Origin: Candidatus Gastranaerophilales bacterium
GTDB lineage: Bacteria > Cyanobacteriota > Vampirovibrionia > Gastranaerophilales > Gastranaerophilaceae
NCBI GenBank assembly: GCA_944323195.1
Contig: CALURR010000012.1
Coordinates: 1-32,349, forward strand
Length of the DNA stretch: 32,349 nucleotides
Direction of reading: 5' to 3'
Under the pieces are notes generated by a model, which ran no database searches, was not told the DNA's origin, and saw nothing but the letters and a program-made list of their open reading frames with translations. The position numbers were made by a program, and so were the translations under genes. This document shows positions 1-32,349 of the stretch, piece after piece (the first letter of the stretch is position 1; each line of letters starts with the position of its first letter).

Positions 1-180
1 CTTTCCAATTTGTTTTTGTTTTTTTTTATTTTGTTTTGTTTTTTTTGGATATTTTCTTCCTTATTACTGCCTTTTTTGTATTTATCCTTTATTTTTGTTA
101 ATCGTTTTTTTTTTTTTGAACTTTAGCTTTTTAATTAAAATGTTAAAAAAAATTTACAAAAATATAAGATTTTAGTAAAA
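1..180. other. T-rich low-complexity intergenic stretch
   Basis: The plus strand is dominated by runs of T with few other bases. The minus strand has a Lys-rich open frame (about 164 down to 1) without an ATG, GTG or usable TTG start, so I do not call a gene. No hairpin terminator was recognised. It could be the untranslated flank of a gene lying outside the window. Confidence 0.4.
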
Positions 181-209
181 TTGACAATATTCATATATTG
201 TAATATTCT
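181..209 (+). promoter_or_regulatory. Promoter and palindromic operator of the arsR-manC unit
   Basis: TTGACA at 181-186 and TATTCT at 204-209 are separated by 17 bp. A perfect inverted repeat, ACAATAT-TCAT-ATATTGT, lies at 184-201, between and partly over the two boxes. ArsR-family repressors classically bind such dyads over the promoter, so autoregulation by the adjacent gene is likely (inference). The -10 ends 6 nt before the ATG at 216 and there is no Shine-Dalgarno sequence, so the transcript is probably leaderless. Confidence 0.65.
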
Positions 210-215
210 GATAGT

Positions 216-497
216 ATGAAAAGCGAAAACATTAATATAGATGAATATTGCGCTATTTTTAAGGCGTTGGCACATCCTACGAGGCTTATTATTGCATATA
301 ATTTAATGCAAAAAAAAGAATGTAATGTTACAAAAATGAGTGAATGTTTAAAAATTCCTCAACCTACCGTTTCTCAACATTTGACTGTTTTGAAAAACGC
401 AAGAGTTTTGAGCTGTAATAGAAATGGCAATCAGATTTGTTATAAAGTGGAAAATCCTAAAGTAATTAAAATTTTAAAACAACTAAAAGAAGGGTAA
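216..497 (+). CDS. ArsR/SmtB-family winged-helix transcriptional regulator
   Basis: This 93-residue protein has the size and fold of a single-domain ArsR repressor. The opening FKALAHPTRLIIAYNL (about 15-30) is the typical first helix pair, and PQPTVSQHLTVLKNARVL (48-65) is the recognition helix. The beta-wing follows at about 66-77. The ELCVCDL metal site of ArsR is only partly kept: Cys36 aligns with its first Cys, but the second is missing. Cys12, Cys44, Cys67 and Cys75 are also present, so a thiol or metal sensor remains possible, with unknown inducer. It is followed one base later by manC, so the two are almost surely co-transcribed, an unusual pairing. An 18-bp palindrome in its promoter suggests self-repression. 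No SD precedes the ATG. Confidence 0.88.
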   Translation: MKSENINIDEYCAIFKALAHPTRLIIAYNLMQKKECNVTKMSECLKIPQPTVSQHLTVLKNARVLSCNRNGNQICYKVENPKVIKILKQLKEG

Positions 498-498
498 G

Positions 499-1887
499 AT
501 GAAATCAATAATTTTAGCAGGAGGAAGTGGCAGCCGTTTGTGGCCATTATCAAGAGAGGAATACCCAAAACAATTATTATCTTTTGATGAAAAAGAGAGT
601 TTATTACAAAAAACATTTAAAAGACTGGAGTCTTTTTGTGTTGCGTCTGAAATAGTTACAATAACAAATATTAAACATTATTCTGATATAAAGCTTCAAT
701 TAAATTCAATAGATAAAAACAATGTTGTTTTGGCTGAACCTTTAGGGAAAAATACGGCTCCTGCAATAGCTTCTGTTCTGGAGTATTTTTCTCAAAAATA
801 CGATAAAGATGATATTGTTTTAATTGTTCCATCTGATCATTTAATAATAAATACCCAAAAATTTAGCGATACAGTAAAACAAGCAGAAGAATTGGCGCAA
901 GATGGGTATATAGTTACATTTGGGATTAAGCCAACTTATCCTGAAACAGGTTATGGTTATATAAAAACCACAGATAAACTATTAAATGGTTATAAAGTCG
1001 AAAAATTCGTTGAAAAGCCTGATTTGAATACTGCAAAAGAATATTTAAAAACCAATAAATATTATTGGAATGGCGGTATATTCATGGGTAAGATTTCAAC
1101 TTTTATGATGGAATTTGAAAAATATGCATCTGATATTTATTTAAATACAAAAAATCTCGATTTTTCAAAGAAAAATACTATTGAATATTCTATTTATGAA
1201 AATATGCCATCAATTTCAATCGATTATGCCATAATGGAAAAATCAGACAAAATTGCTCTTGTTGAGCTTCAATCAGATTGGAATGATCTGGGTTCATGGC
1301 AGGCATTGTATAATGTGAAAGAAAAAGATGAAAATGGCAATGTGTTAAGTGGAAAAGTTGTAGTTGATGATGTAAAAAATTCTTTTATTTATTCTCAAAA
1401 AGAAATAGTAGCGGTTTCAGGGCTTGAAAATGTTATTTTAGTTGAAACAGAAGATGCTATTATGGCATGTAAGCTTGATAAATCTCAAAATGTTAAAAAT
1501 CTTTATGAGAAATTAAAAGAAAAAGAAAGCGACACAACAAAATTACATAAAACCGTATTTCGTCCTTGGGGTTATTATACTTGCATGAACAGGGGAAATG
1601 GATATTTGACAAAAACAATTTGTGTTATGCCTCATCATAAACTATCTGTTCAATCTCATAATCATAGGTCTGAACACTGGGTTGTATTGGAAGGAAGCGC
1701 ATTTGTTTTGTTGGATGGAAAAGAATATATTTTAAACAGCGGTGATAGTATTGATATTCCAATAAAGGCAATTCATTCTTTGCAAAATCATACAAATGAA
1801 GAATTAAAGATAATTGAAGTTCAGAAAGGTGATTATATATCAGAAGATGATATAACAAGATATGAGGATAGTTACGGTAGAATTTAG
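499..1887 (+). CDS. manC: Mannose-1-phosphate guanylyltransferase / mannose-6-phosphate isomerase
   Basis: This is a bifunctional type II PMI-GMP enzyme of 462 residues, the usual length. The N-terminal nucleotidyltransferase domain carries LAGGSGSRLWPLSREEYPKQ (6-25), the pyrophosphorylase signature, and FVEKP (170-174) of the sugar-phosphate site. The C-terminal cupin isomerase domain has RPWGYY (355-360) and a metal-site segment with His387, His389, Glu392 and His393 (about 382-401). It makes GDP-mannose from mannose-1-phosphate and GTP and can interconvert fructose-6-P and mannose-6-P, feeding LPS or exopolysaccharide synthesis in the cytoplasm. The start is one base after the regulator's stop, with AAGGG as a modest SD inside that gene. 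Its stop lies one base from the stop of the convergent repeat-protein gene. Confidence 0.93.
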   Translation: MKSIILAGGSGSRLWPLSREEYPKQLLSFDEKESLLQKTFKRLESFCVASEIVTITNIKHYSDIKLQLNSIDKNNVVLAEPLGKNTAPAIASVLEYFSQKYDKDDIVLIVPSDHLIINTQKFSDTVKQAEELAQDGYIVTFGIKPTYPETGYGYIKTTDKLLNGYKVEKFVEKPDLNTAKEYLKTNKYYWNGGIFMGKISTFMMEFEKYASDIYLNTKNLDFSKKNTIEYSIYENMPSISIDYAIMEKSDKIALVELQSDWNDLGSWQALYNVKEKDENGNVLSGKVVVDDVKNSFIYSQKEIVAVSGLENVILVETEDAIMACKLDKSQNVKNLYEKLKEKESDTTKLHKTVFRPWGYYTCMNRGNGYLTKTICVMPHHKLSVQSHNHRSEHWVVLEGSAFVLLDGKEYILNSGDSIDIPIKAIHSLQNHTNEELKIIEVQKGDYISEDDITRYEDSYGRI

Positions 1888-1888
1888 A

Positions 1889-3286
1889 TTAATTGTTTGC
1901 TGCAATTAAATTAACAAGCTGTACAATTTTCATGAAATTTGAAGTATTCATTGGTATAAATAGGTTGTCGAATTTTATAGCACCGTTTATTTGACCCAGT
2001 TTTCCAATATTTTTTAGGTGTGAATTTTCAAAGTAAGCGTCACCACCTATGCTTTCAAGTTCTGATAAGGTTGTTAGTGCTGAATTTTCAAAGTGTGCAT
2101 CAAGACCTATGCTTTTTAGTTTTCCAAGAGTTTTTAGTTTTGTATATTCAAAATATGCGCTTTCTCCAATTGTTTCAAGTTTTGAAAGGTTTGTTACTTT
2201 TGAATTTTTAAGCATAGCGCTGCCGCCAATTGCTTTCAAATTTCCAAGAGAGGTTATTTTGGAGCCGCCAAACCATGCACTTTTTCCAATAAAATAAAGA
2301 TTTCCTAAATCTTTTATTTCCGAATTTGTAAAGAATGCTGCACCTGTTATAAGGTTTAATTTGCCAAGACTTGTCATATGGGAGTTTAGGAAAATAGCAT
2401 CTCCCATAATTTCTTTTAATTCTCCGAGATTTATTACTTTTGAGTTTTCAAAGTGCGCATTTCCGTGTATAATTTGGAGTTTATCCAAATTTGCAACTCT
2501 TGAATTGCAAAACCAAGCATTTCCGCCAATGCTTTCAAGTTTATTAAGACGTGTTATGTTGGAGTTTGTAAAACGTGCATCTTTTCCTATGCTTTTTAGA
2601 TTTTCAAGATTAAAAATTCTTGAGTCATTAAAATCAACACTGCCTCCGATGTGCTCGAGTTCTTTTGTTGAAGGCATTTTGGTGTGTTTAAAATTGGCAT
2701 CACCTTTGATTATTCTAAGTTTACCTAAATCTATGATTTTTGAGTTTTCAAAATCAGCATTAGCGCCAATTGTAGCTAAATTATTTAAAGATGAAATTTT
2801 GGAATTTTTAAAATTAGCATTTTTTCCAATTGAATTTAATTTTCCTAAATTAATTATTTTTGAATAGCTGAAATCTGCGCTACCATTGATTGTTTCAAGG
2901 TTTTCAAGAGTTATTAAATCAGAATTTTTAAAATCCGCATCTCCTTCAATGGATTTAACATTTTTAAACAGCTCGTTTTCATCTATACCCATTTTATTGA
3001 AGGTTGTAGTTCTGTTGGGTTGCCTATATTCTTTTAAGATTAATTTATTATCTTTATCCAGTTTTGTTTCTATACCTATTGATTCAAAAATTTGTTTTGC
3101 TTCTTGTACACTTATTTCTTTTTTTGAAATAGTTTGCGGATTAAAATAAATTAATTCAGCGCCAAAAAGAATGTTGTTACTTTTAGATAAATCATAAGGA
3201 ATACCTTGATTAACAACATTTGGCTTAAAATGTGTAATTTGGTTGTTTAAAACTATGTTATATTTTGAAGCAATATTAATTTTCAT
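1889..3286 (-). CDS. Solenoid protein of sixteen 20-residue repeats (LRR / receptor-L-like)
   Basis: I do not know its function. Residues 111-430 are sixteen tandem repeats of exactly 20 residues without a single insertion or deletion. The consensus is roughly KSIGGNAxFENSKITNLGKL, with a half repeat after residue 430. The spaced Leu/Ile, the Gly-Gly turn and the Asn-Ser pair resemble bacterial 20-residue leucine-rich repeats and receptor-L-type repeats, so a long curved or beta-helical solenoid is expected, usually a binding surface. Residues 1-110 are non-repetitive and show no signal peptide or membrane segment; the C-terminal cap is about 25 residues. The gene lies 65 bp downstream of an EF-hand gene on the same strand. 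Its ATG sits in a long inverted repeat and has no SD. Confidence 0.75.
   Translation of the reverse strand: MKINIASKYNIVLNNQITHFKPNVVNQGIPYDLSKSNNILFGAELIYFNPQTISKKEISVQEAKQIFESIGIETKLDKDNKLILKEYRQPNRTTTFNKMGIDENELFKNVKSIEGDADFKNSDLITLENLETINGSADFSYSKIINLGKLNSIGKNANFKNSKISSLNNLATIGANADFENSKIIDLGKLRIIKGDANFKHTKMPSTKELEHIGGSVDFNDSRIFNLENLKSIGKDARFTNSNITRLNKLESIGGNAWFCNSRVANLDKLQIIHGNAHFENSKVINLGELKEIMGDAIFLNSHMTSLGKLNLITGAAFFTNSEIKDLGNLYFIGKSAWFGGSKITSLGNLKAIGGSAMLKNSKVTNLSKLETIGESAYFEYTKLKTLGKLKSIGLDAHFENSALTTLSELESIGGDAYFENSHLKNIGKLGQINGAIKFDNLFIPMNTSNFMKIVQLVNLIAANN
1997..2956 (-). repeat. Coding tandem repeat, 16 x 60 bp
   Basis: The 20-residue protein repeats are encoded by diverged 60-bp units in perfect register (codons 111-430). 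The 60-bp period also keeps antisense frames open, which explains several long shadow reading frames on the plus strand. The copies have diverged, so this is an old array rather than a recent slippage product. Confidence 0.85.
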
Positions 3287-3329
3287 TTTAGCGTTTACTT
3301 TTTGTTGTATTTATTTAAAACGCTAAAAT
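3285..3329 (-). promoter_or_regulatory. 12-bp inverted repeat over the start of the repeat-protein gene
   Basis: ATTTTAGCGTTT at 3285-3296 and its exact complement AAACGCTAAAAT at 3318-3329 are separated by 21 bp. The start codon (3284-3286) is entered by the proximal arm. In a minus-strand RNA this folds into a 12-bp stem that ends on the AUG. It has no U-tract, so it is not a standard terminator for the upstream EF-hand gene. Translational control or a protein-binding dyad are both possible. Confidence 0.55.
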
Positions 3330-3351
3330 AAATTATTTTGTTAGAAGAAAA

Positions 3352-3873
3352 TTAAATTTTGCCATCTATTTTTAAATCAGGTTTTTGTTCTTCTTTTTGA
3401 TTGTATGCGCTGATGGCTTTTTTTAATTTAACATCTTTTGTATTTTCTGTTTTTTCTTCTTGTGTTGCGTTGTTTGTTTGATTGTATTTTTCTTCGTAGT
3501 AATCCAGATATTCTTGAAAGCTTACTTCCTTGTTTTCATTATTTTCATCATGGATTGATAAATTTTCTTTATTTTCTTCTTCACTAAATTCTTGGGGGTT
3601 ATTTTTTTTGATGTCTTCTTTTATTTCTGCTGCGGTTTTAGACAGCAGAATTGTTGTAAGCAATTTTAATCTGCCATCTCCATCGATAGAATTTTCCTCG
3701 CAATATTGATTGAATTCATCTAATGTGATAGCACCATCGTTATCGTAGTCCATTGACTTTATGTAGCCGGTATCATTTTTTCTCAATAGAACAACATTCC
3801 CTGATTTGTTCGCTTGATTGAGAGAAATTGAATCAACCTCCGGCATGTTGTTGGAGGAGATGTTTGAAAGCAT
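3352..3873 (-). CDS. EF-hand domain protein
   Basis: This 173-residue protein has a canonical calcium-binding loop, DYDNDGAITLDE, at 42-53, with acidic residues at positions 1, 3, 5 and 12 and Gly at 6. A second acidic patch, DGDG, follows near 64-67. A degenerate loop at about 110-125 (ENNENKEVSFQE) is followed by a Tyr-rich helix. The tail is rich in Lys and Glu. There is no signal peptide or membrane segment, so the location is uncertain. A clear SD (AAGGAT) supports the ATG. It is followed by the 20-residue-repeat gene on the same strand, possibly one operon. Calcium binding is expected from the loop; the biological role is unknown. A second EF-hand protein lies at 9438-10235. Confidence 0.72.
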   Translation of the reverse strand: MLSNISSNNMPEVDSISLNQANKSGNVVLLRKNDTGYIKSMDYDNDGAITLDEFNQYCEENSIDGDGRLKLLTTILLSKTAAEIKEDIKKNNPQEFSEEENKENLSIHDENNENKEVSFQEYLDYYEEKYNQTNNATQEEKTENTKDVKLKKAISAYNQKEEQKPDLKIDGKI

Positions 3874-3917
3874 AAAATATCCTTATTTTATTTGCCCATG
3901 GATATAGTACCCATAAA

Positions 3918-4832
3918 TTAGTCTTTATTATCAAAATTATTGAAATAAGATTTAATTTTTTTCCTTAAAATTGACAATGATACACCAAAAAGGACTAAAA
4001 TTACTCCAAAAATAATTTTTAAACTCAAGTTTTGATTAAATAACACAACTCCAAAAAATAAAGCAGTTATTGGTTCAAGCGACCCTAAAAGAGCCGTTTT
4101 TGTTGCGCCGATTAGCTTTATAGATAAAGTTATAGTTTCAATTGAGATTATGGTTGGGATAATTGCTAATCCTATGGCGCAAAGCCATAAAAAAGGAGTG
4201 TTTATTATTTGTAATTCTGTGCAAAATTTTAGATTGAAAATGTATAACAAAAGACCAAAAAGCATTATATAAAAACTTAAAATATCTGATTTTATATGTT
4301 TTATTGATTTTATATTTTTTACTCCAACAATATAAAGTGCGTATAATAATGCTGATAATAATACGATTAATATTCCTTTAGGGCTTATTGAGGTGTTGTT
4401 GGGACCTTTATATAAAAGAGATATTCCAATTGTTGTTAAAATTAAAGATAAAATTGTTGTTTTATTTATTTTTTCTTTAAAAAATAAATGCATTATAAAA
4501 GCGACTATAACAGGGTAGATGAATAATATCGTACATGCAATTCCTGCGTCAATATATTTAAATGACATAAAAAGTGCTAAAGATGATCCTGAAAACAAAA
4601 ACCCTAATATAAATAAAGGCAAAATAGATTTTTTTGGTATTTTCAGTGATTTTTTATTTATTAATTTTATCCAAAAGGCATATATTAAAACAGCTATTGT
4701 GTATCTGTAAAATAAAACTGAATTAACTCCAATATTACCTAAATATAAATAAAGAGCAAATAATGGATTTGTGCCATAGCTAATGGCAGCAATAGTTCCA
4801 TATATTATTCCTTTTTTGTTTCTGTTTATCAA
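3918..4832 (-). CDS. EamA-family (DMT superfamily) transporter
   Basis: This 304-residue protein is almost entirely hydrophobic, with about ten membrane segments arranged as two EamA halves; the first begins KKGIIYGTIAAISYGTNPLF (6-25). The second-half signature LGSLEPITALFFGVVLFNQ (about 246-264) is typical. EamA proteins export amino acids or other metabolites, or take up small molecules; the substrate cannot be read from sequence. The Lys/Asn-rich C-terminus should be cytoplasmic. The start is TTG at 4832: no ATG lies near, and the family N-terminus fits here. A perfect TATAAT box ends 7 nt before this TTG, suggesting a leaderless or nearly leaderless transcript. It is divergent from the MCE gene, with a 95-bp shared control region. 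Confidence 0.87.
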   Translation of the reverse strand: MINRNKKGIIYGTIAAISYGTNPLFALYLYLGNIGVNSVLFYRYTIAVLIYAFWIKLINKKSLKIPKKSILPLFILGFLFSGSSLALFMSFKYIDAGIACTILFIYPVIVAFIMHLFFKEKINKTTILSLILTTIGISLLYKGPNNTSISPKGILIVLLSALLYALYIVGVKNIKSIKHIKSDILSFYIMLFGLLLYIFNLKFCTELQIINTPFLWLCAIGLAIIPTIISIETITLSIKLIGATKTALLGSLEPITALFFGVVLFNQNLSLKIIFGVILVLFGVSLSILRKKIKSYFNNFDNKD

Positions 4833-4839
4833 TTTTAAA

Positions 4840-4845
4840 ATTATA
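4840..4845 (-). promoter_or_regulatory. -10 element of the EamA gene
   Basis: On the minus strand the sequence reads TATAAT, ending 7 nt before the TTG start at 4832. No good -35 and no SD are visible. Confidence 0.45.
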
Positions 4846-4914
4846 TTAACTACTTTTTAATTATAGCTAAAATTATAGCCTAGGTTGCTAATTTTTTATT
4901 TTTAAAATTTAAAA

Positions 4915-4920
4915 TATCAT
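4915..4920 (+). promoter_or_regulatory. -10 element of the MCE gene
   Basis: TATCAT ends 7 nt before the ATG at 4928, and no SD lies between. An overlapping alternative, TAAAAT at 4910-4915, would pair with TTGCTA (4885-4890) at a 19-bp spacing. Either choice gives a leader of only a few nucleotides or none. Confidence 0.4.
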
Positions 4921-4927
4921 TTGGATT

Positions 4928-5773
4928 ATGAAAAAATATTTAATTATAACAGTTTTATTGATTTTAGTTTGTTGTGGATTTTATATTTATAAACTCACAA
5001 CCTATACCTATATTAGTGCCAAGTTTGCCGAATTGCGCCCAATTCATCAAAAATTACCGGTTTATTATAAGGGAATAAAGATTGGAAAGGCAAGAGAACA
5101 TATACATTCAAAAGATTTTAATCATACCTTGATAAATATTGTTTTGTATCCAAAAAATCTTATGATTCCAAGTAATTCAGAAGTTTTGTTGAAAAAAGAA
5201 AAAAATAAAGATAAATATTGTGATTTTCTTGAATTAATTTATCCTAAAAATCCTTCTAAATTAATGATAGCAAACGGTGCAGTTTTAGAAGGTAAGGCGA
5301 CAGTAGATATTGAAACATATATGGCGAGTCAAAAAATAGAAGATTTAGAAACTATTAAAGAAAATTTATTTAAAAGTTCTCAGGAATTGGCTAAAACAGT
5401 TGAAGAAGTTGAACAAATGTTTGAAATTATAAATTCTACTTTAAGCAGTGTTTCGCCAAATATAGAAAATACAACAAAAAATGTTAGTGATATGACAAAA
5501 AAGGTAAATGATTCAATAGATGAGCAATCTTTAGAAAATGCTGTATCAAATATTGAAGCATCAACAAAAAACATTAATGATTTAACTTTAAGCTTGAATA
5601 ATGTATCTGATGGCGTTAATGATATTATTCCAAAAACAGGTGAAACAGTGGATGAAATTAATGGAATAACAAGCAATGTTAATGCTATAACTTGTGGAGT
5701 TAGAAAAACTCTAAGAAAAAGATTTGGCGGTTTAAGGCTCATTTTTGGTCAGGTTATAGATGAATGCAATTAA
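4928..5773 (+). CDS. MCE/MlaD-domain lipid-transport protein
   Basis: This 281-residue protein has one N-terminal membrane anchor (about 4-22) and then an MCE domain. The segment FAELRPIHQKLPVYYKGIKI (33-52) is the typical MCE/MlaD opening, including the conserved 'VYYKGIKIG' strand. After about residue 125 comes a long, Asn/Ser/Thr-rich helical region (about 130-260) that is probably coiled coil, as in longer MCE proteins that form periplasmic tunnels or bridges. MCE proteins hexamerise and carry phospholipids or other hydrophobic substrates between membranes. No MlaE permease or MlaF ATPase lies nearby, so partners must be elsewhere. The 3' end overlaps the convergent aldolase gene by 20 bp. 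No SD; see the -10 just upstream. Confidence 0.82.
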   Translation: MKKYLIITVLLILVCCGFYIYKLTTYTYISAKFAELRPIHQKLPVYYKGIKIGKAREHIHSKDFNHTLINIVLYPKNLMIPSNSEVLLKKEKNKDKYCDFLELIYPKNPSKLMIANGAVLEGKATVDIETYMASQKIEDLETIKENLFKSSQELAKTVEEVEQMFEIINSTLSSVSPNIENTTKNVSDMTKKVNDSIDEQSLENAVSNIEASTKNINDLTLSLNNVSDGVNDIIPKTGETVDEINGITSNVNAITCGVRKTLRKRFGGLRLIFGQVIDECN

Positions 5774-6725
5774 GATTAAAAGATGTTCTTTTGCTTTTAG
5801 GAATATTTTTTAAAATCGAATTTATTTTATCCGGAGATAGATTTTTTTGTGCTAAAAATTTTGCATAATCAGGATGACATTCGTATATAGCAGCCAAGTA
5901 AAATGGCATTGTTGCTCCCCAAGGTGTTTTGTTATAAATAGGTTCAATTTCTTCTCTTATAGCTTTTAGGATAGATAAAATATTGTAGTTTGAGTTAAAA
6001 TTATCATTTAGATATTTGGCTAGTAACTCGCTTTGGATATTTCCTGCTCCCCTTCCCATTCCAAAAATGCTTGTGTCTATAATTAAACTTCTTTCTTTTG
6101 TTAAATCAATCAAGGTTTGTGCGTTTAAAAAGGCTAAGCCTAAATTGTCATGAGCATGGAAACCCAGATTTATATTCTTATTTAAATGATAGTCTATCAA
6201 TAAATATAATTTTTTAATTGAATTTTTATTAAGCATTCCTAAAGTGTCAACTATGGTCATTGCGTAAGGGTTTATGTCATTTATGTCTTTAATTAGTTCG
6301 CATAATTCATCGGTTGAATATTTATTTATATAGGTTGGGTTAATAAATACTTTAAAGTTGTTTTGGGTTAATTTTTTGCAATATAAAAGTGCTTCTTTTT
6401 TGTTTTCTTTTTTGAAAATTACTCTTATATTTTTAATTGGAGAATTTTTTATTATTTCGTCAGATGGAAATTTTGAATATTCAACCATTAAACACAGTTT
6501 TTCTTTTGGAAAATTTGATGCAATTTTATTTATGTCATAAAAATTGTCAAAAAGAGCAGTTTGATTATCTTTTTTTTCTTTTGTTAAAAATCCTAATTCA
6601 ATAAAATCGATATTTGAGCCTAAAAGGAGATTTAATACTGTTTCAACTTGATGGGTTTCAAAACTCCATTCGTTAATGTAGCCGCCATCTCTTAGTGTGC
6701 AATCAAGAATTTTTATGTTTTTCAT
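5754..6725 (-). CDS. HMGL-like (DRE-TIM metallolyase) aldolase
   Basis: This 323-residue protein belongs to the pyruvate-carboxyltransferase/HMG-CoA-lyase-like TIM-barrel family, close to 4-hydroxy-2-oxovalerate aldolases. ILDCTLRDGGYINEW (6-20) is the catalytic Arg-Asp strand. GFHAHDNLG (188-196) gives metal-binding His190 and His192, and GMGRGAGN (222-229) is the conserved glycine loop. Such stand-alone 'aldolase catalytic domain' proteins often occur beside surface-sugar genes; the substrate is unknown. I chose the ATG at 6725 over an upstream TTG at 6761 because that TTG is the first base of a TTGACT -35 box, and the matching -10 ends 7 nt before the ATG. There is no biotin or CoA-type extension, so it is not a decarboxylase alpha subunit. 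Confidence 0.83.
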   Translation of the reverse strand: MKNIKILDCTLRDGGYINEWSFETHQVETVLNLLLGSNIDFIELGFLTKEKKDNQTALFDNFYDINKIASNFPKEKLCLMVEYSKFPSDEIIKNSPIKNIRVIFKKENKKEALLYCKKLTQNNFKVFINPTYINKYSTDELCELIKDINDINPYAMTIVDTLGMLNKNSIKKLYLLIDYHLNKNINLGFHAHDNLGLAFLNAQTLIDLTKERSLIIDTSIFGMGRGAGNIQSELLAKYLNDNFNSNYNILSILKAIREEIEPIYNKTPWGATMPFYLAAIYECHPDYAKFLAQKNLSPDKINSILKNIPKSKRTSFNLNCIHL

Positions 6726-6732
6726 ATATCTT

Positions 6733-6761
6733 ATCTTATTTAATAATGTTTTTTTAGTCAA
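6733..6761 (-). promoter_or_regulatory. Promoter of the aldolase gene
   Basis: On the minus strand, TTGACT (6761-6756) and TAAGAT (6738-6733) have a 17-bp spacer. The -10 ends 7 nt before the ATG at 6725, predicting a leaderless mRNA. It decides the start, because the longer reading frame would begin inside the -35 box. Confidence 0.6.
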
Positions 6762-6833
6762 AAGTTTATTTTAATCTTGTGGGGGATTTATTTTTTATTT
6801 AAATATTTTAAAAAATAAAAAAAAGGAGGAAAG

Positions 6834-7151
6834 ATGGATTTTCATAAGGTTTTAGAATTAAAAAAGATTATAAATTACAAAAAAGATTGCGTTTCTGTTG
6901 AAAAATTATTAGAAAATGGTGATTTTAAAGCAATGCTTTTAGCTATGGAAAAAGAGCAAGTTTTAAATGAACATATATCTGAAGTTGACGCTTTTATATA
7001 TGTTTTAGAGGGTGAAATAGAATTTAACATTAAACTTGAAGAAACTAAAAAATTTGATATTTCAAAAGGTGAATTTTTTGCCTTCCATGCACAAGAAAGA
7101 CATTTTCTTACTGCAAAGAAAGATTCAAAAGCACTAGTTATCAGAATTTAA
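6834..7151 (+). CDS. Small cupin-domain protein
   Basis: A single-domain cupin of 105 residues. EKEQVLNEHISEVDAFIYVL (about 39-58) and GEIEF form the first cupin motif, with His46 and Glu49 as likely metal ligands. KGEFFAFHAQERHFLTA (about 80-96) forms the second, with His86 or His91. Proteins of this type bind a metal and act as small sensors, isomerases or dioxygenase relatives; no substrate can be assigned. A very strong SD, AAAGGAGGAAAG, precedes the ATG. It is divergent from the aldolase gene and is followed 43 bp later by a gene with its own promoter, so it may stand alone. Confidence 0.75.
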   Translation: MDFHKVLELKKIINYKKDCVSVEKLLENGDFKAMLLAMEKEQVLNEHISEVDAFIYVLEGEIEFNIKLEETKKFDISKGEFFAFHAQERHFLTAKKDSKALVIRI

Positions 7152-7160
7152 AAACAGGCA

Positions 7161-7188
7161 TTTACAATTTAAAAATTTATAATATATT
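7161..7188 (+). promoter_or_regulatory. Promoter of the secreted-protein / OadG-like unit
   Basis: TTTACA (7161-7166) and TATATT (7183-7188) have a 16-bp spacer. The -10 ends 6 nt before the ATG at 7195 and there is no SD. An overlapping TATAAT at 7178-7183 would start RNA about 5 nt earlier. Confidence 0.5.
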
Positions 7189-7194
7189 AATGGT

Positions 7195-7569
7195 ATGAAA
7201 TATATTTTCAAACTTGTTTTAATACTTTTTTTATTTTTTGCAACAAATATTGCAAATGCGCAAGTTGTTGCAGGGAATTTTGTGCCGGCTAATTTTGGCG
7301 GCACAATTGCTGCAGTTGAAGCAAGTGAAAATATTGCAAGAACTGTAAGTAGAGAAACTGTTGTAATACAGCAAAATAAAAATAGCGGATCTATTTTTAA
7401 TTTTAGAAATGATGAAAATTCTTCTTCATCATCAAATAACCCCTTTGTATTATCTAAAGATATAAACAATAATATTATTTCTCATCTATATTCCGATAAA
7501 TATTTGAGTGAAAGCGCTCAAGTATCCTTTTCTTATCTTTTATTCCAAATTCAACCAAATGCTCCTTAA
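7195..7569 (+). CDS. Small exported protein of unknown function
   Basis: I do not recognise this 124-residue protein. A clear signal peptide is present: MKYIFKLVLILFLFFATNIA, with probable cleavage after the ANA at about 22-24. The mature part begins with a Gly/Ala-rich segment, has a polar Asn/Ser-rich middle (about 60-82) with a Ser run, and ends with an amphipathic stretch. There are no Cys residues, lipobox or recognised motifs. It lies 56 bp upstream of the OadG-like gene on the same strand and may be co-transcribed with it, with a hairpin between. A periplasmic accessory role for the following membrane module is a guess. Confidence 0.6.
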   Translation: MKYIFKLVLILFLFFATNIANAQVVAGNFVPANFGGTIAAVEASENIARTVSRETVVIQQNKNSGSIFNFRNDENSSSSSNNPFVLSKDINNNIISHLYSDKYLSESAQVSFSYLLFQIQPNAP

Positions 7570-7598
7570 TTATCAAAAAAGATAAAGTTTTGGTAATT
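7568..7598 (+). promoter_or_regulatory. Intercistronic hairpin upstream of oadG-like gene
   Basis: AATTATCAAAA (7568-7578) pairs with TTTTGGTAATT (7588-7598) in an 11-bp stem with one G-U pair and a 9-nt loop. No U-tract follows, so it is not a strong terminator. It could stabilise the mRNA or set the ratio of the genes around it. Confidence 0.35.
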
Positions 7599-7625
7599 AC
7601 AATTTAATTAAGGAGAATAGTAAAA

Positions 7626-7886
7626 ATGGAACAACTTGCAAGTTTACAAACCGGGCTTGTTATTACTTTCATTGGTATGTTTGTAGTTATGGCCTTTTTA
7701 GCTGTAATGATATATGCAATGAAATTAACATCAAGACTGATTATTTATTTGAATAAAATCTTTCCTGAGGAAGTAAAAGAAGAAAAAACAGCTAAGAAAA
7801 AACAACAAAAATCAGATGACACTGAAATTGCAATAGCAATTGCTGCAGCGATTAGCGCACAAGCTAATATAGAAGGAGCAAAGTAA
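7626..7886 (+). CDS. OadG-family protein (sodium-pump decarboxylase gamma-type subunit)
   Basis: This 86-residue protein has the OadG layout. One N-terminal membrane helix (about 9-33) is followed by a short amphipathic stretch, a charged Lys/Glu/Gln linker (about 50-66) and the conserved C-terminal EIAIAIAAAISAQ (about 68-80). In oxaloacetate and methylmalonyl-CoA decarboxylase pumps, OadG ties the cytoplasmic alpha subunit to the Na+-translocating beta subunit and aids assembly. Neither OadA nor OadB is present in this window; instead the next gene, one base on, is an ArsB/NhaD-type carrier. The SD is AAGGAG. The family call is good, but a decarboxylase function should not be assumed. Confidence 0.8.
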   Translation: MEQLASLQTGLVITFIGMFVVMAFLAVMIYAMKLTSRLIIYLNKIFPEEVKEEKTAKKKQQKSDDTEIAIAIAAAISAQANIEGAK

Positions 7887-7887
7887 T

Positions 7888-9213
7888 ATGGAATTTTTGC
7901 ATAATTTTGTTAGCGCTAACGCAGTTATGGTTTCTGCTGTGATTTTGCTTGTTGCATATATTTTTATTGCAACAGAAAAAATTTCAAAAGTAACTATAGC
8001 TCTTCTTGGGGCATCAATAACAATTATACTTGGTTTATTAAGTCAGGTAAAAATGGAAGGAACAGCAATAAATCCTCATTATTTTATCAATTTTGTTGAT
8101 TTTAATGTAATATTTTTGCTTGTTTCAATGATGATTATTGTTTCAATAACCACAAGAAGCGGTGTATTTAATTATTTGGCAGGAAAATTATTAAAATTGA
8201 CAAAAGGCCATCCTGTTAAGATTTTAGTAGCTTTAGGTCTTTTTACGGCTTTTGTCAGTGCGTTTTTAGATAATGTTACAACAGTTATTTTAATTATGCC
8301 TATAACATTTTCTATAGCAAAAAAATTAGACATAAACCCAATTCCATATTTATTGTGTGAAATAGTTTCTTCAAATATAGGAGGAACTGCAACTTTGATT
8401 GGTGATCCTCCTAATATTATTATAGGAAGTGCTGCAAATTTTGGCTTTATGGATTTTATCCAAGAACTTACAGGTGTGATTGTTGTAATTTTAATTGCAG
8501 TAATAGCCTTTTTGGCTTTCTCGTTTAGAAAACTTTTGAAAGCTGATCCTGAAAAAATGTTAGAAGTATCTAAGATGGATACATCTGATTCAATATCTGA
8601 TTATCCTTTAATGATAAGGTCTTTAACTATATTGTTTTTGGTTATAATTGGTTTTATGTTGCGCGATATTATCCATATTGATACTTCAATAGTTGCAATG
8701 TTAGGCGCAAGTGTGCTTTTGATTTTTGAAAAACCCGATTCTATTTTAAGAGATGTTGAATGGAACACCATATTTTTCTTTATGGGTTTATTTATCATAA
8801 TTGGTGGACTTGAAGCCTCAGGCGGCATTAAGCTTATGGCTGAGTGGATATTAAATGTAACTCAAGGCTCTAGAGAATTAACCTCTTTGATTATCCTTTG
8901 GGCTTCAGGAATTATTTCGGGAGTTATCGATAATATTCCATATACAGCAACAATGACTCCAATGATAGCACAAATTGAAAATGTAATGGGTGCAGATTAT
9001 GCTTATCCATTATGGTGGTGTTTGTCACTAGGTGCTTGTCTTGGTGGCAATATGACAATAATAGGGGCTGCAGCTAATGTTATTGTTTCAGAAAATGCTG
9101 CTAAAGAAGGTCATCCTATTGCATTTATGAAATTTATGAAATATGGCGTTATTGTTGTATTAATTTCTCTTTTAATCAGTACGGGTTATATTTATCTAAG
9201 ATTTTTAAGATAA
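7888..9213 (+). CDS. ArsB/NhaD-type membrane transporter (ion transporter superfamily)
   Basis: A 441-residue polytopic membrane protein with about 11-12 hydrophobic segments. Two related halves each carry a conserved substrate-site region. In the first half this is SAFLDNVTTVILIMPITF followed by GGTATLIGDPPNIIIGSAAN. In the second it is GVIDNIPYTATMTP followed by GGNMTIIGAAANVIVSE. This is the pattern of ArsB, NhaD Na+/H+ antiporters and related anion carriers. No arsenic genes flank it, so sodium/proton exchange or anion export is more likely than arsenite export. It starts one base after the OadG-like stop, using GAAGGAG inside that gene as SD, so translation is coupled. A 46-residue membrane protein follows. 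Confidence 0.87.
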   Translation: MEFLHNFVSANAVMVSAVILLVAYIFIATEKISKVTIALLGASITIILGLLSQVKMEGTAINPHYFINFVDFNVIFLLVSMMIIVSITTRSGVFNYLAGKLLKLTKGHPVKILVALGLFTAFVSAFLDNVTTVILIMPITFSIAKKLDINPIPYLLCEIVSSNIGGTATLIGDPPNIIIGSAANFGFMDFIQELTGVIVVILIAVIAFLAFSFRKLLKADPEKMLEVSKMDTSDSISDYPLMIRSLTILFLVIIGFMLRDIIHIDTSIVAMLGASVLLIFEKPDSILRDVEWNTIFFFMGLFIIIGGLEASGGIKLMAEWILNVTQGSRELTSLIILWASGIISGVIDNIPYTATMTPMIAQIENVMGADYAYPLWWCLSLGACLGGNMTIIGAAANVIVSENAAKEGHPIAFMKFMKYGVIVVLISLLISTGYIYLRFLR

Positions 9214-9225
9214 GGATATTTATAT

Positions 9226-9366
9226 ATGACTGAAAATTGCGAAATAAAAAATGAAAAAACAAAATCATATTATGATGAACACCAAGTTCAAGAAGTTCTT
9301 TTTACTATTGTTTATACGGTGATTTTGATACTTCTTATGTGGGGTGTTTCAAGTTTTATGTATTAA
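9226..9366 (+). CDS. 46-residue single-pass membrane protein
   Basis: An ATG at 9226 with an AAGGA SD opens a 46-codon frame ending in TAA at 9364-9366. The N-terminal half is polar and charged (MTENCEIKNEKTKSYYDEHQ), and residues 23-45 form one hydrophobic helix ending in SSFMY. It begins 12 bp after the carrier gene and ends just before the unit's terminator, so it is the last gene of the OadG/NhaD-like operon. No family is recognised. By position it may be a small accessory subunit of the carrier. Confidence 0.62.
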   Translation: MTENCEIKNEKTKSYYDEHQVQEVLFTIVYTVILILLMWGVSSFMY

Positions 9367-9392
9367 AGTTTAGTTTGTACCCTATAACCTAT

Positions 9393-9416
9393 AAAAGCCG
9401 CTATTAAGCGGCTTTT
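9393..9416. terminator. Bidirectional intrinsic terminator
   Basis: AAAAGCCGC (9393-9401) and GCGGCTTTT (9408-9416) form a perfect 9-bp stem around a TATTAA loop, with A and T tracts on the two sides. It sits between the convergent 46-residue membrane protein gene and the EF-hand gene and can serve both. Confidence 0.9.
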
Positions 9417-9437
9417 CACTTATTTATCGATAATTTA

Positions 9438-10235
9438 TTATGCAAAATATCTATTGTAATATTGCTGTGCAATTGCTTTTAGATCTTCATCATCACATTT
9501 TTCAACTAAATATGCTTCATCTGATGTTATTATGCCATCCGGTTGACCGAAAGTTACTTCAAGAGAACTGCCATCGGCTTGTTTGATGCTGTCAGTTGCA
9601 AGTAAATAACTTGCATATTCTTCAGCTGATATTTCTTTTCCATTTCCGTCTAAATCAAGACTTTGGGTAACATCATTGTATTCGCTGTCACCTGTAAGAC
9701 TGGTGTAGGTTAGAATATCTTTATAGCTTAAATCTCCATCAGCTCTTGTTCTTCCTGCTTTGTCTGCTGACTTTTCAATAGCTTCAATATCTGCTTGAGC
9801 AAATGCTAATGCGCTTTCAATTAAATTTGCATTATCTTGCGCATATTGAATACCGCCATTTTTTGCTCTTTCTTGTTCAAAAAGGTCGCTTTGAAAAACG
9901 TTTCCGTCTTCTAAAATATTTTGACCTTCTTCAGTTGCAAATATGTTTTCTTTATTTCCAAATAAACCTGCTTTGGCATCTTTTGCACTAATATTTGAAT
10001 GGTCTTCACCATGGAATGATTTAAAGCTTTCACTAAAATCTTGTAGAGCAACAGTAATTGCTGAAGTATTTTTGTCACCTGAAGCTTTTTGTCCTGCAAG
10101 GTCAATTATTGAAGTATCTGTATTATCATTATATGAGCTTTTTGCTTCGTTTATGCCTCTAAAAACTGTGAATGCATCACTTGTTTTTTTATAAGAACGT
10201 ACAATTTCCGGATTTAAAATACTTGTGTTTGTCAT
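9438..10235 (-). CDS. EF-hand domain protein (second in window)
   Basis: This 265-residue protein has several EF-hand-like loops in its C-terminal half. The clearest is DLDGNGKEISAEE at 194-206, one residue longer than canonical. Shorter forms are RADGDLSYKD (164-173) and GQPDGIITSDEA (230-241). The N-terminal half is Ser/Asp/Lys-rich without a recognised domain. There is no signal peptide or hydrophobic helix. The protein is strongly acidic, as expected for a calcium-binding protein. A GGGAG SD precedes the ATG. It stands alone on its strand, divergent from the GT8-rml operon and convergent with the OadG/NhaD-like unit. It resembles the 3352-3873 protein only in the loop type; target and location are unknown. 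Confidence 0.72.
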   Translation of the reverse strand: MTNTSILNPEIVRSYKKTSDAFTVFRGINEAKSSYNDNTDTSIIDLAGQKASGDKNTSAITVALQDFSESFKSFHGEDHSNISAKDAKAGLFGNKENIFATEEGQNILEDGNVFQSDLFEQERAKNGGIQYAQDNANLIESALAFAQADIEAIEKSADKAGRTRADGDLSYKDILTYTSLTGDSEYNDVTQSLDLDGNGKEISAEEYASYLLATDSIKQADGSSLEVTFGQPDGIITSDEAYLVEKCDDEDLKAIAQQYYNRYFA

Positions 10236-10349
10236 TTTTACTGTCTCCCAAAACTCTCAATAACTCTTTTATTAATAAAAACATTTTGCATTAAAAAATT
10301 GCCTAATTTTTTAAAAAAATTTATAAATTAATTATAAAATTTTGTTTTG

Positions 10350-10358
10350 TGCTAGAAT
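10350..10358 (+). promoter_or_regulatory. Extended -10 promoter of the GT8-rml operon
   Basis: TG-C-TAGAAT is an extended -10 box; no strong -35 is visible. A leader of about 15 nt with AAAGGAG before the ATG at 10381 follows. This is the only good promoter upstream of the five-gene operon. Confidence 0.5.
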
Positions 10359-10380
10359 AAAAGTATTTAAAGGAGAGTTA

Positions 10381-11274
10381 ATGAATATAATTCCTGTTGT
10401 TTTTACGTTCGATAAAAGAATTATTTTAGGAGCAAGCGTTGCTATAAAAAGTTTGATTGATTGTGCCAAAGTTGACACTTCTTATGATATTTATGTTTAT
10501 CATCCTGATATAGATGAAAAAACAGTAAATGAATTTCAAAAAATGTTTGAAAATACAAATCACAAAATTACTTTTGAGTATGTTTCAAAAGAAAAATTTA
10601 AAGATGCACCAATTAATAAAAATGGTTCTTGGACAGAGATTGTTTATTATAGGCTTTTAATTCCTGATTTATTACCTCAATATGATAAGGTGATATATGC
10701 AGATTGTGATGTTTTATTTAAGGGTGATTTAGCACAGGTTTATAGTGAAGATATTTCTGAGTATGATTGTGCTATGGTTGCTATGGAAAAGAATAATGAA
10801 AATATGATATGCCATAAATATTTTCCTGAAAATAAAAAAGATTTAGTATATATTTCAAGTTTTATTATTTTTAATTGCAAAAAATTAAGGCAGGATAATT
10901 TCACAAAAAGAGTATATGAAGTTATTGAAAAATTTAATAAAAGATTGAAGTTTTTTGACCTTGATACAATTAATATTGCTTCAAAAAATATTAAAGCTCT
11001 GCCATATAGATATGGCGTTTTTCAAAGTATTTATTATAATGATTCTCTTGATAAGTCTTGGGAATATGCTTTTTTAAAAAATGTTTATTCTGATGAAAAT
11101 TTATTAAATGAAAAGAAAAATACAATAATGCTTCATTATGCAGGTGCCCCTGGTAAACCATGGAGATTTAAAAAAGTTCCTGATGATTATAGGGAATATA
11201 TGGAAAAAATTCCTAAAAAACTAAAAAGATATACTTTTAGAGATATTAGAAAAAGATTGTTTAGCAAGGTGTAA
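10381..11274 (+). CDS. Glycosyltransferase family 8 protein
   Basis: This 297-residue enzyme belongs to GT8, the family of LPS glucosyl- and galactosyltransferases. The opening IIPVVFTFDKRIILGASVAI (3-22) is typical. The DxD metal/nucleotide-sugar site is DCD at 108-110 in YADCDVLFKGDL. The C-terminal HYAGAPGKPW (252-261) matches the conserved H-x-x-G-x-x-K-P-W motif. The C-terminus is basic (KKLKRYTFRDIRKRLFSKV), suggesting contact with the inner membrane. It heads the dTDP-rhamnose operon, so it probably adds a sugar to a surface glycan; donor and acceptor are unknown. I use the ATG at 10381 because AAAGGAG lies just before it; the in-frame TTG upstream lies before the promoter. Confidence 0.87.
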   Translation: MNIIPVVFTFDKRIILGASVAIKSLIDCAKVDTSYDIYVYHPDIDEKTVNEFQKMFENTNHKITFEYVSKEKFKDAPINKNGSWTEIVYYRLLIPDLLPQYDKVIYADCDVLFKGDLAQVYSEDISEYDCAMVAMEKNNENMICHKYFPENKKDLVYISSFIIFNCKKLRQDNFTKRVYEVIEKFNKRLKFFDLDTINIASKNIKALPYRYGVFQSIYYNDSLDKSWEYAFLKNVYSDENLLNEKKNTIMLHYAGAPGKPWRFKKVPDDYREYMEKIPKKLKRYTFRDIRKRLFSKV

Positions 11275-11305
11275 TGTAGATTTTAGACTTATCTTGGAGG
11301 AAAAA

Positions 11306-11869
11306 ATGCCTTTTGTTTTTGAAAAAACTGATTTAGAAGATGTAATACTTGTAAAACCGCAAGTTTTTGGTGATAATCGTGGTTTCTTTATGGAAAGTTA
11401 TAAGAAATCTGACTTTTATAAAAATGGGATAGAGGTTGAATTTAATCAAGATAATCATTCTTGCTCATCTAAAAATGTATTAAGAGGTTTGCATTATCAA
11501 ATTCCTCCCTATGCTCAGGCAAAATTAGTTAGATGTTCAAAAGGCAGAATTTATGACGTAGCTGTTGATATTCGTCCTAATTCTAAGACTTTTGGAAAGT
11601 ATGTAAAGGTTGAATTGTCTGAAGATAATAAACATATGCTTTTTATTCCGGAAGGTTTTGCCCATGGGTTTGTTGTTTTGTCTGATAGCGCTGAATTATT
11701 ATATAAGGCAACAGGCGAATATAACCCCGGTGCCGATAGAGGTGTTTTGTGGTCTGATGAAGATATAAACATTGACTGGGGTATTGATTTTGAGCCTATT
11801 TTATCAAAAAAAGACGAAAATCAGCCAAAGTTATCACAAATTAATAAAAAGGAGTTAATGAATGACTAA
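11306..11869 (+). CDS. rmlC: dTDP-4-dehydrorhamnose 3,5-epimerase
   Basis: RmlC (RfbC) epimerises dTDP-4-dehydro-6-deoxyglucose at C3 and C5, the third step of dTDP-L-rhamnose synthesis. The 187-residue cupin has FGDNRGFFMESY (21-32), VLRGLHYQ (58-65) with catalytic His63, YDVAVDIRP (83-91), FIPEGFAHGF (113-122) and ATGEYNPG (135-142) with the active-site Tyr. The length fits the family. The start is ATG at 11306: an upstream in-frame TTG at 11294 overlaps the GGAGG SD itself and cannot be the start. It overlaps rmlB by 8 bp, so translation is coupled. Confidence 0.95.
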   Translation: MPFVFEKTDLEDVILVKPQVFGDNRGFFMESYKKSDFYKNGIEVEFNQDNHSCSSKNVLRGLHYQIPPYAQAKLVRCSKGRIYDVAVDIRPNSKTFGKYVKVELSEDNKHMLFIPEGFAHGFVVLSDSAELLYKATGEYNPGADRGVLWSDEDINIDWGIDFEPILSKKDENQPKLSQINKKELMND

Positions 11870-12845
11870 TATATTAGTGACAGGTGGCGCGGGATTTATC
11901 GGTTCTTGTTTTGTAAGGCATATGTTAAAAAAACATCCAGACTATAAAATAATTAATTTAGATAGTTTAACATACGCCGGAAACATTGAAAATCTTGATG
12001 ATGTTAAGGATAACACTAACTATAAATTTGTCCATGGGGATATTTGTGATAGAAATCTTGTAAAAGAATTAGTGTCTGGTGTTGATTGTGTAGTTAATTT
12101 TGCAGCAGAATCACATGTTGATAATTCAATTTTGCATCCTGAAGTTTTTGTTAAAACTAATGTTGAAGGTACGCTAAATTTATTGCAAGCTGCAAAAGAA
12201 TTTAAAATTGAAAGATATTTGCAGGTTTCAACCGATGAAGTTTATGGTTCATTGGGTAAAACCGGCTATTTTTATGAAACAACACCTCTAGCTCCAAATA
12301 GCCCGTATTCAGCCTCAAAAGCAAGCGCTGATTTATTGGTTAGAGCTTATTTTGAAACATATAAATTGCCAACCCTAAATACGCGTTGCTCAAATAATTA
12401 TGGACCTTACCAGTATCCTGAAAAACTTATTCCTTTCTTTATTTCAAAATTATTGAAAGGTGAAAAAGTTCCTGTTTATGGCGATGGATTAAATGTTCGT
12501 GATTGGCTTTATGTTTATGATCATTGTGAAGCAATAGATAGAGTTTTGCATAAAGGAAAAGTGGGTGAAGTCTATAATATAGGCGGACACAATGAAAAAA
12601 CAAATCTTGAAATAACCCATCTTATTTTGGATGCCATGGGAAAAGATGAAACATCTATTGAATATGTAGCCGATAGATTGGGTCATGATAGAAGATATGC
12701 AATTTCTAATGATAAAATAACTTCTGAACTTAATTGGGAGCCTTCTGTTACTTTTGAAGAAGGAATTAAAATGACAATTGATTGGTATCTATCTAATCAA
12801 GAATGGATGAAAAAAATAGAAAATAAGAAAGCGAGCCTTGTATAA
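11862..12845 (+). CDS. rmlB: dTDP-glucose 4,6-dehydratase
   Basis: RmlB is an extended SDR enzyme making dTDP-4-dehydro-6-deoxyglucose. In 327 residues it has the NAD-binding TGGAGFIGS (7-15), VSTDEVYG (122-129) with Thr124, Asp125 and Glu126 of the active site, and Tyr149-x3-Lys153 in YSASK. RCSNNYGPYQYPEKLIP (175-191) is the family signature for the nucleotide-sugar site. The AAAAAGGAG SD lies in the end of rmlC, which it overlaps by 8 bp. Its TAA overlaps the rmlD ATG by one base. It is slightly shorter than the usual 340-360 residues at the C-terminus, but all key residues are present. Confidence 0.95.
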   Translation: MTNILVTGGAGFIGSCFVRHMLKKHPDYKIINLDSLTYAGNIENLDDVKDNTNYKFVHGDICDRNLVKELVSGVDCVVNFAAESHVDNSILHPEVFVKTNVEGTLNLLQAAKEFKIERYLQVSTDEVYGSLGKTGYFYETTPLAPNSPYSASKASADLLVRAYFETYKLPTLNTRCSNNYGPYQYPEKLIPFFISKLLKGEKVPVYGDGLNVRDWLYVYDHCEAIDRVLHKGKVGEVYNIGGHNEKTNLEITHLILDAMGKDETSIEYVADRLGHDRRYAISNDKITSELNWEPSVTFEEGIKMTIDWYLSNQEWMKKIENKKASLV

Positions 12846-13675
12846 TGAAAATGCTTGTAACTGGTGCAAAAGGGATGTTGGGACAAGATTTATGTCCTTA
12901 TTTTAGAAAAAGAGGCTATGAAGTTATAGAAACTGATTATGACACTCTGGATATTTGCGATGAAGAAATGACAAAAAAAGCTATTTCAGAGCTAAAACCG
13001 GATGTCATAGTTCATTGTGCAGCTTATACAAATGTTGATAAGGCTGAAGATGAAATTGAATTAGCTAAAAAAATTAATTCTTTTGGTACAAAGAATGTTG
13101 CAAAAGTTTCAGGTGAAATTGGTGCTACAATGGTTTATATTTCAACTGATTATGTGTTTGATGGCACAAAAAATACTCCTTATTTGCCAAATGACAATCC
13201 AAACCCTATTAATGTTTACGGTAAAACAAAACTGGAAGGCGAATTAGAGGTTCAAAAATATTGTAAGAAGTTCTATATTGCGCGCACAAGTTGGCTTTAT
13301 GGACATAAAGGCAGAAATTTTGTTGAAACAATGCTATCTTTAAAAGACAAAGATGTGCTTAAAGTTGTAAATGATCAAAAAGGCTGTCCTACTTGGACAA
13401 TGGAGCTTGTAAAAGGGATTGAAAAGATTTTAGGGTTGCCTTATGGAATTTATCATGTGTGTGGTAAAAATAGCGCAACATGGTATGAATTTGCGTATGA
13501 AATATTTAAACAATCTAATTTAGAAGTAAATTTAGTTCCTTGTCTAACTGATGAATTTCCAAGAAAAGCCAAAAGACCATCTTGCAGTATTATGATAAAT
13601 AACGAGGAATTAAATCTTACAAGGGATTGGAAGTTGGCTTTAAATGATTATTTGAAATTAAGAAAGGGTGAATAA
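12845..13675 (+). CDS. rmlD: dTDP-4-dehydrorhamnose reductase
   Basis: RmlD reduces dTDP-4-dehydrorhamnose to dTDP-L-rhamnose with NAD(P)H, the last step of the pathway. The 276-residue SDR has [11 protein letters not shown] (6-16) as nucleotide-binding loop, [12 protein letters not shown] (57-68), STDYVFDG (100-107) and the catalytic Tyr125-x3-Lys129 in VYGKTKL. RTSWLYG follows near 147. RPS near the C-terminus is the usual sugar-side motif. Both ends use TAATG overlaps (with rmlB and rmlA), a mark of tight translational coupling. Confidence 0.94.
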
Positions 13676-14547
13676 TGAAAGGAATTGTTCTGGCTGGCGG
13701 CTTTGGAACTCGTTTATATCCAAGTACTATAGGCACATCAAAACAATTGTTGCCTGTTTATGACAAACCTATGATTTATTATCCTATTTCTGTTTTGATG
13801 TTGGCCGGAATAAAAGATATTTTAATTATTTCAACACCATATGACATTGATAATTTTAAAAAACTTTTAAAAGACGGTTCTCAATTTGGTGTTAAATTTT
13901 CTTATAAAGTTCAGCAAAATCCTGATGGATTGGCTCAGGCTTTTATTTTGGGCGAAGAATTTATTCAAGATGACTCTGTTGCTCTTGTTTTGGGAGATAA
14001 TATTTTTTACGGCCAAGCGTTTTCTGCAATGCTAAAAAGAGCAACAAAAAACGCTCAAGATAAAAAGCAAGCAACCATTTTTGCTTATAAAGTAAAAGAC
14101 CCTCAAAGGTTTGGCGTTGTTGAGTTTGATGAAGATTTAAAAGCAATTTCTATTGAAGAAAAGCCTAAAAACCCAAAATCAGATTATGCTGTAGTAGGTT
14201 TATATTTTTATGATAATTCAGTTGTAGAGTATGTAAAAAAATTAAAACCGTCTTTACGAGGCGAGCTTGAAATTACTGATTTAAATAGAATTTATCTTAA
14301 AGAAAATAAACTAAATGTAGAAGTTTTTGGCAGGGGTTTTGCTTGGCTTGATACAGGCACTCATAAATCATTATTGCAAGCAGGGCAGTATGTTCAGACA
14401 ATTGAAGAAAATCAGGGAGTAAAAATTGCATGTTTGGAAGAAATTGCAATAAGGATGGGCTTTATTACTCATCAAGAAGTAAAAGAAAGAATTAAAAATT
14501 ATAAAAATAATGAATATTATCAATATATAAATGAGCTCATAATATAA
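13675..14547 (+). CDS. rmlA: Glucose-1-phosphate thymidylyltransferase
   Basis: RmlA starts the pathway by joining dTTP and glucose-1-phosphate. The 290-residue enzyme has [20 protein letters not shown] (6-25), the nucleotidyltransferase signature, [11 protein letters not shown] (29-39), GDNIFYG near 108, and [20 protein letters not shown] near 159. Its length is typical of the large form RmlA. It is the last gene of the operon; the order C-B-D-A differs from the classic B-D-A-C of enterobacteria. The next gene has its own promoter. Confidence 0.95.
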
Positions 14548-14557
14548 CTTTATATTG

Positions 14558-14586
14558 TTGACAATTTTAAAATTGGAGTTTAGTAT
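14558..14586 (+). promoter_or_regulatory. Promoter with palindromic operator candidate upstream of the Cys/His-rich gene
   Basis: TTGACA (14558-14563) and TAGTAT (14581-14586) have a 17-bp spacer. A perfect 14-bp palindrome, CAATTTTAAAATTG, covers 14562-14575, from the end of the -35 into the spacer, the position of a classical repressor site. About 35 nt of leader with an AAAGGAG SD follow. Confidence 0.5.
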
Positions 14587-14620
14587 AACTCTATCCTATG
14601 TTTTTAAGAAAGGAGTTAAA

Positions 14621-15184
14621 ATGAAAAATATTTTTTCAACATTGTTAGTATTATCTTTTTTAACATTTAATTCTGTAGCTGCCATAGCACAAGAAACAAC
14701 ACCTTGTACAAATCCTGATTGCAATTGTGCTTGTCATAAGGAATGTCCTTCTGATTGCAAATGTGGTTGTCATGAAGGTAAAGACTGTGTTTGCGATAAG
14801 ACAGATGTAGATTGTAAATGTCATCAAAAATGTGATGAAAATTGCGATTGTGCTTGTCACAAATCTGAAGTAAAAGAAGCTCAAGATGAAAAAACTGTAA
14901 CTACAGACAAAAAATCTAAAAAAGTTAAAAAATCTAAAAAAACTTCTAAAACTGAAGAAGTAAAAGCACCTGCAGCTGAACAACAAACTTCTGTTGAAGA
15001 ACAAGCTGCTACTCCTGCTGAAGCTCAAGCCGTTGCTCCTGCTGTGGAAAATGCTTCTAGCGTTGAACAAGCAACTTCTACTGTAGAAGAAACCGCTCCT
15101 AAGGCTGAAGAAGCTGAAGCTCAAAAATCAAGTCAAGCTGAAAACAAACCTATTGTAATTGAAACAGTTGGATTGGATAAATAG
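14621..15184 (+). CDS. Exported Cys/His-rich metallothionein-like protein
   Basis: This 187-residue protein has a signal peptide (1-23, cleavage likely after AIA before Gln24). Residues 29-80 hold 16 Cys and 4 His in a repeating pattern: DCNCACH (33-39), DCKCGCH (45-51), DCKCH (64-68) and NCDCACH (74-80). Lys-rich residues (97-112) and an Ala/Glu/Thr-rich tail without Cys follow. No CxxCH haem motif is formed, so it is not a cytochrome. The density of CxC and CH pairs suggests binding of Zn, Cu or similar metals outside the cytoplasm, like a periplasmic metallothionein (inference). The ATG at 14621 has an AAAGGAG SD; the longer frame upstream runs through the promoter. No metal transporter lies adjacent. 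Confidence 0.7.
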   Translation: MKNIFSTLLVLSFLTFNSVAAIAQETTPCTNPDCNCACHKECPSDCKCGCHEGKDCVCDKTDVDCKCHQKCDENCDCACHKSEVKEAQDEKTVTTDKKSKKVKKSKKTSKTEEVKAPAAEQQTSVEEQAATPAEAQAVAPAVENASSVEQATSTVEETAPKAEEAEAQKSSQAENKPIVIETVGLDK

Positions 15185-15199
15185 TTTATTAAAAAAATA

Positions 15200-15233
15200 A
15201 AATTGCCTCAAGATATAATCTAGAGGCAATTTT
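15200..15233. terminator. Intrinsic terminator shared with the end of the HAD gene
   Basis: AATTGCCTC (15201-15209) and GAGGCAATT (15223-15231) pair, extended by A/T pairs outside and by AGAT/ATCT inside after a mismatch, and a T run follows on the plus strand. It terminates the Cys/His-rich gene. The stem also encodes the last codons and stop of the convergent HAD gene. Confidence 0.85.
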
Positions 15234-15873
15234 TTAGTATATAATCAACTAAATCTTTAAAATTATCAAATGTTATTTTTGCTCCGTTTTGGGTTAAAAA
15301 ATCTTTATCTTTATAGCCCCAAAGAACACTTAAACATTTAATTGAAGTATTTTTTGCCGTTTGAATATCAACTTCGCTATCACCTATAAAAATGACTTCA
15401 TCTTTAGATAAATTAAATTGCTTAATTATATATTCGCTTGATTTTGGGTCGGGTTTTTTATTGAACTCAGGAGTTTCTCCTTGGGATATATCAAAAATAT
15501 CACCAAAATAGAGTTTTGAGAGTTTTTTAACTTCTGAATCAATTTTATTTGATAAAATGGCAAGTTTGATATTTTTTTGTTTTAATCGTTGCAGATTTTC
15601 AATAACCATTGGATAGGGTTTTGTGGTTATATTGGAGTTTTTTGCATAATGCTTTTTAAACATTTCAAGACATTGGTCATATTTTTCCTGATGAATTCCA
15701 ATTGCTCGCTCGATTAATTTTCCTATGCCATTGCCGACAAAATTCCTTGTTTGTTCAAGAGTAATTTTTTCTAAATTACAATATTCAAGAGCGTAGTTTA
15801 CGCTGTTTTTTAAATCTTCAAGAGTATATAAAAGTGTGCCGTCTAAATCAAAAATAATTCCTTTTATTGTCAT
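15220..15873 (-). CDS. HAD-superfamily phosphatase (phosphoglycolate phosphatase-like)
   Basis: A 217-residue HAD hydrolase of the Gph/PGP type. Motif I is FDLDGTLL (8-15) with the nucleophile Asp9 and Asp11. Motif II is LAILSNK (about 103-109), KKPDPKSSEY (about 138-147) carries the motif III Lys, and motif IV is FIGDSEVDIQTAK (about 161-173). A helical cap (about 18-85) lies between. Likely substrates are phosphoglycolate or other small phosphate esters; sequence alone does not settle this. A GAGGT SD supports the ATG. The gene is divergent from fliD, and its stop lies inside the terminator hairpin of the Cys/His-rich gene. Confidence 0.85.
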   Translation of the reverse strand: MTIKGIIFDLDGTLLYTLEDLKNSVNYALEYCNLEKITLEQTRNFVGNGIGKLIERAIGIHQEKYDQCLEMFKKHYAKNSNITTKPYPMVIENLQRLKQKNIKLAILSNKIDSEVKKLSKLYFGDIFDISQGETPEFNKKPDPKSSEYIIKQFNLSKDEVIFIGDSEVDIQTAKNTSIKCLSVLWGYKDKDFLTQNGAKITFDNFKDLVDYILKNCL

Positions 15874-15931
15874 TTTTTACCTCGTTAATTAAAATGCAAC
15901 TTATACATGATGTAATAAAAGTTAATAAATG

Positions 15932-15940
15932 TGATATAAT
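15932..15940 (+). promoter_or_regulatory. Extended -10 promoter of fliD
   Basis: TG-A-TATAAT is a perfect extended -10 box about 75 nt upstream of the fliD start. No clear -35 is seen. The sequence does not match the sigma-28 consensus (GCCGATAA), so housekeeping sigma is more likely. Confidence 0.55.
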
Positions 15941-15960
15941 ATTAGTGTTGTGTGGAACAA

Positions 15961-15978
15961 GTTATATTATAGTATAAC
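15961..15978 (+). repeat. Short inverted repeat in the fliD leader
   Basis: GTTATA (15961-15966) and TATAAC (15973-15978) flank a 6-nt loop, about 20 nt into the predicted fliD transcript. The arms are short and AT-rich, so chance is possible; a regulator site or a weak leader hairpin are alternatives. Confidence 0.3.
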
Positions 15979-16014
15979 TATAAGGATATATGTAAAAGTT
16001 AAAAGGATTTAATT

Positions 16015-17850
16015 ATGTCTTCTACAATTACAGGCGTAGGATCAGGATTTGATATTGAAAGCTGGGTCTCACAGCTGGTTAGTGCTAAAAAAACTTCAAT
16101 GCTAACTCCATTGCAAGAGAAGCTTGAAAGTTTGCAAAAAACTGATAGCACTGTTTCTGATGTAAAAACAAAATTTACAACTTTGCAAAGTGCGCTCAGA
16201 ACTTTTACAAATATAATTTATAATTCTTCAAGTGATATGTGGACAAATACGACTATCACTTCGTCTAATGATGCATACGCAACAGCTGTTTCAACAGGAA
16301 GTGTTGCAAGTGCTAATGTTAATTTGCAAATTGAACAAATTGCAACTTCAACAACAGCAAAAAGTGCAAATAGTTTAGGTACTATTTCAAAAGAAAATAT
16401 AGAAAGTGCTAAATTTGTTAATTTGGCAAACGGTCAAGCTAAAGCGGGTACTTTTTCAATGTTTTTGGATGGCAAACAATATGAAATTGAAATTGCTCAA
16501 AAAGACACTGTTAAAGATGTTATAGATAAAATAAATACCGCAACTAATGGAAAAGTTCAGGCTTCTGTTGACGACAATGGTAATTTTTCAATAAAAGCAT
16601 ATAAAGAACAAGTAGTCGATGGTGAAACCTCTTTTGTGGAGGATACTTCTGCTAGTCTTATGATTGGTTCAGGCGGCGATACATCTAATATTGTGACTGC
16701 TTTGAAATTAAATGAAAAAGACGGTTCCGGATATAAGAGCTCATATCCAGTTTCATTGGTGAATACAAATGCTGCAATGGTTAGCTCTGAATCAGGTCTT
16801 GGTGAAGTAAAATTGTTTGACGAGGATGGAAATCCTGCTCAAACCGGTAAAATTACAATTAATGGTGTTGATTTTGAAATTAATGAAACAACAACTTTAA
16901 ATAATTTAATTTCTAGAATTAATGGCAATTCTGATGTTAATGTTAAAGCAAGTTATGATTCTTTGACAAATAAATTGGTTTTAACTTCAACTCAAACAGG
17001 TCAAAGCAATATTAGTTTATCTGAAGAAGGAACTAATCTTTTAAATGTTTTAGGTTTAACTGAAGGTTCCGGCGAAGATGAAAGAATTGCTCAGGGTTCT
17101 CAAACTTTAGGACAAAATGCAATAGCTTATATAAACGGCAATAAAGTTGTTTCTTCTTCAAATACAATAACAGGAGAAGCATCAGGTATTGCAAATTTAT
17201 CTATTACTATTAAAAAACCAACCAGCGATTATTCAAATAATGAAAAAGATGACAAAGATGTAACTCTTGAAATTTCACCTGATTATACAGATGTTAAAGA
17301 AGCACTAAATACATTTGTAGATGCTTATAACGATTTGGTTTCAACAATAAGAACGGAAACTTCATCATCCGGCAGTATTGGACACGATTCCAGCCTTAAT
17401 TCTTTATTGAATAATATAAGAGGTATAACTTCAGCCATAAGCGATAATGATGGTAAATTCTCAATGCTTGCAGATATTGGGATTTCAACATCTAAAAGTG
17501 ATGCTGTTAATTTAACTATTGATGAAGAAAAGCTTGATAAAGCTTTGGCTGAAGATTTTGAGTCAGTAAAGATGTTATTATCTGATGGTTATACATCAAA
17601 AACAGATAATGGTTTATTTGACCAAATGCTTGTAGATATTGAAAATGCGCTGGATTTTGAAAATGGTTATTTTGCAACAAAATCTGACAGCGTTCAAGCT
17701 CAAATTACTTCAATGAATTCTAGAATTGAGCGCGCTACAACACGTATTACTTCTTATGAAGAAAGATTGTACAAGCAATTTAATCAAATGGACGCAACTA
17801 TTGCATCTTTAAATAGTCAGCTGAACACATTTAGCACGTATATTAGTTAG
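16015..17850 (+). CDS. fliD: Flagellar filament capping protein
   Basis: FliD (HAP2) caps the growing flagellar filament and folds flagellin subunits into place. The 611-residue protein starts with the FliD N-domain: MSSTITGVGSGFDIESWVSQ (1-20), then a heptad-rich helix with LTPLQEKLESLQKTDSTVSD. The middle is made of variable, surface-exposed domains with Thr/Ser/Asn-rich beta structure. The C-terminal domain (from about residue 360) has VKEALNTFVDAYNDLVSTI and ends in a coiled-coil region with YEERLYKQFNQMDATIASLN. Both coiled-coil ends needed for the capping ring are intact. No other flagellar gene is in the window. AAAAGGA is the SD. The 3' end overlaps rlmN by 8 bp. Confidence 0.93.
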   Translation: MSSTITGVGSGFDIESWVSQLVSAKKTSMLTPLQEKLESLQKTDSTVSDVKTKFTTLQSALRTFTNIIYNSSSDMWTNTTITSSNDAYATAVSTGSVASANVNLQIEQIATSTTAKSANSLGTISKENIESAKFVNLANGQAKAGTFSMFLDGKQYEIEIAQKDTVKDVIDKINTATNGKVQASVDDNGNFSIKAYKEQVVDGETSFVEDTSASLMIGSGGDTSNIVTALKLNEKDGSGYKSSYPVSLVNTNAAMVSSESGLGEVKLFDEDGNPAQTGKITINGVDFEINETTTLNNLISRINGNSDVNVKASYDSLTNKLVLTSTQTGQSNISLSEEGTNLLNVLGLTEGSGEDERIAQGSQTLGQNAIAYINGNKVVSSSNTITGEASGIANLSITIKKPTSDYSNNEKDDKDVTLEISPDYTDVKEALNTFVDAYNDLVSTIRTETSSSGSIGHDSSLNSLLNNIRGITSAISDNDGKFSMLADIGISTSKSDAVNLTIDEEKLDKALAEDFESVKMLLSDGYTSKTDNGLFDQMLVDIENALDFENGYFATKSDSVQAQITSMNSRIERATTRITSYEERLYKQFNQMDATIASLNSQLNTFSTYIS

Positions 17851-18871
17851 TTTTTCCTGCTAATTGGCCGCAAGCTGCGTCTATATCGGCGCCGCGTTCC
17901 AGTCTTATGGTGACTTTTTTACCTGAGGCTTCCAAAAGGTATTTAAATTTCATCATGTCTTTTTTGTTTGGTTTTTTGAAGCCTGTATTGTCGTCCGTGG
18001 GATTGTATGGGATTAAATTAATGTTACATTTAATGTCTTTTAGGTAGTTGATTAATTCTATAGCACATTCTTTTGTGTCGTTTAGTCCGCCAATTAAAAT
18101 GTATTCAATTGTAATTCTGTCTTTTGTTTTTGTATTGAATTCTTTTAGAGCTTTTTTTAATTCTTCAATATTATATTTTTTCTCAATTGGCATTATTTGC
18201 TCTCTGATTTTGTGATTTGGTGCATGCAAAGATATGGCAAGCGTTGGAATAAGCTCATTTTGAGATAGTTCATATATTTTTGGGATAATTCCTGAAGTTG
18301 ATAGAGTCATTCTTCTTATTGAAATTTGAAGATTTTTATTTATTAAATAAATTGCTTTTTTTATGTTTTCAAAGTTGTCCAGTGGTTCACCTTGACCCAT
18401 AAAAACTACATTTGTAATTTTTAAACCTGTATCAATTTGCGCTAAAAGAATTTGAGATATGATTTCATGGGCTTCAAGATTTCTCTTAAAGCCATTTTTT
18501 CCTGTCGCGCAAAATTTGCAGCCCATTTTGCAGCCAACTTGGCAAGATACACACATTGAAAGATTGGAACGATTATCAAATCTCATTAATACAGTTTCTG
18601 CGCATAAGCCATCACTAAATTCGATTAAATATTTAATTGTTCCATCTTTTGAAATTTGTCTTAGTTTAATTTTGCAATCAAGAATTTGACAGTTTTGGTT
18701 TAAAAATTCTCTAAATTCTTTTTTTACATCTGTCATTTGATCAAATGAAGATGCGTTTTTTGCCCAAATCCAAGAAAAGATTTGTTCTGCTCTGAACTTT
18801 TTTTCATTGTTTTTTATAATAAAATCTGTTAATTCTTCTTTTGAAAATTTTGATAATGTAGTTTTTTCCAT
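17843..18871 (-). CDS. rlmN: 23S rRNA (adenine(2503)-C(2))-methyltransferase
   Basis: RlmN is a radical-SAM enzyme that methylates A2503 of 23S rRNA and some tRNAs. In 342 residues it has the 4Fe-4S motif CKMGCKFC (Cys114, Cys118, Cys121) after CVSCQVG, the methyl-carrying Cys334 in ACGQLAGK near the C-terminus, FMGQGEPLDN for SAM binding, and LAISLHAPN. This is full length. On the minus strand, TG-T-TACTAT (18886-18878) ends 6 nt before the ATG, with no SD, so the mRNA is probably leaderless. Its 3' end overlaps fliD by 8 bp. Confidence 0.96.
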   Translation of the reverse strand: MEKTTLSKFSKEELTDFIIKNNEKKFRAEQIFSWIWAKNASSFDQMTDVKKEFREFLNQNCQILDCKIKLRQISKDGTIKYLIEFSDGLCAETVLMRFDNRSNLSMCVSCQVGCKMGCKFCATGKNGFKRNLEAHEIISQILLAQIDTGLKITNVVFMGQGEPLDNFENIKKAIYLINKNLQISIRRMTLSTSGIIPKIYELSQNELIPTLAISLHAPNHKIREQIMPIEKKYNIEELKKALKEFNTKTKDRITIEYILIGGLNDTKECAIELINYLKDIKCNINLIPYNPTDDNTGFKKPNKKDMMKFKYLLEASGKKVTIRLERGADIDAACGQLAGKTN

Positions 18872-18877
18872 AAATTA

Positions 18878-18886
18878 ATAGTAACA
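18878..18886 (-). promoter_or_regulatory. Extended -10 promoter of rlmN
   Basis: The minus strand reads TG-T-TACTAT, ending 6 nt before the ATG at 18871. The -35 is weak and no SD is present, consistent with a leaderless transcript. Confidence 0.4.
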
Positions 18887-18912
18887 TAACTTATAAAAAA
18901 TATCATTTTTAC

Positions 18913-18941
18913 TTGATTTTTCTTTGTTTTTAAAATATTAT
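18913..18941 (+). promoter_or_regulatory. Promoter of rpmI-rplT
   Basis: TTGATT (18913-18918) and TATTAT (18936-18941) have a 17-bp spacer. RNA is predicted to begin near 18948, giving a leader of about 57 nt with a hairpin at its 5' end. Confidence 0.6.
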
Positions 18942-18954
18942 GAAATAGCCTAAA

Positions 18955-18972
18955 GTGGCTTTGGTATGCCAC
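18955..18972 (+). promoter_or_regulatory. 5' leader hairpin of rpmI-rplT
   Basis: GTGGC (18955-18959) pairs with GCCAC (18968-18972) around an 8-nt loop, among the few GC-rich bases of this region. Ribosomal-protein operons encoding L20 are often controlled by L20 binding to leader RNA. This leader is much shorter than known L20 leaders, so a regulatory role is only possible. Confidence 0.35.
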
Positions 18973-19004
18973 AAGGGTTTAGTATAAAGAAATGGAGACA
19001 TAAA

Positions 19005-19217
19005 ATGCCTAAAATGAAAACTCACAGATCTGCTGCGAAACGCTACAAAATCACAGGAAGTGGTAAAGTGCTTCGTCAAAAAGCAGGAAAAGGACACTTA
19101 TTAGCTCACAAAAGTCCAGCTAGAAAAAATAGACTTTCAGGCACAACTGAGGTGTTTGAAGGAAATTTAGCAATGATTGCTAAGGAATTACCGTACAAAA
19201 AGAAATTTACAAGATAA
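19005..19217 (+). CDS. rpmI: 50S ribosomal protein L35
   Basis: This 70-residue basic protein matches L35 from end to end: MPKMKTHRSAAKRYKITGSG at the start, then KAGKGHLLAHKSPARKNRL (27-45). I use the ATG at 19005, which has GGAG about 9 nt upstream; the longer frame adds 13 codons that no L35 has. It is followed 13 bp later by rplT, the usual pairing. infC, which commonly precedes rpmI, is absent here. Confidence 0.96.
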   Translation: MPKMKTHRSAAKRYKITGSGKVLRQKAGKGHLLAHKSPARKNRLSGTTEVFEGNLAMIAKELPYKKKFTR

Positions 19218-19230
19218 GGAAGGCTGAACT

Positions 19231-19581
19231 ATGAGAGTTAAACGTGGTAGCGTATTAAGAAAAAGACATAAAAAAATATTAAAACTTGCTAAAGGTTTTA
19301 TTGGTGCTAGAAGCAGAATTTTTAAAGTTGCTAATATTGCTGTAATGAAAAAATTAAAATATCAATACAGAGATAGACGCGTTCTAAAAAGAAATATGCG
19401 TGCTCTTTGGATTGTTAGAATTAATGCAGCAGTTAGAGAACTTGGCTTAAGCTATTCTAAATTCATGAACATGCTTAAAAAAGCTGATATTCAAGTTAAT
19501 AGAAAAATGTTAGCTGAATTAGCTGTTAATGAACCTGAAGCATTTAAAGTTTTAGTTGAAACAGCACAAAGTGCAAAATAA
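19231..19581 (+). CDS. rplT: 50S ribosomal protein L20
   Basis: This 116-residue, strongly basic protein is L20, a primary assembly protein of the large subunit and, in many bacteria, a translational repressor of its own operon. It shows [20 protein letters not shown] (2-21), [14 protein letters not shown] (21-34), the segment [20 protein letters not shown] (46-65), and a C-terminal domain with [16 protein letters not shown]. The SD is AAGGAAGG. A strong hairpin terminator follows. Confidence 0.97.
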
Positions 19582-19599
19582 AATTTTTATTTAATACAT

Positions 19600-19630
19600 A
19601 AAGGCTCACACTACTTTTGTGTGAGCCTTT
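19600..19630. terminator. Intrinsic terminator after rplT
   Basis: AAAGGCTCACAC (19600-19611) and GTGTGAGCCTTT (19619-19630) form a perfect 12-bp stem around a 7-nt loop, with T-rich sequence after it and A-rich before it. It can also end transcription of the convergent ribbon-helix-helix gene. Confidence 0.92.
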
Positions 19631-19647
19631 TACATTTTTAAACTTAA

Positions 19648-19836
19648 TTAATCCAGTAGTGCTTCAAGAATTGCTGCATTTTTAGAAGCAAGTCCGTTTT
19701 CTCTAATTTTTGAACGGTTAATATAAGTACGAAGTGCTTCTCTGATTAATTCACTTCTTGTTCTGTTTTCGCCTTGTGCTACAGAATCGATTTGTGATAA
19801 AAATTGTTCGGGCATTGAAATTAGAACTCTTGCCAT
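19648..19836 (-). CDS. Ribbon-helix-helix (CopG/MetJ-type) DNA-binding protein
   Basis: A 62-residue protein with a ribbon-helix-helix fold. ARVLISMPEQFLSQIDSVAQ (2-21) gives the DNA-contacting beta strand and first helix, and NRTRSELIREALRTYI (24-39) the second helix with the conserved RSELIREA. The C-terminal 20 residues are a short helix. Similar proteins are antitoxins or small repressors, but no toxin gene lies next to it, so an orphan regulator is more likely. A strong SD (AAAAGGAGAG) precedes the ATG. Two copies of TTAATAATTGC lie upstream and could be binding sites. Confidence 0.82.
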   Translation of the reverse strand: MARVLISMPEQFLSQIDSVAQGENRTRSELIREALRTYINRSKIRENGLASKNAAILEALLD

Positions 19837-19922
19837 TTTGTCTCTCCTTTTGATATATTCTATTGTAGTTTGTTTTGTTTTATTTTACTTATCTCTCTTG
19901 TATATATAAAGTATATTTCTTT

Positions 19923-19972
19923 TTAATAATTGCTATTTATCTTTTCTTTGTGTAACAATTCTTAATAATTGC
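19923..19972. repeat. Direct repeat in the RHH / zinc-ribbon intergenic region
   Basis: TTAATAATTGC occurs at 19923-19933 and again at 19962-19972, 39 bp apart. Ribbon-helix-helix regulators often bind paired short repeats near their own promoter. In AT-rich DNA an 11-bp match can arise by chance. Confidence 0.35.
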
Positions 19973-20005
19973 AAAATCCTTGTTTGGCTTGCTTTTGAAG
20001 AATAG

Positions 20006-20033
20006 TTGATTAATTTTATTAAATCATTATAAA
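20006..20033 (+). promoter_or_regulatory. Promoter of the zinc-ribbon gene
   Basis: TTGATT (20006-20011) and TATAAA (20028-20033) have a 16-bp spacer. The -10 ends 6 nt before the ATG at 20040 and there is no SD, consistent with a leaderless mRNA. Confidence 0.45.
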
Positions 20034-20039
20034 AAAATT

Positions 20040-20435
20040 ATGAAAAATATTTTATTGAAATTTATAAATAATCATACAAAATGTCATCACAAGAATGCTC
20101 TTTTGTATCAAAATGAAGGGTATTGCCCTGATTGTGGACAGTATCTTGTCAAAAATTACTACATAATAAGATGTGCAAGATGTGATGTTAAAAGACAAGC
20201 AAAGCTTTTTTGGGGCGAGATTGTACCATTTGATAAATTTTGCACAAATTGCGGTGCAAAAGATTATTATATTGAAAAACTTGACGCACTTAGTTTTGTG
20301 GATGCAAGATATGCGATTTATTTAAAAGAAATAGCTTCAGATATGGCTCAATTACACCCAAATGCTCAAATATGGGTGGATGATAAAGATAATATTTTGA
20401 AGCAAATAACTTGGAATAAAATATTAACTAGCTAA
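20040..20435 (+). CDS. Zinc-ribbon protein of unknown function
   Basis: I do not recognise the family. The 131-residue protein has three Cys-x2-Cys pairs: CPDC (29-32), CARC (45-48) and CTNC (68-71), plus Cys15 and His16-His17 near the start. Four-Cys zinc sites of the ribbon type are therefore likely, perhaps a double ribbon. The C-terminal half (about 80-131) is helical, with DALSFVDARYAIYLKEIASD, and carries no Cys. There is no membrane segment. Its stop overlaps the end of dnaE on the other strand by 8 bp. Zinc ribbons of this kind commonly bind nucleic acid or protein, but no role can be assigned. Confidence 0.65.
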   Translation: MKNILLKFINNHTKCHHKNALLYQNEGYCPDCGQYLVKNYYIIRCARCDVKRQAKLFWGEIVPFDKFCTNCGAKDYYIEKLDALSFVDARYAIYLKEIASDMAQLHPNAQIWVDDKDNILKQITWNKILTS

Positions 20436-23400
20436 GGTGTAAAACATTTATTTCCATTTTGTCTTTGAATGTTGCGCCAATTTCTCTTTTCATTTCATCG
20501 TTAATGCTAACCCATAAGTGGTCATTTGTTAAAAGCTGAAATCTTTTTGGCTTGTCAAATTCATCAGGTGCTTCAAAATCTATTACAACAGGATTTTCAC
20601 CTTTGTGTTTAGCTAGAAGTTCTTTTAAAAGAACGTTTTCTTCCATTGCAAATTCTTTTAAAACTTTTAGGGTGACTAAATTAACCTCTTCGATTGGTTT
20701 TACTTCATTAATTGCCAAGTTAATTTCTTCATCTTTTACATTTATTTTTGCTTTTATTATAACTTTTTGTTCTGATTCAATTAAAGCTCCGTATTTTTCA
20801 ACAATTTTAGGAAAAGCAACAACACCAATTCTTGATGTTAAGTCTTCAATTGTACCTGTTTTGATAAATTTTGAAGGGTCTTTTTTGGTTGGTTTTTGAA
20901 CGATTTGAGATAATAAACCGCAAATTGTAACGGTTTGGTCAGGTTTTGGATTTTCAAAAATATCTGAAATTGTTTGAGTTGTGATATATTTTAAAATACC
21001 TTGAATTGAAGCCAAAGGATGAGATGTAACATATATACCCATTAGTTCTTTTTCAAAAAGTTGAATTTGGGAATCTGAAAATTCATCTTCGCTATTTCCG
21101 CTCATTTGGAATGTGGGGATGTTTAGCTCTTCTTGAGCATCTCCTGCTAAAGCTGAAAATAAACTAACTTGACCTGAAGATTTTGCTTTGGCGCTTGCTT
21201 GAACAAATTCAACAACCTTATCAATGTTTTCTAAAAGCTGTTTTCTTGATTTTTCAATACATGAAAATGCTCCTGCTTTAATCAAGCTTTCAAGAGTTCT
21301 TTTGTTTAAACATTTCATATCTACTCTTGAGCAGAAATCATAGAAACTCTCAAAGGGCTTATTTTCTCTTTCTTTTTCAATTTGTTCAATTACGGCTTCA
21401 CCTACATTTTTAATTGAGGCTAAACCAAAGCGGATATTATTGCCATCCGGTGTAAATTGAGAGTTTGATTTATTAATGTCTGGCGCCAATACTTCGATTC
21501 CTTGCGCTTGACATTGAAGAATGTATTGTTGAGTTTTTTCTTGTTTGTCTGCAACAGAAGTCAGCATCGCGCACATAAATTCAACAGGATAATGCGCTTT
21601 AAGATATGCTGTTTGATAAGCTACAAAAGCATAAGCTGATGAGTGAGCTTTGTTGAAACAGTATTTTGCAAAACTTTCAATTTGCTCAAATAGTTTTGTT
21701 GCTGCTTCTGAGCTCATTCCTTTTTTTGCGGTTGCTTCAACAAAGATTGATTTTTGTTCTGCCATCTGTTGAAGTTTCTTTTTACCCATCATACGGCGAA
21801 CCATATCAGCGCCGCCTAGTGAATAATCAGCAAGAGTTTGGAATATTGCCATAATCTGCTCTTGATAAAGGATTGTTCCATAGGTGTCTTTCAAGATACC
21901 TTCTAATAATGGGTGAGCATATTCAATTTTTTGACGACCGTGTTTTCTGTCTATAAAGTCTTCAACCATGCCTGCTTCTAATGGACCTGGGCGATATAGC
22001 GCAACCATCGCACCTAAATCTTCAAATACAGTTGGTTTTAGACGTTTAATGTATTTTTTCATACCGCTTGATTCAAGCTGAAATACTGCATCTGTTTCAC
22101 CTTTAGATAGCATTTCGAAAGTTTCTTTGTCATCAAGCGGAATATTGTTAATATCTATATCTTTTCCTGTTCGAGCTTTAATTAAATCAAGGGCGTCTTG
22201 AATTATGGTCAAAGTTTCAAGTCCCAGAAAGTCCATTTTTAACAAGCCCAATTTTTCAATACCTGCCATTGGATATTGCGTTGTGGTGGATTTTTCTTTT
22301 GACAGGGCAACCGGAATAATTTCATCCATGGGCCTTGGGGCAATGATAACACCTGCTGCGTGTGTACCTACTTGGTTTTTAAGTCCTTCCATGTGTAGTG
22401 CTTCATCAACAAGGCTTTGGACTTGAGAATTTTCGTCGCATAGTTTTTTTAATTCCATGCCGTCAGCCAGAGCTTCTTTTAATTTTGTTCCTGGCATAGA
22501 AGGAATCATGCTCGCCCAAGTATTAGCTTGTGAAAATGGTATATCGTAAACTCTGCAAACTGCCTTTAGGGCAGCTTTTGCCGCTAATGTACCAAATGTG
22601 ATGATTTGGCAAACATGGTCTGCTCCCCAGCGTTGCGAAACGTAGTCGATAACTTCGCCACGTCTACGTTGGCAAAAGTCAATATCTATATCAGGCATCG
22701 ATATACGTTCGGGGTTTAAGAATCGTTCAAACAAGAGATTGTGTCTGATTGGGTCCAGTTCTGTTATTCCAAGAGAATATGCAACAATTGAACCTGCAGC
22801 TGAACCACGACCTGGGCCAACAGGAATTTTATGTTCTTTTGCCCAGTTAATAAAGTCCCAAGTTAACAAGAAATATGCAGGGAAACCCATTTTGCAAATT
22901 ACATCATATTCGTATTCATAGCGTTTTATAATGTCATCAGGAATAGGGTCGCCGTATCTTTTTTTAAGTCCTTCTCGACATAGATGGTCAAAGTATTGAA
23001 CTTCATCATATCCATCCGGACATGGGTATTTTGGAAGATATTCTTTTGTTTTGCCAAATTCCAATTTGTCCATTTGAAAATCGATTTTATCTGCTATTTC
23101 TACTGTGTTATTAATGCAAGTATTGAAATAGTCTTCATCCATCCAAGAGAATGCTTTTCTTAATTCGTCAACGGTTTTAACATAGAATTCATTAACCGAA
23201 AATTTAAAGCGGTTTGGGTTTGCTTTTGATGATTTTGTTTGTTCGCACAATAATGTATCATGCCAAGCGGCATCTTGAGCTCTTAGATAATGCGAGTCAT
23301 TGGTTATGACTGTTTTAATGTTTAATTCTTTTGCTATTTCCATTAAAAATGGATTTGAATCTTTTTGCTCTTGTAAACCATGGTCTTGAAGTTCAATGTA

Positions 23401-23952
23401 ATAATCATCGCCAAAAAGGTTTTTGTAATATTTTGCTTTCTTGATTGCTTCATCTTTATTGCCGTCAAGGAAGTTTCTTGCAACTTCGCCTTGGATACAA
23501 GCTGATAAGCAAATTAAATCGTCTTTATATTGTTCTAAAATTTCATGGTTAATACGGGGTTTATAATAATATCCTTTGGTGGTTGCTATTGAATCAAGTT
23601 TGCATAGATTATGGTATCCTTTTTGGTTTTTTGCAAGTAAAACCAAGTGATACATTGTTTTTTTGCTTCTATCTTCTAATACATCCCCATCGCATATATA
23701 AAATTCGCAGCCTAGTATTGGTTTTACGGCTTCGATTTTCTTTTTCATTTCCTGTTCTTCTTCTGATAACATATGCGATAACATTTCATTTTTTGCAATG
23801 AACATATCAGCGCAGCCATACATAACTCCATGGTCTGTTATTGCAATTGCAGGCATGTCATTTTCTGCTGCAAATTTATAGAAGTCAGGTATTCTTATTG
23901 CTCCGTCTAAAAGAGAATATTCTGTGTGTATATGCAAAGGAACATATTTCAT
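20428..23952 (-). CDS. dnaE: DNA polymerase III subunit alpha
   Basis: This is the replicative polymerase catalytic subunit, 1174 residues, full length. The PHP domain starts at once with PLHIHTEYSLLDG (5-17) and keeps ITDHG (38-42), CLSAC (148-152) and NDSHYL (218-223), so its metal-binding residues look intact. The palm has GPGRGSAAGS (379-388) and PDIDIDF (420-426) with catalytic Asp421 and Asp423. A tandem helix-hairpin-helix region and an OB fold (about 990-1070) follow. No intein or split is present, unlike many cyanobacterial dnaE genes. An extended -10 (TG-C-TAAAAT) ends 6 nt before the ATG with no SD. Confidence 0.97.
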   Translation of the reverse strand: MKYVPLHIHTEYSLLDGAIRIPDFYKFAAENDMPAIAITDHGVMYGCADMFIAKNEMLSHMLSEEEQEMKKKIEAVKPILGCEFYICDGDVLEDRSKKTMYHLVLLAKNQKGYHNLCKLDSIATTKGYYYKPRINHEILEQYKDDLICLSACIQGEVARNFLDGNKDEAIKKAKYYKNLFGDDYYIELQDHGLQEQKDSNPFLMEIAKELNIKTVITNDSHYLRAQDAAWHDTLLCEQTKSSKANPNRFKFSVNEFYVKTVDELRKAFSWMDEDYFNTCINNTVEIADKIDFQMDKLEFGKTKEYLPKYPCPDGYDEVQYFDHLCREGLKKRYGDPIPDDIIKRYEYEYDVICKMGFPAYFLLTWDFINWAKEHKIPVGPGRGSAAGSIVAYSLGITELDPIRHNLLFERFLNPERISMPDIDIDFCQRRRGEVIDYVSQRWGADHVCQIITFGTLAAKAALKAVCRVYDIPFSQANTWASMIPSMPGTKLKEALADGMELKKLCDENSQVQSLVDEALHMEGLKNQVGTHAAGVIIAPRPMDEIIPVALSKEKSTTTQYPMAGIEKLGLLKMDFLGLETLTIIQDALDLIKARTGKDIDINNIPLDDKETFEMLSKGETDAVFQLESSGMKKYIKRLKPTVFEDLGAMVALYRPGPLEAGMVEDFIDRKHGRQKIEYAHPLLEGILKDTYGTILYQEQIMAIFQTLADYSLGGADMVRRMMGKKKLQQMAEQKSIFVEATAKKGMSSEAATKLFEQIESFAKYCFNKAHSSAYAFVAYQTAYLKAHYPVEFMCAMLTSVADKQEKTQQYILQCQAQGIEVLAPDINKSNSQFTPDGNNIRFGLASIKNVGEAVIEQIEKERENKPFESFYDFCSRVDMKCLNKRTLESLIKAGAFSCIEKSRKQLLENIDKVVEFVQASAKAKSSGQVSLFSALAGDAQEELNIPTFQMSGNSEDEFSDSQIQLFEKELMGIYVTSHPLASIQGILKYITTQTISDIFENPKPDQTVTICGLLSQIVQKPTKKDPSKFIKTGTIEDLTSRIGVVAFPKIVEKYGALIESEQKVIIKAKINVKDEEINLAINEVKPIEEVNLVTLKVLKEFAMEENVLLKELLAKHKGENPVVIDFEAPDEFDKPKRFQLLTNDHLWVSINDEMKREIGATFKDKMEINVLHLS

Positions 23953-23958
23953 AACTAA

Positions 23959-23967
23959 ATTTTAGCA
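23959..23967 (-). promoter_or_regulatory. Extended -10 promoter of dnaE
   Basis: The minus strand reads TG-C-TAAAAT, ending 6 nt before the dnaE ATG at 23952. No SD lies in between, so the transcript is probably leaderless. Confidence 0.5.
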
Positions 23968-24016
23968 TATACTTTTAAAAGGTAATACGTTTATTAAACT
24001 TATGTAAAAATTGATT

Positions 24017-24595
24017 TTAAAGTTTTTTAATTAAGGTTTTAATGTCTTGAACTACAATCATTTTAGGGTATTCGTTTATAAAATCATCGAAAATTGTTCG
24101 AGCGGTTATTTTATCTCCCATTTTTAAATAGATAAAACCTGCCATGATTTTGTTGTATGGATTTTTTGTATCATTAAGGTAGTTTTTTAGTTCTTTTTTG
24201 GCTGTATTTATTTTAACAAAGCAATCAGCTAAAGTTTCGTAATATATTAGATTGGTATAATTTTTATTTATTGCGCCTTTTAGGGGTGTTATTGCAATGC
24301 TTGGTGCGCCTAAATTAATAAAACATCTTGCAATGTTGTATAAATAAACAGATGATGAAGGGTCATTCGGATTTAAATTATATGCAATTTGATATTCTTT
24401 TAAGGCTGCTGTGTAATTTTTTTCATCAAAATAAATATTGCCCATATTGGAATGTAAACGTGCGTTTCTAGTTGCATCAATTACATTTTCTTCATATCCT
24501 TTTAGTCCTCTTAAAGAGGAGTCTGCAAGCGTGTATGAAGTTAATAAAATAACTGTAGATAATAATATATATATTATTTTAGATTTCAAATTCAT
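24017..24595 (-). CDS. Exported TPR-repeat protein
   Basis: A 192-residue protein with a signal peptide or anchor (MNLKSKIIYILLSTVILLTS) and TPR repeats. The best repeat is ARLHSNMGNIYFDEKNYTAA followed by LKEYQIAYNLNPNDP. Weaker copies follow up to residue 185. TPR arrays mediate protein-protein contacts, here probably in the periplasm. I chose the ATG at 24595, because it starts the signal peptide; an upstream ATG at 24619 would add eight residues. Either start lies within the end of the MBL hydrolase gene, so the two overlap and are co-transcribed. The partner is unknown. Confidence 0.72.
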   Translation of the reverse strand: MNLKSKIIYILLSTVILLTSYTLADSSLRGLKGYEENVIDATRNARLHSNMGNIYFDEKNYTAALKEYQIAYNLNPNDPSSSVYLYNIARCFINLGAPSIAITPLKGAINKNYTNLIYYETLADCFVKINTAKKELKNYLNDTKNPYNKIMAGFIYLKMGDKITARTIFDDFINEYPKMIVVQDIKTLIKKL

Positions 24596-25493
24596 AGTTT
24601 TCTTTTGCAAAAAATACATTATTATATTTTTGAGTTAATTCTTTTTCCAGTTGTGATAGTTTTATGTCGTTATATTCCGGGTCATAATGAAAAAAGAAAA
24701 GTTTTTTTGCATTTGTAAGATGAGCTATATCAATTGCCATTTCGAATGTTGAATGTCCAAAGCCAAGTTTAGGATTTTTTGGATTTAAGTAGTCGTCATT
24801 TGTGTATTGCGCATCATGTATCAGGCAATCGCAATTTTTTGTGAAATTAATAAAATCGTGGTCGCTTGAATTTTTACTTTCTTTATCTGTTGCGTAAACT
24901 AATGTTTTTTCGTTGAATTTTATTTTAAAACACAAGCAGCCGTTTTTAGGGTGCATTGGGGTTTTGTATGCTGTAATTATTATGTCATCTTTATTTAAAG
25001 GAATATTGTCATTTGATGAAACATATTTTCTTATATTTCCATTTTGATTAATTATTATTGTATCTTTATCAGAAAAGTTCTCTATATTAAAGGTGCTATT
25101 TATTTCATCAATTGCAAGAGGAAAAACCTTATCAAAAAGAATATTTTTTAAGGTTTCTTTCAAGCTTGATTCATTTGGATTTAGACCAAAAAGATTAATT
25201 GTGTTTGATGAATTATATAAAGGCTTAAAGAAAGGCAGACCTTGGATATGATCTTGATGTATATGTGAGATTAATATAGTTGTTTGATATTGATTTTGCG
25301 TGTTTTTATCTTGGTTTATATTTATTATCCCCGTACCCGCATCTAAGATTATTGATTGTTTGCCGCATTTTAGCTCAATGCAAGAGGTATTGCCTCCATA
25401 TTTCAAAAAGTCAGCTTGAGCTTTAGGGTATGAACCTCTTGTACCTTTAAATTTGATTATGAATTTATCTTCTTGTGTGGCAATTTCTTTCAT
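24579..25493 (-). CDS. MBL-fold metallo-hydrolase
   Basis: A 304-residue metallo-beta-lactamase-fold hydrolase. GTRGSYP (17-23) and GGNTSC (33-38) are typical of a subfamily related to PhnP and cyclic-nucleotide phosphodiesterases. The metal motif is SHIHQDH with His77, His79, Asp81 and His82. DAGTG (51-55), a later IHDAQY, FGHSTFEMA and FFHYDPEYND give further metal ligands. The likely activity is a phosphodiesterase or related hydrolase in the cytoplasm; the substrate is unknown. It begins 9 bp after the stop of the metallophosphoesterase gene, with an AAAGG SD, and overlaps the TPR gene at its end. Confidence 0.82.
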   Translation of the reverse strand: MKEIATQEDKFIIKFKGTRGSYPKAQADFLKYGGNTSCIELKCGKQSIILDAGTGIININQDKNTQNQYQTTILISHIHQDHIQGLPFFKPLYNSSNTINLFGLNPNESSLKETLKNILFDKVFPLAIDEINSTFNIENFSDKDTIIINQNGNIRKYVSSNDNIPLNKDDIIITAYKTPMHPKNGCLCFKIKFNEKTLVYATDKESKNSSDHDFINFTKNCDCLIHDAQYTNDDYLNPKNPKLGFGHSTFEMAIDIAHLTNAKKLFFFHYDPEYNDIKLSQLEKELTQKYNNVFFAKENYEFEI

Positions 25494-25502
25494 TATTAAC
25501 CT

Positions 25503-26714
25503 TTATATTTCTTGTAGTTGAAGTGGTTCTTGCAGTTCCTGCTGCTCTATTTTATTTTTCTTTTTGAAAAAACTGAAATTAAACAAACTTTTTTTATTTT
25601 CGTTTTTGATTTTTGTTTCTTTTACCTTTTTTTCTTTTGGTTGTTTTACTTTTTTCTCTTTTGTTTTTTTAGGTTTAATGTCTTGCGGTTGAGAAAGTTT
25701 TTTAATTTCTTTTTCAGTTGTTTTTGTTTGTTTATTTGCGTTTTTAATTTTGTTTCTTTTATATCTTGCAGATTTTGGGTGTTTTTTATGATAGATAAAA
25801 GATAACTCCCTATCATAAATGTTTCCTGATAAAGTTGAGTAGGATATAACGCTTTGTCTGTTTTGTTCTTTAATTTCATCAAGTCTTGTTGGGATAAATT
25901 CAAATTTATATTCAACTCTATCTTTGAAGTTGACTATTTTTATGTGACGAAATGCCATTGGGTATGTTACCATTGACGGTGTTGAAACAAATACTAAATT
26001 TCCCCAATGGCGAAGCCTTGTGGCATGATAGTGTCCTGATAGAACTATAATTGGGTTTTTGTATTTTAATAAAATTTCATTAAATTCATTTGCATTTAGC
26101 ATAGAATGTTCGCTTGCGACAAACGGTTCAACTGAAGGATGATGAAGCGCTATAACAACAATTTTATCTTGGTTTTGGTTAAGTTCGTTATCTAAAAATT
26201 GTAGTTGTTCTTGCGCAAGCATACCATTTGCACTATCTTCCATTGTTGCATCTAAAATTATAATCCTATAGTCTGTTTTAGGACTAAAAGCATAATAGCT
26301 GTCTGAAAAAGTGTAATTTGGGTTATAACTTTTAACAGTTTCTAAAACCTCTTGTTTTGTCATTTCTCCATGAAAATCGTGGTTTCCAAAGGTATTTAGG
26401 GTTGGATATTTTAATTTTGTTAAAAGCTTGTAGAAGTTGTGATAGTTTTCTTCTGTTGCACTATCTACCATATCTCCTGTAAATAAAACAAAATCCAGCC
26501 CTTTTATGTTGTTTATTTGCTCAATAGCGTCTTTTAAAAGTTCTTTTGATGAACCTAGAGCTTTATAGGCTGTATCTTGTCTGTCTGAGATATGTGTATC
26601 TGATATTTGCACTAAATCAAGTGTCATATTTCGAAACGAAAAGGCTTGCGCACTAATCGTTCCGAAAATTATGAAACCTAATATTAAAATTAAATTTAAA
26701 TATTTATTTTTCAT
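25503..26714 (-). CDS. Exported calcineurin-like metallophosphoesterase
   Basis: A 403-residue protein with a signal peptide (MKNKYLNLILILGFIIFGTI, cleavage after SAQA at about 24). The phosphoesterase domain carries all metal motifs: DLVQISDTHISD (about 33-44), FTGDMVD near 98, TFGNHDFHGE near 135, ALHHPSV near 190 and LSGHYHATRL near 225. After about residue 300 comes a Lys-rich low-complexity tail with repeated KKTKEKK and KVKQPKEKK units. It is likely a periplasmic phosphodiesterase or phosphatase; the tail could bind acidic polymers or the envelope (guess). It overlaps the malQ stop by 11 bp, so translation is coupled. Confidence 0.85.
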   Translation of the reverse strand: MKNKYLNLILILGFIIFGTISAQAFSFRNMTLDLVQISDTHISDRQDTAYKALGSSKELLKDAIEQINNIKGLDFVLFTGDMVDSATEENYHNFYKLLTKLKYPTLNTFGNHDFHGEMTKQEVLETVKSYNPNYTFSDSYYAFSPKTDYRIIILDATMEDSANGMLAQEQLQFLDNELNQNQDKIVVIALHHPSVEPFVASEHSMLNANEFNEILLKYKNPIIVLSGHYHATRLRHWGNLVFVSTPSMVTYPMAFRHIKIVNFKDRVEYKFEFIPTRLDEIKEQNRQSVISYSTLSGNIYDRELSFIYHKKHPKSARYKRNKIKNANKQTKTTEKEIKKLSQPQDIKPKKTKEKKVKQPKEKKVKETKIKNENKKSLFNFSFFKKKNKIEQQELQEPLQLQEI

Positions 26715-28620
26715 TTACTAGCTGTTCCAGTTCTTCAAGAAGGTCTTGATGGTTTTTGTAGAATTCCCAACCTCTTGCTTTCATTGCATATATCATAACT
26801 AATGGCAAATTAAGAGCTTCATCTGATTTTAATTTTTCTCTGTAGAAATCAACAAAGTTATTGGGTAATCTTAGAGTCCAGTTAGGATCTCCTGAAGTTC
26901 CGGGGGTATTGTACACTTCATTAATTCCAAAGAAATCAGTGAAGAAAATTTGAATATTTTCAGCTTTTGAAGCAAAACATTCAACTATTTTCATGAAACC
27001 GAAATATTTTTCGTCTGTATACATTTTATGCCAAACTTCATCTTTATTTCCAAATTCGGAACATAAATCTTCAATTAGATTTTTAATGTATGGATTAGCA
27101 TCTTCCGTATTAACAAGCTTTGATGCCCACATTCTGATTGGTTCATTGTCGTGAGTTCCTACCATTGCCCAAGAGTTAGGTGTAATATTTTTACATCTGT
27201 ATGGATGATTTTCTTCGAATGGCACAACAAATTGGACAAGGCGCATTCCTTGAAGTCCGTATTTTTTCATAACTTGAACAACAGGATATGTTAGTGTTCC
27301 AAGGTCTTCAGCTATGATTGCATTTTTATCCAAACCTGCTTCAAGAGCTGATGCTATAACGATTTTTTCAATCATTCTGCCGTATAGAGTTACTTGTTCG
27401 TCAGATAGATTATCAAGCCATTTTTCGTCATCAGGTGTAACAAATTTGCCTTCAATTGGTGTTTTGTTAATATTTTCTTCTCTAGCTATTGAATATTTGG
27501 CTAATTCAGGGTGATTTGGAGAAGAGTATAATCTTCCGGCCCCTTCTTCAACTTTTGGCATGCAGCCTTTTTTGTATACCCAAGGGTCAATTAAACCAAC
27601 TGTGTGGTCAATTCTAACACCGCCCGGGTTTTCTTTAAACATTTTTGTATAAAGTTTTTTAAGCAATTCTCCGGCAGGACCAAGTGAGCCATCTTTGTTG
27701 AATAATTTTTCAGGGTCAACAACAGAAAAGCCCCATGCTTGACCGTCTTCAGAGAAATAATCAGGAGGACAACCCAGACACCATCCATCTAAAAACATTG
27801 ATTGATAAGCCCAGTTGTCTCTATCTGAAAACGCAACTTGTCTGTCTGCAATTAATTTTAGACCAAGTTTTTTTGTGTATTCAAGTGTTTCATCGGTTTG
27901 TTTTTGAACAATAAATTGTTCAAGTTTATATTTTTCAATGGTATCTTGGTATTTTTTTTCTATTTCTTTAATTCTTTTTTCTGCCTGTTTTTTATCAGCT
28001 GAACCAAATAATGTTTTATCTAGTTCACTTTTCCATTGCGGCCAATAATCTGAATTATTTTCAATTGATAATGCTTCATATAGGGCATCTTTATCAAGCC
28101 AGAAAGAATTTTCTTTTTTGAAATTTTCAAATTCTTTTTTAAGTTCTTTTGAAGCATTCTTTTTAAAATTCTTGTAAAATTCATTAGAAGCAAGTTCTAG
28201 ATTTTCAATAGCGTAAACATACGCTGCTTTATTTGTATTTTTATTGGGATTCATTTCGATAATTTTTTCAAGAGTTTTTTCTGATAAAATTTTATCCCAT
28301 TTTGAAGTTGTTAATTCTTTTAGGTTTATAAAAAGAGGGTTTTTAGAAAACACTGTTCCTGTATAAGGAGAAGAGTCACTTAATTTTGTTTTGCCACAAG
28401 GACCTAATTGTATTGCGGAAAAAATGCCTTGAGAAAAATTAAAAAGTTCTTTAGCACCATCTGAATTATATGTTCCAAAACCTGTGTTTTCATCATCTTT
28501 TGATGGAAAACTAACGCCTTGCAAGATTAGGGCAAGATTTTTTTTGCCTAGTACTGAAAGTGCTTTTTCGATTGTTTCTTTGTATTCTTTTGAGAATAAT
28601 TTACTTTTTTCTAACAACAT
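26704..28620 (-). CDS. malQ: 4-alpha-glucanotransferase
   Basis: MalQ (amylomaltase, GH77) transfers alpha-1,4-glucan segments and serves maltodextrin and glycogen use. The 638-residue enzyme has the GH77 catalytic motifs RIDHTVGLIDPW near 340 with the nucleophile Asp, IIAEDLG near 437 with the acid/base Glu, and GTHDNEP near 490 with the third Asp. It is longer than the common 500-residue form; the extra length includes a Lys/Glu-rich helical insert (about 120-240). The SD is AGGAGAGG. It lies 32 bp downstream of the sigma-factor gene and overlaps the metallophosphoesterase start, so these form one operon. Confidence 0.92.
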   Translation of the reverse strand: MLLEKSKLFSKEYKETIEKALSVLGKKNLALILQGVSFPSKDDENTGFGTYNSDGAKELFNFSQGIFSAIQLGPCGKTKLSDSSPYTGTVFSKNPLFINLKELTTSKWDKILSEKTLEKIIEMNPNKNTNKAAYVYAIENLELASNEFYKNFKKNASKELKKEFENFKKENSFWLDKDALYEALSIENNSDYWPQWKSELDKTLFGSADKKQAEKRIKEIEKKYQDTIEKYKLEQFIVQKQTDETLEYTKKLGLKLIADRQVAFSDRDNWAYQSMFLDGWCLGCPPDYFSEDGQAWGFSVVDPEKLFNKDGSLGPAGELLKKLYTKMFKENPGGVRIDHTVGLIDPWVYKKGCMPKVEEGAGRLYSSPNHPELAKYSIAREENINKTPIEGKFVTPDDEKWLDNLSDEQVTLYGRMIEKIVIASALEAGLDKNAIIAEDLGTLTYPVVQVMKKYGLQGMRLVQFVVPFEENHPYRCKNITPNSWAMVGTHDNEPIRMWASKLVNTEDANPYIKNLIEDLCSEFGNKDEVWHKMYTDEKYFGFMKIVECFASKAENIQIFFTDFFGINEVYNTPGTSGDPNWTLRLPNNFVDFYREKLKSDEALNLPLVMIYAMKARGWEFYKNHQDLLEELEQLVNEK

Positions 28621-28652
28621 TTATTCCTCTCCTATGTCTAAAATTAAATTTA

Positions 28653-29327
28653 TTAATAGCTTGTTAGTCCTCGTTTATTAAGATATTCGCGCACATGGTT
28701 AAGGGATGCTTGAACTATTCTTGTAATCCGAGAGCTTGATAAACCAACCATCTGAGCAATTTGTTTTACTTGCATATTTCTATAAAACCTATATTCAACA
28801 ATGGTTCTATCTTTTTGGGGTAGTTTTGCAATTGCTTCTTTGATTAATTTACTTAATTCCGTTATTTCTGCTTTTTCATCAGGAGTTGCTGATGTATCTT
28901 TTATAAAATCAAAAGGTGAATCATTATCTGAACTTTGAGCCATTATCGAATCAATTGATAAAATTGTTTCATAAACGGCCTCTCTTACTTTTGTTGGAGA
29001 AACGTCAAGCGCCGATTGGTTATCGCTATATTCTTCTTCTGTTAGCTCTCCATCTTCTTTTTTGTGTTTTAGTGTGTACCATTTATATCTGTTTCTTAAT
29101 TCGTTTCTAATTGCCCAGCGTACAGCAGTTGCTATATAAGAAGAATTATAATGAGTCATCTGTTCTTCTGTTTTATCTTTGAACAAGGCTTGTAGTGCAA
29201 TTATGCCGATAGAAACTAATTCTTCGCAGTCAAGCATATGGGAAGGTATTCTTTTATATTCTACCTTTGCAACTTTTTGTATTATATCAATATAATCTTT
29301 TAATTTAGCTTGCAATTTTGCTACCAA
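28653..29327 (-). CDS. Sigma-70 family RNA polymerase sigma factor (FliA/WhiG type)
   Basis: This 224-residue sigma factor has a region 2 with LDCEELVSIGIIALQALF (33-50) and YIATAVRWAIRNELRNRYKW (64-83) for core binding and -10 recognition. A short region 3-like part ends in SPFDFIKD. Region 4 has IKEAIAKLPQKDRTIVEYRF and the HTH MQVKQIAQMVGLSSSRITRI. Length and the spacing of regions fit the FliA/WhiG group, which drives late flagellar genes in many bacteria; with fliD in the window this is plausible but not proven. No ATG lies near the N-terminus, so TTG at 29327 is the likely start, and no good SD is visible. It precedes malQ on the same strand. Confidence 0.82.
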   Translation of the reverse strand: MVAKLQAKLKDYIDIIQKVAKVEYKRIPSHMLDCEELVSIGIIALQALFKDKTEEQMTHYNSSYIATAVRWAIRNELRNRYKWYTLKHKKEDGELTEEEYSDNQSALDVSPTKVREAVYETILSIDSIMAQSSDNDSPFDFIKDTSATPDEKAEITELSKLIKEAIAKLPQKDRTIVEYRFYRNMQVKQIAQMVGLSSSRITRIVQASLNHVREYLNKRGLTSY

Positions 29328-29349
29328 CGTATTACTAATCTATATAAAG

Positions 29350-29378
29350 ATTTTACTATCATTAAATAAATAATGCAA
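29350..29378 (-). promoter_or_regulatory. Promoter of the sigma factor-malQ operon
   Basis: On the minus strand, TTGCAT (29378-29373) and TAAAAT (29355-29350) have a 17-bp spacer. A leader of about 15 nt leads to the TTG start. This promoter probably serves the whole five-gene unit down to the TPR gene. Confidence 0.55.
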
Positions 29379-29415
29379 ATAACATCAAAAATATGTACTA
29401 AAACTTAAAATAAGT

Positions 29416-30822
29416 TTATTTTTTTTCGTGTTTGTATGCTTTATGTGACATATAAGATAAAATTGCACAAACAATTCCGAATATTATTGCCCAATATATT
29501 GCAAAATGGTAACCTCTAATAAATGCATCTGTTAGATTAAAACCGTTTTGTAGTGCATTATTTTTAACAAAATCAAATATACTAACTGAAATTGTTATGC
29601 CTAAAAGCATACCAACATTTCTAAACATTGCTAAAATGCCTGAAGCTATGCCCATTTTTCCCATTGGCGCAACTGAAACTATAAGAGCATTAACGCTTGG
29701 TTGATAGCAGCCGGAACCTGCTCCAATTAGAGCTTGGGCTATAAGTATGTTCCAATAGGTTAATTTATCGCCTATGGTTGTAAAAAATATGTAGCCCAGT
29801 ATTATTAATATTGTTCCTGTTGTCATTAAAATTGAGCTATGGAGTTTCTTTGTTAATTTGCCGTTTAATAAAGCCATTAACATAAACATAAACGAAAACG
29901 GTAAAATCAAAACAGCTGTCATTAAAGGGCTAGCTTTTAATACTTCTTGAGTGTAGAATGGAAATAAAAGTGCATTTGTGAAAAGCGAAAAATACGCAAT
30001 TAAAAGTGCAAAGTTTCCATAAGTAAATACTTTTGATTTGAAAAGTTCAAAATTAATAACAGGGTAGGGTATTCTTTTTTCTTGAAAATAAAAAAGAATT
30101 GAAAAAACTATAAAAATTATACTTAAAATTATTATTCTTTGGCTTGTATAACCCCAATCGTGACCTTTTGAAATAACTAAAAGCATTGATAGGATTGCAA
30201 TTAATTGTAATATCATTCCAAGATAGTCAAATTTAAATTCTGATTTATGAACAATTTCAGGGATATATTTTTTCGAAAAGTAAGCACCAACAAGCCCAAT
30301 AATTATACTTGGAATAAAAATGGCTCTCCAAGTGACATAATGCATTAAAAAACCACCAACCATAGGACCTGACATGCCGGCTAGTGCCATTAGGGCTGTT
30401 GAAAAGCCAAGAGCTTTTGCTCTTTCATTTCCTTTGAAGATTGATGAAATAATTGCATAATTATTTGATAATAAAATGCTTGCACCGGTTGCTTGAACAA
30501 CACGAGCTAAAATCAGTGTAATTAAATTAAAAGAAATTGTATTAAAAAATGCGCCAAGTGCAAAGATTAAATATCCGAGCGCATATAAATTTTTTCTTGA
30601 AACAAGGTCGTTTAATTTTCCAAATAAAGTTAAAAATGTGGACAAAATTAAAATATAAGCAGTTACTGCCCATTGAGCATGGCTTATATCTATATTAAAA
30701 TTTTGCGCTATTTCATATAGTGCAACATTAACAGTGTTGGAATCCATCATAGCTAAAAAACCACCAATGGCGCTTACTATGAAAATAATCCATTTTAATT
30801 TGTGTGTTTGTTCGCTAAACAT
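29416..30822 (-). CDS. MFS multidrug exporter (DHA2, 14-TM type)
   Basis: A 468-residue major-facilitator protein with about 14 membrane segments. It begins with a short polar end, then FIVSAIGGFLAMMDSNTVNV, which carries the DHA2-type LDxTIVNVALP-like motif (here MDSNTVNVALYEI). GKLNDLVSRKNLY is motif A, and SGPMVGGFLMHYVTWRAIFI is motif C with the following segment. These features fit EmrB/QacA drug exporters; the substrate is unknown. The start is uncertain: a promoter -10 ends 7 nt before an in-frame TTG at 30852, but I chose the ATG at 30822 because the protein signature begins there. If TTG is used, the protein is ten residues longer. Confidence 0.87.
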   Translation of the reverse strand: MFSEQTHKLKWIIFIVSAIGGFLAMMDSNTVNVALYEIAQNFNIDISHAQWAVTAYILILSTFLTLFGKLNDLVSRKNLYALGYLIFALGAFFNTISFNLITLILARVVQATGASILLSNNYAIISSIFKGNERAKALGFSTALMALAGMSGPMVGGFLMHYVTWRAIFIPSIIIGLVGAYFSKKYIPEIVHKSEFKFDYLGMILQLIAILSMLLVISKGHDWGYTSQRIIILSIIFIVFSILFYFQEKRIPYPVINFELFKSKVFTYGNFALLIAYFSLFTNALLFPFYTQEVLKASPLMTAVLILPFSFMFMLMALLNGKLTKKLHSSILMTTGTILIILGYIFFTTIGDKLTYWNILIAQALIGAGSGCYQPSVNALIVSVAPMGKMGIASGILAMFRNVGMLLGITISVSIFDFVKNNALQNGFNLTDAFIRGYHFAIYWAIIFGIVCAILSYMSHKAYKHEKK

Positions 30823-30859
30823 ATTTGTTGTGCTTTCAATTAGTATGACCAATAAAAAA

Positions 30860-30887
30860 ATATTATCACTTTAATTTTTGTTGGCAA
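30860..30887 (-). promoter_or_regulatory. Promoter of the MFS gene
   Basis: On the minus strand, TTGCCA (30887-30882) and TAATAT (30865-30860) have a 16-bp spacer, and TG-A before the -10 makes it extended. RNA should start at about 30852, exactly at the in-frame TTG. It lies back to back with the aminotransferase promoter. Confidence 0.5.
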
Positions 30888-30890
30888 TAT

Positions 30891-30919
30891 TTAACAATAA
30901 TAACATTTTGTAGTAAAAT
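30891..30919 (+). promoter_or_regulatory. Promoter of the aminotransferase gene
   Basis: TTAACA (30891-30896) and TAAAAT (30914-30919) have a 17-bp spacer. About 27 nt of leader with a GGAGAG SD lead to the ATG at 30953. Confidence 0.55.
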
Positions 30920-30952
30920 TTATTTGCTGAAGTATTGGTATAGGAGAGATAT

Positions 30953-32134
30953 ATGTTTGAAAATTTTTTTTCTCAAAGGATTAAAAATACACCTTCATCT
31001 TTTATTAGAGAGATTTTAAAAGTAACTCAAAAGCCTGAAATTATTTCTTTTGCCGGTGGTTTGCCTAATCCTATATCTTTTCCTCAAGAAGAACTTAAAA
31101 TTTCAATGAATAGAATAGCTGATAAATATGGTGACAAAATTTATCAATATTCAACTACTCTTGGTTTAGACAGTTTGCGTCAATATATTGTAGACAGATA
31201 TAAAAAAATCTGGAATATGCAAATATCTATTGATAATGTAATCATTACAACAGGTTCTCAACAAGCGCTTGACTTAATTGGAAAAGTATTTATAAACGAA
31301 AATGATAAAGTAATGGTGGAAAAACCTTCTTATCTTGGTTTGTTGCAATCATTTTGTTTATATAGTGCTGATTTTGTTCAAACAAAATTAAATGACGATG
31401 GCTTAGACATTGAAGAATTGAAAAAAACGCTTAAAACCCATAAACCTAAATTAGCTTATTTGATACCAAATTTTCAAAATCCGACAGGTTTAACTTATAG
31501 TGTGCAAAATAGAAAAGAAGTTTTTGAAGTAATTAAAGATGAAGATATGATTTTAGTTCAAGATGACCCTTATGGAGAATTAAGGTTTGAAGAAGGTGAT
31601 AGAATTCCTTATATCGGCTTAAATCAGACTGAAAAAAACATATATCTTGGTTCGTTTTCTAAAATTGTAACTCCGGGTATGCGTCTTGGCTATATTATAG
31701 CTAATAAAGAAATAATCCACATGCTTGAAACTGCAAAACAAGCTTCAGATTTACATTCAAATATTTTTGGTCAATATTTAATTTCTGATTACCTATATAA
31801 TAATGATCTTGATAAGCACATTGAAAAGATTAAAAAATTATATAAAACTCAAGCCAATGCAATGGTTGGCGCTATGGAAAAATATTTCCCTAAAAACATA
31901 AAATACACAATCCCTAAAGGTGGAATGTTTTCTTGGGTTACTTTAGAAGAAGGCAAGTCTTCAGTAGACTTATTTAATAAAGCAATAAAAAAGAATGTTG
32001 CTTTTGTTCCCGGCGATCCATTTTATGTTAATGAGCATAATGTTAATACTCTTCGTTTAAATTATACGAACGCTGATAGTGAAACAATTGAAGAAGGCAT
32101 AAAAAGATTATCTGAAGCTCTAAAAGAAATATAA
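30953..32134 (+). CDS. PLP-dependent aminotransferase, class I/II (2-aminoadipate/LysN-like)
   Basis: A 393-residue fold-type I aminotransferase. SFAGGLPNPISFP (about 23-35) is typical of the MocR-related/2-aminoadipate aminotransferase group. TTGSQQALDLIGK (about 98-110) binds the PLP phosphate, PNFQNPTG (about 166-173) carries the Asn, DDPYGELRF (about 198-206) the Asp and Tyr, and GSFSKIVTPGMRLGY (about 228-242) the PLP-binding Lys. LRLNYTN near the C-terminus has the substrate-binding Arg. There is no N-terminal GntR domain, so it is an enzyme, not a MocR regulator. Likely substrates are 2-aminoadipate, aromatic or branched amino acids. It is monocistronic, with a strong terminator after it. 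Confidence 0.88.
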   Translation: MFENFFSQRIKNTPSSFIREILKVTQKPEIISFAGGLPNPISFPQEELKISMNRIADKYGDKIYQYSTTLGLDSLRQYIVDRYKKIWNMQISIDNVIITTGSQQALDLIGKVFINENDKVMVEKPSYLGLLQSFCLYSADFVQTKLNDDGLDIEELKKTLKTHKPKLAYLIPNFQNPTGLTYSVQNRKEVFEVIKDEDMILVQDDPYGELRFEEGDRIPYIGLNQTEKNIYLGSFSKIVTPGMRLGYIIANKEIIHMLETAKQASDLHSNIFGQYLISDYLYNNDLDKHIEKIKKLYKTQANAMVGAMEKYFPKNIKYTIPKGGMFSWVTLEEGKSSVDLFNKAIKKNVAFVPGDPFYVNEHNVNTLRLNYTNADSETIEEGIKRLSEALKEI

Positions 32135-32151
32135 GATTTAAAGACTGATGG

Positions 32152-32182
32152 AATAAAACCCTTGAGTTACAAGGGTTTTATT
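32152..32182 (+). terminator. Intrinsic terminator of the aminotransferase gene
   Basis: AATAAAACCCTTG (32152-32164) and CAAGGGTTTTATT (32170-32182) form a 13-bp perfect stem around a 5-nt loop, and a run of T follows. Confidence 0.95.
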
Positions 32183-32207
32183 TTTTTATTAATTTTTGTA
32201 AATAAAA

Positions 32208-32213
32208 TTGACA
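32208..32213 (+). promoter_or_regulatory. Candidate -35 box downstream of the aminotransferase terminator
   Basis: A perfect TTGACA lies just after the strong terminator. The best -10 is AATTAT at 32233-32238, with a 19-bp spacer, which is weak. It would start RNA near 32245. Confidence 0.3.
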
Positions 32214-32244
32214 AATAAATAAAATATTAGCAAATTATTTTTTT

Positions 32245-32341
32245 CAGAGTCATTAAATAGCATGTAAACTCCTCTATAAACTCCGTAATACTAATTCTAT
32301 CCATCACGGCTTAATTTGTTCACAAATTAGCCGTTTTTTTT
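32245..32341 (+). ncRNA. Candidate small RNA of about 95 nt
   Basis: Between two plus-strand terminators lies a stretch with a TTGACA box, no reading frame of note, and its own hairpin terminator. The candidate RNA contains two AAACTCC words (near 32271-32290), the first followed by T to give CTCCT, an anti-Shine-Dalgarno-like sequence. Without RNA data this remains a guess; the second hairpin could also be a backup terminator. Confidence 0.3.
32306..32341 (+). terminator. Second intrinsic terminator
   Basis: ACGGC (32306-32310) and TAATTTG (32312-32318), with one bulged T, pair with CAAATTA (32323-32329) and GCCGT (32330-32334) around a TTCA loop. A run of T follows on the plus strand only. 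No plus-strand gene ends here other than the already terminated aminotransferase. Confidence 0.8.
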
Positions 32342-32349
32342 ATTTTCAA

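Follow-up and report, generated by a model that had tools for sequence, protein, structure and literature searches.

A Conserved Cassette of Four Genes

By "the window" we mean the whole stretch of 32,349 nucleotides analysed here. It contains four consecutive genes, encoding a small exported protein, an OadG-like protein, a carrier and a 46-residue protein, and the unit is closed by a terminator-like hairpin (Table 1). A sequence-only reading of this DNA had already described the four ORFs correctly, with their 1-nt gap and closing terminator, and had named them its best candidate for an undescribed system. The four genes do form one conserved unit, and we found no description of such a unit. 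Nor is the adjacency of the OadG-like gene and the carrier unique to this genome: in 29 of the 146 genomes examined in the order, the carrier is immediately preceded by an OadG-like gene. Since, in addition, the leader, the OadG-like gene and the 46-residue gene recur together across loci, the grouping is not due to chance. The exported protein and the 46-residue protein match no Pfam or NCBIfam family above cut-off, and an Rfam search gives no match above the gathering score.

Table 1. Features of the cassette, followed by other features of the window
Feature	Position	Strand	Remarks
Promoter-like hexamers TTTACA-16-TATATT	7161..7188	+	Just 5' of the leader ORF; consensus scan only, weak
Exported leader ORF "EXP", 124 aa	7195..7569	+	Sec-type signal peptide, variable middle, C-terminal Pro-Asn-Ala-Pro-stop; from its sequence, a candidate translation-arrest peptide
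Putative arrest motif AAT GCT CCT TAA	7558..7569	+	Asn-Ala-Pro-stop at the end of the leader
Anti-SD arm CTCCTTAATTA	7562..7572	+	Overlaps the Ala-Pro-stop codons of the leader
SD arm TAATTAAGGAG	7605..7615	+	Ribosome-binding site (RBS) of the OadG-like gene; matches the anti-SD arm in perfect complementarity
OadG-like protein, 86 aa	7626..7886	+	Single N-terminal TM helix; tail with conserved A-I-A-x-A motif
Carrier, 441 aa	7888..9213	+	Ion-transporter superfamily, ArsB-like fold; 1 nt past the OadG-like gene
46-aa protein	9226..9366	+	Predicted to have one TM segment; conserved as the final gene of the cassette
Terminator-like hairpin	9393..9416	+	Closes the unit
Terminator-like 11-bp hairpin in the 3' part of the leader	7500..7525		About 40 nt ahead of the stop codon; could be a pause site
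465-aa repeat protein	1889..3286	-	Many short regular repeats, pattern like L..IGG.A.F.NSKI..L..L
HMGL-like TIM-barrel aldolase	5754..6761	-	Upstream of the cassette, opposite strand; best NCBIfam match, under cut-off, is the 4-hydroxy-2-oxovalerate aldolase family
Exported protein	14555..15184		Dense Cys/His repeat (CNCACHKECPSDCKCGCH...), Ala/Glu-rich tail; looks metal-binding from its sequence

The Leader Has a Fixed C-Terminus and a Variable Body

As the leader set we took every signal-bearing ORF of 60-200 amino acids that lies upstream of a distinct OadG-like gene and ends no more than 200 nt from it. Leaders were selected by position, length and N-terminal hydropathy, and the C-terminus was not a criterion. 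We obtained 54 leaders with lengths of 110-145 amino acids, and most such OadG-like genes have one upstream. The N-terminus is hydrophobic and signal-like in all 54 (by hydropathy, which is also the selection rule), with the hydrophobic stretch within about 30 residues from the start. All 54 leaders terminate in [R/N]-A-P-stop, 35 with Arg and 19 with Asn. The codons used for this motif are diverse, comprising all four Ala codons, all four Pro codons, five Arg codons and both Asn codons.

The stop codon is TAA in 37 leaders and TAG in 17. TGA never closes a leader, compared with 8% of the long ORFs at the same loci; its absence is a hint, not proof, of a link to release factor 1.

The rest of the leader is hardly conserved. 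In 28 aligned sequences the mean column identity is 28%, and the only invariant positions are M1 and the final A-P. Where the carriers are about 84% identical, the leader bodies are 34% identical and the last three residues 100%. A C-terminal tripeptide that is fixed, on a body nearly free to vary, points to selection on the C-terminal peptide. The 124-residue protein of the window, which had been recognized earlier as exported but not as a candidate leader, is most likely a regulatory leader rather than a subunit.

A scan of this genome for MRN-GCN-CCN-TAR gives 40 sites, and among the 30 examined only the one in the window ends a signal-bearing ORF. In the same genome, no leader of this kind is found directly ahead of secD, yidC or secA. 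Four other loci (L050, L158, L160, L164) have no OadG-like gene in the cassette, and a leader ending in PNAP-stop stands directly ahead of the carrier. We see no pairing between the SD of the carrier and the end of the leader at these four loci, so control there may differ.

The Leader End Is Predicted to Pair with the Downstream Ribosome-Binding Site

The complementarity of the two arms in Table 1 recurs in the predicted structures of related loci. We scored a locus as paired when the mean pairing probability of the SD with positions -9 to +13 around the leader stop exceeded 0.5; the analysis was begun on a first set of 27 loci and then covered 54. In 51 of the 54 the SD of the OadG-like gene is predicted to pair with the 3' end of the leader, so that the putative stall site overlaps a structure that hides the downstream RBS; the three other leaders show no pairing. 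When both the spacer and the leader end are shuffled, 7.3 pairings are expected. If shuffling is confined to the spacer and the motif codons are left intact, the expectation is 29.9, with a maximum of 34 over 20 rounds. Other gene pairs at the same loci, used as a control, pair in 2 of 23 cases.

The arm is formed by the last codons in 32 loci and lies just 3' of the stop in 19, mostly those with codons other than GCTCC. The expected footprint of a ribosome halted at the stop codon includes both positions or comes near them. We considered whether the AP codons are retained merely for pairing with the SD, and rejected this because GCA, GCC, GCG and all Pro codons occur, the arm then being mostly elsewhere.

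The OadG-Like Protein and the OAD Pump

The OadG-like protein scores 54.9 bits against PF04277 (cut-off 27) and 46.3 bits against TIGR01195 (cut-off 36.05), and has a weak match to 6iva chain B. The sequence-only reading had stated that no decarboxylase or biotin gene is present. This is correct for the neighbourhood and incorrect for the genome, in which another contig (C5) carries birA-oadG-oadA-oadB. The same reading had allowed for oadA and oadB genes elsewhere that lack an oadG of their own. This is not the case, and because the operon has its own oadG, the OadG-like gene of the window is a second copy, at a locus separate from oadA and oadB. In a tree of 92 short sequences, the operon OadGs of the family fall mostly apart from the OadG-like group (few columns, weak deep support). 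The A-I-A-x-A tail motif is common to both; in the oxaloacetate decarboxylase (OAD) of Salmonella, the gamma tail is required to hold OadA (PMC7274780).

Wherever no OadG match adjoined oadA, we read the operon directly. A birA-oadA-oadB operon without oadG is present in 15 genomes (12 of the order sample and 3 further named ones). In 14 of these 15, an unlinked OadG-like gene is the only OadG found (for the 3 named genomes, this covers the operon and the cassette locus), and it is leaderless in 14 of 14. The fifteenth, G040, keeps the leader and has a third, unlinked OadG. This gene, L090 (G040:C35:12842-13075), is divergent and lies outside both contexts. Seen from the other side, 48 of the 49 genomes with a leader keep the operon oadG, the exception being G040; the 48 leave out G051, whose leader was unread. 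The leader lies further upstream in G073, and G045 is truncated by a contig end. Among the genomes in which both leader and operon were read, none combines an operon oadG with a leaderless OadG-like gene. All 57 genomes that have OAD without a second OadG keep oadG by oadA.

These counts are per genome or locus and do not represent independent events: the oadG-less operons fall in about five clades, which is also what the 14 losses amount to, and the leaderless genes are nested among leader-bearing ones. The simplest reading of this reciprocal loss is that the OadG-like gene encodes a second gamma subunit and that loss of the operon oadG brings loss of the conditional leader with it. Within the family, a second OadG is found in 44 of 99 genomes with OadB and in 1 of 25 without (tallied by hand; p = 1e-4, uncorrected for kinship).

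One genome, G091, has OadG and no oadA or oadB that we could find, at an estimated completeness of 99%. Its close relatives have OadB, so an assembly gap in G091 is possible, and we dropped this genome as proof of an OAD-independent function of the OadG-like protein. Related loci assign the host to Candidatus Gastranaerophilales, gut relatives of cyanobacteria on the Melainabacteria side of Cyanobacteriota. In a sample of 292 genomes of the phylum, a model of the OadG-like group had all its matches within the same family; so far, the cassette has been found only in this one family of Gastranaerophilales.

If the OadG-like protein serves OAD, it is expected that all 14 oadG-less relatives keep the unlinked copy. 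These 14 genomes indirectly show the gene retained where oadA and oadB occur without another OadG. We therefore favour reading the OadG-like protein as a second gamma subunit of the OAD sodium pump, and probably not as a subunit of the carrier; a physical link between it and the carrier may exist.

The Carrier and the 46-Residue Protein

The carrier scores 297 bits against CitMHS (PF03600; gathering cut-off 31.9) and stays below the NCBIfam cut-offs of NhaD, ArsB, DASS and MamN, with 53 bits against NhaD (TIGR00775; cut-off 577) and 96 bits against ArsB (PRK15445; cut-off 457). Its AlphaFold model (pLDDT 88.7) is closest to ArsB 10tp (TM 0.85), followed by the INDY/SLC13 group. The carrier occurs in 145 of the 146 genomes of the order, mostly without the OadG-like gene, and a paralogue on contig C90 of this genome has no OadG upstream. 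Among the leader-bearing loci, it is present in 49 of 54. The carrier is frequent but dispensable in the cassette.

The 46-residue family follows the carrier in 36 of the 46 leader-bearing loci with enough sequence. In all five carrier-less leader-bearing loci the gene is directly after the OadG-like gene, and at L174 it lies between the OadG-like gene and the carrier. It is found at none of 16 leaderless loci and next to none of 21 operon OadGs. A first BLAST search, which returned only the window, L092 and L097, suggested a genus-specific gene; a small HMM then found it widely spread, and we abandoned that idea. The 46-residue protein represents a tiny single-TM family, and its gene is conserved within the cassette.

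A Model of Leader Control

The gene order, the C-terminal motif, the predicted pairing, the co-inheritance and the reciprocal loss of leader and operon oadG are observations on which a model can be built. We consider it probable that the cassette is attenuated by a translation-arrest leader and that the OadG-like protein serves the OAD pump as a second gamma subunit. The leader would be translated and exported, and the ribosome would stall at (R/N)AP-stop with the stop codon in the A site unless it is released, most likely by the pull of export. A stalled ribosome would cover the anti-SD arm and thereby free the RBS of the OadG-like gene, permitting translation of this gene together with the coupled carrier and the 46-residue gene; without stalling, the RBS would stay folded away. 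The second gamma subunit would then be made only under the leader's condition. When release fails, it would be made along with the carrier and the tiny protein, which may act as helpers of the sodium cycle, and this cycle would be adjusted. It is tempting to go further and suppose that the nascent exported peptide gauges export or sodium-motive force, a stall at the stop codon swapping the gamma subunit of the pump and inducing the carrier and the tiny membrane protein; in this full form we regard the idea as tentative and rather doubtful. The position of the OadG-like gene outside the oadA-oadB operon speaks against the model. So do genome G091, the three leaders that show no pairing, the four loci at which the leader directly precedes the carrier, and the kinship among the genomes counted. 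Moreover, most RAPP-like proteins of E. coli and B. subtilis that were tested did not stall (PMC10987492), so the motif alone need not cause stalling.

Could the cassette work without any arrest? By plain translational coupling, any ribosome that reaches the leader stop would open the hairpin, and the C-terminus would tag a secreted protein for sorting, degradation or binding. The geometry by itself would couple translation, but an invariant C-terminal tripeptide on an almost unconserved body is the pattern of an arrest peptide, NAP-stop and RAPP-like ends are shown stallers, and the leader is absent exactly where the OadG-like gene is the sole gamma subunit found. We therefore think plain coupling unlikely. 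There is a similarly small chance that the leader arrests in response to something other than export or ion-motive force, namely an extracytoplasmic ion or solute bound by the nascent chain. CutF and CruR are precedents for copper (PMC9973294, PMC9426467), and the downstream genes usually include a transporter; however, the 28 aligned leader bodies contain no conserved binding motif, and the leader of the window has no cysteine and no histidine cluster.

A further alternative accepts the leader as proposed and concerns its targets. The OadG-like and 46-residue proteins would be small subunits of the carrier, and the link to OAD would be incidental. This is close to the sequence-only reading, in which OadG acted as the assembly subunit of a different carrier, and we find it improbable. 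The direct adjacency in 29 genomes, the carrier's presence at 49 leader-bearing loci and the 1-nt coupling are all in its favour. However, 15 of 71 distinct non-OAD loci have the OadG-like gene and no carrier: 5 of them contain both small genes, and the other 10 contain only the OadG-like gene. The near-universal carrier, for its part, mostly does without the OadG-like gene. The operon oadG is lost only where an OadG-like gene exists, and the 14 relatives with an oadG-less operon all keep the unlinked copy. Finally, the fold of the carrier is ArsB/INDY-like and unlike that of OadB, which has been compared to CitS, NapA and NhaP (PMC7274780).

If the model of arrest and a second gamma subunit is true, arrest peptides control not only protein export and metal handling but also which subunits make up a primary sodium pump, and arrest leaders exist in a phylum from which RAPP-type leaders were said to be absent. 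The dozens of natural R/N variants at position -3 ahead of the stop codon would provide ready material for studying how termination arrest works, and because some genomes have naturally lost the operon oadG, gamma-subunit exchange is directly testable. In the literature we find no arrest leader reported for an OadG-type target or for this phylum, and a full-text search for Melainabacteria together with arrest peptides returned nothing. Control of an OAD-type sodium pump by a stalling leader appears not to have been known before.

Comparison with Known Systems

Compared with the published criteria for monitoring peptides (PMC10987492), the leader differs in its target gene only. It is not a uORF of secA, secDF or yidC, being followed by the OadG-like, carrier and 46-residue genes. 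It has an N-terminal secretion signal or TM segment (by hydropathy, 54 of 54) and a C-terminus conserved among homologues ([R/N]AP-stop, 54 of 54), and its length leaves more than 30 residues between the two. The nearest relative in form is uDF_NAP-stop, which lies upstream of secDF in Bacteroidota, accumulates peptidyl-tRNA and stalls with the stop codon in the A site (PMC10987492); its arrest requires residues -3 and -1 (Fujiwara et al. 2024, PMC10987492). Both are small exported proteins that can end in Asn-Ala-Pro-stop. In contrast to uDF_NAP-stop, the leader described here belongs to another phylum and precedes an OadG-like gene, a carrier and a 46-residue gene instead of secDF; most of its members end in RAP-stop, and arrest is predicted here where it has been shown there.

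With the RAPP class (ApdA, ApdP, ApcA, SecM) the leader shares the C-terminal R-A-P, the signal sequence and a target RBS held in a hairpin, the logic of SecM, MifM and VemP. It differs in that the stop codon occupies the fourth position of the motif; RAP* has been given as a motif within the ApcA cluster (PMC10987492). RAPP/RGPP leaders precede many types of genes, the reported targets of the class being sec/yidC, TonB, copper and Dsb-type genes, and were absent from Cyanobacteriota in a later survey (PMC12992588). CutF and CruR are likewise nascent leaders with C-terminal stalling-type motifs, and they control genes beyond the Sec pathway (PMC9973294, PMC9426467). CutF resembles our leader further in being exported and in acting through a stem-loop over the downstream RBS. 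The two respond to copper, whereas here a metal motif is not conserved and the gene downstream encodes a putative subunit of a sodium pump. That protein has the TM helix and the tail of OadG of StOAD (PDB 6iva/6iww) and exceeds the Pfam and TIGR01195 cut-offs; it differs from StOAD OadG in being encoded outside the oadAB operon, in belonging to a sequence group separate from the operon OadGs and in having an arrest-type leader upstream.
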